A stretch of DNA of 64,000 nucleotides from Nitrosomonas sp. (lineage in GTDB: Bacteria; Pseudomonadota; Gammaproteobacteria; Burkholderiales; Nitrosomonadaceae): contig JAMWZR010000004.1 in assembly GCA_024282035.1 (NCBI GenBank), positions 1 to 64,000 on the forward strand, in the 5' to 3' direction. Both the position numbers and the translations under genes were made by a program. Positions 1 through 64,000 of this stretch are shown here, in pieces (positions within the stretch are counted from its first letter, which is position 1; every line of letters starts with the position of its first letter). The notes under the pieces were generated by a model, which worked only from the letters and a program-made list of their open reading frames with translations, was not told where the DNA came from and ran no database searches.

Positions 1-78
1 ATCGGACCGATTGTTGCAGTTATCGCAATTGCTGCTTTCTTCCTCATGCGTAAACGCAAAAATCCTTCCGCTGCATAA
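1..78 (+). CDS. C-terminal end of a membrane-anchored or sorted exported protein (partial)
   Basis: Frame 1 is open from the window edge to a TAA at 76-78 and encodes the last 25 residues of a protein. They form a hydrophobic stretch (IVAVIAIAAFFLM) followed by a basic cluster (RKRK) and a short tail. This is the shape of a C-terminal membrane anchor or of a sorting tail of the PEP-CTERM/GlyGly-CTERM kind, in which a short motif precedes a membrane span and Arg/Lys residues. The motif that would decide between these lies outside the window. The rest of the protein is not visible, so no function is given. A terminator follows 10 bases downstream, which supports this being a real gene end. Confidence 0.55.
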   Translation: MGPIVAVIAIAAFFLMRKRKNPSAA

Positions 79-87
79 GAAATTCCT

Positions 88-127
88 AAAGGCGTACTTG
101 CGTAAATGCAGTTGCGCCTTTTTTATT
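88..127 (+). terminator. Rho-independent terminator after the partial gene
   Basis: AAGGCG at 89-94 pairs with CGCCTT at 115-120 around a 20-base loop region that can pair further, and a T-rich run (TTTTTT, then ATT) follows. It sits just after the stop at 78 and just before the convergent end of secF at 137. Read from the minus strand the stem is the same but the T run is short (TTT), so it may act weakly for secF too. Confidence 0.7.
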
Positions 128-136
128 GATTAAGTA

Positions 137-1075
137 TTAAACAACTGCTCCGTCATTTTCTAGAGGTTTTTTCTCGGGCTTAACCAAGTCTTCTCGCTTA
201 ACTCCCAGCAGCATGATGATCGAACTTCCGACCATTATCGAAGAGTAAATTCCAAATAAGATGCCGATTGTCAGGGCGAGTGAGAAATAATGCAGTGTTT
301 CACCACCAAACAAGAACATTGCGATAACAACCATTTGAGTACAGCCATGTGTGATAACCGTGCGAGACATAGTTTGCGTAATTGCACTATCTATGACTTG
401 CGTGATGGTTGCACCGCGCATTTTCCGAAAATTTTCACGAATGCGGTCAAAAATAATGACGGATTCGTTAACGGAATATCCAAGAATCGCAAGAATGGCT
501 GCAAGTACTGTCAATGAAAATTCCCATTGGAAGAATGCAAAGCAACCAACGATGATGACGACATCATGAAGATTGGCAATTATCCCAGCTACACCAAACT
601 TCCATTCGAAACGCATCGCAAGATAGGCGACGATACCGAGAGAAACGAACAATAATGCCAGTGCACCATTTTCTAGTAATTCAGCCCCAACCTGTGGACC
701 TACGAATTCGACGCGCTTCATTTCCACGGAAGAATCAGCCTGTCTGAGCGCAGTCAGGACAATTTCCGACAGTTGCGCACTAGAAACTGCAGGTTTGATA
801 GGTAAACGAATCAACACATCGCGGGAAGTACCAAAGTTTTGCACACTGGCATCCGGCATATCCTGCTCTGCCAGAATCGTTCGAATTTTCTCTAAATCGG
901 CGGCTTCACTGTAACTAACCTCCAGAACGGTGCCACCTGTAAAGTCCACATTGAGATTCAGACCATTAACAGCAATAAAATAGACTGACAAAATGAATGT
1001 CACAATGGAGATAACGGCTCCTGGTCGTCTCCAACTCATGAATGGAATGTCTCGATTGAATCTAAAAAACTCCAT
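137..1075 (-). CDS. secF: Protein translocase subunit SecF
   Basis: SecF forms the SecDF(-YajC) inner-membrane complex that uses the proton motive force to help pull proteins through SecYEG. The 312-residue protein has the family layout: an N-terminal membrane segment (about residues 13-36), a periplasmic domain opening with LNLNVDFTGGTVLEV, and five more membrane segments. Conserved features include the FTGG motif, the stretch LGYSVNESVIIFDRIREN in the fourth/fifth transmembrane region, and R-T-V-x-T-H near residue 240. A strong ribosome-binding site (AAGGAAG) lies upstream of the ATG. It is last in queA-tgt-yajC-secD-secF, with 26 bases between secD and secF. Confidence 0.96.
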   Translation of the reverse strand: MEFFRFNRDIPFMSWRRPGAVISIVTFILSVYFIAVNGLNLNVDFTGGTVLEVSYSEAADLEKIRTILAEQDMPDASVQNFGTSRDVLIRLPIKPAVSSAQLSEIVLTALRQADSSVEMKRVEFVGPQVGAELLENGALALLFVSLGIVAYLAMRFEWKFGVAGIIANLHDVVIIVGCFAFFQWEFSLTVLAAILAILGYSVNESVIIFDRIRENFRKMRGATITQVIDSAITQTMSRTVITHGCTQMVVIAMFLFGGETLHYFSLALTIGILFGIYSSIMVGSSIIMLLGVKREDLVKPEKKPLENDGAVV

Positions 1076-1101
1076 AATTCTTCCTTAAATGCAATAAAAA
1101 T

Positions 1102-3171
1102 TTATTTGGAACGCTTGGAATCCGAAGATTTTTTTCTGTTCTTCGATTTACCGGTAGCAGTGACACTTGATTTGACATCACGGTTCTCAGTGTCAGGGAT
1201 TGTTTCTGAATCAGCTGATTTGCTTATTGCAGGTTCATTTTTCGGAAGATCTAGTTTCTCCGATTTTGTTGTAGTTGCTGTCATATCCTGAATCAAGTCC
1301 ATGCTGCTAGGTTTGATTGTTGGTCTGGTAGTCTTGTCGGTTTTGGGGATCCAGATTTTTCCGACAGGTACGCGATCTAGTTTGCGTCGACTGCCATAAA
1401 TCAGATTGACCATACCTCGGGATACGAACGTAGCTGTAAACACGGAAGTCAGAATTCCCAAGCACAGTACGACAGCGAAACCTTTGACAGGGCCGGATCC
1501 GAATGCGAATAATGCTATTCCCGCAATTAGTGTAGTGATGTTGGAATCCACAATCGTGCCAAATGCACGCTCGAATCCGGTAAAAATGGCTTGTTGTGAA
1601 GATGCACCGCTACGAACTTCATCTCGAATACGTTCGTTGATTAGAACATTCGCATCGATAGCCATGCCCACCGTTAATGCCAGTGCAGCCATACCTGGTA
1701 ATGTCAATGTAGCCTGCATGATCGACAGTAAACCGACGAGCAATAACAAGTTAAATGCCAGTGCCAAGACAGAGATCATTCCAAATGCGGTGTAGTACAT
1801 GGCTACAAATACCGCAACGGCGAGAAATCCATATAAAGTCGAATTGAAACCACGAGCAATATTTTCGGCACCCAGACTCGGTCCTACTGTTCTTTCCTCG
1901 ATGATGTCCATCGGAGCGGCCAAGGCACCGGCACGCAACAGCAATGCAACATCCCTGGCTTCAGGGCTGGTCATGCGCCCACTGATCTGCACTCGCCCGC
2001 CGCCAATTTCTTCGCGGATGACAGGGGCTGTGATTACCTCAGCCTGATTTTTTTCGATCAGCAAAATGGCCATGCGCTTGCCCACATTTTCACGGGTAAG
2101 TTGTTTGAAAATCCGTGAGCCACTGGTATCCAGGTTGATATGGACGGCCGGTTGATTGTCTTTGTCGAAGCCGGGTTGCGCATCAGTGATGTGCTCACCA
2201 GTAAGTAATACTTGTTTCTTGACAAGTAGTGGACTGCCACTTCGCTCTTCATAGAGCTCGGTTCCGAATGGCACCTTGCCACGCAACGCTGCATCCAGGT
2301 CACGTTCATCATCCACCATACGAATTTCCAGTGTGGCTGTACGACCCAGGATATCCTTGGCCTTGGCTGTATCCTGAACACCTGGCAACTGTACGATGAC
2401 GCGATCGGCGCCAGCTTTCTGGATTATGGGTTCGGCTACACCCAGTTCATTAACACGATTTCTGAGCGTGGTGATGTTCTGTAGAACCGTCGATTCCTGC
2501 ATGCGTATTTGTGCTTCAGGCTTGATCGTGACGATCAGGTGAAACCGATTGCCGTTTTGTTCCTCAAGCAGAGCGAGATCAGGAAAATTATTTTTTAACT
2601 CGGTGTGGGCTTTGGTTCGTGATTCAGCATCACGAAACTTGATTATCAGTTTTTTACCCTGCTTTTCCAGCCCACTATAAGTAATTTTTTGTTCGCGCAA
2701 GGTGCTGCGGAGATCATTGTTGTAACGATCAAGCGCTTTTTCCATGGCACCTTCCATGTCGACTGCGAGCATGAAATGAACACCGCCTCGCAAATCTAAA
2801 CCCAGGTACATGGGTAAAGCGCCCAGATCGGCCAGCCACTTAGGAGAATTGGGTAGAAGATTCAGTGCAACGATGTAATCATTTCCCAGTGCAGACTCGA
2901 GCGTATCTTTCGCCTTGATTTGGGAATCCGTGTTTGCAAATCGTGTTTTGATGCTGTTTCCTTCCAGGAGCATGCCATCAAATGCGATACCGGACTGCTT
3001 GAGTGTATCCTCGACACGTTGTAGCAGAGTGTTGTCAGCGCTAACGGAACTGCGTAATGGGGAAATCTGGATTGCAGGAGATTCGCCGTAAAAATTGGGA
3101 AGGGTGTAAATAAATCCGAGTACGATCGAAACCGCGATAATCAGATATTGCCAAAGAGCGTAGCGATTCAT
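1102..3171 (-). CDS. secD: Protein translocase subunit SecD with a long charged C-terminal tail
   Basis: SecD is the partner of SecF in proton-driven late steps of protein export. At 689 residues it is longer than the E. coli protein (615). It shows an N-terminal membrane segment, a large periplasmic part containing YLGLDLRGGVHFML, and the C-terminal RND-type membrane domain with LTVGMAIDANVLINERIRDE and the FGTIVDSNITTLIAG motif. After the last membrane segment and the basic loop ending in GKIWIP, about 75 residues rich in Lys, Ser, Thr and acidic residues follow, ending in KSSDSKRSK. This tail is not part of the known SecD core and would be cytoplasmic. No clear ribosome-binding site precedes the ATG. 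Confidence 0.95.
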   Translation of the reverse strand: MNRYALWQYLIIAVSIVLGFIYTLPNFYGESPAIQISPLRSSVSADNTLLQRVEDTLKQSGIAFDGMLLEGNSIKTRFANTDSQIKAKDTLESALGNDYIVALNLLPNSPKWLADLGALPMYLGLDLRGGVHFMLAVDMEGAMEKALDRYNNDLRSTLREQKITYSGLEKQGKKLIIKFRDAESRTKAHTELKNNFPDLALLEEQNGNRFHLIVTIKPEAQIRMQESTVLQNITTLRNRVNELGVAEPIIQKAGADRVIVQLPGVQDTAKAKDILGRTATLEIRMVDDERDLDAALRGKVPFGTELYEERSGSPLLVKKQVLLTGEHITDAQPGFDKDNQPAVHINLDTSGSRIFKQLTRENVGKRMAILLIEKNQAEVITAPVIREEIGGGRVQISGRMTSPEARDVALLLRAGALAAPMDIIEERTVGPSLGAENIARGFNSTLYGFLAVAVFVAMYYTAFGMISVLALAFNLLLLVGLLSIMQATLTLPGMAALALTVGMAIDANVLINERIRDEVRSGASSQQAIFTGFERAFGTIVDSNITTLIAGIALFAFGSGPVKGFAVVLCLGILTSVFTATFVSRGMVNLIYGSRRKLDRVPVGKIWIPKTDKTTRPTIKPSSMDLIQDMTATTTKSEKLDLPKNEPAISKSADSETIPDTENRDVKSSVTATGKSKNRKKSSDSKRSK

Positions 3172-3247
3172 GTGTGTATAACGATTGAATGATGGGAATA
3201 AATATGTTGGAATGACGAGATGCTGGAATCAGCCTGCGAAATCGCTG

Positions 3248-3673
3248 CTAGCCTTTATCAGCATCACTATCTTTGCTATCCGTAGCTGCATTTTCACCCT
3301 CTGCTTTGGTGGCTTTTGGTTTTTGGATTTTTCCACCTTTGGGATCAATGTTTTTCAAGGTTCCCTTAGGGAGCAGCGTTTGTACGGAAGATCTCACCAA
3401 AGTGACTTCTACGTTGGGGGCGATTTCGACGATGACATAACTTTCGCTGACGCTGATGATCGTGCCGAGGAAGCCGCCGTTGGTGATGACTTCATCTCCT
3501 CTCTGCAATCCTTCGGTCATTTGTTTATGTTCTTTTGCACGTTTGGATTGAGGGCGAATCAGCAAGAAATAAAACAAGATGACAATACCAAACATGGGTA
3601 ACAGGCTTAATAAGCTCGCGTCAGACTGCCCTGATGTGGTCGCAGTTTGTGCAAATGCTTCACTAATTAGCAT
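3248..3673 (-). CDS. yajC: Sec translocon accessory subunit YajC
   Basis: YajC is a small single-span inner-membrane protein that copurifies with SecDF. The 141-residue product has a membrane segment (LLPMFGIVILFYFLLI, about residues 24-40) followed directly by the family signature RPQSKRAKEHKQM and the domain with GDEVITNGGFLGTI. A tail of about 35 residues rich in Lys, Ala, Asp and Glu follows, longer than in E. coli (110 residues). A GGAGAG ribosome-binding site precedes the ATG. The gene lies between tgt and secD on the same strand, which is the usual order in proteobacteria. Confidence 0.94.
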   Translation of the reverse strand: MLISEAFAQTATTSGQSDASLLSLLPMFGIVILFYFLLIRPQSKRAKEHKQMTEGLQRGDEVITNGGFLGTIISVSESYVIVEIAPNVEVTLVRSSVQTLLPKGTLKNIDPKGGKIQKPKATKAEGENAATDSKDSDADKG

Positions 3674-3725
3674 AAAACTCTCCAGAAAAACGTCTCAAAA
3701 ATCGACATATTAGCATGCTGATCAC

Positions 3726-5854
<2,129 letters not shown>

Positions 5855-5963
5855 TATACTGGCTTAATCTCTTTTCCGTCTTGGCAGCTTGCCGTTGCAC
5901 TGGATTTCAGTGATAATTGCGCCTTCCTTGTTTTTTCGATGAATGAGCAAGGTTGTTAGCAAA

Positions 5964-6050
5964 GCCGAGATGGCGGAATTGGTAGACGCACGGGACTCAA
6001 AATCCCGCGATGGTGACATCATGGGGGTTCGATTCCCCCTCTCGGCACCA
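5964..6050 (+). tRNA. tRNA-Leu (anticodon CAA)
   Basis: This is an 87-base cloverleaf with encoded CCA. The acceptor arm GCCGAGA (5964-5970) pairs perfectly with TCTCGGC (6040-6046), followed by A and CCA. The anticodon stem CGGGA/TCCCG encloses the loop CTCAAAA, giving anticodon CAA at 5998-6000, which reads UUG Leu. A long variable arm follows, typical of class II (Leu/Ser) tRNAs, then a T arm GGGGG-TTCGATT-CCCCC. It is divergent from queA. A small inverted repeat lies just downstream. Confidence 0.97.
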
Positions 6051-6057
6051 CAAACTG

Positions 6058-6072
6058 ACTGGTTAAACCAGT
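6058..6072. repeat. Perfect 15-base inverted repeat after tRNA-Leu
   Basis: ACTGGTT-A-AACCAGT has seven-base arms around a single base and starts eight bases after the tRNA 3' end. The loop is too small for a standard intrinsic terminator and there is no T run, so it may instead be a binding site or a processing signal. Confidence 0.4.
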
Positions 6073-6170
6073 ATCCTGTATGAAATGGCAGAATGCCGCA
6101 ATCCCTTTATTGATGTGTATCTTGAACAGATATACCCAATTCTATTGGCTCAATACTTTGCTCGTTTAAG

Positions 6171-6184
6171 TGATTGATCAATCA
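6171..6184. repeat. Perfect 14-base palindrome upstream of the PP2C gene
   Basis: TGATTGATCAATCA is fully self-complementary and lies about 140 bases upstream of the phosphatase start at 6326. It could be a dimeric repressor or activator site. No matching copy was noticed elsewhere in the window by eye. Confidence 0.35.
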
Positions 6185-6325
6185 AATCCAATTGAATCTT
6201 ACTTTTCTGGCTGATGCTGTCGGTAACAGCGACCGGTTTCTGTTTCAGTTGGACTCATGCTAATCTCTGTTTTGATTTGACTCTGAGAGATTACATATGT
6301 GGTGCCGACGTCATAAAGTCATTTT

Positions 6326-7060
6326 ATGAAACTTGAAATTGCAAAGCTATCCGAAGCGGGAGGACGGAAAATCAATGAAGACGCCTGTGATTACCTTTCT
6401 GATTCCAATGTGACTTGTTGCGTACTGTCCGATGGAGTAGGAGGGTATGCGGGAGGAGATGTAGCGTCACGACTCGTGACTAAATATGCATGCAAGCTAT
6501 TTGCACGGCAACCGGATTGCAGCTCCAAGGCAATCGAACTGGTTTTTCAGGGAGTGGATGAAGCACTCATAAGGGAGCAACAGAGAGATAGGGCATTGGC
6601 AAAAATGCGTGCCACGGGTGTCATCCTGATCATTGACAGTATGAACTGCAAAGCCATATGGGGGCATATTGGCGACTCCCGCCTGTATTGTTTTCGATCG
6701 GGGAGCACAGTGTTTCGTACACGGGATCACAGCATCGTGCAAAATATGATCGATACTGGGTATCTGATCTCAAGTGAGATTCGATCGTCGCCAGTCCGTA
6801 ATCAGTTATATGCGGCTTTGGGGAACAATAATCTTGAAGAATTGGATTTATTGCAGGAGCCGATATCTGTTCAGTGCAGCGATGCTTTTTTGATTTGCTC
6901 GGATGGACTATGGCAGTATGTGGAAGACCATGAAATGGTATCCATGATTGAATCGGTATCTTCTGCAGCGGAGTGGTTAAAGAATTTGGAGAAATTGGTT
7001 TTATCGCGTGGTGATATAACTCAGGATAATTATTCCGCCATCGCCGTTTGGTGTAGATAG
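6326..7060 (+). CDS. PP2C-family serine/threonine protein phosphatase (orphan)
   Basis: This 244-residue protein is a compact metal-dependent PP2C/PPM phosphatase that would remove phosphate from Ser/Thr of target proteins in the cytoplasm. Visible motifs in order are NEDA (residues 17-20, metal Asp19), SDGVGGYAGG (Asp36), ATGV (96-99), GHIGDSRLY (113-121), RTRDHS (131-136), CSDGLW (Asp193) and QDNYSAI (Asp234-Asn235). All metal ligands appear to be kept. It has no membrane segment or extra domain. In other bacteria such genes often sit beside a Ser/Thr kinase or a type VI secretion cluster, but no such partner lies in this window. There is no good ribosome-binding site before the ATG. Confidence 0.9.
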   Translation: MKLEIAKLSEAGGRKINEDACDYLSDSNVTCCVLSDGVGGYAGGDVASRLVTKYACKLFARQPDCSSKAIELVFQGVDEALIREQQRDRALAKMRATGVILIIDSMNCKAIWGHIGDSRLYCFRSGSTVFRTRDHSIVQNMIDTGYLISSEIRSSPVRNQLYAALGNNNLEELDLLQEPISVQCSDAFLICSDGLWQYVEDHEMVSMIESVSSAAEWLKNLEKLVLSRGDITQDNYSAIAVWCR

Positions 7061-7409
7061 GCGTTGTCAGAATATTACATCTACCTCATTTTCGATGCCC
7101 TGATCCCAATTCACGTCATCGTTTAACTCTCAATTACATTCTTCTTTTCATTATATTTTCTTGATTTCAAGTAAACGTAAGCGTATCGGTGTCGTAAATC
7201 GTCTTCGCATACAATTACGGTCTTTTTCCTACCTTCTTCAACACTTAGAAATTTTCTTAAGTCTGTAATATGCGCATCCATGGAAACAGCAAAAAGGCTT
7301 GATTTTCCGATACCCGTCCAGTGATGCAGACACTGATACGGGAACGATAACGGAGGGATCACTGCAAATCTTTCCGGGTTTTTGAATTTTATGGATGCCA
7401 GGAACGACT
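7061..7409. other. Intergenic stretch without a recognised gene
   Basis: About 350 bases lie between the PP2C gene and the GH38-like gene. Short open frames on the minus strand have no recognisable motifs and no ribosome-binding sites. No terminator hairpin with a T run was seen after the phosphatase. The stretch presumably carries the promoter of the downstream secreted protein, but no convincing -35/-10 pair was found. Confidence 0.5.
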
Positions 7410-9944
7410 ATGAGAAATATCATTTCAAGGTTTTTTATTCTGCTGCTGATTACTTTTATCGCACAGGAAGCGCTTGCACAGAAACGCATTTACATCGCTC
7501 CCGACGATCACACGGACTATATGTGGAAAGGTAACGAGCAGCAGTACCAGGATGCTTTTCTAACCATGACCGATTACTACCTGAATCAAATGGATGCAAC
7601 TGCAGGTAGCCCCTCTCCCTATCAGGCGCGCTGGAATGCCGATGGCAGCTTCTGGATGTGGACATACCAGAAAAATCGCACACAAGCGCAATTCCAACGG
7701 CTGATCAATCGCATCAAGGATGGACATTTCAGCATGCCGCTGAATGCACTGGTGCTGTCCAATGGTGGCACGCCAGCAGAGGCGGTACTGCGTGGCATGC
7801 TGTATCCCGGCATGATCGAACGTGAATACAACGTCGATTTCCCGATTGCCATCTCGATGGAGAACCAAACACTTCCCTATGGTTTGTCATCGCTGTGGGC
7901 AGGTTCTGGAGCGCAATACTCGTGGAAAGGTGTGTGTGGATGCGCCACACATGTGCCTCATCTCAGTAATCGCGAACGCGAGACTTATTATGTAGGTGGA
8001 CGCGATGGCAGCAAGATATTGATGAAGTGGCATTCGTTATTTACTAATATGGACTCGATGGGTGGATATGCCGAAGGACGCAGCATCGGTGCGGCCATCA
8101 ATTTTGTCGAAACAAACGCGACGTTCAAGAATAGATATCCTTTTCCTATTGTCGGCATTTTTGGTAAGGGCGAAGATGATCTGAAGACAGTGGATAATAT
8201 TTTTGTCACGACAGCGCAGAACACAAGCAATGCCAACCGTCAGGTCATCGTGTCGAATCAGCTGGACTTCTTTAAGGATTTTGAAGCCAATCACGGTGCC
8301 GATCTGGAAACCCACGCCGCGAGTTACGGCAACGAATGGGAACTGTATTCGGCGTCCATGTCCGAAGTATCGGCACGGGTAAAACGCGCACTGGAAAAAT
8401 TGCGCAGCGCGGACGCCATGGCCACGCTGGTGTCACTGCAGAATCCAGGATTCATGAGCAGCCGCATCGCAGCTCGTGACAAGGCCATGCTTAATTTCGG
8501 CCTGTACTACGAACACAACTGGACGGCCGATGGTCCGGTTACTCGAGCAGCTCGTGCCGATTGGCAGCGCAAGATCGAAGGCGAGATCACATCCTATGTG
8601 AACACGCTGCACAACGATGCCAAGAACCAGTTGGGTACGATGATCGCCAAAAGCGGTGCCAACACGCGCTTCTATGTCTTCAACAGCTTGAGCTGGGTGC
8701 GTACCGACTATGCCGATTTCCCGATGACCACCAAAAATGCCGTGCATGTGGTGGATCTGACCACAGGTCAGGAAGTCCCTTCGCAGTATGTCACGATCGA
8801 AGGTAAGAACCGCCTGCGCATTCTGGCGAGCGATGTACCGTCGGTGGGCTACAAGGTGTATGAAATTAGAAGCGGTGCGGGTACGGCGTTTGCCAATGCC
8901 GCGACGGTCAGTGGTGGCAATATCATCGAAAACGATTTCTATCGCGTCACCGTATCGGGTACGGGAGCCATCACCAGTCTGGTTGACAAGATGCGTGGCA
9001 ATCGTCAGTTCGTGCGCAATGTCAATGGTCTGAAAATCAATGACCTGGGTGGAGTTGGCGGTAGCGTCGTGGTCGAGAATGCCGGTCCGGTCAGCGTGAC
9101 CCTGCGTGCCACGTCGGTCAATCCCTACTCGCTGGTATCGCGCATCACGCTGATCCGTGACAGCGATCGCATCGAAATCCAGAACAATATCCAGCAGAAC
9201 TTCGGCGAGGTACTGACCTGGGGTTATTCGTTCAACATCGATGCTCCCAATGTCTGGCACGAAGAAGTGGGAGCGGTCATCCGCGCCAAACTGCTGCCCA
9301 AGGGCGGTCACTACTCGGCCACCAATGCGCGTTACGACTGGCTGACGGTCAATCACTTTGCCGACATGTCCGCAGCCAATGTTGGTGTGACATTGTCCAA
9401 TGCCGATGCCTACTACATGAAGATGGGAAACAGCACGCTTACGTTGCTTGACACCACGACCCCGCAACTGAACATTCTGGCTGGAGGACAAGTCGACGGT
9501 CCGAATCTGGGTATTCCGAATCAGGACGGCGACAGCAACTTCCTGCAACGCTTCGCCCTGCAAACGCATGGTGCGTTCAATCAGACTACAGCCATGAAGT
9601 TTTCACTGGAGCATCAGAACCCGCTGGTCGCCAGCACTGTGACCGGAACCGATCCAGTCTATGGCGAAACCGACTACTCGTTCCTCACCGTGTCCGATCC
9701 GGATGTGCTGTTGTGGGCACTGAAGCCTGCCGAGGACGGTATCGATCACGGCATCATCGCACGGGTATGGAATCAGGCCGATGCGGCGCGCAACTACACC
9801 CTGTCGTTGGCTCCCGGTATTGTCACGGCTAAGAAAGCCTCGCATATCGAGACTGACATCGCTGCAGCAACGGTAGTCAATGGCAACCTGTCGGCACCGA
9901 TTGCCAAGAACCAGATCCAGACGCATCGTCTGCTGGTGCAGTAA
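7410..9944 (+). CDS. Secreted glycoside hydrolase family 38-like protein (DUF5054-like)
   Basis: Predicted exported protein of 844 residues with a clear signal peptide (about residues 1-24, cleavage after ALA). The ATG at 7410 is preceded by AGGAA at good spacing; the upstream ATG at 7395 would bury the signal peptide. The N-terminal domain begins IYIAPDDHTDYMW, whose His34-x-Asp36 matches the metal-binding H-x-D of GH38 alpha-mannosidases. The C-terminal half (from about residue 505) has the GH38 beta-sandwich style ENDFYRVTVSGTGAITSL and RITLIRDSDRIEIQNNI. At the place where GH38 enzymes carry the nucleophile Asp (D-x-F-G), this protein reads MENQTLPYG, so activity is uncertain. The gene looks richer in G+C than its flanks and stands alone with its own terminator. 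Family assignment is by motif only; substrate unknown. Confidence 0.7.
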   Translation: MRNIISRFFILLLITFIAQEALAQKRIYIAPDDHTDYMWKGNEQQYQDAFLTMTDYYLNQMDATAGSPSPYQARWNADGSFWMWTYQKNRTQAQFQRLINRIKDGHFSMPLNALVLSNGGTPAEAVLRGMLYPGMIEREYNVDFPIAISMENQTLPYGLSSLWAGSGAQYSWKGVCGCATHVPHLSNRERETYYVGGRDGSKILMKWHSLFTNMDSMGGYAEGRSIGAAINFVETNATFKNRYPFPIVGIFGKGEDDLKTVDNIFVTTAQNTSNANRQVIVSNQLDFFKDFEANHGADLETHAASYGNEWELYSASMSEVSARVKRALEKLRSADAMATLVSLQNPGFMSSRIAARDKAMLNFGLYYEHNWTADGPVTRAARADWQRKIEGEITSYVNTLHNDAKNQLGTMIAKSGANTRFYVFNSLSWVRTDYADFPMTTKNAVHVVDLTTGQEVPSQYVTIEGKNRLRILASDVPSVGYKVYEIRSGAGTAFANAATVSGGNIIENDFYRVTVSGTGAITSLVDKMRGNRQFVRNVNGLKINDLGGVGGSVVVENAGPVSVTLRATSVNPYSLVSRITLIRDSDRIEIQNNIQQNFGEVLTWGYSFNIDAPNVWHEEVGAVIRAKLLPKGGHYSATNARYDWLTVNHFADMSAANVGVTLSNADAYYMKMGNSTLTLLDTTTPQLNILAGGQVDGPNLGIPNQDGDSNFLQRFALQTHGAFNQTTAMKFSLEHQNPLVASTVTGTDPVYGETDYSFLTVSDPDVLLWALKPAEDGIDHGIIARVWNQADAARNYTLSLAPGIVTAKKASHIETDIAAATVVNGNLSAPIAKNQIQTHRLLVQ

Positions 9945-10070
9945 TTGGCGCGATGCCAGGCGGTATGTGTTATTGCCGGTCAGCACGCCTGATCGGCTGG
10001 TTGTAAAGGAGATCCTGAAAAGGGTGGAAGTGTCATCCTGAGTCAGATTTCCGCAAGGTTTACCCCTCTG

Positions 10071-10113
10071 ATGCGCCCTGGTGCCACCCACTTGCACTCG
10101 GGCGCATTTTTTT
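10071..10113 (+). terminator. Rho-independent terminator after the GH38-like gene
   Basis: ATGCGCCC (10071-10078) pairs with GGGCGCAT (10100-10107) around a 21-base loop, followed by seven T residues. It is strong in the plus direction, 127 bases after the gene stop. Confidence 0.85.
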
Positions 10114-10142
10114 ACCCAGAACAGCAGACAGTCTCAGTCAAT

Positions 10143-10571
10143 TTATTCGGACTGTGTTTTACAAATGGTATCCGCGATATGCTGAAAATTGGACTGAGGC
10201 ACCAATGCAAACCAGTCTGGTGATTCTTCATGGCGAGCGCCGATGACGCTGCCTGAAGCAAGTTTGTCGGGATAGAGCAAATGCGCAATGGGGCGTGCCC
10301 GAAGTAGCTGGCAATCGAACTCATAGCGGGATTTGAGTGCGTGAAATCCGCCTTTCTGCTTGCTGTCAAAACTGGTCAAGATCCAGACCTTGATGAGTTG
10401 CGCGTGTTTTTCCAGTGTTTCCGGATCGAAATAATGTGATTCCCCAGGTTTAATTGTGCGGTCCAGGGCAACCCATTGTGCTTGGGTAGCTGGGCTAACC
10501 GTAAACAAGAGTGACAGCAGTAGAAGATTTATCAAGGGGTGCTGGTATAACCCAATATTTGTTTTTGTCAT
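10143..10571 (-). CDS. Exported protein of the surface-adhesin E (PF16747)-like family
   Basis: Small secreted or periplasmic protein. The start at 10571 gives a good signal peptide (MTKTNIGLYQHPLINLLLLS...ATQAQ) followed by a mature part of about 115 residues. The mature part begins QWVALD, then has YFDPETLEK, IKVWILTSFD, a Lys-rich turn, SRYEFDC and a second Cys near the end. This pattern (W-x-x-L, Y-D-x-x-T, V-W, S-x-x-x-x-x-x-D-C, terminal C) is shared with the product at 18502-18900 and matches surface-adhesin E-like proteins; the two Cys probably form a disulfide. The frame stays open upstream to an ATG at 10664, but that would hide the signal peptide. No ribosome-binding site decides the start. 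The role is unknown. Confidence 0.6.
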   Translation of the reverse strand: MTKTNIGLYQHPLINLLLLSLLFTVSPATQAQWVALDRTIKPGESHYFDPETLEKHAQLIKVWILTSFDSKQKGGFHALKSRYEFDCQLLRARPIAHLLYPDKLASGSVIGARHEESPDWFALVPQSNFQHIADTICKTQSE

Positions 10572-10880
10572 GGCGTGTTGATATGAATTCTTCGATATCG
10601 GTGCAGATTGTTGTAAATGATGCATCATTGCAGATGAAATAGTTTCAACCTCATGTGTTTTCAACTATTCTTAGAGCCTTTGATTCAACACGGTTGGCTG
10701 GTGCTGTAAATGTAGACTGAGCTGCGGTCGATTGGCTTTATTATAACTGTAATGATAAGGGATCGCTGAGCGATACCTGTGCATGAGCAAGCGAATCAGT
10801 TTTTTTGTGTAAATCATTTTTGACGCAATGTGTACTGCTGCGTTCGAAGCAATATGGATATCTTCAAACTGGAGTGGATT

Positions 10881-11528
10881 ATGGAAGAATTGAACCAAGC
10901 CTGGGTCATGCTGAAACTAGGCGGGATCATTATTGCGCCACTGTCGCTATTGGCGGTGATCGCTTTGGCAATCATGCTGGAGAAGGCTTTTATTTACTGG
11001 CGCTACGCGCGACTCTCAAGTGATTTGCTGAATCTTGTGGAAACTTATGGTTTCAAGTGGAATGATCTGGAGAAAATTCTATCGGGTTTAGACAAACGGC
11101 ATTATTACAAGCGTTTTTTTGAGGTCGTCATCTCCAATCGTCATAAACCCGCATGGTGGACCGAATCACGTGCCGCCGACGAAGCACAGATTATCGAAGC
11201 AGCGTTGGCACGTCGGCTCTGGGCACTGGAGACCATTGTCACAGCAGCTCCGCTGCTAGGACTGGTGGGTACGGTTGTCGGGATGATGCGGGCATTTCAG
11301 GTCATTGGCAGTGAAGGCGTAGTTAATCCGACTGCGGTTACTGGCGGGGTGGCGGAGGCGTTGATTGCAACCGTAGTGGGGTTGGCTATCGCATTGGTGG
11401 CCTTGTTCGGATTCAATTATTTTTCCCGCTTGCAATCCCTGACAATGGACGAAATGGAGCGTCTAGGGACGCGGTTGATCGACAATATTCGTCTGGACCA
11501 GCAGGAAAAGCACCATGAAGCTCCGTAA
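10881..11528 (+). CDS. exbB: MotA/TolQ/ExbB proton channel family protein
   Basis: ExbB forms the proton-conducting channel with ExbD that energises TonB. From the ATG at 10881, which has GGAG six bases upstream, the protein is 215 residues. It has three membrane segments: about residues 14-33, then a pair after the cytoplasmic loop, containing the family signature AAPLLGLVGTVVGMMRAF and the region GGVAEALIATVVGLAIALVALFG. The open frame continues upstream to 10830 but without a ribosome-binding site. It overlaps exbD by 14 bases, and a TonB-like gene follows, so the three form one operon. TolQ is the main alternative, but no TolA/TolB/Pal genes are present. Confidence 0.88.
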   Translation: MEELNQAWVMLKLGGIIIAPLSLLAVIALAIMLEKAFIYWRYARLSSDLLNLVETYGFKWNDLEKILSGLDKRHYYKRFFEVVISNRHKPAWWTESRAADEAQIIEAALARRLWALETIVTAAPLLGLVGTVVGMMRAFQVIGSEGVVNPTAVTGGVAEALIATVVGLAIALVALFGFNYFSRLQSLTMDEMERLGTRLIDNIRLDQQEKHHEAP

Positions 11529-11916
11529 ATCGCGCCCGATCCAGAAAGGTCGGATCGAGATCATTCCCATGATCGACGTGATGTTCTTTTTGTTGGCGAC
11601 ATTCATGCTGGCCTCGCTTTCCATGCAGAAACTGGATTCTTTGCAAGTCAATCTGCCGGAAGGAGCAGCCGAAAAGCTTAGCGCCGAGAAGCCTGTAACC
11701 CTGACCTTGACCAAAGACAGCAAAATATATATTAACCAGACGGTTGTCACGTTGGACACTTTGGCTACGACCCTGAAACCGTTACTTGCCGATGCCAAGC
11801 AGAAACTCATTGTTTCTGCCGATAGTGAAGCACCACAGGGTATAGTCGTGCAAGCCATGTTGCGTGCGCGATCCGCTGGCGCCCAGCATTTTCTGATTGC
11901 AGTCAAGCATAAGTAA
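11515..11916 (+). CDS. exbD: ExbD/TolR family biopolymer transport protein
   Basis: This 133-residue protein has one N-terminal membrane segment and a periplasmic domain. The family motif with the proton-carrying Asp is present: EIIPMIDVMFFLLATFMLA (Asp about residue 22). The periplasmic part has the ExbD pattern SLQVNLPEG...VTLTLTKDSKIYIN and an Ala-rich end. The start overlaps exbB by 14 bases, so translation is coupled. Confidence 0.9.
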   Translation: MKLRKSRPIQKGRIEIIPMIDVMFFLLATFMLASLSMQKLDSLQVNLPEGAAEKLSAEKPVTLTLTKDSKIYINQTVVTLDTLATTLKPLLADAKQKLIVSADSEAPQGIVVQAMLRARSAGAQHFLIAVKHK

Positions 11917-11926
11917 CCGTGTGAGC

Positions 11927-12796
11927 ATGGCGAACTCCAGATCGAAAGAAATTCGTCTGTGGTGGCCTTTGCCACTGGCTGTACTCATCTGGATTCTGCT
12001 GATCTGGGGGGTAGGGTTTGTGCTGTCCTTACAGGAGATCGAGCCTATCCAGCCTCCTCCACCCATTGCGGCAAGTTTCATTGACCTGAATGAAGCCGAG
12101 AATGCAAAAAACTCAATGCCGGCTTCCACGCCGAATTCTGCACAGCCACCCCAGGAGAAGGCCAATCCGGTAGTGGCGGAAACAAAATCACAGCACAAGC
12201 TGCCTATGCCTGCACAGCCGCCCGCACGGTCGCAGACTAAACCCAAAACGGTTGAAAAGCCGAATAAACCTGTTCCGGCTCAACCTGCAAAGGAAAAGGC
12301 GATCACCAAGACACCACCCAAAATTGCACCCGATGCGCCGCAGGATTTGTCCGAATATATCAAGGCGCGACGGCGCGCAGAAGGAATTTTTGATAACCCG
12401 GAAAATGCTGCTCCAGCGAGCGGATCGCCACCCATGTCCGCAGAGGAGGCGCGCATGGCGAATGTCAGACGTAATCTGCAAACTCCTGGAACCAGTGGCA
12501 TCTTTCAGATTCTGCGGATAGGTCCAAGAACGGCCGAGTTTTCCTTTCGCGCCTGGACCACCGGACAGAGTAATCCACGCTTGCAGATGATTCAGGTCGA
12601 TGCCGGACCGGATGGCGATGTCGAGCGTGCAATCGTTCGCCGCATGATCGAGTTGATTCGGCAGTATTACAAGGAAGATTTCAACTGGGAATCGCACCGA
12701 CTGCATCGTGTGGTAGTGTTATCTGCGCGTGAAAAGGATACGACCGGACTCGAAGATTTTCTGATGCGTGAGTTCTTTGTTACACCACCCCGCTAG
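11927..12796 (+). CDS. TonB-like energy-transducing protein
   Basis: The third gene of the exbBD operon encodes a protein of about 289 residues with one N-terminal membrane segment (LWWPLPLAVLIWILLIWGVGFVL). It continues into PIQPPPPIAASFIDL and a long Pro/Ala/Lys-rich spacer (about residues 45-135), which is the architecture of TonB. The C-terminal domain (about residues 165-289) does not show the classical TonB YP motif by eye; it carries FSFRAWTTGQSN, a stretch with IVRRMIELIRQYYKEDF and ends FFVTPPR. It may be a divergent TonB or a periplasm-spanning TolA-like protein. The start is uncertain: ATG 11927 is used, and GTG 11921 is in frame just upstream. Confidence 0.7.
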   Translation: MANSRSKEIRLWWPLPLAVLIWILLIWGVGFVLSLQEIEPIQPPPPIAASFIDLNEAENAKNSMPASTPNSAQPPQEKANPVVAETKSQHKLPMPAQPPARSQTKPKTVEKPNKPVPAQPAKEKAITKTPPKIAPDAPQDLSEYIKARRRAEGIFDNPENAAPASGSPPMSAEEARMANVRRNLQTPGTSGIFQILRIGPRTAEFSFRAWTTGQSNPRLQMIQVDAGPDGDVERAIVRRMIELIRQYYKEDFNWESHRLHRVVVLSAREKDTTGLEDFLMREFFVTPPR

Positions 12797-12992
12797 ATTC
12801 ATTTTGAAATGCTGACAGTCAGCAATCCCGCGATTTCTCAATCCTGAGTATTTTTCGGCATTTTGTATTCAAGAAACACTTCGAAAAAGTCGTAAGCATT
12901 CCCAAATGCAGTGTTCGCTCGCGAGCGCATTTCAATGCATCAGGTTATCTCGGATGTGTGCGCGAGATTCGGTTTTCTTATCAATGGTTTCA

Positions 12993-14273
12993 ATGAATAC
13001 AAAGCAAACGATCAAAGTCGAAGTCAATGATTTGCAAGTGGGAATGTATGTTTGCGATCTTGATCGACCCTGGCTGGAAACTCCATACCTCATTCAAGGG
13101 ATCCTGATCCAGTCCGAGGACGATATCGAGAGATTGAAACGATATTGCACGCTGGTGTATGTGGATGTCGAGCGTAGTGTGCAGGATGTGTCCCTGAAGC
13201 GGGAAAAAGGGGCGGTGAATGTGAATCAGCAGAGCGTGATCAACAACGCCAAAGCGCACTCGTCGCATGCCACCTTTTCACTGGACAACGCCCTTTGCCG
13301 GACCACGACTTATTCAGATAGTCGCTCTGTGGAGCATGAGTTGCCAGCGGCGACGAAAGCCTATCAGGCAACTGCATCGATTTTCGATGATATCAGCAAC
13401 AATATCGAGAGTAATATCAAGTTCGATATTCGCGTTGCTCAAGACGTGGTGAATACACTCTGCGAGAGCATTATCAGGAATCCCGATGCTGCCATGCTCA
13501 TGGCGCAGCTTAAGGTTACCGGAAAGGAACTCTATGATAATGCGATCAAGACATCGGTGCATTTGCTGGCCTTTGGTCGTCATCTCGGGTTGCCGCGCAA
13601 AGAATTGGCCATTCTTGGGTTGGGTGGCTTATTGATGGATATCGGCAGGCAGCGATTGCCCAAGTCCTTGCAAACCAAGCGAAGCCTGTGGTTGAAACCG
13701 GATGAACGCAAGCTGATGAAGCAGCATGTGCAGTTTGGTCAGGAAATTGTGACGCAATTAAGCGATGCTTCCGATGAAGTAGTCATGATGGTGGTGCAAC
13801 ACCATGAACGAGAAAACGGTAATGGCTATCCCAATGGCTTGTATGCCAACCAGTTGCATCCCTACAGCCGCATGGCTGCGATCGTGGACTGCTATGAGGA
13901 ACTGATCTGGGGGCAACCTGACCTACAGGGCATGAAACCCAGTCATGCACTCAAGGAACTCAAGGACAATGTGCAAAATGGACTGAGTCTCACTTTAGTG
14001 GAGCAGTTCGCGCAGTGTGTCGGCATTTTTCCGATTGGCAGTCTGGTGGAACTTAATTCTGGAGAAATTGCGATTGTATTGGCTCACAACCGTACACAGC
14101 GGTTCCTGCCAAGCATCATGATCATCTGTGATGCCAGCAGGAAACCCTATGCAGCGCCAGTGACGCTAGATCTGCGTACAGCCGGGCCGAATCCAGCCGG
14201 AGTGTCCTATGCCATCGCTTCTGACTTGCCACAAGGAGCCTATGGAATCGATGCCAAGAAGTACTATTTGTAG
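12993..14273 (+). CDS. HD-GYP-type protein with a degenerate HD motif
   Basis: About 426 residues. The N-terminal part (VNDLQVGMYVCDLDRPW and on) matches the DUF3391 domain that often precedes HD-GYP domains. The C-terminal part is an HD-GYP c-di-GMP phosphodiesterase fold with the HHE-x2-x-G-x-GYP region (HHERENGNGYP, residues 270-280) and IVDCYEEL. The HD dyad itself reads LLMDIG (Met215-Asp216), so its His is missing, and the preceding helix starts TSVHLL where a His is usual. The protein therefore probably cannot hydrolyse c-di-GMP normally and may be a sensor or regulatory partner. The ATG at 12993 fits the domain start; the frame is open to 12906. An EAL gene follows 15 bases later. Confidence 0.8.
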   Translation: MNTKQTIKVEVNDLQVGMYVCDLDRPWLETPYLIQGILIQSEDDIERLKRYCTLVYVDVERSVQDVSLKREKGAVNVNQQSVINNAKAHSSHATFSLDNALCRTTTYSDSRSVEHELPAATKAYQATASIFDDISNNIESNIKFDIRVAQDVVNTLCESIIRNPDAAMLMAQLKVTGKELYDNAIKTSVHLLAFGRHLGLPRKELAILGLGGLLMDIGRQRLPKSLQTKRSLWLKPDERKLMKQHVQFGQEIVTQLSDASDEVVMMVVQHHERENGNGYPNGLYANQLHPYSRMAAIVDCYEELIWGQPDLQGMKPSHALKELKDNVQNGLSLTLVEQFAQCVGIFPIGSLVELNSGEIAIVLAHNRTQRFLPSIMIICDASRKPYAAPVTLDLRTAGPNPAGVSYAIASDLPQGAYGIDAKKYYL

Positions 14274-14288
14274 CGCAGGCATATTCTC

Positions 14289-15578
14289 ATGACCATTCTT
14301 GATTATCGGGGTTTCCTGCAAACTGCAGCCACAAAGCTTGCAGACTTTAGTGGCGGCGATCAGCATCATGCACTCCTGTTGGTGAATCTTGAGCGGTTGG
14401 CTGAGCTGGACGGCGTATTGGGATTTGCGAAGGTCGATGAGGTCATGGAGAAAGTGTCGCAACAGCTTCAGCAATCCCTGAATGTCGAGGACTTGCTGGG
14501 TATCACAGGGCGCTACCAGATTTGCTGTTTACTGATCGACCTGCTCTCGGATGCTCATGCCACACTGGCGGCACATAAGATCCTGAGGATTCTGACTCCG
14601 CCCTTTGTAATCGGCAGGCAGAACATCTTATTGGCACCGCGCATCGGTGTGACATCGAGTGCTGAAAGTGGCTGTAAGCTGGAGCAGTTGATGAGTCACG
14701 CCAGCATGGCAGCTCGTCAGGCACGGCTGGACAATGAAGCCATCCGGCAATATGTGGCGACTAAGGAAGATCCATTATTGCAACACATCGACTTGTGGTC
14801 CGATTTGGGAAATGCCATTGAAACCCGGGAACTGCATTTGTGTTATCAACCGCAAGTGCATCTCGTCAGTGGCAAGATTGAATCTGCCGAGGCGTTGTTA
14901 CGCTGGAGACATCCGGAGCGAGGGCTGATTCCGACCGATAAACTGATTCAGCTTGCAGAAGGCACGGAATTGATGTCGCGGCTGACATCCTGGGTGTTCA
15001 ATACTGCTTTGCGGGAATGCGCAGAATATCGCAGGGTTGGACTGGATACCGGCGTGTCGGTCAATTTTTCGGCGCATGATTTGCGTGATCCCGAGTTGCT
15101 GGATTTGGTAATGCAGGGACTCCAGTTGTGGCACGTGCCCCCGAACAAAGTGACCATCGAACTGACAGAAACTGCGGTTATGGAAAACTATGCCACTACG
15201 CTTGAAACATTGCAGAAACTGAAGGAAATGGGATTCCGGCTGGCTATGGATGATTTTGGAACCGGCTATTCATCGATGGCCAGAATGCTTGATTTACCGC
15301 TGGATGAAGTCAAGATAGACATGGTGTTTGTCAAACATTTGACCATTCGAAATACTCACGAACGCATCGTCGATTCCATGATCAACCTGGCTCACCGACT
15401 GAATTTGTCGGTTGTGGCCGAAGGCGTCGAGGATTATCCGACTTACGAGCGTTTGCGGGCACTGGGGTGCGACATCATTCAAGGTTATTTGATCGGTAAG
15501 GCAATGCCTTTGCCGGAACTGATTGAAACTGTCCTGCACCAATCTCCGGATGTATTTAAAGCCATTCCGTCTCGATAA
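14289..15578 (+). CDS. Degenerate-GGDEF / EAL-domain c-di-GMP phosphodiesterase
   Basis: This 429-residue cytoplasmic protein has two domains. Residues 1-155 have a GGDEF-like fold, but the signature is replaced (around ITGRYQICCLL), so it should not make c-di-GMP. Residues 170-420 form an EAL domain with an intact catalytic set: AEALLRWRHPE, VNFSAHDL, ELTETAVMEN, MDDFGTGYSS, VKIDMVFV, VVAEGVED and IIQGYLIGKAMP. It should hydrolyse c-di-GMP to pGpG. The gene follows the HD-GYP-like gene by 15 bases and is probably co-transcribed, so the two may form one regulatory unit. Confidence 0.92.
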   Translation: MTILDYRGFLQTAATKLADFSGGDQHHALLLVNLERLAELDGVLGFAKVDEVMEKVSQQLQQSLNVEDLLGITGRYQICCLLIDLLSDAHATLAAHKILRILTPPFVIGRQNILLAPRIGVTSSAESGCKLEQLMSHASMAARQARLDNEAIRQYVATKEDPLLQHIDLWSDLGNAIETRELHLCYQPQVHLVSGKIESAEALLRWRHPERGLIPTDKLIQLAEGTELMSRLTSWVFNTALRECAEYRRVGLDTGVSVNFSAHDLRDPELLDLVMQGLQLWHVPPNKVTIELTETAVMENYATTLETLQKLKEMGFRLAMDDFGTGYSSMARMLDLPLDEVKIDMVFVKHLTIRNTHERIVDSMINLAHRLNLSVVAEGVEDYPTYERLRALGCDIIQGYLIGKAMPLPELIETVLHQSPDVFKAIPSR

Positions 15579-15714
15579 TCTGGGTTAGACGATTGCAACC
15601 GGGCTCGCCGGGTCACTGATGCTGGTTGAGTGACAGATTGCAGAGGCAACATGAAAGTATGTCGGCTGTGCCAGGTTGGACACTATAATGATGCTTTTGT
15701 AAGTCAGGATCGTT

Positions 15715-17523
15715 ATGGCCACCATCAAACCATTACCGGAACTACTGATCAACCAGATTGCCGCTGGTGAGGTGATAGAACGTCCGGCTTCAGCGCTCAA
15801 GGAAATTCTGGAAAACAGTATCGACGCCGGGGCCGGGAAGATTACCGTGCAATTGCAGCAGGGTGGAGTCAAACAGATTCGTGTGACCGACGACGGTGGT
15901 GGAATTGCCAAGGATGAATTATTGCTGGCCTTGACCAGACATAGCACCAGTAAGATCAGTACTCTAGATGATTTACAACGTATCAATAGTCTGGGTTTTC
16001 GTGGAGAGGCACTGGCCAGCATTGCAGCAGTATCGAGGCTGACACTATCGAGTCGCCAAGCGGGGCAAGATCACGCCTGGCAGATACAGGTCGATGGGGC
16101 GATGATGTCGCAACCGATACCCGCCGCGCTCAGTACCGGTACGAGTCTGGATGTGCATGACTTGTATTTCAATATTCCGGCACGGCGCAAATTCCTGAAG
16201 TCGGAAGCGACCGAGTTTGCGCATTGTGATGAGGTCTTCAAGCGTATTGCATTGTCACAGCCCGATATAGAGTTGCAGTTGCAGCATAATGGAAAAGTGC
16301 GACGACACTTGCGTGCAACCGGTCTGGAGCAAAGAATCACAGCCATCATGGGAGAGGAATTTGCTCAAGCTGCGATTTGTATCGATGAACATTCCACAGG
16401 GCTGACTTTGCAAGGCATGGCGGCGTTACCGGCGTATGCCCGATCGACTCGCGATGCGCAGTATTTTTTTGTCAATTCTCGTTTTGTTAGTGACAAACTG
16501 ATAACGCATGCCTTGCGTGAGGCCTACCGTGATGTGCTGCATCTCGACCGGCATCCGGCGTTTGTGCTGTTTCTGCAAATCGATCCGGAGGCGGTGGATG
16601 TGAATGTGCATCCAACCAAAATCGAAGTGCGTTTTCGCGAACCTCGTGCATTACATCAATTTATTTTTCATGCCGTTGACAAAGTGCTGGCCTCGCCCAA
16701 CCGGGAAAGAAAGCCAGATGAGTCAGCTGAGCCAGCCCAGTCAGTGCGTTCCTATCCCAGTTTTCCGCAATTCAACAAAACAGTCCAACGAGCAGCACAA
16801 TCGGATGGTTTTTACCGAACCCTGTTTGGATCGCAAAATGGGTTTTCCTCCGTTGCTGCGGTGCCGATGGCTGTCGATAATCAGGTAGCACTCTTGGAAA
16901 ATGCCGTCCATTCGGAACAATCTGATTCGGGGCAGGATACACATCCGTTGGGGTTTGCTCTGGGGCAGTTGCATGGTGTTTATATACTGGCGCAGAATAC
17001 GCGGGGACTGGTGGTGGTTGACATGCATGCCGCTCATGAGCGGATAATGTATGAGCAGCTCAAACAGGCACTGGACATCCAGCATCTTGCGCAGCAATCA
17101 TTGTTGATACCGGTTACTTTCCAGGCGAACGAGCTAGAAGTTGCCGTGGTCGAAGAGAGCCAGGAAGCGCTGCAACAACTAGGGTTTGAAATGGCCGTAT
17201 TGTCGCCGAATGCACTGGCTGTACGTGGAGTTCCCGCTGTATTGCAGGATGCAGATATAGCGCAATTGGCGCGGGCGATTTTGCAGGAAATCCGAGAATA
17301 TGGTGCCAGCCAGGTTTTAACCGTCAAACGCAATGAAATGCTGGCAACCATGGCGTGCCATGGTGCCGTGAGGGCGAATCGCCAGTTGACGCTGAGTGAG
17401 ATGAATGCGCTGCTCAGGAAAATGGAAATGACCGAGCGTGCAGAGCAGTGTAACCACGGGCGACCTACCTGGTTTGAGACCAGTTTGATGGAACTGGACA
17501 AGTTGTTCATGCGTGGTAAGTGA
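15715..17523 (+). CDS. mutL: DNA mismatch repair protein MutL, endonuclease type
   Basis: MutL links mismatch recognition by MutS to strand incision. The 602-residue protein opens with the GHKL ATPase motifs: NQIAAGEVIERPASALKE, ENSIDAG, VTDDGGGI and SLGFRGEALASI. The transducer region has VNVHPTKIEVRF. The C-terminal part contains D436-M-H-A-A-H-E442-x4-E447, which fits the metal-binding endonuclease motif D-(M/Q)-H-A-x2-E-x4-E found in MutL proteins of bacteria without MutH, plus MACHGAVRANR and CNHGRPT. Nicking activity is therefore likely built in. It stands alone; miaA or hfq, common neighbours elsewhere, are not seen. Confidence 0.96.
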   Translation: MATIKPLPELLINQIAAGEVIERPASALKEILENSIDAGAGKITVQLQQGGVKQIRVTDDGGGIAKDELLLALTRHSTSKISTLDDLQRINSLGFRGEALASIAAVSRLTLSSRQAGQDHAWQIQVDGAMMSQPIPAALSTGTSLDVHDLYFNIPARRKFLKSEATEFAHCDEVFKRIALSQPDIELQLQHNGKVRRHLRATGLEQRITAIMGEEFAQAAICIDEHSTGLTLQGMAALPAYARSTRDAQYFFVNSRFVSDKLITHALREAYRDVLHLDRHPAFVLFLQIDPEAVDVNVHPTKIEVRFREPRALHQFIFHAVDKVLASPNRERKPDESAEPAQSVRSYPSFPQFNKTVQRAAQSDGFYRTLFGSQNGFSSVAAVPMAVDNQVALLENAVHSEQSDSGQDTHPLGFALGQLHGVYILAQNTRGLVVVDMHAAHERIMYEQLKQALDIQHLAQQSLLIPVTFQANELEVAVVEESQEALQQLGFEMAVLSPNALAVRGVPAVLQDADIAQLARAILQEIREYGASQVLTVKRNEMLATMACHGAVRANRQLTLSEMNALLRKMEMTERAEQCNHGRPTWFETSLMELDKLFMRGK

Positions 17524-17661
17524 AATTTGTCATGAACCGACGGTCGTACCCGAATCGGCTAATGCAATCGGGTTTCGCAGCGCTCGGATTGTCTGCGGTT
17601 AACTCAATACATCACGTTGACTGAGCAAGAATGACCGAACTAAAAATACAAGGAGAGCACA

Positions 17662-18381
17662 ATGAAAACTAGAATAATTCTGATGATCCCACCGATCATG
17701 TTGGCGCTGAGTGGTTGCGCCACGATGTCCGAATCACAGCGCGTTTCGGCGCAAGGGAGCGCCATCGGTGCTGGTGCCGGTGCGGCGATTGGTGCGTTGA
17801 TCGGGGGCGGCAAGGGTGCGGCCATCGGTGCCGGATCAGGTGCTTTGCTGGGTGCCGGTGCTGGTTACCTGTGGTCACAAAAAATGGAGGAACAAAAGAG
17901 ACAAATGGAGGCAGCAACAGCCGGAACGGGAGTCCAAGTGTCACAAACCCAGGATAATCGGCTCAAGCTGAATATTCCCAGCGATATTTCTTTTGATTCC
18001 GGCAGGTCTGACATCAACCCGGATTTCAGACCGATTTTGGATAATTTTGCCACTAGCCTGAGTCAGAATCCAGGCACGGTCATCACCATCATCGGTCATA
18101 CCGACAATACCGGCAGTGACGCCATCAACAATCCACTATCCGTTAATCGTGCCGCTAGCACGCGTGATTATCTGGTCAGCCGGGGAGTGGCAGTAAATCG
18201 TATTCATATCGATGGACGTGGTTCGCATGAGCCGATCGCAGCTAACGACACAGCAGAGCATCGCGCAGATAATCGCCGAGTCGAGATTTTTGTCATGGAG
18301 CAGGCAGCAGCGCAACCTGTTGCTGCACCTGCAGCGCCGCCTGCTCCGGTGGCACCGGCGGTCCCTACTCGTGCGTATTGA
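17662..18381 (+). CDS. OmpA-family lipoprotein with glycine-zipper segment
   Basis: This 239-residue outer-membrane lipoprotein has a lipobox ending LALSGC (lipidated Cys about residue 19). A glycine-zipper segment of repeated G-A-G-x-G-A-x-I-G (about residues 35-70) follows, resembling membrane-inserting segments of small lipoproteins. The C-terminal OmpA-like peptidoglycan-binding domain has FDSGRSDINPDF, IIGHTDNTGSDAINN, LSVNRAASTRDYL and GRGSHEPIAANDT...NRRVEI. An Ala/Pro-rich tail ends the protein. A GGAGA ribosome-binding site precedes the ATG. It probably tethers the outer membrane to peptidoglycan. Confidence 0.92.
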   Translation: MKTRIILMIPPIMLALSGCATMSESQRVSAQGSAIGAGAGAAIGALIGGGKGAAIGAGSGALLGAGAGYLWSQKMEEQKRQMEAATAGTGVQVSQTQDNRLKLNIPSDISFDSGRSDINPDFRPILDNFATSLSQNPGTVITIIGHTDNTGSDAINNPLSVNRAASTRDYLVSRGVAVNRIHIDGRGSHEPIAANDTAEHRADNRRVEIFVMEQAAAQPVAAPAAPPAPVAPAVPTRAY

Positions 18382-18501
18382 AGTTGCTGTGGTCTGAGAT
18401 GGTGAAGTGTGGGTCAGGGGTAAATATTAATCGATCGGGAACATCACATGTTGAATTGGGTAACTGAAAATTTTGTTAGGTATATGAGAGAGCAAATTGA
18501 T

Positions 18502-18900
18502 ATGGCGCGAAGGCTTTTACTTGCGCTACCCCTAGCTTGTCTGAGTACTGTCGTCTTGGCTGAATGGACTGAAGTTGGTAAAGATGAAGGTAAAGGTGGT
18601 TTCACGGCGTATGCCGATGTGGCTTCTATTCGTAAAGTAGGTGACAGGTCGAAGATGTGGGCATTGTTTGACTATCGTGTAGTGCAGAAAGCTTCCGGCG
18701 TGGAATTCCTGTCCGAAAAAATTCGTCGTGAGTACGACTGCAAGGAGAGACAGATGCGAAAGCTGGCTTTTTCGCTATTCAGCTGGAATATGGAAGGCGG
18801 AGATCTGGTGCGCTCCTATAGTCAGCCGCAAAGGTGGGAAGCAGTGAGTTCGGGCAGTATCGACGAAATCGAATGGAAATTGGCGTGCGATGTGAAATGA
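18502..18900 (+). CDS. Exported protein of the surface-adhesin E (PF16747)-like family
   Basis: Predicted 132-residue exported protein. The ATG at 18502 opens a clear signal peptide (ARRLLLALPLACLSTVVLA) and is preceded by GAGAGAG. The mature part starts EWTEVG and shows the same pattern as the protein at 10143-10571: YADVASIRK, KMWALFDY, a Lys/Ser turn, REYDC and a C-terminal Cys (LACDVK). The open frame extends upstream to 18448. The function is not known; related proteins are small periplasmic or surface proteins of betaproteobacteria. It follows the OmpA-type lipoprotein by about 120 bases and may share its transcript. Confidence 0.7.
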   Translation: MARRLLLALPLACLSTVVLAEWTEVGKDEGKGGFTAYADVASIRKVGDRSKMWALFDYRVVQKASGVEFLSEKIRREYDCKERQMRKLAFSLFSWNMEGGDLVRSYSQPQRWEAVSSGSIDEIEWKLACDVK

Positions 18901-18917
18901 GCACGCCGGTTCGGTTG

Positions 18918-19754
18918 TTATAACCCATATAGCTTTCTTTTCAGGGCGCAGCGATCCAGAATGATGGTGCTGATTTCTTCAATGGAAATTCCCGTGGTAT
19001 CTAGAAAAGGGATGTTGAAGCGATGAAATAATGCTTCTTGCCATTGGATTTCATTTTCACACTGAGCTCGTGAGGCATAGTGGCTGTTAGGTTGGCGTTC
19101 CTGTCGTATGAGGTGCAATTGTTCTGGAGTGAGGGTAAGGCCAAACAGCTTGTCTTGGACTGGTATCAAGGTGGCTGGCACTTGCAGGATTTCCATGTCA
19201 TCCGGTGTCAGCGGATAATTTGCAGCGGCAATACCGTATTGAAGTCCTAGGTATAGGCAGGTCGGGGTTTTGCCGGAACGGGAAACACCAATCAGGATGA
19301 TATCGGCTTCGTCCAGATGTTTGGGATTGACGCCGTCATCGTGCGCTAACACGAAATTGATGGCATCAATACGCCTGAAATAGGATAAATGATGCTTCAT
19401 GCCATGTGAGCGTCCTGGCATGCGGGCGAAAGGTTGGCGCAACTCTGCTTCGATGGCGGGGATGAAAGTCTCAAAATAATCAAAAACCTGGCAGTTGGCC
19501 CGCTTGATCAGGTCAAGTACTTCCGGTTTCAGCAGCGTACTGAAAACCAGCGCACGATGACCATCCTGTTCACTGGCTTGGTTGATTTGCTTGAGCACGG
19601 CTTGTGCCTTGGTAACATTGTCAATGAATGGAATGTTGATCATGTCCCAGGTGATGCCATCGAATTGTGCCAGTAAACTGTGTCCCAGGGTTTCAGCCGT
19701 GATGGCAGTGCGGTCCGACAAGTAGAATGCCGTGCGTTTTTGCCGAACCATCAT
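18918..19754 (-). CDS. ppsR: PEP synthase regulatory protein (bifunctional kinase/pyrophosphorylase, PSRP)
   Basis: PSRP inactivates PEP synthase by ADP-dependent phosphorylation of a Thr next to the catalytic His and reactivates it by phosphate-dependent removal. The 278-residue protein matches the DUF299 family: YLSDRTAITAETLGHSLL near the N-terminus and the P-loop GVSRSGKTPTCLYLG (residues 156-170). Its start overlaps the ppsA stop as ATGA, so the regulator is translationally coupled to its target. The target site is visible in PpsA as Thr419-Cys420-His421. Confidence 0.95.
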   Translation of the reverse strand: MMVRQKRTAFYLSDRTAITAETLGHSLLAQFDGITWDMINIPFIDNVTKAQAVLKQINQASEQDGHRALVFSTLLKPEVLDLIKRANCQVFDYFETFIPAIEAELRQPFARMPGRSHGMKHHLSYFRRIDAINFVLAHDDGVNPKHLDEADIILIGVSRSGKTPTCLYLGLQYGIAAANYPLTPDDMEILQVPATLIPVQDKLFGLTLTPEQLHLIRQERQPNSHYASRAQCENEIQWQEALFHRFNIPFLDTTGISIEEISTIILDRCALKRKLYGL

Positions 19755-22129
19755 GATTCGACCTTGGACAAGCGTAACCAGGTATCAACCACGGAATCGG
19801 GGTTGAGCGATAGGCTGCTGATACCCTGTTGATAAAGCCAAATGGCAAAGTCAGGGAAATCCGATGGGCCCTGACCGCAAATACCAATGTATTTGCCCTG
19901 CTTGCGGCACGTGTCGATAGCCATTTTCAACAATTTTTTGACGGCAGGATTGCGCTCATCGAATAAATGGGCGACCAGACTGGAGTCGCGGTCGATGCCC
20001 AGAGTTAATTGGGTCATATCGTTGGAACCAATGGAAAAACCATCGAAGTATTGCAGAAACTCTTCAGCCAGCAGAGCATTGGAGGGAATCTCGCACATCA
20101 TGATCAGACGCAACCCATTCTGACCACGTATCAATCCATGTGATGCCATTAATGCAGTGACCTGTTCCGCTTCTTCGAGGGTGCGGCAGAATGGTAGCAT
20201 GATCTCGATATTGGTCAGGTGCATGTCGTCGCGGACTTTGCGTAATGCGCGACATTCCAGTTCAAAGCAGCTACGAAAGGTGGAATCGAGATAGCGTGAA
20301 ACCCCCCGGAATCCGATCATGGGATTTTCTTCGTTAGGTTCATAACGACTGCCACCGATAAGACCTGCATATTCATTGGATTTGAAGTCAGATGTGCGAA
20401 CGATGACCGGATTGGGATAAAAAGCTGCAGCCAGTGTTGCAATGCCTTCGGTGAGTTTTTCGACGTAAAAGTTAACTGGGCTGCTATAGCCGGCAATGCG
20501 TCGACTGATCTGGTTTTTTAGATCACTCGACAGGGAGTTGAATTCCAACAGCGCCTTGGGGTGGATGCCGATGCGATTATTGATGATGAATTCAAGTCTG
20601 GCTAGTCCCACTCCCTGATTGGGTGTGCGGGAAATCGAAAAAGCGTGGGATGGGTCGCCGACATTCATCATGATTTTGACTGGGAGATCGGGCAGGTTTC
20701 CGGTATTGGCCGTTAGGTGTTCATAAGGTAGAAGTCCTTCATAGATTCGCCCGGTGTCTCCTTCGGCACAAGAAACTGTTACTTTCGTACCATCGGTGAT
20801 CAGTGCGGTTGCATTGCCACATCCAACGACAGCCGGAATGCCCATTTCACGTGCGATGATTGCGGCATGGCAGGTTCGTCCCCCACGGTTGGTGACGATA
20901 GCCGAAGCCCGTTTCATGATGGGCTCCCAGTCCGGATCGGTCATGTCTGTGATCAGTACATCGCCGGGTTCGAGTTCATGCATTTGATTGGTATTCAGGA
21001 TCAAGCGGGCTGTGCCTTGGCCAATTTTCTGGCCAATGGCCCGGCCTTCGGCAAGCAATGTGCCCTTGCTGCTCAGTTTGTAACGCTCCAGTACCACAGG
21101 GTTACGGCTTTCGACAGTTTCGGGACGTGCCTGCACGATATAGAGTTGTCCATCGACACCATCCAGCGCCCATTCGATATCCATCGGGCGGCCATAATGC
21201 TGTTCGATGATTATTGCCTGGCGTGCCAGTGCTTCCACTTGGGCATCAGTGAGAGAAAACTGCATGCGCCGTGCGGTTTCGACATCGCGTATCAAAGTCA
21301 GTGAATCAGTGGTTGATTTTTTGTCCGCGTAAACCATTTCAATACCTTTGGTACCCAGACGGCGCGACAGAATGGCAGGGTGTCCAGCCGCTAGTCCGCG
21401 TTTGAAGACGTAGAATTCATCTGGATTGACGATACCCTGAACGATGGTTTCACCCAAGCCATAGGCTGACGTGATGAAGACCGCTTCACGAAAGCCGGAT
21501 TCCGTATCCAGCGTAAACATCACACCACTGGCGCCAAGATCGCTACGTACCATTTTCTGGATTCCGGCCGACAGGTAAACTTTTTCGTGTGGAAATCCCT
21601 GATGGACACGATAGGCAATTGCCCGGTCATTATAGAGCGAAGCAAATACGATCTTGATTGCATCGAAGATTTGCTCCAGACCTTGTACATTGAGTAGGGT
21701 TTCCTGCTGACCTGCAAAGGAGGCATCGGAGAGGTCTTCTGCCGTTGCTGAGGAGCGGACCGCAAAGGAAATGTCATGGTGATTGTGGTTGCCGGCAACC
21801 AGCTTGTCATAAGCCTGTGATATGGCATGCAGAATCTTGTCTGGGATTGCGGCGCTGAGTATCCAGCCACGAATGGTTCGGCCTACTGTCGATAGTGCAT
21901 TGATATTGTCGACATCCAGCTCAGCCAGTATTTGATTGATACGCCCGACCAAACCATTGGCGGATAGGAATTCACGATATGCCGTCGTAGTCGTGGCAAA
22001 TCCTGAAGGCACATTGACGCCGACTTGTGAAAGATGGTTGATCATTTCTCCCAATGAAGCATTCTTTCCTCCAACTAGACCAACGTCATTCATGGAGAGA
22101 TGATCGAACCAAGCTATGTATTCAGACAT
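19751..22129 (-). CDS. ppsA: Phosphoenolpyruvate synthase
   Basis: PpsA converts pyruvate, ATP and water to PEP, AMP and phosphate, a gluconeogenic step. The 792-residue protein has the full three-domain layout: an N-terminal ATP-binding domain (VGGKNASLGEM, FAVRSSATAEDL), the phosphohistidine domain with GGRTCHAAIIAREMGIPAVVG (His421, regulatory Thr419), and the C-terminal PEP/pyruvate-binding barrel (GSNDMTQLTLGIDRD and the catalytic-Cys region IGICGQGPSD). It overlaps ppsR on the downstream side. Confidence 0.97.
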   Translation of the reverse strand: MSEYIAWFDHLSMNDVGLVGGKNASLGEMINHLSQVGVNVPSGFATTTTAYREFLSANGLVGRINQILAELDVDNINALSTVGRTIRGWILSAAIPDKILHAISQAYDKLVAGNHNHHDISFAVRSSATAEDLSDASFAGQQETLLNVQGLEQIFDAIKIVFASLYNDRAIAYRVHQGFPHEKVYLSAGIQKMVRSDLGASGVMFTLDTESGFREAVFITSAYGLGETIVQGIVNPDEFYVFKRGLAAGHPAILSRRLGTKGIEMVYADKKSTTDSLTLIRDVETARRMQFSLTDAQVEALARQAIIIEQHYGRPMDIEWALDGVDGQLYIVQARPETVESRNPVVLERYKLSSKGTLLAEGRAIGQKIGQGTARLILNTNQMHELEPGDVLITDMTDPDWEPIMKRASAIVTNRGGRTCHAAIIAREMGIPAVVGCGNATALITDGTKVTVSCAEGDTGRIYEGLLPYEHLTANTGNLPDLPVKIMMNVGDPSHAFSISRTPNQGVGLARLEFIINNRIGIHPKALLEFNSLSSDLKNQISRRIAGYSSPVNFYVEKLTEGIATLAAAFYPNPVIVRTSDFKSNEYAGLIGGSRYEPNEENPMIGFRGVSRYLDSTFRSCFELECRALRKVRDDMHLTNIEIMLPFCRTLEEAEQVTALMASHGLIRGQNGLRLIMMCEIPSNALLAEEFLQYFDGFSIGSNDMTQLTLGIDRDSSLVAHLFDERNPAVKKLLKMAIDTCRKQGKYIGICGQGPSDFPDFAIWLYQQGISSLSLNPDSVVDTWLRLSKVES

Positions 22130-22952
22130 TAGATACTCCTATCCATACGCTAAATTCTCTGTAGATAGCAATTATAGCGTTTGGATCATCACTATGATTG
22201 TAGAAAAGAGCACATCGCAAAATTTTGCTATTTCCGTTGAACCACTTGGTTACAAAATTTCAAAAAATACGAATTCTACAATAGTCAGTGAGTGTTATCG
22301 TGGTTTCGCAACGCATTTACCTAAAGGAAGCGATAAGAATGCGAGCTGCTTTGTCTCAAATCAATACAATTAATTGAAAGCGCAAATCAACTAAATCGTA
22401 AGTCAGGTATATTGAATAGGAGTGATGCGAGGAGCGACGAGGGGTTGTTCAAAAGCGTGTTTAATCAACATTACAAGATAGCGTATCAATCATAAAGATT
22501 ATCCTGTGCCGCCTACACCACTAGCAGGTGGAATTGCTGGGCGGATAAAATATAATGTCATTAATTTTTTTTTCGTTAGAAGTGATTTTTTCATACATAA
22601 CCTTAATACGAGTATTATTAATATCTAAATATTCACCTTTCTGTTAATTGCGTTTATTCTTGTATTACCTACTAAGGTTCAAATGCACTAAGAATTTCTC
22701 CATAAATTCCGTTGAATAATTGCTGTCAATAGTCACAAGGTCTAATTCTATTTTTTTGGGCAATGTGATAAATCTTCATCCGGTATTAGTGTGCCGGATA
22801 CTTCTGAAGCAGAAATAGGTGAAGAGCGTGCTCTTATTAATAGGCATGTGCGTTTATGCATCTTGAATACTGTTAATGAAAGCGGCAAATATACTGAATG
22901 AAACTTGGCGTATGACATGATCAAAAAAGAATAAAAGCTGATAACAATTTGC
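22130..22952. other. AT-rich intergenic stretch of about 820 bases
   Basis: No supported gene was found here. Short open frames (for example 22194-22373 plus, and 22748-23035 minus) lack recognisable motifs and ribosome-binding sites. A perfect -10-like TATAAT lies at 22551-22556 with no matching -35 at 17 bases. The stretch is visibly richer in A+T than its left flank and marks the edge of the ECF-sigma accessory region. A decayed gene cannot be excluded. Confidence 0.5.
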
Positions 22953-23714
22953 ATGGATGAAATAAGAATACGCTTGAGTTGTTGGAAAAAGCTGGTGCTG
23001 ATGACGTTTTCGTCGCTGGTACTGGTATTTTCCATGGATGTGCGCGCCGAGTTAACGGGTAGTGTAACGGGAGCAACCGACTACCTTTGGCGTGGCTATT
23101 CTAAAAGTAATGGCAGTCTGGTTGGGCAAGCCAATATCGATTATCAATTCAGATCAGGGGTATATCTCGGCAGTTTTTTTTCGACAGTGAATTTTGCAGA
23201 CCATGGTTTTAAAGATCGTTCTAATTTTGAATTAAGACCTTATCTGGGATATGCACATACATTATCGGATGACTGGCGAGCCAATGTGGCATGGACGAGA
23301 TATATTTATGACGGGAAAATATTTGGTCAAGTTGCTGACTATAACGAATTTTATTTTTTTCTTCATTTTCGAGATTTGCTGACAGCCAATGTAAATTTTT
23401 CCGAAAATGGTTATAACCAGAATCATATGTCCTTTAGTACCGAAATCACCGGTCGTTACCCGATTACGGATGCTGTGGAAATATCCGGTGGTGTGGGCTT
23501 TAACAAACAAAAAAAGATACTGGAGTATGATTATGTTTATTGGAACTCAGGAGTGACTGTTCATTTTTCACGTAATATTGGCATTGATATCCGCTACTTT
23601 GGTAGCGAAGAGGCAGGTGTAGCCTCTTATCAGTCATCACCGGCAGCACATTGGGAATTTCACCCGTATCATATTGGGCATCGTGCAGTATTCTCGATCA
23701 CATTTGGATTTTAG
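22953..23714 (+). CDS. TorF-type putative outer-membrane porin (TIGR02001-like)
   Basis: This 253-residue protein has a signal peptide cleaved about residue 32 (after VRA). The mature part starts LTGSVTGATDYLWRGYSKSNGSL, matching the conserved opening (TG...T-D-Y-x-x-R-G-x-S) of TorF-family proteins. Alternating aromatic and polar beta-strands follow, and the chain ends in Phe (ITFGF), as expected for an outer-membrane barrel. The substrate is unknown. No clear ribosome-binding site is visible, and the start is the first ATG. It is followed by an ECF sigma gene after 125 bases and may belong to that regulon. Confidence 0.78.
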   Translation: MDEIRIRLSCWKKLVLMTFSSLVLVFSMDVRAELTGSVTGATDYLWRGYSKSNGSLVGQANIDYQFRSGVYLGSFFSTVNFADHGFKDRSNFELRPYLGYAHTLSDDWRANVAWTRYIYDGKIFGQVADYNEFYFFLHFRDLLTANVNFSENGYNQNHMSFSTEITGRYPITDAVEISGGVGFNKQKKILEYDYVYWNSGVTVHFSRNIGIDIRYFGSEEAGVASYQSSPAAHWEFHPYHIGHRAVFSITFGF

Positions 23715-23839
23715 TTTTTGTTTTCTTGTAATGAACTTTTTATATGAATTGCGAAATATACGTTGCGATACGAAAATTTAAGAATAAATAGGCTGTTTGA
23801 AACGAACAAGCATGACGGGATGCGAAATTAAAAATAAAA

Positions 23840-24418
23840 ATGCGAAAATCCTTATGCTCTGATGAACAACAATTAAAAGAGCGCAATTTAATTGTTGAAA
23901 TTACAACGGGAAGTGAAAGGGCTTTTGAAGAACTCTATCAATTATATTTTAGTCGACTTTATCAATTCATTTATCAAATAACAAGAAACCAAGATGCAAT
24001 TGAAGAAGTCATTAACGATGTAATGTTTGTAGTTTGGGAAAAAGCATCAACCTATGATCAGATATGTCGTCCTTCGACTTGGATTTTAGGGATAGCTTAT
24101 TTTAAAGCCATTAAACGTGTTGAACAGAATATTGTCCGTGAAGACCGGGCGGTAGAGTTCGATGATGAGTTGGATTATTTTCCAGATAGAAGTACACAGT
24201 GGATTTCACAATTAGAAACCGATAACTGGCTGGAAGCAGCGTTTAGTAGGTTATCGGCTGAACAGCGAGCAGTGGTGGAAATGACTTATTATCAGGGGTT
24301 ACATTACAATGAAATATCTGAGATCATGCAATGTCCTGAGAATACTGTAAAAACCAGAATGTTTCATGCACGCAAGGTATTGGCTAAATTATTTATGGAG
24401 CTTAACGGCGGGGTCTAA
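23840..24418 (+). CDS. ECF-family RNA polymerase sigma factor
   Basis: This 192-residue sigma-70 family factor has only regions 2 and 4. Region 2 (about residues 25-95) includes AFEELYQLYFSRLYQFIYQIT and the -10-binding part DAIEEVINDVMFVVWEKA...PSTWILGIAY. Region 4 (about 135-188) includes LSAEQRAVVEMTYYQGLHYNEI and the helix-turn-helix ISEIMQCPENTVKTRMFHARK. There is no extra domain. A zinc-finger anti-sigma gene follows three bases after its stop, and a subtilase gene overlaps that one, so the three are one operon. It should direct RNA polymerase to an envelope-stress or uptake regulon. Confidence 0.94.
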   Translation: MRKSLCSDEQQLKERNLIVEITTGSERAFEELYQLYFSRLYQFIYQITRNQDAIEEVINDVMFVVWEKASTYDQICRPSTWILGIAYFKAIKRVEQNIVREDRAVEFDDELDYFPDRSTQWISQLETDNWLEAAFSRLSAEQRAVVEMTYYQGLHYNEISEIMQCPENTVKTRMFHARKVLAKLFMELNGGV

Positions 24419-24421
24419 AAG

Positions 24422-25123
24422 ATGTTATCTGATAAAACAAAATTTTCTAGTGGGACTGAGCATCAGAAAGTTTGGGATCTTTTGCCTTGGTATATCAATC
24501 GTACTCTTGATACAACCGAGAGGGAGATTGTTCACGTTCACGTCAAAACCTGTATTGCGTGTCGTATCGAATTGAATCAACAACAACTGATATACGAGAG
24601 AATACCGCAACTAGGCTCGACTCGGCAATTATCTCAAGTTTCATTTAATCAATTAAAAAATAGAATAGCAAAACGTCCGCAGATGTATGTGGTTTCACAG
24701 CAAGAAAAGCGGATTGAAAAATTACCCTCTATGTCTTGGCGGAGTGTCAGCTTTCTTAAACATGTCGCATTGGCAGCAAGCATTGTGATGTTTGCGCTAC
24801 CATTTATGCTAAGTTCGTCCATTGATTATCATTCTTCTGGAAATGAATATAGAACACTTGCCAGTGCAACAACTGGTGAACAAAGTCAAAATATTCTTAG
24901 AATTGTTTTTACTGACCCACTCAGTCCACAAAAAATCAACACTATATTGGATAGTGTATCGGGTGAGATTCTGAGTGGTCCATCGGAAAACGGCGTGTAT
25001 GAGGTCAGAATTGGTAACCAGCAATCGAGCTTGCAAATGGTTAAAGCTGCGATAACCCGATTGAAAAATAATCAGGATGTTGTCTTTGCTGAATTTGCGC
25101 ATGGTTTACCTGCTTCTAAATGA
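24422..25123 (+). CDS. Zinc-finger anti-sigma factor with a periplasmic propeptide-like domain
   Basis: 233 residues. The N-terminal anti-sigma domain carries the ZAS-type motif His40-x3-Cys44-x2-Cys47 and should bind the ECF factor encoded just upstream. A single membrane segment lies at about residues 113-132. The periplasmic part (133-233) contains a compact segment (about 158-227) with the order strand, helix, strand (GEILS), strand (YEVRI), helix (QMVKAAITRLK), strand (DVVFAEFA). This order resembles the propeptide-like fold of subtilases and the segment before the catalytic domain of the next gene's product. That likeness is by eye only. The stop overlaps the start of the subtilase gene as ATGA. 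Confidence 0.85.
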   Translation: MLSDKTKFSSGTEHQKVWDLLPWYINRTLDTTEREIVHVHVKTCIACRIELNQQQLIYERIPQLGSTRQLSQVSFNQLKNRIAKRPQMYVVSQQEKRIEKLPSMSWRSVSFLKHVALAASIVMFALPFMLSSSIDYHSSGNEYRTLASATTGEQSQNILRIVFTDPLSPQKINTILDSVSGEILSGPSENGVYEVRIGNQQSSLQMVKAAITRLKNNQDVVFAEFAHGLPASK

Positions 25124-26445
25124 GTCATAGTGTAAAACTGGGTGATCAAATGAAAATAGGCCTGTTTTTTGTCTCGTTTCTGTGGTGCATGCTGAGTGCC
25201 GTTGTGGCGAATGCCGAACTGGAAATGTCAGTTGATTCGCAGATTTTTGATGATAAACAATCTGAACGTATAATTTTGGTTACTTATTCGGATAAGCATA
25301 TTAGCCGCGTTCCGATTGGCACATCGAGTCATGCGTATCGACGCAGAGGGGATTACAGCAGCTCGAGTTGGGGCAAGCGCATAGCCGCCAGTCTGGAATC
25401 GGATTATAAACTGAAGATACTATCGCAATGGCCTATCAAAGAAATTGGTGAACATTGTGTCGTTTACCTGGTTAGCGAGAATCATTCTATTGATGACGTG
25501 ATCAATGCGTTATCAAAGGATGAACGGGTCGAGAATGTTCAATTGATGAATACTTTTCACGTTTTGTCTGCCAGTAAATACAGCGATCCCTATTACCGGC
25601 TGCAATCCAATGTTCAATCTATCAATCTGGCCGAGATTCACTCTCAAGCAACTGGAAAAAACATAACGATCGCGATCGTTGACACCGGGGTGGATACCAA
25701 GCACCCAGATCTGGATGGCCAAATCCAAAACAGCAAGGATTTTGTAGCACAGAAGTCTTTGGCAGCTTTGGGGGATAATCACGGTACAGCAATTGCTGGA
25801 GTGATTGCAGCTAAACCAAACAATGGACAAGGCATTGTCGGCATTGCACCTGATAGCAATGTGGTTTCGCTGAAGGCATGCTGGGGCACCAAGGAAGGCG
25901 CACTCGAAGCTGTTTGCAACAGTTTCACGCTTGCGTTAGCTATCAATACAGCGATTGAGATGAAAGTCGATGTGCTGAATCTGAGTCTTACAGGACCACA
26001 CGATCCCTTATTAGCAAAATTGGTAGATAAAGCAGTGAAGCAGGGTATTATTGTGGTTGCTTCGCAAGCTGACAAAGTGGATGGCAAATCGGGTTTTCCG
26101 TCACAACAGCCCGGTGTCATCGGTGTCAGAAGTACACATAGTCAAGATTTACTTCCAACAAACAGCAACCATGTGTTTGCGATCACTGCACCTGGACAAG
26201 ATATATTGACGACATTGCCTAATGGTGCATATGATTTTGTATCCGGTAACTCTTTGGCTACTGCTCATATTTCTGGATTGGCGGCATTACTCTTGCAATC
26301 GAAACGCAACGTCAATCGTAATGAGTTGATGAATTTATTGGCTACAGCGAATGAACCAACGTTTTATAAAGTTTTCCGCAAGGGAAAACATAACAGTACA
26401 GTCAGTATGACAGTCAATAAAAATTCCACTCGGGATGGAAGTTAG
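25120..26445 (+). CDS. Exported S8-family serine protease (subtilase)
   Basis: 441 residues with an N-terminal signal peptide (KIGLFFVSFLWCMLSAVVANA); Met11 (25150) would give a cleaner signal, while Met1 overlaps the anti-sigma stop. A propeptide-like region (about residues 85-148, including CVVYLVSENHSIDDVINAL) precedes the catalytic domain. Catalytic residues are Asp188 (IAIVDTGVD), His221 (DNHGTAIAGV) and Ser378 (SGNSLATAHISG). The oxyanion-hole Asn expected in the A-A-G-N motif is not seen; the segment reads VVASQADK with Ala317 at that place. The tail has no membrane anchor. As third gene of the sigma/anti-sigma operon it may act on the anti-sigma's periplasmic domain. Confidence 0.88.
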   Translation: MSHSVKLGDQMKIGLFFVSFLWCMLSAVVANAELEMSVDSQIFDDKQSERIILVTYSDKHISRVPIGTSSHAYRRRGDYSSSSWGKRIAASLESDYKLKILSQWPIKEIGEHCVVYLVSENHSIDDVINALSKDERVENVQLMNTFHVLSASKYSDPYYRLQSNVQSINLAEIHSQATGKNITIAIVDTGVDTKHPDLDGQIQNSKDFVAQKSLAALGDNHGTAIAGVIAAKPNNGQGIVGIAPDSNVVSLKACWGTKEGALEAVCNSFTLALAINTAIEMKVDVLNLSLTGPHDPLLAKLVDKAVKQGIIVVASQADKVDGKSGFPSQQPGVIGVRSTHSQDLLPTNSNHVFAITAPGQDILTTLPNGAYDFVSGNSLATAHISGLAALLLQSKRNVNRNELMNLLATANEPTFYKVFRKGKHNSTVSMTVNKNSTRDGS

Positions 26446-26740
26446 TATTATTGATGTTGTTGAAGGTAATGGTAGATTGTTACTTTTCAATGTAATGTAG
26501 AAAGCAGTACCCTCTTAAGGTTTTCTCTCTCATCTCAGGTCTTGGGCGATAGTTGGTAATTAATCCTTCTGGGAACGAGTCCAAATTCATTCTTTATTGA
26601 TCGATATACAACAACCATAATTCCTTGTGTTGAGAATTGATCGGCTTTAACCTATTAATTCACATCAATTTTGTGGATTTCTTGTATTATCATTGCATAT
26701 TCGACATTCCAGAATAGCCGCAGATAATTACGTGGGATCT

Positions 26741-28807
26741 ATGGGCGCAATAATTGTTATTGTGAAAAGGTTAAGTTATGGTTTGCGTTTCATTCTTTTT
26801 TTGCTGTTATCGATCAATGCTATTTGGTTAATCAGTCAGTCTGCCAATGGTGCAACGCTGGGGCAGAATCGTATTCTGGATTTGAGTATCGAAGAGTTGA
26901 TGCAGATTGAAGTAACTTCGGTGTCGCGACGTGCTCAAAAACTCTCTCAAACAGCATCCGCAATTTTTGTCATCACCCAAGACGATATCCGGCGTTCTGG
27001 TGTGACCAGTATTCCAGAAGCTTTGCGAATGGCCCCTGGGGTCGAAGTGGCACGCGTAGGAACAGACAAATGGTCAATTAGTGTTCGGGGATTCAATGGT
27101 CGATTTGCTAACAAGCTACAGGTGCTGATTGATGGTCGCAGTGTTTATACTCCATTGTTTTCCGGTGTGATCTGGAGTCAGCAAGATACTTTTATCGAAG
27201 ATATCGAACGTATCGAAGTGATACGTGGACCAAGCGCTACCGTGTGGGGCGCAAATGCGGTCAACGGTGTGATCAATATTATTACCAAGAAAGCTGCTGA
27301 CACGCAGGGAGTTCTGTTCTCTGCCGGAGGAGGTAGTTTTGAGCAGGGTTTCATGGGGGTGCGCTATGGCGGGAAATTGAGTGACAACACAGCTTTTCGC
27401 TTATACGCCAAAAGTTTTGGCCGAGATAATATGACTTCAATCGCTTCGACCAATGTGCATGATAACTGGCAATCTGCCCGAGCTGGATTTCGAATTGATC
27501 ATGTACATGGAATAGATCAGGTGACGTTACAGGGTGATATTTTTGTCAATCGCATTGGTGATAGCCTGCAGCAACCTACCTTGCTCGCACCATTTTCTCG
27601 ACTGGATGTTGTCGACACAACCGAAAATGGTGGAAATATCCGAATGCGCTGGGATCGAAATTTTTCCAACCAATCTTCCATGATGTTGCAGGCCTACTAT
27701 GATCGAGTATATAACCAGCTTGCTCCACTAACAAAATATGCCGAAAGCTTTGATATTGATTTTCAGCATCGCTTGCCACTGTTCAGTCAGCATGATGTGA
27801 CTTGGGGGCTGAACTACCGCTTATATAACAACAAGGTTGCCGAATCTGTGTTGACGGCATTCACTCCTGCTCAAAAGACAAATCATAATTTCAGTGCTTT
27901 TGTGCGCGATGAGATTGCATTGATACCCAACAAGCTGGCCCTATTTCTGGGCACGCGGCTGGATCACAATGATTTCACTGGTCTCGAGATACAACCAAGC
28001 GGGCGTTTGATGTTAACGCCTAATGAGCATAATTCGATTTGGATATCGGTATCCAGGGCGGTGCGCATTCCATCGCGGGGAGAAAATGATGTCACCATTG
28101 CGGGACGAGTATTGCAATCATTGCCCGGAACAACGGGATCGACTCTACCAGGCTTGATGGTCGTACAGGGGAATAATCATTTTGCATCAGAAAAACTGAT
28201 TGCATATGAACTGGGTTATCGTCGTCCGCTGGCGTCCAATATTTCCATTGATCTGGCAGGTTTCTTCAACGACTATACGCAATTGCGGGACTTTAGGTTT
28301 GGTCAACCCGTCCCCGGGGCGGGGATTATTCCACATGTGGTTTTGCCAATCTTGTTTACCAATGATACTACTGCCCATTCTTATGGCATGGAGACTTCGG
28401 TCGACTGGCGTCCACGGGAGAATTGGCGATTGCAAGGCAATTATTCATACTTGCAAATTCATACCGCATCTAACGCAGAGTTTCGGCAAATGGATTCGTC
28501 TTCTTCAGGTGCGGGCAAAGCCAATCCTCGCCATCAATTTTCACTGCGTTCGCACTACGACTATTCTGAAAGGTTGCAATTCAATTTATGGGTGCGTTAT
28601 GTCAGTGGTTTGGCATTTTTTAATATCCCGGCTTATGTCACCATGGATGCGAAGCTCGCATGGAAGCCCATCAAAAATACCGAGTTCTTTGTAGTGGGAC
28701 AGAATCTGTTTCAACAGAAGCATCGCGAATCACAGTCGGACTTCATTCCATCGATTCCGGTTTACATACCTAGGGGCGTTTATGCTGGGATGGAGTGGCG
28801 ATTCTAA
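26741..28807 (+). CDS. TonB-dependent outer-membrane receptor
   Basis: About 688 residues from ATG 26741; the frame is open to 26693 but without an ATG. An N-terminal hydrophobic segment (LRFILFLLLSINAIWLI) serves as signal peptide. The mature protein begins near ILDLSIEELMQIEVTSVSRR and continues with the plug domain: IFVITQDDIRRSGVTSIPEALRMAPGV, SISVRGFNGRFANKLQVLIDGR and IERIEVIRGPSATVWGANAVNGVINIITK. A 22-strand barrel follows, ending GMEWRF with terminal Phe. There is no STN signalling domain, so it is probably not a FecA-type transducer for the ECF factor upstream. The ligand is unknown. Confidence 0.9.
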   Translation: MGAIIVIVKRLSYGLRFILFLLLSINAIWLISQSANGATLGQNRILDLSIEELMQIEVTSVSRRAQKLSQTASAIFVITQDDIRRSGVTSIPEALRMAPGVEVARVGTDKWSISVRGFNGRFANKLQVLIDGRSVYTPLFSGVIWSQQDTFIEDIERIEVIRGPSATVWGANAVNGVINIITKKAADTQGVLFSAGGGSFEQGFMGVRYGGKLSDNTAFRLYAKSFGRDNMTSIASTNVHDNWQSARAGFRIDHVHGIDQVTLQGDIFVNRIGDSLQQPTLLAPFSRLDVVDTTENGGNIRMRWDRNFSNQSSMMLQAYYDRVYNQLAPLTKYAESFDIDFQHRLPLFSQHDVTWGLNYRLYNNKVAESVLTAFTPAQKTNHNFSAFVRDEIALIPNKLALFLGTRLDHNDFTGLEIQPSGRLMLTPNEHNSIWISVSRAVRIPSRGENDVTIAGRVLQSLPGTTGSTLPGLMVVQGNNHFASEKLIAYELGYRRPLASNISIDLAGFFNDYTQLRDFRFGQPVPGAGIIPHVVLPILFTNDTTAHSYGMETSVDWRPRENWRLQGNYSYLQIHTASNAEFRQMDSSSSGAGKANPRHQFSLRSHYDYSERLQFNLWVRYVSGLAFFNIPAYVTMDAKLAWKPIKNTEFFVVGQNLFQQKHRESQSDFIPSIPVYIPRGVYAGMEWRF

Positions 28808-28872
28808 TCCAAGTATTTTGAATTAAGAAGGCTGGGTTTTGGTGGAATGCCACGTAGTGTTTCGTTTCAGTG

Positions 28873-31800
28873 TCAATTCAGTTGCAGTTGACTGACGGAT
28901 TCCTGTTTGACAAATGCCGACAAATGTTTGAGTAGTTCTTCTTCCCTGTATGGTTTTCCAAGAAAAACATCTACACCCAGGCTCTTGGCAATTTTCTGGT
29001 GCTTTTCTGCTGATCTCGATGAAATGATAATGATGGGAATGGATGCAGTGGCGGTGTTGGCTCGTACTTGTTTGATCAATTCAAAGCCATTCATTTTAGG
29101 CATTTCCAAGTCGACCAGCATTACATCGGGTTTATTTTCCTGGAGTATCTGTAGCGCTTCGGAGCCGTTCTTTGCCATCAGCACCTCACATCCCTCGCGT
29201 TCCAGCAACCGGCAAGTCACTTTGCGTACCGTGAGAGAGTCATCGACGACCATGGCCGTTGGGGTTCTGGGTATTTTTTTATGTGTATTGACAGGTAGAT
29301 CGGTGGTTGTTGTATTGAAATAGTGTTGAAGCTCGCTGCGTTGCAACAGTTTGACCGGGTTTATGATCAGAATGACATCGCCGTTTGCCGTAATCGTGGC
29401 TCCTTCGATGCCGGGAGCATGGGCAAGCTGCGAGCTGGTATTTTTGACCACTGCATCTGTGTCTTCGATGAATTCATCGATCTGGATTGCCAGATGCTGG
29501 GTTCCACTGTGCAGGAATAATACCCGCCCGTGACGGGGAAGCTGCGCATCGGAAGGTTCATCCAACAAATGCGACAAATGGGCTAATGGGTATTTCTTGC
29601 CATTCCATTCCACGTGCCGTTCCTGATTTATTTTCTGTAATGTTGCGTTATCAAATTCATGCTGATGTTCGACAATAAATGCCGGAATTGCGTAGGTTTG
29701 TTTACCAGCCCGAATCATGAAGGTTTGTACGACTGACAGCATGAGTGGCAGGTAAATGGTGAAAGTAGTGCCTTGATTGGGGGTAGAGCTGACGCTGATT
29801 CGTCCGCCCAATATGGAAATCTCATTTCTGACAATATCGAGTCCGATACCGCGTCCTGCAATGCCGGTAATCGAGTCAGTAGTGGACAGTCCAGGTGAGA
29901 AAATCAAGGACATTAACTGATCATCGTCCAAGGCTTCATCGGGCTGGATCAATCCCAACCGGACGGCCTCTTCGTGTATGCGTGATAAATTGAGACCTTG
30001 ACCGTCGTCGCTCAGTGTAACGATGACTTCATTGGCTTCCTGGTGCAATTGCAGCGTGACTTGTCCGCTTTCAGGCTTGCCAGCCTGGCGTCGTTGAGCG
30101 GGCTCTTCGATGCCATGTGCAATGGCATTTCGCAGCAAATGTTCCAACGGAGGATTGATTTTTTCCAGGATATTGCGATCGATTTCAACTTCACTGCCCT
30201 GAATTTCCAGGCTGGCTTTCTTACCCAAATCATCTGCAACTTGCCGGGCAATTCGGTAATAGCGCTCGGCGAAATTGCTAAATGGCAATGTACGGACCTG
30301 TAACAAGGATTGTTGCAATTGCCGGTTGACCACGGACTGTTGCGCTGCGGCTTCTTCTGCGGCGATATGTGAAGCGCGCAGGCTTTTTTGTACAGTGATG
30401 ATGTCATCGACACTCTCTGCCATGAGTCGCGTCAGTTCCTGCAAGCGGGTGAAACGGTCGAATTCCAGTGGATCCAGACTGTGTTCATTATCTTGTCGCT
30501 GAGCCAGACGCGATTGCATCTGTGTTTCAGCCTGTATTTCCACTTCGCGCAACTGATCGTGCAAGCGATGTGTGCTTTCAGACAAATCCTGCAAAGATTG
30601 CTTAAACTGATTAAGCTGGGTTTCGATCTTGACGCGCAAGATACCGGCCTCGCTGGCATCGGTAACAAGCCGGTCAATGAGTTCTGTATTGATGCGCAGT
30701 ATCGTTTTTGCCTGTAGTGAATCAGTTCTCTCGATGGCGACACTATCTGTAGCGGGAGTCTCACCGGCGGCAGGCTCGGGTGTGGATTCCTGAGCGGGTT
30801 GTTTGACCTGTAATTGTTCGATTTGAGCGCCGATGCGATCAAACTCACTTTCCAGTTGATCTAGTGCGGCATCACTGATGTTGTGCTCATGGAAAGCAGT
30901 TGCGATATGGCTTTCCATGGCATGAATCAATTCCCCGAGATGCATTGCGCCGGCCATGCGTGCACTGCCTTTAAGGGTGTGCAGCAACCGCAGCAATGCA
31001 TGGTGAATGTCTTCATCCTGGGGCAGTACCCGCCATGCACGTAGCTTGCTGCCGATCTGTGGAATGATGTCGTGCGTTTCTTCCAGGAAAGCCAGCAATA
31101 ATTCATCATTAAATGAATCTACCGGAGCATCGGGCAATTGGGGCTGTATTGTTTTCTCAACGATCGTTTCAACAACTGGTGGTGTCTCAACAACCGCAGC
31201 TACTAGTGTTGCTTTAGTTGCCAAAGTTGAGGCAATGGGAGCAGATATTTCAACATCTTCACGACCATGCAGAAGGTTGTCTGCACTACGTACCAGATCA
31301 TCAGCGATCACTTCGGCATGTCCATGATCGCGCAGACTCTGACACCATCCACCATACGCTTTGCATGCACGATCAATCAATGCGATGAATTTCTCAGTGA
31401 CAGGTTTTTTTCCGGCAATCCATTGTGTCAGAACCTGTTCCAGCTTCCAGGCCACTTCACTCATCGCATTGAGTTGCACCATGCGTCCGCTACCCTTGAG
31501 TGTATGGAATGCGCGACGCAGGTTGGTTAGTGCTTCGCTGCTGGCGGATTGCTGATAACTTTGGAGATCGGTAACGATTCCGGCTAGAACTGTTTCTGCT
31601 TCATCAAGGAATATACCGAGCAGCTCCGGATCGGAAGTGGTATCAACAGGCGCCAAAGGCGCTTCCTTGACTGGCTGCGGTGGTCGAATCGCGACAGGAG
31701 GAGAAACGGTAGTGGAGACGGCATTGAATAATCGGATGGCTTCATCGATGATTTGATGACTGTCGGGGCGCCCGCTTTTGTATGCTTCAGTAAAGAAGCC

Positions 31801-33417
31801 CAGGCTGCTGAGACCATCAACCAGCAATATTTGTTCGGCTTCGAGAATGTTGTGCTCAGGTTGCAGGAGTTTTTCTACCAGATGATGACAATGAGTCAGT
31901 AGCGTATTGGCTTGTTGCAGATCAAGCATGATCAATGCGCCGGAAACTTGCTGGAACAAATCGGCAAGGCCAGACAATTCAGCACGCTGGGCTGGTTCAA
32001 AAAAGAATTTGTCCAGTATGTTCTCGATCTGTGCGAGATTGACCAGAATTTCCTGTGTAACTTGACCCAGTAGTTCGTTTTCCTGCGTCTTGCTTTCGAG
32101 TGGCGCCATGGCAGGGACACTGGGAAGCTCCGTATCCTCTTGACGCGTTGTGGTGATGTGATGCAGGCGCTCGGCCAGCGCCGAAATTTGCTGGGGTAGA
32201 TCTGGGGAGAGCTTGTTGAAGTCGTCCAGAATGCTTTCCACCATCAACAGGGCAGTGGCCATTTCCATAGCCAGTTCTTCATTAAGATCCTGGGGATGGG
32301 CTTGCAGATTGGCAATACTGTCGCCAATGACCCGAACGATCTGTGTCAGGGGTGCACATTCGGTTTGCAGTGCCTGATGCCCGAGCCATTCGACGTACTC
32401 AAACAGCGAATCCAGACTCTCTTGCTGTCCAGCACAGAACTCTCGCCACATGTCATTGGCTTGCATCAGTGTGTTGCGTAATTTTTGCAGGACGGGCTGT
32501 AGCGTATCGACTTGCTCGAATGTCGGTGAATCATCGACAACTTGACCCGGCCAGGTATAGCTGTCGCGGATTTCGGTCAGACGGGGGCTGGTCGATTCGC
32601 TGTTGGAGATGTGATACAGCAATTCACGCATCAACAATGTTGCCGTGTTTTCGGTGGTACCTGCTGCAAGATGACGGACTGCCTGTTCGATCTTGCCGCA
32701 CAGGCGACGAACCGATACGTCAATGGAAGTGTCCTGCTGTTGTAGTAAATCTTCCAGAAAACCGGCTGTCACCCACCAGAATGCACGCTGTTCGGTAGTT
32801 CCCGGAAATTCTTCCAGTTTGCCGATGGCATTGGCCATTTGCTGCAGACTGTTTTGCTGGGTTGGGTCGCGCAACCATTTCAGCAATCCAACCTGGAATT
32901 CCATGCCAACCTGTTTGGCGATTAATCTTTGTGCGGTGGCATTGATATGTGCAACCTCAGGCTTGAGAACGGGAGTGGCAATCAGGCGGGGGAAAAATAA
33001 ATCGCTTTCCGGGGCATTTTCATACCCATAGACCTGCATGAGTGCGCGATAAGCTGGGAAAAGGCGGAGTGGGTTTTCTTCCTTGCCATCGATGAGCTCG
33101 TTAAGGTAGAAGAGTAAAGCCTTGTTGGATTGCTTCAACGCGTCGCAGATTTGCGCGCTGGGACTGATCTTTTTGATCAGCAGCGCATCCACCACTTGCT
33201 CCATTTTTTCACTGACGATGGCGATACTGCTCAACCCAAGCATCTCGAACAAGCCATCCATTTGATGGATGTAGTTCTTGCAATCCTTGAGGGGGTTGAT
33301 TTTGTCCGGATGACTGGCAATAGCGTCGATATTCTGTTCGATCAACGAAAAGACCTGATAAATCCCTTCCTTGATTCCGATAATCGAAGAAATATTCAGT
33401 TTGGATTGAGCGCTCAT
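28873..33417 (-). CDS. ChpA/PilL-type hybrid chemosensory histidine kinase
   Basis: This 1514-residue CheA-like protein is of the type that governs type IV pilus twitching. An N-terminal Hpt-like segment has His51 (YIHQMDGLFEMLGL), and a further Hpt-like helix near residue 490 has Gln where His is expected. Two canonical Hpt domains follow: His638 (FHTLKGSGRM) and His813 (LHTLKGSARM). A long coiled-coil dimer region leads to the HATPase with LEHLLRNAIAHGIE (about 1091) and GIAGRGIGLDIVRNE (about 1185). A CheW-like domain (about 1222-1365) and a C-terminal receiver with VVDDS and phospho-acceptor Asp1436 (VMLVDLEMP) complete it. It is 41 bases downstream of pilJ. Neighbouring pilG/pilH/pilI genes are absent. 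Confidence 0.92.
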   Translation of the reverse strand: MSAQSKLNISSIIGIKEGIYQVFSLIEQNIDAIASHPDKINPLKDCKNYIHQMDGLFEMLGLSSIAIVSEKMEQVVDALLIKKISPSAQICDALKQSNKALLFYLNELIDGKEENPLRLFPAYRALMQVYGYENAPESDLFFPRLIATPVLKPEVAHINATAQRLIAKQVGMEFQVGLLKWLRDPTQQNSLQQMANAIGKLEEFPGTTEQRAFWWVTAGFLEDLLQQQDTSIDVSVRRLCGKIEQAVRHLAAGTTENTATLLMRELLYHISNSESTSPRLTEIRDSYTWPGQVVDDSPTFEQVDTLQPVLQKLRNTLMQANDMWREFCAGQQESLDSLFEYVEWLGHQALQTECAPLTQIVRVIGDSIANLQAHPQDLNEELAMEMATALLMVESILDDFNKLSPDLPQQISALAERLHHITTTRQEDTELPSVPAMAPLESKTQENELLGQVTQEILVNLAQIENILDKFFFEPAQRAELSGLADLFQQVSGALIMLDLQQANTLLTHCHHLVEKLLQPEHNILEAEQILLVDGLSSLGFFTEAYKSGRPDSHQIIDEAIRLFNAVSTTVSPPVAIRPPQPVKEAPLAPVDTTSDPELLGIFLDEAETVLAGIVTDLQSYQQSASSEALTNLRRAFHTLKGSGRMVQLNAMSEVAWKLEQVLTQWIAGKKPVTEKFIALIDRACKAYGGWCQSLRDHGHAEVIADDLVRSADNLLHGREDVEISAPIASTLATKATLVAAVVETPPVVETIVEKTIQPQLPDAPVDSFNDELLLAFLEETHDIIPQIGSKLRAWRVLPQDEDIHHALLRLLHTLKGSARMAGAMHLGELIHAMESHIATAFHEHNISDAALDQLESEFDRIGAQIEQLQVKQPAQESTPEPAAGETPATDSVAIERTDSLQAKTILRINTELIDRLVTDASEAGILRVKIETQLNQFKQSLQDLSESTHRLHDQLREVEIQAETQMQSRLAQRQDNEHSLDPLEFDRFTRLQELTRLMAESVDDIITVQKSLRASHIAAEEAAAQQSVVNRQLQQSLLQVRTLPFSNFAERYYRIARQVADDLGKKASLEIQGSEVEIDRNILEKINPPLEHLLRNAIAHGIEEPAQRRQAGKPESGQVTLQLHQEANEVIVTLSDDGQGLNLSRIHEEAVRLGLIQPDEALDDDQLMSLIFSPGLSTTDSITGIAGRGIGLDIVRNEISILGGRISVSSTPNQGTTFTIYLPLMLSVVQTFMIRAGKQTYAIPAFIVEHQHEFDNATLQKINQERHVEWNGKKYPLAHLSHLLDEPSDAQLPRHGRVLFLHSGTQHLAIQIDEFIEDTDAVVKNTSSQLAHAPGIEGATITANGDVILIINPVKLLQRSELQHYFNTTTTDLPVNTHKKIPRTPTAMVVDDSLTVRKVTCRLLEREGCEVLMAKNGSEALQILQENKPDVMLVDLEMPKMNGFELIKQVRANTATASIPIIIISSRSAEKHQKIAKSLGVDVFLGKPYREEELLKHLSAFVKQESVSQLQLN

Positions 33418-33458
33418 CCCGAAATACTATCAATCAATACGAGTAATTGAAAATAGAA

Positions 33459-35582
33459 TCAAACTTTAAAATTCGCGACGGAGGCCTTGAGCTCGGTCGC
33501 AAAACCTGTAATTTGCTTGACTGATGTAGTAGCCAAACGGGTACCCACGGTGTGCTGACGGGTAATGTGCAGGATTTCTTCCATATTTGCAACCACTTTG
33601 TTCGCTGAACTTGTTTGCGTACTGGTTGCTTCAAATATACTGGTGACCAGTGTCGCCAGTTGTTTCGATACCTGTTCGATTTCTTCCAGCGCGCGTCCGG
33701 CAGAGTCGGAACGTTGGGTACCTTGCGTGACACCCATCGTACTTCTCTCCATGGCAGCAATGGCATCTTGAGTATCGTGTTGTATGGTGAGAATCAGTTC
33801 GCTGATTTGTTTGCTGGCCTCGGTTGATCGTTCTGCCAGTCGCTGTACTTCCTGTGCAATGACCGTGAAGCCACGTCCGGCTTCTCCGGCGGCAGTGGCT
33901 TGCAAGGCTGCGTTGAGAGCCAATACGTTGGTTTGTTCGGTGATGTCGGTCATCAGGGTAACAATTTCGCCAATTTCTTGCGAGCTTTCACCCAGGCGTT
34001 TGATCCGTTTCGAAGTGTCCTGGATATGTGTACGAATATCATTCATTCCCGTGATGGTTTCGCGTACAGCCGATGCCCCCTTTTCCGCAGCCGCCAGGGA
34101 TTGCTTGGCAACGCGTGCCGATTCCGTTGCCATGTCGGAGACTTCGGTAATGGAATCGCTCATGCCCAGAACCGCGATGGTGCTTTCTTCGATTTTTTCC
34201 GATTGCAATTGCTCGGCGGACAATAGTTCGACCGCAACCTGCTGGGCTTGCTGTGAGGCTTGTACGACGAGGGTGCTGGCTTGGTTAACTTGTTCCACGA
34301 GAGTGTGAAGTTCTTCGATGGTGCAGTTGATTGCATCCGCGACGGAACCGGTCATGTGATGAGTGATGTCGGTGCGGACCGTCAGATCGCCATCGGCAAT
34401 TTTCTTCATATCCAGTAGCAGAGTCTGCATGGCTTTCTGGGTTTGAATGATTTCGTTATGACTGAGCAAATCCTGTTTATGGTTCAGTATTTCCTGCTTC
34501 AACGATTTTTGACGCTGGGATCGAATGAAGAAAGGCAGTGTGATCGCCAGACCGGCAATCAGACCATAGAACAGAATGTTCAGCGTAAAAGCGACCCAAG
34601 CTGTCTGTTCGCGCAATTCATGCTGCAATTGCTCAGTCAGATTCAACATCGATTCGTGAGTATTGGCTATGTCCATGCTGGTGGATTGAATGGTAATGGC
34701 ATGGGTGATTTCCTTGCCGATCACATTCAGATTATCAGCAAGTTTCTGTAATAGGGAATAGCTGTGAGAGAGCAGGTCCTGAATTTTGTCATCCTTATCG
34801 GAAGCCGCTGCCAGACCATTTCGGCCTTGACTCAAGGTTTGCAGGATGATCGAGATTTGTGCGCGATCCTGCGCTAGTTGTGCCGAAATTTCCGTGGCGG
34901 TCCACTCTCCGGACAGCATCAGTTGTATGTTTTTGACGGCATCGCGCACATGGACTCTGATCGATTCGAGCGTTTTGATTTCGGCTGAAAGGTGACCCAC
35001 TTCGGTCATACGTGCGGCCAGCTCGTCAATACGGCGACCAAATTGATTGTAGTGACGGGAAACGGCCTTCATGCTGCTGCCAAAGCGTACCAGTGAATCT
35101 TTCTCAGTAAAAAAGGATTGTGCCGTCTTGTCCGCAAGCTGCCAATCATCCAGATAGTCTTCCAAGGCAGGTAAATCAGCCGAAACTGGAGAAACGGTTT
35201 CATCGTGATAAAAGCCACCCTGGGTTATGAGCATGATTAAATGGCTTAGTTGATTGTGATGTTCCTGCAGCTCCGAGAAAACCGAAGTTTGTCCTGTAGC
35301 TGCCTGCTGCGCTGCCTTGGCGATTCGTACATGTTGCATTGACACTTGCGATACGACTTCAGATTGGATCGCAGTGTTTTGGTTAATGTGATTGCTTGCA
35401 ATCAGTGTCAAGACTAGCAACGTAGATAAGACTGCCAGCGTGATACCAGGCGAAAAAAAATTCTTCAAAAATGCAAAAGTATTTGAAGCATCTTGCCGTA
35501 CTGGGATCGTGAGAACTGGCAAATTGGTCGTTGTGGTGGTGGCGCCTGTAGTCAACCCGAGATTAGAAAAATGCTCTTCCAT
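33459..35582 (-). CDS. pilJ: PilJ-type methyl-accepting chemotaxis protein
   Basis: About 707 residues. The ATG at 35582 has AGGAG six bases upstream; the frame extends to a TTG at 35600. The protein has a cytoplasmic N-terminus with a Thr run, a membrane segment (about 43-62), a periplasmic helical sensor of about 260 residues, a second membrane segment (WVAFTLNILFYGLIAGLAITL) and a HAMP-like linker. The signalling domain has the conserved hairpin ITEQTNVLALNAALQATAAGEAGRGFTVIAQEVQRLAERS. The length of the sensor and pairing with a ChpA/PilL-type kinase point to the pilus chemosensory receptor PilJ. The ligand is not known. Confidence 0.9.
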   Translation of the reverse strand: MEEHFSNLGLTTGATTTTTNLPVLTIPVRQDASNTFAFLKNFFSPGITLAVLSTLLVLTLIASNHINQNTAIQSEVVSQVSMQHVRIAKAAQQAATGQTSVFSELQEHHNQLSHLIMLITQGGFYHDETVSPVSADLPALEDYLDDWQLADKTAQSFFTEKDSLVRFGSSMKAVSRHYNQFGRRIDELAARMTEVGHLSAEIKTLESIRVHVRDAVKNIQLMLSGEWTATEISAQLAQDRAQISIILQTLSQGRNGLAAASDKDDKIQDLLSHSYSLLQKLADNLNVIGKEITHAITIQSTSMDIANTHESMLNLTEQLQHELREQTAWVAFTLNILFYGLIAGLAITLPFFIRSQRQKSLKQEILNHKQDLLSHNEIIQTQKAMQTLLLDMKKIADGDLTVRTDITHHMTGSVADAINCTIEELHTLVEQVNQASTLVVQASQQAQQVAVELLSAEQLQSEKIEESTIAVLGMSDSITEVSDMATESARVAKQSLAAAEKGASAVRETITGMNDIRTHIQDTSKRIKRLGESSQEIGEIVTLMTDITEQTNVLALNAALQATAAGEAGRGFTVIAQEVQRLAERSTEASKQISELILTIQHDTQDAIAAMERSTMGVTQGTQRSDSAGRALEEIEQVSKQLATLVTSIFEATSTQTSSANKVVANMEEILHITRQHTVGTRLATTSVKQITGFATELKASVANFKV

Positions 35583-35896
35583 GAGTTTCTCCTGATTCAA
35601 TTGTGCTGTTATAAATCAGCCAAATCCTTCTTTGGGACAATGGCTTGATGTCCGATGGTGGATAGCATAAGACAAAAGCCCGAAATCAAAGATGCAATAA
35701 GACCTGGAAAAGGGGGTCTTTTGATACTGGATTTCCGGATGAACTTGTTCTGGAACGGGAAATTCTTGACGCAGGGTGTGTAGGAATTGTTCTTCCTGCG
35801 TGTAGGCAAGCGGCGGGTTATTCCTGAGATTCTCGTGGCTGGCGTGCAGTTATTTAAGCTGTACGTTGATCAAATAGCCGGGTTGCGTGATGTAAA
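35583..35896. other. Intergenic stretch between pilJ and ilvA
   Basis: About 310 bases without a supported gene. One minus-strand frame stays open for roughly 76 codons (about 35622-35849) but has no usable start codon near its beginning and no recognisable motif. It could be chance or the remnant of an upstream pil gene. The pilJ ribosome-binding site lies at its left end. Confidence 0.45.
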
Positions 35897-37408
35897 TCAA
35901 GCGAGGAATAATCGATAGACGGGATTTTCAGTTTCATCCCAGTAGCGATATCCCAATTGATCGAGAAATGCTTTGAAATTTGACTTCTCTTCTGCAGCCA
36001 CTTGGATGCCGATCAGAACCCGCCCGTAATCCGCGCCATGATTGCGGTAATGAAACAAGCTGATGTTCCAGTTGTGGCTCATGTTATTCAGGAAATTCAT
36101 CAGTGCACCAGGGCGATCTGGAAATTCAAAGCGGTAGACGATTTCATTCTTGACTTCGCGAGCCCTTCCGCCAACGAGATGACGCACATGCAGTTTTGCC
36201 ATCTCGTTGTTGCTCAAATCCTCGGTGGCCAGGCCGCTGTGACGCAATTCTTCGATCAGTGCCTGCGTTTCCTGTTGATTGCGCACGGATATGCCGACAA
36301 AAACATGCGCCACTTTCGGGTCGGCGTAACGGTAGTTGAATTCGGTGATGCTGCGGGTGCCGAGCAGATTGCAGAATTTCTTGAAACTGCCGGGCTGCTC
36401 CGGGATGGTGACTGACATGACCGCTTCGCGTTGTTCACCGATTTCGGCGCGTTCGGAGATGTGGCGCAGGCGGTCAAAATTCATGTTGGCGCCGGACGCG
36501 ATGGCGACGAGTGTCTGATGTTGAATGTTTTCGCGTGCAACGTAAGCCTTGATGCCGGCAATCGACAGCGCACCGGAAGGCTCCAGGATGGTGCGGGTAT
36601 CCTCGAATACGTCCTTGATGGCGGCACAAATGGCATCGGTATCAACCAACATGACTTCATCGACCAGCTCGCGGCACAAGCGGAAAGTTTCTTTGCCGAC
36701 ATGCCGCACCGCCACGCCATCGGCGAACAGACCCACTTGTGGCAGTTTGATGCGGCGACCCATTTGCAGCGAGCGATACATGGCATCCGAGTCGACTGGC
36801 TCAACGCCAATGATCTTGATCTTGGGATACAGTCGTTTGACGTAGGCTGCCACACCTGCGATTAAGCCACCGCCACCGATGGGAACAAAAATCGCGTGGA
36901 TGGTGCCAGTGTGCTGACGCAGGATTTCCATGCCGATAGTGCCTTGGCCGGCGATGACGTCAGGGTCGTCGTAGGGATGCACGAATGTGGCTTCTTCTTC
37001 CTTGGCGAGTGCGATGGCATGCTCATAGGCGTCATTGTACGAGTCGCCATGCAGGGTGACCGTGGCGCCATGTCCCATCACTGCATTGACCTTGATCTGG
37101 GGGGTCGTGACCGGCATGACGATGGTTGCGGAACAATCCAGTTTCCTGGCAGCCAGCGCCACACCTTGCGCATGGTTGCCGGCCGAAGCTGCGATGATAC
37201 CTCGGTTGCGAATGGCCGGAGACAGTTTGATCATCTTGTTGTAGGCGCCACGCAGTTTGAAGGAGAACACTTGCTGTAAGTCCTCTCGTTTCAGCAAAAC
37301 CTGGTTATGTATGCGTTCCGACAGATTGGCAACGCGTTCCAGCGGGCTTTCGATTGCTACATCATAGACCTGTGCGGTCAGAATTCTTTCAAGATAATCG
37401 CTTTTCAT
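35897..37408 (-). CDS. ilvA: Threonine ammonia-lyase, biosynthetic
   Basis: IlvA deaminates threonine to 2-oxobutanoate, the committed step to isoleucine. From ATG 37408 it is 503 residues, close to the E. coli protein (514); the open frame runs upstream to 37630, into the coding region of sbcB, and is not used. The PLP Lys is in FSFKLRGAYNKM (Lys51). GGGGLIAGV binds the cofactor phosphate, and SGANMNFDRLRHISER ends the catalytic domain. Two ACT-like regulatory domains (about residues 330-500) carry the usual opening PEQPGSFKKFCNLLG and FPDRPGALMNFLNNM, so feedback control by isoleucine/valine is likely. Confidence 0.95.
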   Translation of the reverse strand: MKSDYLERILTAQVYDVAIESPLERVANLSERIHNQVLLKREDLQQVFSFKLRGAYNKMIKLSPAIRNRGIIAASAGNHAQGVALAARKLDCSATIVMPVTTPQIKVNAVMGHGATVTLHGDSYNDAYEHAIALAKEEEATFVHPYDDPDVIAGQGTIGMEILRQHTGTIHAIFVPIGGGGLIAGVAAYVKRLYPKIKIIGVEPVDSDAMYRSLQMGRRIKLPQVGLFADGVAVRHVGKETFRLCRELVDEVMLVDTDAICAAIKDVFEDTRTILEPSGALSIAGIKAYVARENIQHQTLVAIASGANMNFDRLRHISERAEIGEQREAVMSVTIPEQPGSFKKFCNLLGTRSITEFNYRYADPKVAHVFVGISVRNQQETQALIEELRHSGLATEDLSNNEMAKLHVRHLVGGRAREVKNEIVYRFEFPDRPGALMNFLNNMSHNWNISLFHYRNHGADYGRVLIGIQVAAEEKSNFKAFLDQLGYRYWDETENPVYRLFLA

Positions 37409-37535
37409 CGTGTGCGACCAGATCCCTCCAGCCGTCATTAAATCCAGAACAGGGAAGGGAATTTTATCATGATCGAGTCGATACAGGATGTGCGTTATGG
37501 TTGTTGCCTCAGGGGAGACTGGCAATACAGGGGAG

Positions 37536-38966
37536 TCAGGTTGGCAGGATGCTTTTTCCCCAGGCTTCCAGGGCATCCAGAATTTCGCCAGCCTTAGGGC
37601 GGACGGGAGCAGATTCCCGCAATCTTGCAATTTCTGAGGTGAATCGGTGCACGGTCATGTGCGTTTCTTCCAATTGTGTTAGTCGCGTTACGCAGTGTTG
37701 CTGCCAGCGTTCTAGTTCGTCGGTTGTCAATGTTTCCGGCCAGTTGCGAGCACGGTAGCGAAACAGCAGTTCGGGTAATCGCGAATCGTGAAAATCAAAG
37801 CGCGAGGTTGCCAGATCCTGCGGTGCGGCTCGACGCACTTGGGCCGAGTAATATTGATCGGTCTGATCGAAAAAACCATCGTACAGCGCACTATCGACAT
37901 CGCCGGTTGGTTCGAATGTCTGGCTGGAATAAGCAATGGCCACCCGTTCAAAAAAGTTGGGATGAGCGAGTAATGTTTGCCAGTTGCGATGGCAGGAGTG
38001 CAGATCCATTCCGATGCGTTCCGCTGTTTCATCGTCCAGTGCGTTTTTGGGCGCCAATGCCGGGCATTTGTTGGTTTTGATGGCTTTTACCGGTAATCGC
38101 TTTGCACCTTCAGGCAAGGCATCCTGGCGTGTGAACAGTAATTGATGCAGATCTGCGCTGTCCAGTGATAGAAATGCTTCCGGATCGTGGCGCAAGTCAT
38201 ACACCAGAATACTGTTGCTGTTACCCGGTTCGGCGATGAGCGGCATGACTAGCGAAGTGCAGCCATTCTGTGCTGGATACATGCGAGTGGTATGCACTAC
38301 TGGATGATGGCTGGACAGATTGAGCTGACTGGCGGCTCTGCGCTTGTCGCGCAGCTGGAACAACCAGTCGTAAAGGCGAGGTTGTTGCGTTCGCAGCAAA
38401 CGTGCCAAAGCGATGGTGGCGCGGACATCGGACAGGGCATCGTGTGCGGAGTCATGAACCAGTCCATTCGCAGTTGTCAGATCTTCCAGGCGGAAACTGG
38501 GTTGCCCGTCAGCGTGCTGTGGCCAGGTGATGCCATCCGGACGCAGTGCATAAGCCATCCGTGTCAGATCAATGATGTCCCAGCGTGAATTGCCATGCTG
38601 CCACTCGCGTGCATAAGGTTCATAGAAGTTGCGGTACAGCGTGAAACGTGTGACTTCGTCGTCGAAACGCAATGAGTTGTAGCCGGCGCCGCAGGTTCCG
38701 GGGTGTGACAATTCAGCATGGATGCGTTTGATGAACTTGAATTCCGGTATGCCCTGCTGATCTGCAAGCTGCGGTGTGATGCCGGTAAGCAGGCAGGCTT
38801 CGGGATGCGGCAGATAGTCGCGAGCAGGTTTGCAATATAAAACCAGCGGATCACCGATTTCCTGCAGTGCCTCGTTGGTCCGGATGCCGGCAAACTGTGC
38901 GGGACGATCGCGTTTGGGATCGGCACCAAATGTTTCATAATCGTGCCAGTAAAATGTCATCGGCAT
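37536..38966 (-). CDS. sbcB: Exodeoxyribonuclease I
   Basis: Exonuclease I degrades single-stranded DNA 3' to 5' in repair and recombination. From ATG 38966 the protein is about 476 residues, near the family length. It begins MPMTFYWHDYETFGADPKRDRPAQFAGIRT, with the DEDDh exonuclease Asp/Glu in HDYETFG, a second motif in LRFDDEVTRF and the third in HDALSDVRATIALARLL. The C-terminal part matches the SH3-like and helical extension of this family. An ATG six bases later (38960) is equally possible. Neither has a strong ribosome-binding site. Confidence 0.94.
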   Translation of the reverse strand: MPMTFYWHDYETFGADPKRDRPAQFAGIRTNEALQEIGDPLVLYCKPARDYLPHPEACLLTGITPQLADQQGIPEFKFIKRIHAELSHPGTCGAGYNSLRFDDEVTRFTLYRNFYEPYAREWQHGNSRWDIIDLTRMAYALRPDGITWPQHADGQPSFRLEDLTTANGLVHDSAHDALSDVRATIALARLLRTQQPRLYDWLFQLRDKRRAASQLNLSSHHPVVHTTRMYPAQNGCTSLVMPLIAEPGNSNSILVYDLRHDPEAFLSLDSADLHQLLFTRQDALPEGAKRLPVKAIKTNKCPALAPKNALDDETAERIGMDLHSCHRNWQTLLAHPNFFERVAIAYSSQTFEPTGDVDSALYDGFFDQTDQYYSAQVRRAAPQDLATSRFDFHDSRLPELLFRYRARNWPETLTTDELERWQQHCVTRLTQLEETHMTVHRFTSEIARLRESAPVRPKAGEILDALEAWGKSILPT

Positions 38967-39081
38967 GGTTGGGATGATTGGAAGTTCATGGTTACACAAA
39001 ACTCGCTTTGCAAGTGTCTTGGGCTGCAATTATAGTGCTATCTTACGCAAAAAATTTTGAACACATACAAGGAAAAGCAAG

Positions 39082-39471
39082 ATGGCAAGAAAACTGATCA
39101 GCTCGGGCTCAACTTTTGAAAAAGAAATCGGCTATTCACGTGCGGTAGTGGAAGGAAACTGGATTCTGGTGTCGGGTACGACCGGTTTCGATTACAGCAA
39201 GATGACCATTTCCGATGATCTGCTGGAGCAGGCCGAACAATGCTTCAAGAATATCGAAGCGGCATTGCAGCAAGCCGGTTCAAGCATGAAAGATGTGGTG
39301 CGGGTGACTTATGTGTTTCCCAAGGCAGAAGATTTTGAGAAGTGCTGGCCGGTGATGCGTAAATATCTGGGTGAGGTTCGGCCATCGGCCATGATGCTGG
39401 CTGCAGGGTTATCTGATCCGCGCATGAAAATCGAGATTCAGGTTACGGCCTATCGCGCAGACGCAGCTTGA
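39082..39471 (+). CDS. RidA/YjgF family reactive intermediate deaminase
   Basis: This 129-residue protein of the RidA family includes enzymes that hydrolyse reactive enamine/imine intermediates such as those released by IlvA. It shows the family fold with VEGNWILVSGTTGFD, the helix AEQCFKNIEAALQQAG, VVRVTYVFPKAEDF and the catalytic-Arg region EVRPSAMMLAAGL, ending IEIQVTAYRA. A GGAAAAG site lies before the ATG. It lies near ilvA but on the other strand. It belongs to a RidA subgroup rather than clearly to RidA itself, so no symbol is given. Confidence 0.88.
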   Translation: MARKLISSGSTFEKEIGYSRAVVEGNWILVSGTTGFDYSKMTISDDLLEQAEQCFKNIEAALQQAGSSMKDVVRVTYVFPKAEDFEKCWPVMRKYLGEVRPSAMMLAAGLSDPRMKIEIQVTAYRADAA

Positions 39472-39524
39472 CGATTGTGACACCGGATCAGCCAGCGGGT
39501 TAGTCGATTCATGTCGCCATTTAC

Positions 39525-40550
39525 TCAGCGCATTGACTTTTCGCGCTGCCTGATGCGGAGGAATAAGGTCATGAGCATCAGGCCACCGAGCCCTCCGGCA
39601 ACGTCGATCAGGCTGTCGGTTATCAGTGGGGAACGGTTGTTGATGAACAGCTGTGCCAGTTCCGTGCCGGTCGCCAGTAGAATCAGGATGATCAGATGGA
39701 TGAACCAGGATTGTTTTAACGTGGCTTTCAGTGTCAGACCCAACAGGAAAAATACAACGACATGCCAAACCTTGGATAGATCCCACGGCAAGATCGCTTT
39801 GAAAGATTGATCATCAGCGTGAATCTGTGCGGTGACTTCCTCCGAAATCTGGTTCTTGATTTTGCCCGGCAGCGTGGTGCCGATGACGATGGTCGCAAAG
39901 GCAAGTGCTAATGTTAGTCGCTTCAGAAAGGTATGGCCGCTGATCGATAAGCAGGTGCCGAGCAGTAGCAGGAAAAGTATGCTCCAGGAAACCAGCAGAC
40001 CTGATTGGATCCAGAAATAAGCCGGATTTTCGGACACCGGAACAAGGTGTATGTTTTTGAGTTGGAGTGATCCGGTGGCATGACTCAATTCTGCCATTAC
40101 ACGGATGTTCTGCGTGTCGGGTGCAACGGTAAAATAGGCGCGATGATTTTCCCAGGGTTGGGTTCCAATCAGGGAGATTGCTGCGATCGACAGATCCCAG
40201 CGGTTCCTTTGGCCGTTGTGCTGTATCAGCAGGAGTCTTGCCTGGTGCCAGGGTTTGGTTCCGGCGACGACTGCAGTGCTGCGCGCATCGGCCGACAGCA
40301 TCAGTATGGTGTCCGGTACAACCGGTGCAATATACTGCACGACGCCGGTATCGACCTGAGCGCTTGTAGAATGCAGTGTGATCGTGCCATCTTCGATATC
40401 GATGCGGCCAGCTTGAGTCGTTCGGGCATGCCAATCCTCGGTTAGTAGTTCGCCGCCATTCGGCAGATAGGGAGGTACCCATTCGTGCAACAGCAGTGTT
40501 GCACAGGTCATGATCAAGAAAAAGATGCCATGTGTTTTGAGTGTAGGCAT
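39525..40550 (-). CDS. VanZ-like membrane protein with a large extracytoplasmic domain
   Basis: 341 residues. An N-terminal membrane segment is followed by about 150 residues of extracytoplasmic beta-rich domain (DIEDGTITLHSTSAQV..., LQLKNIHLVPV). Four or more membrane segments come next (about residues 185-330). The C-terminal part is VanZ-like: DLSKVWHVVVFFLLG, TGTELAQLFINNRSPLITDSLIDVAGGLGG. The VanZ family includes the teicoplanin-resistance protein, but most members have no known role. It is convergent with the RidA-family gene. Confidence 0.8.
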   Translation of the reverse strand: MPTLKTHGIFFLIMTCATLLLHEWVPPYLPNGGELLTEDWHARTTQAGRIDIEDGTITLHSTSAQVDTGVVQYIAPVVPDTILMLSADARSTAVVAGTKPWHQARLLLIQHNGQRNRWDLSIAAISLIGTQPWENHRAYFTVAPDTQNIRVMAELSHATGSLQLKNIHLVPVSENPAYFWIQSGLLVSWSILFLLLLGTCLSISGHTFLKRLTLALAFATIVIGTTLPGKIKNQISEEVTAQIHADDQSFKAILPWDLSKVWHVVVFFLLGLTLKATLKQSWFIHLIILILLATGTELAQLFINNRSPLITDSLIDVAGGLGGLMLMTLFLRIRQREKSMR

Positions 40551-40685
40551 GTGGGTATGACCCGAGTGTCTGGAATAGGATTGAAAATCGCATGATGCGT
40601 CGAGTCAGTTAAACGTATTTCGGGCAGAGTCGTCAAGATCTGTATTGTTGACGTAACTTATTGGGTACTTCGATGACAATTCTGG

Positions 40686-41213
40686 TCATTCAGCTGTGAC
40701 AGATGATTGCAGTGCCATCTGCAGGGCAGCGTGCCAGACAGATCTTTTTTCTTCGAGAGATAGTCGGGCATGGGCCGGACTGGTGGAGGGCAGACGTATC
40801 AATTTGAAGATCGAGGTATCGCAGCTTGCGGCAACATAACGCCTGAAGCAGGCTTCAGCTTTGCCACCGTTGAAGAAAATATGTGTAAGGGCAGGTTGTG
40901 TGGCGAAAAAAGACTGAAAGTCGTTGACGATCTCGCTACCGACCTCAATGCCGGTATCCAGGCTGCCTGTGCGTTTGCAGGATCTCAATACATCCCAGAG
41001 TGCGATTGGGGATGATTGCAAGGCTGCAACCCTTGCGGCATAGTTTGCATCGGGATGGAGTTGGAGCCATGCCGACAGGATTGGCCAAAAAGCGTTGCGC
41101 TGATGCGCGTAATATTGTTCCGCTGTAAGGGAAGCCTGGCCCGGCATGCTACCCAGGATGAGGATTTTGGCCTGACGCCCTGCAATGGGTGCAAAACTGT
41201 AGATGGTTGACAT
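40686..41213 (-). CDS. DNA-deoxyinosine glycosylase (uracil-DNA glycosylase superfamily)
   Basis: This 175-residue protein belongs to the Mug/UDG superfamily and is of the DNA-deoxyinosine glycosylase type that excises hypoxanthine from deaminated DNA. Motif 1 reads ILGSMPGQASL with YYAHQRNAFWPIL following, and motif 2 is LPSTSPAHARLS near the C-terminus. IALWDVLRSCKRTGSLD lies between them. It is first in the left-hand reading direction after an intergenic gap and is separated from the phosphoglycerate mutase-like gene by 15 bases, so it may be the last gene of the operon that begins at 44279. Confidence 0.85.
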   Translation of the reverse strand: MSTIYSFAPIAGRQAKILILGSMPGQASLTAEQYYAHQRNAFWPILSAWLQLHPDANYAARVAALQSSPIALWDVLRSCKRTGSLDTGIEVGSEIVNDFQSFFATQPALTHIFFNGGKAEACFRRYVAASCDTSIFKLIRLPSTSPAHARLSLEEKRSVWHAALQMALQSSVTAE

Positions 41214-41228
41214 GACGCAGGCCGGCGA

Positions 41229-41972
41229 TCATTTAAGATGATCGAGATAATAATGGCGAACGGAATTGAGCTGTTGATCGATTTCGTAAACCAGAGGCCG
41301 GCCGGTTGGCATTTTTAGCGCCATGACCTGGAGCGGGGTGAGATCACCCAGAAGCATCATCAGGACACGAAGTGTATTGCGGTGTGACACGATCAGTATC
41401 CTTTTTCCAAGCTGTATTTGTGGCTTGATCGTTTCTTGCCAGTATGGACTGATTCGCGCATATGCCTGATGCATGCTTTCGCCCAGGGGTAGCTCTTTTG
41501 GGTCGATTTCGGCATAGCGGGATTGATTGCCTGGATAACGTGGATCCAGGTGATTCAGAAATGGAGGGGGGGCGTCAAATTTGATTTGGCAGCCGAGTAG
41601 AGGCCAGATGCCGAATCGTTTGATGGCTGCCCATCGCTCCATGCCTTCCAACGCACCATAATGTCGTTCATTGAGGTGCCAGTTTTCAATGACTGGGATA
41701 TCCCGTCGCATGGATGACAGCACAATGTGCGCGGTGGTCTGGGCGCGCTGCAATACCGATGTGAAGCACAGATCGAACGTGTAACCCGCCTGTTTGAGCA
41801 AGAACGCCGCTTGTTCGGCTTCCTTTTCACCTTTGGGGCTGAGTGGTATGTCGCTCCAGCCGGTCAGTTTCTTGTCGCGATTCCAGATGCTTTGACCATG
41901 GCGCAGGAGCACCAGCTTGTTGACACCATCGGAATGGTTGGAGGAACAATCGGATGAAAGTACCTTGAGCAT
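41229..41972 (-). CDS. gpmA: 2,3-bisphosphoglycerate-dependent phosphoglycerate mutase-like protein
   Basis: 247 residues from the ATG at 41972, which overlaps the desaturase stop as TGATG. The open frame is longer but would run inside that gene. The histidine-phosphatase signature [10 protein letters not shown] is present, then [12 protein letters not shown], the proton donor region ERHYGALEG and [13 protein letters not shown] (second catalytic His). These fit dPGM, which interconverts 3- and 2-phosphoglycerate. The N-terminal extension of about 18 residues before the barrel is unusual. Its place in a lipid-like operon leaves open a phosphatase or mutase role on another substrate. Confidence 0.85.
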
Positions 41973-43039
41973 CAGGTTTGCTGTTGACGTGATGCTTCGT
42001 GAGCCGCGGATTCCTGCCAGATTTGCCGCAGGGCTGGCCACAGGCCACTGCGCAGTGTTTTGATGTACTGCGAGTTGTCGGTCAGGTTGTTGATCAGGCG
42101 GCGCTGTGCCTTACCAAGGTTGTGGTAGGGCATGCTCATGAACAGATGATGCGTGGCATGGTAGCGCAATCCCACTGGAGCCCACAGCGGCGTTACCAGA
42201 AAGTTGCCGGGAATGTTGATGGAGTCGAGATATTGCTCCGGTAAAGTCATCTTGTGGTCGCCAGGATTGCGGTAGGCGTGTGCGGCAAGTGTACGTAATG
42301 AATTCAGAATGAAGACGGTTACAGCCGTCAGATACCACAGGATCAGCACCGAATAGGGAAATACGCCCGATACGACCAGTGCAATGATGCTGGCGCCGAA
42401 TATACAGGCTCCCATTTCCTGTTGGCGCCAGTTGTGGTCGTTACGGATGGCATTCTCGCCGCGTCGGTATGCGGGATCGATAGTCAGCGAGGAAGCGCGT
42501 TCCCAGACGATCTTGCGCAGTGGGGGAATCAGGTACGACAGCGGTGTAAGTACGACGAAACGCAGCGCCAGTAAAGGTGGAATCAGAAAGGACAAAAGTA
42601 CATACACCACCATTTCTGCTGGTCTGCGGGTTGCAAAGGGCAGATATTCGCCATCGGCGGTTGTGCCGTAGACATCTGGCTTGTGGTGATCGTTATGTAC
42701 GCCATCATAGGTAAATGAGGGAATCATGAAGGGAATGCCACAAATGACATTCCAGACCAGCCGGAAATTCCGGAATGTGCCTTTTTTGAGATGTGCCAGT
42801 TCATGAACGAAGATCGCTGAGCGATACAGTGCCAGCACCGCTACGATAAAACCGCCCAATTGCCATAGCGATAAAAAAGGGGAAAACAGGGTGGTCAGGA
42901 AAGCAGACCAGCCCAATGTGATATGAAACAGAAAATCGATCCAGTAAATCCAGGGGTTGGGTGTCATCAGGTCGCGCACCAGATGATGTGCTTCACGCAG
43001 TGGAAATTCCTTGATGTAGGGGGCTTGGGGTTCGCTCAC
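41972..43039 (-). CDS. Membrane fatty acid desaturase-like protein
   Basis: 355-residue integral membrane protein with the three His boxes of the desaturase/hydroxylase superfamily: HELAH (79-83), HNDHH (115-119) and HATHH (294-298). These bind a diiron centre. Hydrophobic pairs lie at about 40-75, 140-175 and 210-250, giving four to six membrane spans. It should introduce double bonds or hydroxyl groups into acyl chains, using an electron donor not encoded here. It is in one operon with a nucleotidyltransferase and a HIT protein upstream and a phosphoglycerate mutase-like gene overlapping downstream. Confidence 0.88.
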
Positions 43040-43054
43040 TTTCTCTCTCGCATG

Positions 43055-43513
43055 TCATTCAGGCCAGCAGGATCGTAGTTGTTGCAGGATATGCTGGTTG
43101 ATCGTGCTGTCAGTTTGATTGGGTTCGCCCAGATTGGGTACGCCTGGCCATCCTGCATCGACAAATACCATTCCGGCAAACGATTGGGGACCGGAATAAC
43201 GGGGCAGCACATGGAAGTGTACATCCGGATCGACCATCATGAGCATCAGGTAGTTGATTCGGTTGTATTGGAATGCCTGGGTCAGGGTGACTTCAATGTG
43301 CCGCGTCACAGTGGCCAGTTCGGTAAAACTGTCGGGACTCAATTGTGAAAAGGCGGTGACTGGTTCGTGTGCTGCCAGGATCAGCGCACCAAGAGTCACT
43401 TGCGCCGGGCGGAGCAGGACGGTCCAGTGCTGATAACTGTGGATGATCGTTTGTGGTGCACCAAACTTGCGCATGGTGGCGTTGAAATCGGTAAAAGAAG
43501 GTTGCTGGGTCAT
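43055..43513 (-). CDS. HIT-family nucleotide hydrolase/transferase
   Basis: About 152 residues from ATG 43513, four bases after the stop of the upstream nucleotidyltransferase. The HIT signature reads DVHFHVLPRY: the nucleophile His and the last His are present, but the first His of H-x-H-x-H is Asp. The N-terminal half has MRKFGAPQTIIHSYQHWTVLL, as in GalT-like or Ap4A-acting HIT proteins. The family hydrolyses or transfers nucleoside monophosphates from dinucleotides or nucleotidyl-sugars and lipids. The pairing with a nucleotidyltransferase suggests work on an activated intermediate. Confidence 0.82.
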   Translation of the reverse strand: MTQQPSFTDFNATMRKFGAPQTIIHSYQHWTVLLRPAQVTLGALILAAHEPVTAFSQLSPDSFTELATVTRHIEVTLTQAFQYNRINYLMLMMVDPDVHFHVLPRYSGPQSFAGMVFVDAGWPGVPNLGEPNQTDSTINQHILQQLRSCWPE

Positions 43514-43517
43514 AATG

Positions 43518-44279
43518 TCACATATTGAAGATGATACCGGCGCGTGCCAGATCTTCGATAAAATCGATCTCGCACCAGCGAAAACCACTAACTGAGCAGG
43601 CTCGGACCAAATGCTGTTTGGCAAGGCGATCGATGATCGATAAATACCAGGATTTCAGTTCAGCCGGATGACGCAGTGCTTCCTCGACAGACTGACGAAA
43701 CAGGAATGCACCCTGGTCGCGAAAATAAAGCAGACCGATGGACTCCGCATTGACTTGATGGGGCGGTACGATTTTACTGACTTGGTGCACCCAGCCCTCG
43801 GTATCCAACTGTACTTTCATGTCGTCGGCATCGTAAGCATCCTTGTAATCCACGCTCAGTGTAATGGCCGCTGGTGTTGAATTCAAGACTTTCAGCAGCA
43901 GCGCGGATTCGATGACGGTGTCGCCGTTCAGCAATAGGAAGCTGCCGTTCATTTCATCGCGCGCGATCCAGCAACTGGCAAGATTATCCGCTACTTCATA
44001 AAACGGATTGAAGCGTGTTTTGATGTCGGGATGAGCAGCGTAGCGTTGCTGGAGCAGGTCTTCTATCAAATCAGCTTTAAAGCCGGTAATGATGGTGATG
44101 TGATCGATGCCAACGCTAAGCAGTGCGTCGATTTGTCGCGACAGTACCGGTTGATCGGCGACCGGCAGCAGGCATTTCGGCGTATTTTCCGTCAGTGGCA
44201 GTAGCCTTCGCCCTTGTCCGGCACTGAGGATGATGGCTTTGATCGGAATTGCGGATGAGGATGGATGATCATGCGTCAT
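43518..44279 (-). CDS. Sugar/alcohol-phosphate nucleotidyltransferase
   Basis: This 253-residue nucleotidyltransferase has an A-type GT fold. The nucleotide-binding signature is AIILSAGQGRRLLPLTENTPKCLLPV, shown here in its key positions G-x-G-x-R-L and P-K-x-L. LLLNGDTVIE holds the metal-binding Asp, and a C-terminal region SGFRWCEIDFIEDL resembles that of phosphocholine cytidylyltransferases (LicC-like) and sugar-nucleotide pyrophosphorylases. The nucleotide and acceptor cannot be told from sequence. It is the first gene of the operon running down to at least 41229. Confidence 0.8.
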   Translation of the reverse strand: MTHDHPSSSAIPIKAIILSAGQGRRLLPLTENTPKCLLPVADQPVLSRQIDALLSVGIDHITIITGFKADLIEDLLQQRYAAHPDIKTRFNPFYEVADNLASCWIARDEMNGSFLLLNGDTVIESALLLKVLNSTPAAITLSVDYKDAYDADDMKVQLDTEGWVHQVSKIVPPHQVNAESIGLLYFRDQGAFLFRQSVEEALRHPAELKSWYLSIIDRLAKQHLVRACSVSGFRWCEIDFIEDLARAGIIFNM

Positions 44280-44382
44280 ATCGTTGAAAACGGGATGAAC
44301 AAAGGCATCCCGATGGCTAGTATGGGTTGAATGGAAACTTCATAGTGCGGCATTGTAACGAAGTTTAGTGCGAGGGCGCAGG

Positions 44383-45543
44383 TTATTGAAAGGAAAGACT
44401 GCTCATTTGCTTTAATTCGGCAACGATGCGTTGTGTGGCATGCAAAAAGTCATCGATCTGCTGCACGGTGTTGTCTCGCCCCAGGCTCACACGCACAGCG
44501 CATCGTGCCAACATCGGATCGACCTGCATGGCGCCGAGCACATGGCTTTGCCCGGGATTGACACTGGAACAGGCGGCGCCAGCTGCAACAGCAAATCCAG
44601 CCTTGTCCAGCTTTACCACCAAGGTGTCTCCCTCGATTTCCGGTAAGGCAAAGTAACTGGTATTGGGAATGCGCGCAGCTTCGCGTCCGAAAATCGTTGC
44701 ACCCATACCGATCAGGCCTGTCTCCAGTCGATCGCGCAAACCTGAAACATGTTGCGCCGTTTCTGCGGTGCGTGCCTGTGCGAGCGAGCAGGCCAGACCA
44801 AAACCAACAATCGCGGGTACATTTTCGGTGCCCGAACGTAGGCCGTTTTCATGTCCGCCACCGTAAATCAAGGGTTTCAACAACAAGCGTTTGTCAACAA
44901 TCAGCGCAGCTGCACCCTTGGGACCATTGATCTTGTGTGCTGACAAGGTCATGGCGTGTACTTTCAGGGTGGCAAAATCAACCGGTATCTTTCCCAATCC
45001 CTGAATGGCATCGGTGTGAATGTAAGCACCCTGTGCACGCGCCATTTCTGCAATGGCAGCGACATCCTGGATTACACCGGTTTCATTGTTTGCGAGCATG
45101 ACTGAAACGAGCTTGGGTGGATGTTGCTGTAGGGCGAGTCCGGCTGTCTCCACATCTACTCGACCGGAAGTGTCGACACAAAATTGCTGTAGACTCCATG
45201 GTTCACCGCTGCGGCGGGACAAAGCCTGTGCCGGTTTCAGGACGCAGGGGTGCTCGATTGCGCTGATGAACAAGTGCCCCGGTTTGAGACTATCGGCTGC
45301 GCCGCGTATGAATAAGTTGTTGGCTTCCGAGCCGCCACTGGTAAAAATGACCTGCACTGGCTGCACACCCACAGCTTCAGCGACTTGCCGACGCGCCTGG
45401 TCGATGGCGCGGCGAGCTTGAATGCCGTAGCCATGCCTGCTCGATGCATTGCCGTATTCTTGCTGAAAATATGGCAGCATGGCATCCAGTACTGCATCGT
45501 CCATACGGGTGGTGGCATTGTGATCGAAATAGACTGAGGACAT
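44383..45543 (-). CDS. Cysteine desulfurase (NifS/IscS-like)
   Basis: 386 residues from the ATG at 45543, which opens with the family start VYFDHNATT. The enzyme uses PLP to release sulfur from cysteine as a persulfide for Fe-S clusters or thiolation. PLP Lys204 lies in LSAHKINGPKG, His98 in AIEHPCV, Asp in IHTDAIQ and the sulfur-accepting Cys324 in AGAACSSVNPGQSHV. Chain length and motifs fit group I NifS/IscS. No iscR/iscU/hscBA genes adjoin, so it may be a second copy with a special role. Confidence 0.92.
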   Translation of the reverse strand: MSSVYFDHNATTRMDDAVLDAMLPYFQQEYGNASSRHGYGIQARRAIDQARRQVAEAVGVQPVQVIFTSGGSEANNLFIRGAADSLKPGHLFISAIEHPCVLKPAQALSRRSGEPWSLQQFCVDTSGRVDVETAGLALQQHPPKLVSVMLANNETGVIQDVAAIAEMARAQGAYIHTDAIQGLGKIPVDFATLKVHAMTLSAHKINGPKGAAALIVDKRLLLKPLIYGGGHENGLRSGTENVPAIVGFGLACSLAQARTAETAQHVSGLRDRLETGLIGMGATIFGREAARIPNTSYFALPEIEGDTLVVKLDKAGFAVAAGAACSSVNPGQSHVLGAMQVDPMLARCAVRVSLGRDNTVQQIDDFLHATQRIVAELKQMSSLSFQ

Positions 45544-45706
45544 GGGATAGGATGCATGGTTTATCAAAAATTCCGACTCGGAATTGTAATCCAGATGGCA
45601 TGTTTGGTGATTAATTCTTTATGTAGGCGCGTCAATTTGGAACTGTCGCATTACAACTGGATCAAGAGCCGAAAATGCAAAAAACGCTTAGATCGGTACT
45701 GAGGGA

Positions 45707-47422
45707 TTAATCAATCGCCGATCTGCCATTCCACGTAAATGCATTGTTCATCGATGGGTTGATGGGGAAGTCGGGCGACCGGGCAATCCAGCCTTCAGGA
45801 GAAACGAGGTATACGTAGGCTAGAGATTCTTTTTTGGCAGGTCCGACAATATCCATGCCATAGGACATGGTTCCCGATGCTGGAAGGGTCAGCATGCCGT
45901 AATCACGAATGTGAAGCAGAAATTGACCAGGTGGCCCCGAAAATTTCCACTGCAGGATCTTGCGTCGTCCCTGGCTCTCAACGGCAACATCAATGCCAAA
46001 TGATTGATTGGAGCCTGCGGAAAGTTGCTGGTGTAAATGGTTGGCAATCTCCTGGACTTGGCTATCAGTCATGAGGCGGACGTGACGGTAACGATCGTCG
46101 TATGCATACAATGCTGGTCTGCCTTTTTCAACTAATGAAATCAATTCGTTGTCGCTACGTATTAGTGTAGGTGAATGTCGTCCGGTGATAATCAGATTGG
46201 CCTTTTGTATGAGAGACAGGTAGCTGAGATCCTTGAACTGAGAAGGAAGAAAGAAGCCGCCCTGTTCGTTTTCGATGAGGAACTGGTTCTGCTTCTCTAG
46301 GGTGTGACTGTTGCTTGCTATCTTTGTAATCGTTTGTTGCTGTGAAAAAATGAGCATACCGGCAACGGCAACCAGAGAGATGACATGAGCCGGTTTGGAA
46401 TGTGTCAGCCAAACCAGGCCTATTGCAAGAACCCAGCTGAAAAAAAACAATAATCGTGAGGACAGAATATCTGCAAAGCCGGTTTGTAACATTGGCAGGA
46501 TGGGTGTGGCAACGGTGATCGCTACACTTGTTAGAAATAGTACATTGATTTTTTGCTGATGCTGGATCTTTACAAGCAATAGGGAAATGATGCAATACGT
46601 CAAGATGATCCCAGCAATCCAGGTATTACCGAATAGATTTGAGAAAAAACCTGCCAGTATCTCATTCAGGGTCAGTTGCCCTGACAATGGTGGCTGACCA
46701 TATCCACCGATTCCTTGCAAGACTTGTAACCGAACTGCAGCATAGGCTATGGCCACTAGTAAGGCGGTCCATAGGTGACGCAGACGATTTTTCCATGATC
46801 CTTCGGGATAGAAGATAAGTATTGCGATGATGGGGACATAAAGTTCCTTACTTAGGCAGGCCATTGCATAAACCCCAGCCGCTGTTGTCGACAGGAATGG
46901 ATTGTTTTCACGTAAGCCGCGCACAAAAAAGTAGAGCGCTAGAATCGTAAATAATAATCCGTAGGCATAATGTCCGGTCATCAGCAGTTGTCCTACAGTG
47001 CCTGTTGCCGGCATGGAGAGGAAGAGGGCTGCTCCCATGAAAGAGGCCATGGGAGTAAACCAGAGTCGCAGTAATAAAAAAGTCGCTGTGGCGGATGCCC
47101 AAATAATGAGCAGGAGATGGGCATAATGCCCCGCGGGATTTACACCAAAAAATGGCAGCCCTATTTCATAGAAAAAAGCATTCCAGGGTGTGATATGCGC
47201 CCAGGATTGTTCACGCATGATGTCGGGAACAAAGAAATACTGCCAAGGTGAATAAGTTGCGGTAAAAAATAGGTGTGGACCATCGTCAAAGCGCCAGCCT
47301 GCTGATAACGCGCTGTGGTGCAAAACCAGGCAGAGAAATGCGAGTATCGTTGCAACCGTTAATGGGTGACTCGTTATTTGGTGCCACTGCATGTTGGCAT
47401 GATTTATTGCAGATTTTTCCAT
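45707..47422 (-). CDS. GT-C-type membrane glycosyltransferase of a gtr operon
   Basis: About 571 residues from ATG 47422, overlapping the GtrA gene by 19 bases. It has ten or more membrane segments in the first 400 residues and a soluble C-terminal domain of about 170 residues. An early loop carries the acidic FDDGPHL, typical of the Asp-containing first loop of GT-C enzymes. Such proteins (Gtr type) transfer a sugar from undecaprenyl phosphate to a surface polymer or protein. The donor lipid would be made by the GT2 enzyme and flipped by GtrA of the same operon. The acceptor is unknown. Confidence 0.75.
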   Translation of the reverse strand: MEKSAINHANMQWHQITSHPLTVATILAFLCLVLHHSALSAGWRFDDGPHLFFTATYSPWQYFFVPDIMREQSWAHITPWNAFFYEIGLPFFGVNPAGHYAHLLLIIWASATATFLLLRLWFTPMASFMGAALFLSMPATGTVGQLLMTGHYAYGLLFTILALYFFVRGLRENNPFLSTTAAGVYAMACLSKELYVPIIAILIFYPEGSWKNRLRHLWTALLVAIAYAAVRLQVLQGIGGYGQPPLSGQLTLNEILAGFFSNLFGNTWIAGIILTYCIISLLLVKIQHQQKINVLFLTSVAITVATPILPMLQTGFADILSSRLLFFFSWVLAIGLVWLTHSKPAHVISLVAVAGMLIFSQQQTITKIASNSHTLEKQNQFLIENEQGGFFLPSQFKDLSYLSLIQKANLIITGRHSPTLIRSDNELISLVEKGRPALYAYDDRYRHVRLMTDSQVQEIANHLHQQLSAGSNQSFGIDVAVESQGRRKILQWKFSGPPGQFLLHIRDYGMLTLPASGTMSYGMDIVGPAKKESLAYVYLVSPEGWIARSPDFPINPSMNNAFTWNGRSAID

Positions 47423-47805
47423 GTCCAGTTTTTGTGTGCGAGGAAAGTCGTCAGAGGTAGGAAAATGAACGATATGAGTACACCAATCAGATAATGCCAA
47501 TGCAGAGTTTCGCTGATGGCAACGGCTATCAGCGAAACGGTCAGTCCAGCGAGTGAGACGATCAGGAATCGTGCATAGCGATGGCTGGTGACAGCGGTCT
47601 GAAAAGACCAGCGGCTATTTGCCCAGAAAGAAAAAAGATTGGCACTGATGAATGCAAATCCATTGGCGGGTATGGGGTGGACTTCCAGAAGCTCTACCAT
47701 GCCGGTGACAATGATCAAATGTATGAGTGTGTTGATCACTCCAATCAGTGAAAAGCTCGTCAATTGTCGTCCGGTTTCACGGTTTAACATGGGTTTGTGT
47801 TCCAT
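47404..47805 (-). CDS. GtrA-family membrane protein (putative lipid-linked sugar flippase)
   Basis: About 133 residues from ATG 47805 (MEHKP); an ATG at 47790 is also possible. Four membrane segments are visible: FSLIGVINTLIHLIIVTGMV, an ANLFSFWANSRWSF segment with the conserved N-x-W-x-F, LIVSLAGLTVSLIAVAI and LIGVLISFIFLPLTTFLA, ending in NWTWKNLQ. This is the GtrA/DPMS-associated family thought to flip undecaprenyl-phosphate sugars. It overlaps gtrB upstream (29 bases) and the GT-C gene downstream (19 bases). Confidence 0.85.
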   Translation of the reverse strand: MEHKPMLNRETGRQLTSFSLIGVINTLIHLIIVTGMVELLEVHPIPANGFAFISANLFSFWANSRWSFQTAVTSHRYARFLIVSLAGLTVSLIAVAISETLHWHYLIGVLISFIFLPLTTFLAHKNWTWKNLQ

Positions 47806-48718
47806 CGTGACGTTGTCTGATGATGTAGATTGGTCTTTGCTTGCTTTCACTGTAGATGCGACCGATATATTCTCCCAGGACACCGATGCCCATCAGCTGG
47901 ATTCCGCCAAGAAAAAGGATGGCGGTGAGCAGCGAGGCATAACCAGGCACATCGATACCAAACAGCAATGTTTTGATGATGATCCAGCAACCGTATACCA
48001 AAGCAAGCAGTGCCACGGTAAATCCGGCATAAACCCAAACTGTCAAAGGTGCGGTGCTGAAACTGGTGATCCCTTCTAGTGCTAAGATCCACAAGCGTTT
48101 TGTATTGAAAGACGATTTTCCAGATTTGCGTGATTCCACGGTGAAATCAAGGATGGTGTGTTTGAATCCAACCCAGGCAAATAGTCCTTTCATGAAGCGC
48201 CGACGCTCGGGCAAGCTTCGCAAGGCCTTGATCACGCGTTTGTCCATCAGGCGAAAATCACCAACATCGCGTGGAATTTCACATTCCGAGATGTGGTTAT
48301 GCAGACGATAGAACCACTGCGTGATCCTGCGTTGCACGAAGTGATCTGTATTTCGGGAGGTACGTCGTGCCAGGACGATATCGATGCCACTTTCCCACTC
48401 CCGGACCATGTCAATGATCAGTTCTGGAGGATGCTGCAGATCAGCATCGATTGGAATGACTGCATCGCCCGTGGCGGAATCGATACCGGCAGTGAGTGCC
48501 GCTTCCTTGCCGAAGTTGCGTGATAGTTCCAGTATCGTGATGCGGGGATTGTGTGCCGCATGTCGAAGGAGTGTTGCCAGGGTGTTGTCTGTGCTGCCGT
48601 CGTCAATACAGATGATTTCATGGTGATACGCTTGCAGTTTCAATAGAGTGGATTCCAGTCTGTCAAAAAAGGCATCGAGATTGCTAGCTTCATTGAAGCA
48701 GGGGACCACGATAGACAA
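47777..48718 (-). CDS. GtrB-like polyprenol-phosphate glycosyltransferase (GT2)
   Basis: This 313-residue enzyme has an N-terminal GT2 domain: SIVVPCFNEASNL, IDDGSTDNT, NFGKEAALTAGIDSATGDAVIPIDADLQHPP (DAD metal site) and DVGDFRLMDK. Two C-terminal membrane segments (about 230-250 and 262-285) follow. This is the dolichol-phosphate mannose synthase/GtrB type, which attaches a sugar to undecaprenyl phosphate on the cytoplasmic face. The start codon appears to be TTG, since no ATG or GTG lies between it and the upstream stop. It is first in the gtrB-gtrA-gtr operon. Confidence 0.88.
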   Translation of the reverse strand: MSIVVPCFNEASNLDAFFDRLESTLLKLQAYHHEIICIDDGSTDNTLATLLRHAAHNPRITILELSRNFGKEAALTAGIDSATGDAVIPIDADLQHPPELIIDMVREWESGIDIVLARRTSRNTDHFVQRRITQWFYRLHNHISECEIPRDVGDFRLMDKRVIKALRSLPERRRFMKGLFAWVGFKHTILDFTVESRKSGKSSFNTKRLWILALEGITSFSTAPLTVWVYAGFTVALLALVYGCWIIIKTLLFGIDVPGYASLLTAILFLGGIQLMGIGVLGEYIGRIYSESKQRPIYIIRQRHDGTQTHVKP

Positions 48719-48848
48719 AATGCTGGGCGGTGAACTGGAAAAGACTGCTGATTTCGTACTGGAAATTTAGATGCCTCTCGCTGTTTGACTGGTGAATATA
48801 GCAAAATAGATTGCGACGAGCAATCAAGTGTTGGTTTCTGAAGGGTTT

Positions 48849-49466
48849 TTAATATTCAACAGGTAATGGATCCAGACTGCGCCATAAGTACCAGGTGGCT
48901 ACCGAGCACCAGGGGTGCCATGCCTGTGCAATGGCTAACATGTTGCTTTTATTTGCTGGTTGACTGTTGAGATAGTGCTGGCTGATTGCGCGCTGTAGAC
49001 CGATATCATCCAACGGCAGGATATTCGGACGTTGCAAGTGGAAGATCAGAAACATTTCAGCCGTCCAGCGACCAATGCCTTTTACCTGCACAAGCTTGTC
49101 GATGACGGCTTGATCATCCATTGCAGTCCATTCGGTTTCATTCAGAGTGCCATCCAAGAATTGCCGTGACAGATCCTTCAGATAAATGATTTTTCGTGCA
49201 GAGAGTCCGCAGGCGCGAAGTCGATCTGGTTCCGCATCAGTAATGGATAGTGGCGACAAACTTGGAAGAGCCATGATAAAGCGTTGCCAGACACTTTCAG
49301 CAGCCTTGACGGAAATTTGTTGGCCAACGATTGAGCGTGCCAGGGTTGTAAAAGAACACCCTCGGGATACCAGTGTCGCATTCTCAAATTGGTGTATCAG
49401 TTGCTGCATGATTGGATCGCATGCGGCTAGATCTTGTGTCGCCTGTTTCCAGTATGTTGGTGTCAT
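48849..49466 (-). CDS. DNA-3-methyladenine glycosylase II-like (HhH-GPD)
   Basis: 205-residue base-excision glycosylase of the AlkA/HhH-GPD superfamily. The helix-hairpin-helix motif LVQVKGIGRWTAEMFLIF is followed by RPNILPLDDIGLQRAI, with the catalytic Asp in DDIGL. SIVGQQISVKAAESV lies in the N-terminal helical part. It lacks the N-terminal beta domain of E. coli AlkA (282 residues), as in many shorter bacterial homologues. It should remove alkylated purines. Confidence 0.9.
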   Translation of the reverse strand: MTPTYWKQATQDLAACDPIMQQLIHQFENATLVSRGCSFTTLARSIVGQQISVKAAESVWQRFIMALPSLSPLSITDAEPDRLRACGLSARKIIYLKDLSRQFLDGTLNETEWTAMDDQAVIDKLVQVKGIGRWTAEMFLIFHLQRPNILPLDDIGLQRAISQHYLNSQPANKSNMLAIAQAWHPWCSVATWYLWRSLDPLPVEY

Positions 49467-49778
49467 GGGTTACATCGGGGTGAGAACTATACGATTCTGA
49501 CAGTTTGCATGCTTTCCATGAGTCAAACAAGGCGAGCTGCCATTTTTTGCAGATAAATGACAATTTACATTCAATTATTTTCTTATCTACATTATTTTTT
49601 TTGATGTTTTTAATTTTAATGCGTGTCAAATATTACATTTAAGTCTTTGTCGTGAAACTACAAACGTCTTTAGTTCAACTTGACTATCCCATTTTTTTTG
49701 ATTAAAGTGGGAAGGAGTGGGGGAATGTGGGGAAAAATGGTTTAACCCGATAATTTCTTCTTAATTTGGGGAGACAGT
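49467..49778. other. Intergenic region upstream of the division/cell-wall cluster
   Basis: About 310 bases, very AT-rich in its middle. The right-hand 80 bases hold the MraZ operator repeats and a GATAAT sequence at 49749-49754 that could be a -10 element, although no good -35 lies 17 bases upstream. The remainder has no supported gene. Confidence 0.6.
49708..49732 (+). promoter_or_regulatory. MraZ operator (three TGGGN repeats)
   Basis: TGGGA at 49708, TGGGG at 49718 and TGGGG at 49728 are spaced exactly 10 bases apart on one face of the helix. This is the direct-repeat arrangement bound by MraZ in the mraZ promoter of E. coli and mycoplasmas. A degenerate fourth copy (TGGTT) lies at 49738. 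The array ends about 46 bases upstream of the mraZ start, so autoregulation of the whole cluster is likely. Confidence 0.88.
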
Positions 49779-50225
49779 ATGTTTCGTGGCGTCACGCAAC
49801 TTAGTCTGGATGCGAAAGGTAGACTTGCGATACCTGCAAAATACCGCGCCGAACTAATGTCTTCCTGTGCAGGATGTTTGATCATCACAGTTGATCCTTC
49901 GCGGTGCTTACTGATTTATCCTCAACCAGCGTGGGAACCGATAGAACAAAAACTCAATAATCTTCCAAGTTTTGAAACGAAAACCCGCAATTTGCAAAGG
50001 TTGCTGGTTGGTAATGCCAGTGATGTCGAGATGGATGCCGCCGGGCGTGTCTTGGTGCCGCCGCCATTGCGGCAATTTGCAAGTTTGTCTAAAGAAGTCG
50101 TATTGGTTGGTCAGGGTACAAAATTTGAATTGTGGGATGAGTCGAAATGGAATCAACAGATTGAAGTTGCACTTGATTTCGATAGTGGTGCTATGCCGCC
50201 CGAGTTAAATGGGTTTTCCCTGTAA
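49779..50225 (+). CDS. mraZ: Transcriptional regulator MraZ
   Basis: MraZ is a DNA-binding repressor of its own dcw operon. The 148-residue product has two copies of the AbrB/SpoVT-like swapped-hairpin domain: LSLDAKGRLAIPAKYR (residues 7-22) and VEMDAAGRVLVPPPLR (about 83-98), both with the conserved D-x-x-G-R. A GGGGAGA ribosome-binding site precedes the ATG. It is first in the cluster and lies directly downstream of its operator repeats. Confidence 0.97.
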   Translation: MFRGVTQLSLDAKGRLAIPAKYRAELMSSCAGCLIITVDPSRCLLIYPQPAWEPIEQKLNNLPSFETKTRNLQRLLVGNASDVEMDAAGRVLVPPPLRQFASLSKEVVLVGQGTKFELWDESKWNQQIEVALDFDSGAMPPELNGFSL

Positions 50226-50244
50226 TCGGGTTCTGCTTTAACGC

Positions 50245-51189
50245 ATGCATATTTCGGTGTTGTTGCATGAAACGGTAGAAGCGCTCGCGATAAAGCCTAA
50301 TGGAATCTATGTGGATGGGACTTTTGGGCGTGGTGGTCACAGTCGCATGATCTTGTCGTTGCTTGATGAGCGGGGTAGGTTGATTGCTTTGGATAAGGAC
50401 CCTGCAGCCATTGCTTCCGGTGAGATGCTTCAGGATGAGCGCTTCAGTATTCATCATTGCGGTTTCTCACTCATGCAACAGAAATTGCTGCAATTGGGTA
50501 TTGAAGAGGTGGATGGTATTTTGCTGGACCTTGGGGTTTCATCCCCGCAATTGGAAGAGACGATACGCGGATTCAGTTTTCGTTTGGCCGGTCCGCTCGA
50601 TATGAGAATGGACACGAGTCGTGGGCAAACCGCTGCGGAATGGTTGGCGGTGGTATCTGAAGATCAACTGGAAAGGGTGATAAGAGATTATGGCGAAGAA
50701 CGGTATGCTCGGCAGATTGCAAGAGCGATTATTGTGGCAAGAGCGCGGCAGCCTATTGTTACCACATTACAACTTGCCGAGATTGTCGCAGCGGTCGTAC
50801 GCGCGCGGCAGTCTCGGCGGGAAGCTGTCCGGCATCCGGCGACGCGCACTTTTCAGGCGATTCGGATTTATATCAATCAGGAGCTTGAAGAGCTGTCGTT
50901 AGCATTGCCGCAATGTGTTGATTTGCTGAAACCGGGGGGGAGATTGGTGATTATTAGCTTTCATTCGCTCGAGGATCGTATGGTGAAACAATTTATACGC
51001 AAGGCATCCACTGTCGATGAACCGCCACGCGGTATTCCCATGATGGAAAGTGAAATACGGCGGCTGAGTAAACCGGCTTTAAAGCGAATAGGTCAGACAG
51101 TTCGTCCTGGAAGTGATGAAGTAGAGGAAAATGTAAGAGCGCGTAGCGCAGTTATGCGGGTAGCGGAAAAACAGTTTTATCCGGGGTAA
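50245..51189 (+). CDS. rsmH: 16S rRNA (cytosine(1402)-N(4))-methyltransferase
   Basis: RsmH (MraW) methylates N4 of C1402 in 16S rRNA using SAM. The 314-residue protein begins HISVLLHETVEAL and has the SAM-binding YVDGTFGRGGHSRMIL, ILLDLGVSSPQLE, RGFSFRLAGPLDMRMD and the C-terminal LVIISFHSLEDRMVKQF. It lies between mraZ and ftsL, the usual order. Confidence 0.97.
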   Translation: MHISVLLHETVEALAIKPNGIYVDGTFGRGGHSRMILSLLDERGRLIALDKDPAAIASGEMLQDERFSIHHCGFSLMQQKLLQLGIEEVDGILLDLGVSSPQLEETIRGFSFRLAGPLDMRMDTSRGQTAAEWLAVVSEDQLERVIRDYGEERYARQIARAIIVARARQPIVTTLQLAEIVAAVVRARQSRREAVRHPATRTFQAIRIYINQELEELSLALPQCVDLLKPGGRLVIISFHSLEDRMVKQFIRKASTVDEPPRGIPMMESEIRRLSKPALKRIGQTVRPGSDEVEENVRARSAVMRVAEKQFYPG

Positions 51190-51193
51190 GCAA

Positions 51194-51496
51194 GTGTTCA
51201 AATTGAATATTGTGCTGATGTTGTTGATCATAGTATGTGCTTTGGGCGTCGTCACCTCGCAACATATGGCGCGCAAGCTGTTCATGGCTCTGGAAAAGGA
51301 GAAAGAGACCGAGCGTAAACTCGATGTGGAATGGGGCAGGTTGCAACTGGAGCAGAGCACACTGGTCATGCACGGGCGCATTGAACGCATTGCGCGTGAA
51401 CAGTTGAATATGCAGGTGCCATCTGCCACAAGCATACAAATTGTATCCATTAGTTCTGCGAGTGAAGATTCAAGGATGAGAGGCTTGAAGCCATGA
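51194..51496 (+). CDS. ftsL: Cell division protein FtsL
   Basis: 100-residue bitopic division protein of the FtsQLB complex that activates septal peptidoglycan synthesis. It has one membrane segment (FKLNIVLMLLIIVCALGVV) and a periplasmic coiled coil with heptads (about residues 25-75; LEKEKETERKLDVEWGRLQLEQ in part), ending in a conserved IARE-x-L-x-M segment. The start is GTG at 51194, preceded by GGGGTAAG. The stop overlaps the ftsI start by four bases. Confidence 0.93.
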   Translation: MFKLNIVLMLLIIVCALGVVTSQHMARKLFMALEKEKETERKLDVEWGRLQLEQSTLVMHGRIERIAREQLNMQVPSATSIQIVSISSASEDSRMRGLKP

Positions 51497-53217
51497 TACA
51501 AACGGAAAAACCGCAAATCAGACTGGCAACTTGGCGTTCATACGCGCTTTTTGCCTTGCTGGTTCTGGGATTTCTTGGTTTGATCGGTCGCGCAGTCTAT
51601 CTGCAGGGTATGCAACACGATTTTCTCCAGGAGAAAGGAGAATCGCGCTATAGCCGCATCGTTGAAATGAATGCCGATAGGGGCATGATCACGGATCGCA
51701 ATGGGCAAATACTGGCGATCAGCTCTCCGATTGCCTCAGTTTGTGCCGATCCGAAACTGACCAAAGTGTCTCCAGAACAGCTCAAGCAACTGGCAACCTT
51801 GTTGGAAACGAATAATAGCGATCTGGATGAGCGATTCAATCGGAAGAATTCCCGGTTTGTTTACTTGAAACGCCAAGTGATTCCGGAAATTGCCGACAAA
51901 GTGATGAAATTGAAAATTCCAGGTGTGTTTTTGACGCATGAATCCAAACGTTACTATCCTGAACGTGAATTTGCTGCGCATGTGCTTGGATTTACGGACA
52001 TCAACGATGTTGGGCAAGAAGGGGTTGAGCGTGGCTGGCAGGAAGTGCTTGCCGGTGAGCTGGGAAGCCGTCGCGTCATCAAGGATAATAAGGGTCGTAT
52101 CGTGGAGGATATCGAGAACATCCGTTCACCGAAACCCGGACAAGACTTGATCCTGTCAATTGATCAGAGAATTCAGTATCGCGCACATACGGAGCTGGAA
52201 GAGGCGATCAGATTAAATAAGGCCAAGGCTGGCAGTATCGTTGTGCTGGACGCACAGAGTGGAGAGATTCTGGCTCTGACGAATTTGCCGGTTTACAACC
52301 CCAACCGGCGATCAACCATCAGTAGCGACAAGATTCGCAATCGGGCGTTGATCGACACTTTTGAACCTGGCTCGACCATGAAGCCTTTTACTGTGGCCAT
52401 AGCGCTGGAAGTGGGGAAGGTCAACGCCAATACGGTATTGCAGACAGCACCAGGGCAAATGCAGGTGGGTCGAAAAACCATACGCGATGTGAGCAACAAA
52501 GGGGAGTTGACGGTTGCCCAAATCATTCAGCAATCCAGTAATGTTGGAACTGCGAAAATAGCTCTGTCGCTGCCGCCTCAAACCATGTGGCAGATGTTCA
52601 ATCGGTCCGGTTTTGGTACGAGTACGCAATCGGGTTTTCCCGGGGAGGTTGGTGGCATACTGCGTGCCTACAATTCCTGGAAACCTATCGAACAAGCCAC
52701 CATGTCTTATGGTCACGGAATATCGGCAAGCCTGATGCAATTGGCGCGTGCTTATACCATCTTTGCCAGCGGCGGCGAATTGAAGCCCATATCACTATTG
52801 AAGCAGGATATGCCAGTGACCGGGCAGCGGGTGATATCGCGCGATACGGCCAAAGCTATGAGTTATATGCTTGAGCTGGCGACAAAACCTGGCGGTACGG
52901 CGCCGCTGGCACAAATCAATGGTTATCGTGTCGCCGGAAAAACAGGAACGGCGCACAAACTGATCGATGGCCAATACGCCAAGAAAAGCTATATATCGAC
53001 TTTCGTGGGTTATGCTCCGGCATCCAATCCTCGTTTGATCGTTGCCGTGATGATCGATGAGCCTTCTGCTGGTAAATATTTCGGAGGAGCCGTTGCAGCG
53101 CCGGTTTTCAGCAATGTCATGGCAAGCGCCCTGCGCATCATGAATGTGGCGCCGGATGCGCCGGCCAACAATGTCATTACCTTTACCGCAACACCTGAAA
53201 TGGACGATGAAGGATGA
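51493..53217 (+). CDS. ftsI: Peptidoglycan D,D-transpeptidase FtsI (PBP3)
   Basis: FtsI crosslinks septal peptidoglycan together with FtsW. The 574-residue protein has an N-terminal membrane anchor (ALFALLVLGFLGLIGRAVYL), the class B PBP domain with RGMITDRNGQILA-like opening, and the transpeptidase domain: Ser294-T-M-Lys297 (EPGSTMKPF), QQSSNVGTAK (SxN) and Lys483-T-G-T. Its start overlaps ftsL and its stop overlaps murE, so expression is coupled. Confidence 0.97.
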   Translation: MIQTEKPQIRLATWRSYALFALLVLGFLGLIGRAVYLQGMQHDFLQEKGESRYSRIVEMNADRGMITDRNGQILAISSPIASVCADPKLTKVSPEQLKQLATLLETNNSDLDERFNRKNSRFVYLKRQVIPEIADKVMKLKIPGVFLTHESKRYYPEREFAAHVLGFTDINDVGQEGVERGWQEVLAGELGSRRVIKDNKGRIVEDIENIRSPKPGQDLILSIDQRIQYRAHTELEEAIRLNKAKAGSIVVLDAQSGEILALTNLPVYNPNRRSTISSDKIRNRALIDTFEPGSTMKPFTVAIALEVGKVNANTVLQTAPGQMQVGRKTIRDVSNKGELTVAQIIQQSSNVGTAKIALSLPPQTMWQMFNRSGFGTSTQSGFPGEVGGILRAYNSWKPIEQATMSYGHGISASLMQLARAYTIFASGGELKPISLLKQDMPVTGQRVISRDTAKAMSYMLELATKPGGTAPLAQINGYRVAGKTGTAHKLIDGQYAKKSYISTFVGYAPASNPRLIVAVMIDEPSAGKYFGGAVAAPVFSNVMASALRIMNVAPDAPANNVITFTATPEMDDEG

Positions 53218-54764
53218 GTGTCATGGCCATCAAGCGCAAACCTCCAAAATTGTTTGATATACACTGTCTGAGTGAACTGGGGGTCGATATCCGTAATCTT
53301 CAGGTCGATAGCCGGCGTATTCAGCCTGGCGATACATTCCTGGCTTATGCAGGCGAAAAACAGGATGGCCGGCATTACATTTCCCAGGCCATAGCAGCTG
53401 GTGCCAATGCTGTTTTGTGGGATCCCCAGGATTTTTTATGGGATTCGCGCTGGTCGGTTCCATCGCTTGCCATCCATGAACTCAAAGCCAGAGCCGGAGA
53501 AATAGCCAGTTATGTTTATGGTCAGCCGTCACAGAAATTATGGACGATTGGAATTACGGGAACCAACGGTAAGACTTCATGCAGTCACTGGTATGCCCAG
53601 GCAATGAATGAATTGCAGAAGAAAACGGCAATCATAGGCACACTGGGTAACGGTTTTATTCCTGCGCTTGAAGCTGCAAGTAATACCACGCCGGATGCAA
53701 CTGTATTGCAGCAGGCGCTGGCGACTTATGCGCAACAGGGTGCGGAAAATGTGGTCATGGAAGTGTCCTCGCACGGTATCGTGCAAGGCCGCGTCAACGG
53801 TACGACCTTTTCCGTGGCAGTGCTAACCAATTTGTCGCGCGATCATCTGGACTATCATCGGGATATGGACGCGTATGCAGCAGCAAAGGCGCGCTTGTTT
53901 TTTTGGTCAGGACTGAAGTTTGCGGTAATCAACATGGACGATGTGTTGGGTGTGGAGCTATCGCGCCAGCTTGCCGGCAAACTAACCCGAATTATCGGCT
54001 ATGGATTCCACTATCCCGAATTGGGTTGCTACTCGACACATTTCAGTATGGTTTATGGCTCCAATCTGCGAGCCAGTGTGGACGGTGTCGAGTTTGACGT
54101 GGAATTTGAGGGACAGGTTGCACACCTGCAAGTCAATGTACTGGGCAAATTCAATGCCTATAACTTGCTTGCAGTGCTGGCGGCACTGTTGGCAAGCAAC
54201 ATTTCCCTGGTGTATGCAGCTCGTGCGCTGCAAAGAGTGCATGCTATTCCAGGCAGGATGGAAAAACACGTGGCTGCCAAACAGCCAATGATCATCGTGG
54301 ATTATGCGCACACTCCAGATGCGCTGGAAAAGGTCCTGAATTCGCTGCAGGACATGCTGAGATCGACAACCCGAAATCAAGTCGATCCGCCGAGATTGCA
54401 TTGTGTCATTGGCTGTGGCGGCGATCGTGATCGTGGCAAGCGGGCCATGATCGGTGAGGTGGCAACACGTTTGGCCGATGCCGTGATTTTTACCAGTGAC
54501 AATCCACGTTCGGAAGATCCGCTGCGAATCATTGATGACATAACCGCAGGTGCGCATGGTCGGCGGTATCAAGTCGAGGTCGATCGCGCTCTCGCGATTT
54601 ATCAGGTTATCGATAACGCGCAGACAGGTGACATTGTCCTGGTGGCTGGCAAAGGACATGAGAAATATCAGGAGATTCGAGGGGAAAAGATCCCTTTCGA
54701 TGACAATGAGGTGGTCAGACAGGTATTGCACGATCTGGCCGGTCAGTCGCGGGTGCGATCATGA
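53214..54764 (+). CDS. murE: UDP-MurNAc-L-Ala-D-Glu:meso-diaminopimelate ligase
   Basis: MurE adds meso-diaminopimelate to the peptidoglycan precursor. The 516-residue protein has the three Mur-ligase domains: N-terminal UDP-binding (NLQVDSRRIQPGDTF), central ATP-binding ITGTNGKTS and C-terminal IIVDYAHTPDALEKVL. The substrate signature DNPRSEDP marks meso-DAP rather than lysine. The start ATG overlaps the ftsI stop; a second in-frame ATG lies at 53223. Confidence 0.97.
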   Translation: MSVMAIKRKPPKLFDIHCLSELGVDIRNLQVDSRRIQPGDTFLAYAGEKQDGRHYISQAIAAGANAVLWDPQDFLWDSRWSVPSLAIHELKARAGEIASYVYGQPSQKLWTIGITGTNGKTSCSHWYAQAMNELQKKTAIIGTLGNGFIPALEAASNTTPDATVLQQALATYAQQGAENVVMEVSSHGIVQGRVNGTTFSVAVLTNLSRDHLDYHRDMDAYAAAKARLFFWSGLKFAVINMDDVLGVELSRQLAGKLTRIIGYGFHYPELGCYSTHFSMVYGSNLRASVDGVEFDVEFEGQVAHLQVNVLGKFNAYNLLAVLAALLASNISLVYAARALQRVHAIPGRMEKHVAAKQPMIIVDYAHTPDALEKVLNSLQDMLRSTTRNQVDPPRLHCVIGCGGDRDRGKRAMIGEVATRLADAVIFTSDNPRSEDPLRIIDDITAGAHGRRYQVEVDRALAIYQVIDNAQTGDIVLVAGKGHEKYQEIRGEKIPFDDNEVVRQVLHDLAGQSRVRS

Positions 54765-56149
54765 TGACGTTGCATGAGGCAGCTCGAGCCGTCCAATCGG
54801 AATGGGCGGGCGCCGATGTGCTGTTTACCTCGGTTAGTACGGACAGCCGAACATTGCATCCCGGCAGTCTGTTCATTGCGTTGAGTGGGGAACATTTTGA
54901 TGGCACCCGATTTGTCGCAGGGGCAGCCGATCGGGGGGCTGTGGCAGCCATGATCAATACCCAGACCAACATACAGGATCTACCAACACATTTACCCTTG
55001 ATTCGTGTCAAGGATACGCGCCTTGCGCTGGGACAACTTGCAGCTTACTGGAGGAATCGATTTGCACTGCCTCTGATTGCGGTGACAGGAAGCAATGGTA
55101 AAACGACAGTCAAGGAAATGATTGCTGCGATATTACGCCAGGATGATCTAACTCAGCATGAAGAAGGCGAAGGTTACGATCGTGTTCTCGTTACCGAGGG
55201 TAACCTGAACAACGATATTGGCGTGCCTCAGATGCTGCTGAGGCTGCGTCCGCATCATCGTTATGCCGTGATCGAGATGGGAATGAATCATGTGGGTGAG
55301 ATTGCCTATTTGACGGATCTAGCCAGACCGGACGTGGCTGTGATTACCAATGCAGGCGCTGCCCATATCGAAGGACTGGGATCCGTAGATGCTGTTGCAC
55401 GCGCCAAGGCCGAGATTTTTCAAGGATTGAGTGTGCATGGTACTGCAGTAATCAACGCCGATGATGCCCACGCAGCATTGTGGCGTCGGTGTGCGGGGGC
55501 TCGTGAGATACTGGATTTTGGCTTGCGTGAGCACGCACGAGTTAGCGCAGATTACGAGTTGTTGTCGTTGGCGAGCAGAGTTACGATGCATCTGCCGAAG
55601 GGCAATGCGGATGTCTTGCTGCAAGTATCGGGTGTACACAATATCTATAACGCCTTGGCCGCAGCGTCTGCAACGACGGCGCTGGGAGTTCGAACAGCTT
55701 GCATAGCTGCTGGGCTAGCGCATTTCCAGGGTGTGCCTGGGCGCTTGCAGAAAAAATCCGGGGTGCATCAAGCTTTGCTGATCGACGATACCTACAATGC
55801 TAATCCCGATTCGGTGAAAGCGGCATTGGCGGTTCTGGCGGCGACGAGTGGAAAAAAAATACTGGTACTGGGTGATATGGGCGAACTGGGTGCGTCGTCG
55901 GTCGATCTGCATCGCACCATAGGCAGAGATGCACGCCAGGCCGGACTGGATCGGTTATTGACCCTGGGTGAATTGAGCGCTTATGCAACCCAGGAATTTG
56001 GGCCAGGTGGACAGCACTTCGATTCGCTGGACGATTTGCTGGATGCAACGGAAAGCATGCTGGGCAGGGATGTCACCCTGCTTGTCAAGGGGTCGCGATT
56101 CATGCACATGGAACGTGTGGTTCGGCAACTGGAAAATAAACCTTCGTGA
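54761..56149 (+). CDS. murF: UDP-MurNAc-tripeptide:D-Ala-D-Ala ligase
   Basis: MurF completes the UDP-MurNAc-pentapeptide by adding D-Ala-D-Ala. The 462-residue protein has the N-terminal domain with VSTDSRTLHPGSLFIALSGE, the P-loop VTGSNGKTTVKEM, MGMNHVGEI and the C-terminal LLIDDTYNANPDSVKAAL. It overlaps murE by four bases. Confidence 0.97.
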   Translation: MMTLHEAARAVQSEWAGADVLFTSVSTDSRTLHPGSLFIALSGEHFDGTRFVAGAADRGAVAAMINTQTNIQDLPTHLPLIRVKDTRLALGQLAAYWRNRFALPLIAVTGSNGKTTVKEMIAAILRQDDLTQHEEGEGYDRVLVTEGNLNNDIGVPQMLLRLRPHHRYAVIEMGMNHVGEIAYLTDLARPDVAVITNAGAAHIEGLGSVDAVARAKAEIFQGLSVHGTAVINADDAHAALWRRCAGAREILDFGLREHARVSADYELLSLASRVTMHLPKGNADVLLQVSGVHNIYNALAAASATTALGVRTACIAAGLAHFQGVPGRLQKKSGVHQALLIDDTYNANPDSVKAALAVLAATSGKKILVLGDMGELGASSVDLHRTIGRDARQAGLDRLLTLGELSAYATQEFGPGGQHFDSLDDLLDATESMLGRDVTLLVKGSRFMHMERVVRQLENKPS

Positions 56150-56207
56150 GATCAATGGAAAACGCTAAATCCATATCGGACATCATTATGCAGCAAATGG
56201 GGTTTTC

Positions 56208-57293
56208 ATGCTGTTAGCCTTTTTTCAATGGCTGGCGCAGGACATACGGACATTTAATGTGTTCAGCTATATCACTTTGCGAACCGTGCTGGCGGTGTTG
56301 ACTGCGATGGTCATTGCATTTGTGATCGGACCAAAAATGATTCGCAAGTTGACGGCATATAAGATCGGTCAGGCGGTGCGCGATGATGGCCCGCAATCGC
56401 ACCTGGTCAAAGCCGGCACCCCAACAATGGGAGGGGCTCTGATACTCATGTCGATCATGTTGACGACATTGCTGTGGGCTGATTTGAGTAACCGCTATAT
56501 CTGGGTTGTGCTATTGACGACATTGGGTTTTGGGGCGATCGGCTGGGTGGATGATTATCGCAAGGTGGTGTATCGCAACCCCAAAGGACTGTCAGCAGCA
56601 GCAAAATTCTTCTGGCAATCGGTAATTGCACTGGTTGTCGCGATTTATCTGGCACTGACTGCCGATATACCGGCGCAAACCGACATGATCGTGCCGTTTT
56701 TCAAGGGTGTGGCAATTCCTCTGGGTGTAACGGGATTTGTGATATTGAGCTATTTTGTCATTGTCGGTACCAGCAATGCGGTGAATCTGACCGATGGTCT
56801 GGATGGTCTGGCCATCATGCCAACCGTCATGATTTGCAGTGCGCTGGCGCTTTTTGCTTATGTGACAGGACATGCCGTGTTTGCCAAGTATCTTGGCATA
56901 CCCTATATCCCAAACAGTGGTGAATTGTCCGTGTTTTGCGGTGCGCTGGCTGGAGCCGGGTTGGCTTTTCTGTGGTTCAATGCCTATCCCGCCGAAGTGT
57001 TCATGGGCGATGTCGGTGCGCTGGCACTCGGAGCCGCTCTGGGTATCGTAACCGTTATCGTGCGTCAGGAGATCGTGTTGCTGATCATGGGAGGGGTTTT
57101 CGTGGTTGAGACCCTGTCCGTAATGTTGCAGGTTGCATCATTCAAGCTGATGGGTAAACGCATATTCCGAATGGCACCGCTACATCATCATTTTGAATTA
57201 AAGGGCTGGAAAGAAAATCAGGTCGTAGTGCGCTTCTGGATCATTACACTGATTCTTGTATTGATCGGGTTATCAACATTGAAACTGAGATGA
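56208..57293 (+). CDS. mraY: Phospho-N-acetylmuramoyl-pentapeptide-transferase
   Basis: MraY transfers phospho-MurNAc-pentapeptide to undecaprenyl phosphate, forming lipid I. The 361-residue integral membrane protein has about ten spans. Conserved motifs include [18 protein letters not shown], the metal-binding [31 protein letters not shown] and the [11 protein letters not shown] loop near the C-terminus. It is 58 bases after murF, the largest gap in the cluster, and overlaps murD by four bases. Confidence 0.97.
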
Positions 57294-58702
57294 ACTTACA
57301 AGGTAAAATCATACTGGTACTAGGCATGGGTGAAACAGGTTTGTCCATGGTGAAATGGCTGCTGCAGCAAGGAGCTATCGTGCGTGTTGCGGATAGCCGT
57401 AACGAGCCACCTCATAAAAAGGAACTGTTGCAAGTTTATCCACAGTTGCACGTGCATACTGGTCCTTTCCAGCCGGAAATCTTCTCGGATATCGATATGA
57501 TTGCCATCAGTCCTGGCGTTCCTGTCGCCGAGCCTTGTATTCAACAGGCGGTGCAACGTGGTATTCCGGTTGTGGGGGATATGGATTTATTCAGCTGGGG
57601 GCTGGAGCGGGATGCATTGCCGCGACCCAAGATTGTCGCGATCACCGGAGCCAATGGTAAAACAACTGTGACTGCCATGGTCGGTGCGCTCTTGAAGAAA
57701 GCGGGCTGGAATGTAGAAGTGGCAGGCAATATCGGTCCTGCTGTCTTGACTGCGCTGATGCAACGGCTGGAGTCAAGGAATTGGCCGCAAGCCTGGGTGC
57801 TCGAGACCTCCAGTTTCCAACTGGAAACCATGCATCATCTCAACGCCGATGTAGCTACGGTGCTCAATGTCAGTGAAGATCACCTGGATCGTTATGCCAG
57901 CATGCAGGACTATGCTCTGGCCAAGGCCAAAGTATTCTGGAATGAAAACCATGCCGGTATTCAGGTGCTGAATCGGGACGATTCGATTGTCAGCGCCATG
58001 TCCCTCGAAGGGCGGCAACATATCACTTTCGGCATCGATGAGCCGCCGACCGCGGAAGATTTCGGTCTCGTTCATGATGGCGAAGATCTGTGGCTCGCCC
58101 AAGGCGAAACACAATTGATGAAAGCGAGTGAATTGACGGTCAATGGACTGCACAATGCAACCAATGCTCTGGCTGCATTGGCCCTATGCAGGGCGCTGGG
58201 AGTCGCCATGGATCCGCTGCTCAGCGCGCTGCGTGAGTTTCGCGGGTTGCCACATCGCATGGAAAAAGTGACTGCTTTCAATGGAGTGACTTTTTACGAT
58301 GACTCCAAAAGCACCAATGTAGGTTCGACGGTTGCTGCACTGAGTGGCATGAAACAGAACGCGATTCTGATTGCGGGTGGTGAGGGTAAAGGTCAGGATT
58401 TTTCACATCTGCGCGAGGCAGTCAGTCATGGCGCACGTGCAGTGGTGCTGATTGGTCGCGATGCCGGAATCATTGCAAACGAAATCAAGGATACGGGAGT
58501 GCCCATGTATTTCGCAGTGACAATGGAAGAGGCCATGCAGAAAAGTTTTCTGCTGGCACAACCCGGCGATGCAGTGTTGCTATCGCCGGCATGTGCCAGT
58601 TTTGACATGTTTCGCAATTATATCCATCGCGCCGAAGTATTTGTCGCGGCGGTCAGGGACATCGAAAAGCGTTTTTTCAATTTTGGACAAAAGAAGCATT
58701 GA
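57290..58702 (+). CDS. murD: UDP-MurNAc-L-alanine:D-glutamate ligase
   Basis: MurD adds D-glutamate to UDP-MurNAc-L-Ala. The 470-residue protein begins with a Rossmann-like domain ([17 protein letters not shown]), then the P-loop [23 protein letters not shown] and the C-terminal region with [17 protein letters not shown] and [12 protein letters not shown]. It overlaps mraY by four bases. Confidence 0.97.
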
Positions 58703-58704
58703 GC

Positions 58705-59865
58705 ATGGCATACGCACCCCATAACCAGAAACCTCGAGTCATGAATAATTTTGATCATGCACTGGTCTGGTTTACGTTGCTGCTACTCAGCATAGGCTTG
58801 GTCATGATTTATTCGGCTTCCATCGCGATAGCGGAAGCCCAGTTTGGTGCTGACCGGGCAGGCCATTACCTAGTGCGTCACAGTATTTATCTGGCGGTAG
58901 GGTTAATGCTGGGGTTCATCGCATTTCAGGTGCCCATGCAGATCTGGCGCAAAGGCGTCAGTTACCTGTTTTTGATCAGTGTGTCATTACTGGTGCTGGT
59001 CCTGGTGCCGGGAATCGGTCATGAGGTCAATGGCAGTCAGCGCTGGATTCCGTTGTTGGTAGTCAATTTGCAACCATCGGAATTCATGAAGTTTGCGATG
59101 ATTTTGTACGCGGCTGATTACGTCAACCGCAAGGCTGAGGATTTGAGTTTTTTGCTCAAGGGTTTTCTGCCCATTACGGTCGTGCTGGCAATTGTCGGGT
59201 TTCTGCTATTGCTGGAACCCGATTTTGGTGCATTCTTCGTCGTGACGGCGCTGGCCATGTCAATTTTGTTTCTGGGCGGAGTCAGCCTGAAAATTTTCAT
59301 CGGTTTGATCAGTATTCTGGCAGCAGGGCTGTATGGGCTTATCCTGAGTTCACCTTATCGACTGGATCGCGTGGTGGCATTCATGGATCCCTGGGCGGAT
59401 CCATACGGAAAAGGCTATCAACTCAGCCATGCCCTGATTGCTTTTGGTCGGGGTGAGTGGCTGGGTGTCGGTCTGGGAGGAAGTGTCGAAAAATTATTCT
59501 ATCTACCCGAGGCCCACACCGATTTTATTCTTTCAGTTCTTGCCGAGGAGCTCGGTTTTGTAGGCGTGACGATCGTCATCATTTTGTTTGCGGGACTGAT
59601 ACGCCGAGCTTTCGTGATCGGTCGTCTGGCAGCCAAGCTGGATATGCCTTTTTCAGCCCTGGTGGCGCAGGGGATCGGTGTTTGGATCGGTCTGCAGGCA
59701 GTGATCAATATGGGCGTCAACATGGGGGTGCTGCCCACTAAAGGGCTGACATTGCCGTTGCTGAGTTTCGGTGGTAGCAGTATTACGGCAATCTGTATTG
59801 CGCTGGCTGTGCTGTTGCGCATCGACTGGGAAAATCGTCAGCGCTTGCGGGGATTGACAGTATGA
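58705..59865 (+). CDS. ftsW: Peptidoglycan glycosyltransferase FtsW
   Basis: FtsW is the septal SEDS glycan polymerase that works with FtsI. The polytopic protein of about 386 residues shows [54 protein letters not shown], the catalytic-region Asp before [38 protein letters not shown] and [13 protein letters not shown] 58705 is used; TTG 58699 and ATG 58741 are alternatives and no ribosome-binding site decides. It overlaps murG by four bases. Confidence 0.96.
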
Positions 59866-60953
59866 AAACGGGCACGATTCTGATCATGGCAGGTGGAACC
59901 GGAGGACATGTCTTTCCCGGTCTGGCTGTGGCGGATTATCTGCGGCAATTGGGCTGGCATATCGTGTGGCTGGGAACGCAGGCTGGCATGGAACAAAAGC
60001 TGGTACCGGCACGCGGTTATGAGACCGAAGTCATCAGTTTCTCCGGTTTACGTGGAAAACAATGGACGACCTGGTTGTTACTGCCACTGCGCCTGTTAAA
60101 AGCATTCTTGCAGAGTATCCGGATTTTGCGTCGCATCAAACCGGATGTGGTTCTGGGCATGGGTGGATACCCTGCATTCCCGGGAGGATTGATGGCTTCA
60201 TTACTGAATAGACCGTTGATCATTCATGAACAGAATGCCTTGCCGGGACTGACCAACAAGGTGTTGGCGCAATTGGCAGATAAAGTCATGCTGGGTTTTC
60301 CAGGAGCGCTGGGTTCTGCAGCAGGCAAAACCGTATTTTCTGGTAATCCCGTACGTGCTGACATTACTCGAGTTCCCCTACCGCAACAGCGATTTCAAGG
60401 ACGTGAAGGCCGATTGAAATTGCTGGTAGTGGGAGGCAGCTTGGGGGCACAGATTCTCAATACGACGGTTCCGCTGGCGCTGAGATCGATTCCTGCCGAA
60501 TTGCGGCCGCAAGTGGTGCACCAGACAGGGGCTGCACATGTGCAGACGGTACAGAAAACATACGCTGATTTGGGAGTGACTGGTGAGATAATGGCATTTG
60601 TCGAAGATATGGCGAAACAGTATGCCGAATGCGATCTGGTGGTGTGCCGCGCCGGCGCCCTGACCATTGCTGAGATCAGTGCTGCAGGGGTGGCCAGTAT
60701 ACTGGTGCCGTATCCGTACGCAGTGGATGATCATCAAACCAGCAATGCTCGGTTTTTGGCTGACCAAGGTGCCGCATTGCTGATTCCACAATCCGAATTG
60801 AATCCGGAAAAGCTAGCTCAGTGGCTTACCACGCTGACGCGGGAAAAGTTGTTGGACATGGCCGGTAAGGCACGCAGCCTGGCCAAACCGGAGGCCACCA
60901 GGGTTGTGGCCGAGGCCTGTATTGAATTGAGTGGAGTTACGCATGAAGCATAA
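59862..60953 (+). CDS. murG: UDP-GlcNAc:lipid I N-acetylglucosaminyltransferase
   Basis: MurG makes lipid II on the cytoplasmic face of the membrane. The 363-residue GT-B protein has the N-terminal glycine loop [44 protein letters not shown], the second glycine loop [23 protein letters not shown] and the [14 protein letters not shown] region. The start overlaps ftsW by four bases and the stop overlaps murC by 11. Confidence 0.97.
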
Positions 60954-62379
60954 AGTCAAGCATATTCATTTTGTAGGCATCGGTGGCGCGGGTATGAGTG
61001 GAATTGCGGAAGTCTTCGCAAATCTGGGCTATCAAGTCAGTGGTTCGGATCTGATGGAGAGTCAGGTTACGCAGCAGCTGCGTAGCCTCGGTGTGAAGGT
61101 ATTCGTGGGCCATGAAGCGTCACAGATTGCAGGCGCCAACGTCGTTGTGACATCAACCGCAGTCAAGCCGGATAACCCGGAAGTCTTGGAAGCGAAGCGT
61201 AAAAATATCCCTGTCGTTCCCCGTGCCATGATGCTGGCCGAATTGCTCAGATTGCGCAGTGGCATTGCCATTGCGGGTGCACATGGAAAAACCACCACAA
61301 CCAGTCTGATAGCCAGTATACTTGCGGCGGCTGAAATGGACCCGACTTTTGTCATTGGTGGAAAATTGCAGGCGGTGGGCTGTCATGCCAAATTGGGGAA
61401 GGGAGAATTCATCGTGGTGGAAGCCGATGAATCGGATGCTTCATTCCTGTATTTACAGCCGGTACTGACCGTCGTGACAAATATTGATGCGGATCATATG
61501 GAAACTTATGGACACGACTTCAATAAGCTTAAACAGACATTTGTCGAATTCGTGCAGCATTTGCCTTTTTATGGCATGGCAGTTTTGTGCGTGGACGATC
61601 CCCATGTTCGTGAGGTCATGCCGGATATTACCAAACCCATGACTACCTATGGATTGTCCGATGATGCACAGGTGCGTGCCATCAATATTCATCACCACCG
61701 CAATCAAATGACCTTTACCGCCGTCGTGGGTGTCAACGGCTCGGCCAGAAGGCTCGACATCACGCTGAATCTTCCCGGTGTGCACAATATTCGCAATGCC
61801 TTGGCAGCCATTACCGTTGCTAACGAGATAGGTGTGCCCGATGCTGCCATCATCAAGGCGCTAGCAGAATTCAAAGGTGTAGAGAGACGCTTCCAGCAAT
61901 ACGGGGAAATTCGCTTGTCGGGGCAAAAATGCTTTACGCTGGTTGATGACTACGGACATCATCCAGCCGAAATGGAAGCTACCATGAAAGCGGCTCGCGG
62001 CGCGTTTTCGGGGCGGCGCCTGATTGTTGCATTTCAGCCGCATCGCTACACGCGTACACGTGATGTATTCGAGGATTTCGTCAAGGTGTTGTCACTGGCC
62101 GATGGTGTGTTGCTGACCGATGTCTATTCCGCCGGGGAGGATCCGATCGTCGCAGCAGACAGCAAATCCCTATCACGCTCCATTCGCATTCTGGGCAAGG
62201 TCGAACCCATTTACATCGAAGATGTCAATGATCTGCCCATGGCGATTCTAAATGTCGTGCAGGATGGTGATGTGGTTTTGGTGATGGGGGCTGGATCGAT
62301 TTCCCGGGTCGCGCCCGCACTGGTCGCGATGAGTAGCAAGCGACGCGTTGCGAATGGTCATGAATATGAGAGTGCATGA
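60943..62379 (+). CDS. murC: UDP-N-acetylmuramate:L-alanine ligase
   Basis: MurC adds the first amino acid, L-Ala, to UDP-MurNAc. From ATG 60943, which has GGAG seven bases upstream, it is 478 residues. Motifs are [52 protein letters not shown] and [12 protein letters not shown]. The frame is open to a GTG at 60931, which would put the GGAG inside the gene. It overlaps murG. Confidence 0.96.
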
Positions 62380-62382
62380 ATA

Positions 62383-63378
62383 ATGATGACGGTGCCATCC
62401 ATTCACAAGACGGGTATATCTGCGGTGAATCGGCAGATGGGAGCCGATGACATGTCGGTGTTGAGCGGCGAGATGCGTTTCAACGAACCCATGAGTCGGC
62501 ATACCAGCTGGCGTGCGGGCGGCAAGGCAAAACGTTTTTATATTCCGGTAGATGAGCAGGATCTGGTGAGGATGTTGTCAAGTTTGCAGGACAGTGAACA
62601 GGTGTATGTCATCGGATTGGGCAGCAATCTGTTGGTCAGGGATGGTGGCGTACAAGGCACGATCATCGGACTGCATGCGCGTCTGGATGCGTTGCAGTTG
62701 ATAGAGCATACCGATACGGATGGCCTGGTTTATGCCGGAGCAGGTGTTGCTTGCGCCAAGGTAGCCCGGTTTGCTGCCAGAAACAATCTGGCAGGAGCAG
62801 AATTTCTGACGGGTATCCCCGGAACCATCGGTGGTGCATTGGCCATGAATGCCGGTTGTTATGGAGCTGAAACCTGGCAGACCGTGAAACGTGTCAGAGT
62901 GGTTGATCATCATGGCGAAATCCATGAACGTACGGCGGATGAGTATCAGGCGGGATATCGCAGCATTCGGTTAATGCAGAAAGGGGATACGGCCGTACAG
63001 TCGGAATGGTTTGTTGGCGGGTACTTCAGTTGGGCGAGAGGGAATCAGAGCGAATCACGGCTAATAATGAAAGATTTGCTTGCCCGGCGTGTAAACAGTC
63101 AGCCGCTCAATCTACCCAATGCGGGTTCGGTATTCCGCAATCCGCCCGGTGATCATGCGGCGCGCCTGATTCAGGCTTGCGGTCTCAAGGGATGTGCTAT
63201 CGGTGGGGCGATGGTGTCGCCCAAACATGCCAATTTCATCGTGAATACCGGCAAGGCCAGTGCAACCGACATTGAGACGCTGATTTTGCTGGTACAGGAT
63301 AAAGTCAAAAGCGCAATGGGCATTACATTGATTCCGGAAGTCCGAATCATCGGTGATGCAGGGAGGCCCACAGCATGA
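62383..63378 (+). CDS. murB: UDP-N-acetylenolpyruvoylglucosamine reductase
   Basis: MurB reduces enolpyruvyl-UDP-GlcNAc to UDP-MurNAc with FAD and NADPH. The 331-residue protein shows the FAD-binding opening [26 protein letters not shown]-like loop ([14 protein letters not shown]), [18 protein letters not shown], the catalytic Ser/Glu-containing [10 protein letters not shown] and ending [10 protein letters not shown]-type and IPEVRIIG regions. An alternative start at 62452 (MSVLSGEM) has a good GGGAG site and fits homologue length better. It overlaps ddl by four bases. Confidence 0.95.
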
Positions 63379-64000
63379 CAGCGCGGAACTTCGGAAAAGT
63401 GGCCGTATTGTTGGGTGGCCGTTCGGCTGAACGGGAAATATCCTTGCAGAGTGGTCAGGCCGTATTGACGGCTCTACTGGAAAGTGGGGTGGATGCGCAA
63501 GCCTTCGATCCTGCTCAGCAATCCCTGGAAATGTTGAAGCACCAGGGATTCGACAAGGCATTCATCGCATTGCATGGCCGTTTTGGCGAAGATGGCACGA
63601 TCCAGGGTGTACTGGAGTGGTTGGGGATACCGTATACCGGCAGTGGTGTCATGGCCAGCGCACTGGCGATGGATAAATGGCGCACCAAATTGGTTTGGCA
63701 GGCAGCCGGCATTCGTTCGCCGCGTTTTGAAATACTGGAAGAGAACAGCCACTTCGAACAGGTGGCAGAGAATCTTGGATTGCCATTGATCATCAAGCCA
63801 GCCCGCGAAGGTTCGACGATCGGACTGAGTAAAGTTCATCATAAGGAAGATGTGGCAGCGGCCTATCGATTGGCGGCACAGCACGATGCACTGGTGCTGG
63901 CAGAAGAATTTATCGCAGGCAAAGAATTGACCGTCGCCATCCTGGGCGAGACACCTTTGCCTGTCGTGCGCATAGAAGTGGCAGGTGATTTATATGATTA
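63375..64000 (+). CDS. ddl: D-alanine:D-alanine ligase (partial, cut by window end)
   Basis: Ddl joins two D-Ala for the peptidoglycan stem. The first 208 codons are present from an ATG overlapping the murB stop (ATGA). Motifs are [73 protein letters not shown] and [16 protein letters not shown], all of the ATP-grasp D-Ala ligase. The metal-binding C-terminal third lies outside the window. It is next to murB, as in other betaproteobacterial dcw clusters, where ftsQ usually follows. Confidence 0.97.

Follow-up and report, generated by a model that had tools for sequence, protein, structure and literature searches.

An ECF sigma factor operon of Nitrosomonas encoding an exported subtilase that may act as site-1 protease of its own anti-sigma factor

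Layout and conservation of the operon

The stretch of DNA analysed here (the window) comprises 64,000 nucleotides of contig JAMWZR010000004.1 from Nitrosomonas sp. At positions 23840-26445 it carries genes for an ECF sigma factor, an anti-sigma factor and an S8 subtilase (Table 1), a trio that a first-pass annotation had read from the letters and that open reading frames and Pfam matches confirmed. The same annotation described a 3-base gap and an ATGA overlap between the genes. Both are present between the reading frames, but the overlap may not be the true junction. Since most protease homologues align from the methionine at residue 11 (alignment of 15 homologues) and a GGGTGA-like ribosome site, judged by eye, lies in the DNA ahead of it, the protease probably starts at 25150, and the ATGA overlap would then have no part in the real gene border. 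A signal-peptide-like stretch comes after Met11. The S8 gene of the trio is the only S8 match in its genome.

The module takes in an ECF-type promoter and often also the adjoining gene for a TorF-family porin, which in Nitrosomonas usually lies directly upstream. The promoter TGAAC-N16-GRAATA was alignable across 14 Nitrosomonas loci. With at most one mismatch, the pattern was detected ahead of the trio in 13 of the 14 searched genomes; it was not found in G006, the sole exception.

Table 1. Genes and sequence features of the operon and its upstream neighbour (window coordinates)
Feature	Position	Strand	Evidence or remark
TorF family putative porin (Gcw_chp)	22953..23714	+	Pfam PF09694, 3.1e-15; NCBIfam TIGR02001, 86.7 bits
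Candidate autoregulatory ECF promoter TGAACTTTTTATATGAATTGCGAAATATAC	23732..23761	+	78 nt 5' of the ECF start codon
ECF sigma factor, 192 aa	23840..24418	+	Sigma70_r2 and Sigma70_r4_2 (PF04542, PF08281) above cut-off
ZAS anti-sigma factor, 233 aa, one transmembrane span	24422..25123	+	zf-HC2 21.1 bits; H40/C44/C47; hydropathy
ZAS finger H40-x3-C44-x2-C47	24539..24562	+	Invariant in 22/22 aligned anti-sigma factors
Motif Y143-R-T-L-A147, proposed site-1 cleavage L146/A147	24848..24862	+	Conserved columns in variable linker, 84 sequences
Periplasmic subtilase-prodomain-like domain, aa 158-225	24893..25096	+	AF2 fold; PF22148 matches in relatives
Exported S8 subtilase, ORF of 441 aa	25120..26445	+	PF00082, 6e-37, 127.9 bits
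Protease's own N-terminal prodomain region, ~aa 46-149	25255..25566	+	15 homologues aligned; precedes catalytic domain
Predicted pro/catalytic junction F146-H-V-L-S150, cut after L149	25555..25569	+	F146 conservation
Catalytic triad D188 (25681-25683), H221 (25780-25782), S378 (26251-26253)	25681..26253	+	Asp/His/Ser in 75/75 complete S8 domains
D318 at oxyanion-hole position (Asn in canonical subtilases)	26071..26073	+	Alignment

The trio proved to be conserved in relatives; its absence from related genomes, which the first-pass annotation had named as refuting its reading, was not the outcome. The anti-sigma factor and an orthologous protease were present in the same 21 of 61 genomes (the window's own and 60 relatives). 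They are found together in 21 of 21 fetched loci of relatives, all of which also contain the ECF sigma gene, and because the arrangement recurs in every one of these loci it is not attributable to chance.

The trio extends to further orders and other classes within the phylum. Phylum-wide, an S8 gene was detected within 77 of 84 distinct anti-sigma loci; for this set identical anti-sigma ends were merged (99 to 84), and the short loci L126, L128, L129, L132, L134, L138 and L143 were excluded as duplicates or as superseded by wider fetches. The seven loci without S8 include two that stop at contig ends (L110 and L158) and one without an ECF gene (L154). In G374 and G151 (99-100% complete), the anti-sigma factor is present and no S8 match was found in the genome.

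In the class search, an S8 neighbour was associated with the prodomain-like domain of the anti-sigma factor. Control anti-sigma factors from this search without a recognised domain, with at least about 4 kb of downstream sequence, showed an S8 match in the locus in 0 of 8 cases. These were the informative ones among 11 controls; L210 and L218 stop at contig ends, and L215 (G414) has a domain place with an adjoining S8 gene. Downstream stretches of about 1 kb are too short to show long proteases, and wider stretches were used for this control. One exception was noted, L206 (G365), whose anti-sigma factor without a recognised domain adjoins an S8 gene. For the reverse test from the S8 side, nine S8 genes of 157-249 bits were picked (two more, C80 and C72 from genome G272, were set aside); six had upstream sequence, and five of the six were accompanied by an ECF gene and an anti-sigma-sized membrane protein.

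The anti-sigma factor and the protease

The ZAS finger and the single span attributed to the anti-sigma factor in the first-pass annotation were borne out, the three finger residues being invariant (Table 1) and a transmembrane-like segment lying at residues 116-134 by hydropathy. The zf-HC2 score of the window protein is slightly below the cut-off of 22.2 bits. A single span was detected by hydropathy in 79 of 84 anti-sigma factors, and the cysteines of the finger are absent from several long-type homologues.

In predicted fold and, among relatives, in family matches, the periplasmic domain is similar to a subtilase prodomain. The AF2 model of residues 158-225 has the order beta-alpha-beta-beta-alpha-beta, with pLDDT blocks of 83-91 across residues 161-220; its likeness to the prodomain fold was judged from the order of elements only. 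With E-values up to 10 allowed, PF22148 (Fervidolysin_NPro-like) matched 21 of the 38 homologous domains, the next family matching 5. In a scan of 20 full-length relatives it matched eight, two of them above the cut-off (L041 with 36.2 and L130 with 24.7 bits). For the window's own domain, PF22148 reached 15.0 bits (cut-off 21) and was outscored by PF01247 with 17.2 bits (cut-off 27), and it was not listed for the window anti-sigma factor in the full-length scan at E up to 1. Sequence searches of the PDB, run with the anti-sigma factor or with the domain alone, returned no subtilase prodomain.

Direct comparisons of the domain with the proteases' prodomains were also made. HMM cross-search between prodomain and anti-sigma factors gave E<0.01 in 2 of 89 anti-sigma factors and in none of the reversed and ECF controls. 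With hhalign, the domain and its partner's own prodomain aligned with a probability of 6% over 22 columns; this test was not used because one of 40 column shuffles of the target scored 99.6%. A mirror-tree comparison of domain and protease distances, given the ECF factor and the anti-sigma N-terminus, yielded a partial r of 0.048, reached by 17 of 1000 within-type permutations. Beyond what the shared tree explains there is hardly any correlation, and we take this result as no support. In the literature, we found no report of an anti-sigma factor with a prodomain-like domain.

The sole conserved motif of the variable linker between span and domain is [YF]-x-T-[LA]-[AS], which resembles the S8 pro/catalytic junction (F-H-V-L-S in the window). 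A rule fixed after the alignment was seen, [FYW]-x-x-[LMAF]-[SAGT], fitted 69 of 77 sequences at the aligned linker place, compared with 40 among 4116 other 5-mers of the linker; the motifs of L102, L106, L127 and L133 were placed by eye, the alignment being at least one column off. The motif was present in 5/5 anti-sigma factors outside the motif-defining set and in 0/4 orphan anti-sigma factors without an S8 gene at hand. Allowed anywhere in a 32-aa stretch, it occurred also in four of eight control anti-sigma factors. Motifs of paired anti-sigma factors and proteases were more alike than permuted ones, the observed score being reached by 2 of 5000 permutations overall and by 32 of 5000 within subtype. 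On the protease side, just 41 of 77 junctions fit the rule, and Gln occupies P1 in many junctions of the long type.

The assignment of the third gene to the S8 proteases held, given its Peptidase_S8 score and complete triad (Table 1). Asp, His and Ser of the triad were found in 75/75 complete S8 catalytic domains, a set that excludes loci L001-L020 and L072-L101 as well as incomplete domains; two of 77 rows are without the D and H columns. At the oxyanion-hole position, which we take to correspond to N155 of BPN', 47 of the 75 domains have a residue other than Asn and 28 have Asn. Membership of the window protease in the S8 fold family stands, while its full activity is doubtful given Asp318.

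A TorF match was present in the fetched stretch of 37 of 47 systems whose S8 domain is without the oxyanion Asn, versus 0 of 26 Asn-keeping systems, many of whose stretches are short. Because the Asn-keeping systems form one clade of the ECF tree, the subtype link of oxyanion Asn, C-terminal tail and TorF, striking as it is, amounts to about one event.

Alignment places a prodomain region ahead of the catalytic domain, although a Pfam scan of the window protease gave no prodomain match. Phe146 of the predicted junction is invariant in 15/15 homologues, with F or Y in 77/77 S8 sequences, and the spacing of the junction agrees with that of the subtilisin BPN' propeptide. No PDZ match was obtained in a Pfam scan of the window protease. 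The idea that the S8 proteins are in general lipoproteins was rejected, the lipobox rule fitting 6 of 77.

A possible role of the subtilase in site-1 cleavage

We consider it quite possible that the operon encodes an ECF/anti-sigma module under its own control, with the exported subtilase from the same operon serving as site-1 protease for the anti-sigma factor. The ZAS domain, to judge from its family, would tether the ECF factor to the inner membrane, and the periplasmic part would consist of the prodomain-like domain carried by a flexible linker. A periplasmic signal would free the protease from its own propeptide. The mature protease would then recognise the anti-sigma domain like its own propeptide and cut the linker at Y-R-T-L/A, a look-alike of the predicted maturation bond F-H-V-L/S. 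RseP, encoded in this genome (G000; TIGR00054, 418.5 bits), would subsequently cut in the membrane and free the sigma factor, if the protease's effect has this sign, and free sigma would transcribe its own operon, including the protease, from the TGAAC-N16-GRAATA promoter.

The earlier suggestion that the anti-sigma factor may be cut or bound by the protease of its operon is partly supported at the level of sequence, by the prodomain-like domain and by a juxtamembrane motif resembling the protease's maturation junction. In favour of the site-1 reading we also count the conservation and joint presence or absence of the trio, the domain-free controls and the reverse test, the statistics of the linker motif and of motif pairing, the intact triad and RseP. 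The catalytic step is uncertain because lineages without S8 keep the anti-sigma factor and the window-type protease is without the oxyanion Asn. Besides the low PF22148 score of the window's own domain, the mirror-tree result and the looser motif matches in controls, we counted against the site-1 reading (i) the Asn loss in the window's clade; (ii) the orphans of G374 and G151; (iii) the weak direct prodomain comparison; (iv) the fit of only 41/77 junctions to the rule; and (v) the difficulty of squaring a cut on the N-terminal side of the domain with a C-terminal tail in the active site. Across the phylum of Nitrosomonas, we would tentatively propose a bacterial counterpart of S1P. The anti-sigma factor, with its prodomain-like domain and maturation-site look-alike, would be a decoy of the protease precursor, sensed and cut by self-maturation recognition, and the clade without the oxyanion Asn may have drifted from cutting to a binding switch.

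Binding could also be the entire function, although we regard this as rather unlikely. The protease would occupy the domain without cutting it, and the bound, folded domain would keep a general site-1 protease away from the anti-sigma factor. If free protease is low or engaged elsewhere, the vacant domain would open, the anti-sigma factor would be degraded and sigma would make more protease, resulting in homeostasis. The retention of the triad in window-type proteases, together with the loss of the oxyanion Asn in 47 of 75, is consistent with such a sensor, and the FAE-plus-tail end of window-type anti-sigma factors would suit an inhibitor-like fit: Glu occupies the aligned place in 42/47 Asn-less versus 2/26 Asn-keeping systems, and the median tail is 9 versus 3. 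Protection by a bound partner has a precedent in FoxR/FoxA (PMC11637429). However, since all Asn-keeping systems fall into a single clade of the ECF tree, this split represents roughly a single event, and the conserved linker motif and its absence from orphans would be left unexplained.

It is unlikely that the sigma factor merely drives the protease as a target and effector and that the anti-sigma domain responds to some other stimulus. The orphan anti-sigma factors of G374 and G151, which keep the domain without any S8, would fit this, as would Sinorhizobium meliloti, where the serine protease gene SMa0142, divergent from rpoE6, belongs to the most prominent targets of RpoE6 (PMC6180224) and where the S8 model matches the divergent ORF while the domain model finds no match in the anti-sigma ORF next to it. 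Yet the subtilase prodomain is the recurrent Pfam match of the homologous domains (21/38, the next family having 5), and the S8 neighbour goes with this very domain in the class search. Finally, prodomains serve as foldases and inhibitors, and domain and protease are genetically linked across loci, but it is very unlikely that the domain is an extra propeptide in trans that helps fold the protease or tethers it to the inner membrane and hardly affects sigma, as the proteases appear to own a prodomain region and neither the domain's place on an anti-sigma factor nor the linker motif would find a reason.

In many of the ECF pathways that rely on proteolysis of the anti-sigma factor, the site-1 step is an open question. 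Here it is directly testable because the sequence names a protease, a docking domain and a bond. If the site-1 reading is true, the S8 family would join the bacterial site-1 proteases, in parallel to eukaryotic S1P, and a propeptide-like domain would have been repurposed for signalling. Subtilase genes that neighbour ECF operons in Nitrosomonas, Methylobacter, Povalibacter and many other genomes of the phylum would then gain a role as well.

Comparison with known systems

Linkage of ECF26 and a protease has already been published (PMC6180224). Like the trio, RpoE6/EcfR6/SMa0142 of S. meliloti combines an ECF/anti-sigma pair with a neighbouring serine protease gene, and the ORF at the position of SMa0142 matches the S8 model at 2e-28 (the S. 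meliloti record is unannotated and ORFs were identified by position). Unlike in the trio, the protease gene is divergent, and the S. meliloti ECF factor scores 3e-16 against the trio's ECF model. Neither the anti-sigma model nor the domain model matched the EcfR6 ORF (E up to 1), and the linker motif is absent from it. Subtilase domains are also conserved in the ECF neighbourhood in ECF54; unlike in the trio, an anti-sigma factor is absent there, and proteolysis is proposed to control sigma without one (PMC8999054). EcfS/TmrS of Bradyrhizobium, considered as a known case, was dropped; it is an ECF16 pair, and the word 'protease' is absent from the main text of PMC3420878.

With RseA/DegS/RseP the trio shares an ECF sigma factor, a single-span anti-sigma factor, a serine protease proposed for site 1 and RseP for site 2. 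In this Escherichia coli sigma-E pathway, the single-span anti-sigma factor is cut by DegS at site 1 and by RseP at site 2, DegS being a trypsin-like PDZ protease encoded elsewhere than the anti-sigma factor. In contrast, the protease of the trio is an S8 subtilase inside the operon, and its anti-sigma factor has a prodomain-like domain. As in eukaryotic SKI-1/S1P, a subtilase is proposed for site-1 cleavage ahead of a site-2 metalloprotease. SKI-1/S1P is a lumenal subtilase acting on SREBP and ATF6, with no anti-sigma factor involved, and we know of no substrate of it that mimics its propeptide. As proposed for the trio, inhibitors of the I9 type such as POIA1 direct a prodomain-like fold towards a subtilase in trans. 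These stand-alone inhibitors are soluble, and their prodomain-like fold acts on the subtilase as a free protein, whereas that of the trio belongs to a membrane anti-sigma factor.

Conservation of the trio

The first-pass annotation had placed an ECF sigma factor, an anti-sigma factor and an S8 subtilase side by side, an arrangement borne out by ORFs, DNA and Pfam matches. The window genome (2.9 Mb; nearest named relatives, Nitrosomonas) also contained a gene for RseP, and the trio protease was its sole S8 match. Alignment of homologues, with inspection of the DNA by eye, made Met11 the likely protease start.

Absence of the trio from related genomes had been named beforehand as evidence against a functional link; the three genes occurred together in all 21 loci fetched outside the window (including L031, whose ECF gene was only partly visible). 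The anti-sigma gene occurred in 21 of 61 genomes (60 relatives plus that of the window), and the same 21 held an orthologous protease (E below 1e-70). In named genomes, many of which also belong to that set, S8 adjoined the anti-sigma gene at 29 of 30 loci; at the remaining one (L068) the contig ended inside the anti-sigma gene. A class-wide search matched 34 of 369 genomes. Of 24 places looked at there that carry the C-terminal domain, 18 had an S8 neighbour, four had none (L107, L109, L113 and L118) and two lay at a contig end. Searching the phylum with the domain alone matched 36 of 398 genomes (39 places). S8 stood beside the ECF/anti-sigma pair in 29 of the 30 phylum-wide loci looked at, the exception (L154) having neither ECF nor S8; several phylum-wide loci fall outside the window's class. 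Without redundancy, the fetched stretch held an S8 gene at 77 of 84 loci.

As a control, eight anti-sigmas from the class search that had no recognised domain and at least about 4 kb of downstream sequence were taken; none had an S8 match there. The anti-sigma of L206 (G365) has no recognised domain, yet S8 adjoins it. In the reverse direction, nine high-scoring S8 genes were chosen from genomes without a recognised prodomain anti-sigma. Six had upstream sequence, and five of these (all except L203) were directly preceded by an ECF gene and a membrane protein gene of anti-sigma size; among the five, the prodomain-like end was recognised in L199 alone, and weakly (2e-3; PF22148, 13.8 bits).

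The trio was present twice in G006, as closely similar copies (L036 and L037), with TorF, the putative porin gene usually found upstream, beside one copy only. The TonB-dependent receptor of the TOL_0244 family next to the trio in the window (see table) had no match in the 21 loci fetched outside the window.

Periplasmic domain, linker motif and proposed cleavage

The AlphaFold2 model of the anti-sigma factor scored low overall (mean pLDDT 66, pTM 0.35); residues 158-225 formed a confident beta-alpha-beta-beta-alpha-beta unit, the element order of a subtilase prodomain. Fervidolysin_NPro-like (PF22148) was matched by 21 of 38 homologous domains (E up to 10; best 9.3e-10), and the next Pfam family by five. 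Eight of 20 full-length relatives matched PF22148, two of them above the 21-bit cut-off (L041, 36.2 bits; L130, 24.7 bits). For the window domain, PF22148 (15.0 bits) scored below PF01247 (17.2 bits; cut-off 27), both under their cut-offs, and PF22148 did not match the full-length window anti-sigma at any E up to 1. Direct comparisons of anti-sigma domains with the partner proteases' own prodomains gave weak results. We base the assignment on the family, since the one recurring Pfam family represents prodomains of the same type of enzyme as the neighbouring gene encodes.

The linker between membrane span and domain was variable save for five adjoining columns, [YF]-x-T-[LA]-[AS]. At the S8 pro/catalytic junction, all 77 proteins had F or Y in the first place; the third and fourth were mostly V or L and M, Q or L, respectively, and the fifth most often A. 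The predicted window junction is F-H-V-L-S. Its P1 lies eight residues past the Gln replacing Glu69 of the BPN' propeptide, with spacing identical to BPN'. Subtilisin specificity suits an aromatic P4 and Leu at P1. The pattern [FYW]-x-x-[LMAF]-[SAGT] fitted 69 of 77 anti-sigma motifs, 41 of 77 S8 junctions and 40 of 4116 other linker 5-mers. This rule is loose: four of eight control anti-sigmas showed some match in the corresponding stretch. Among 45 representatives, motif pairs from the same locus were more alike than permuted ones (their score was reached by 2 of 5000 permutations overall and, when permuting inside subtypes, by 32 of 5000), a result inflated by relatedness. The motif was present in five of five anti-sigmas outside the motif-defining set and absent from all four orphans, i.e. 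anti-sigmas with the domain and no neighbouring S8; three of the orphans form one clade, so these absences amount to about two independent cases.

On this sequence evidence, the reading we favour, at nearly an even chance, is that the protease acts as a site-1 protease: it would dock on the prodomain-like domain of the anti-sigma and cut the linker, with RseP acting thereafter.

Protease subtypes and candidate promoters

Asp, His and Ser were kept in all 75 complete protease domains. The oxyanion Asn was missing in 47, the window's among them, and present in 28. The last anti-sigma strand ended in Glu in 42 of 47 systems where Asn was lost versus 2 of 26 where it was kept, the median tail was 9 versus 3, and TorF lay in the fetched stretch in 37 of 47 versus 0 of 26. 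In the ECF tree the Asn-keeping systems fell into a single clade with support, which indicates that the split was one old event. Judged from sequence, the window-type protease may be either a slow cutter or mainly a binder.

The candidate promoter was alignable across 14 Nitrosomonas loci, although L036 kept little apart from TGAAC. With at most one mismatch it lay upstream of the trio in 13 of 14 genomes (not in G006); in total, each of the 14 had 1-4 matches, versus 0-3 for the reversed pattern. Looser copies near TorF also occurred in L022, L024, L025, L027, L028, L032 and L035. In L028 and L035 they lay 144-154 nt upstream of a gene for a small protein (131-136 aa, signal-peptide-like start), which was not found in the window. 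The 558-aa ORF of L028 contains two CxxCH motifs and, by eye, resembles a di-haem cytochrome c peroxidase; the sigma factor may have it as another target.

Coordinates of features in the window and in two comparison loci
Feature	Position	Strand	Remark
ECF-like bipartite promoter, TGAAC-N16-GRAATA			78 nt upstream of ECF gene
Likely protease start (Met11)	window 25150		
Second, looser ECF-like promoter copy	window 22652-22681	minus	directed away from TorF
TonB-dependent receptor, TOL_0244 family	window 26693-28807		just downstream of trio
Strict promoter copy	L028:4208-4237	minus	downstream of trio in G022; upstream of 558-aa ORF
Long-type protease	L103:5428-7245		IPT/TIG domain above Pfam cut-off, N-terminal to prodomain region

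Alternative readings and known systems

Loss of the oxyanion Asn agrees with a protease that binds the domain without cutting, its occupancy governing the anti-sigma. We regard this occupancy reading as rather unlikely; FoxA/FoxR offers a precedent for it (PMC11637429). That the protease is merely an output of the sigma factor appears unlikely, and would agree with the orphans (G374 and G151 have no S8 match) and with Sinorhizobium meliloti. In that species the most prominent targets of RpoE6 include a serine protease gene (PMC6180224); the ORF at that position matches S8. Judged by eye, the orphan ECF/anti-sigma pairs L107 and L109, whose genomes gave no S8 match, have a dapB-like gene at one end and, at the other, a Gfo/Idh-type gene together with a carA-like one.

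Full-text searches, in a collection that lacks most subscription-journal papers, brought up no description of a subtilase-prodomain domain in an anti-sigma factor or of a subtilase as a bacterial site-1 protease. Published work links ECF26 sigma factors with a serine protease gene (PMC6180224) and notes subtilases near ECF54, where there is no anti-sigma (PMC8999054).
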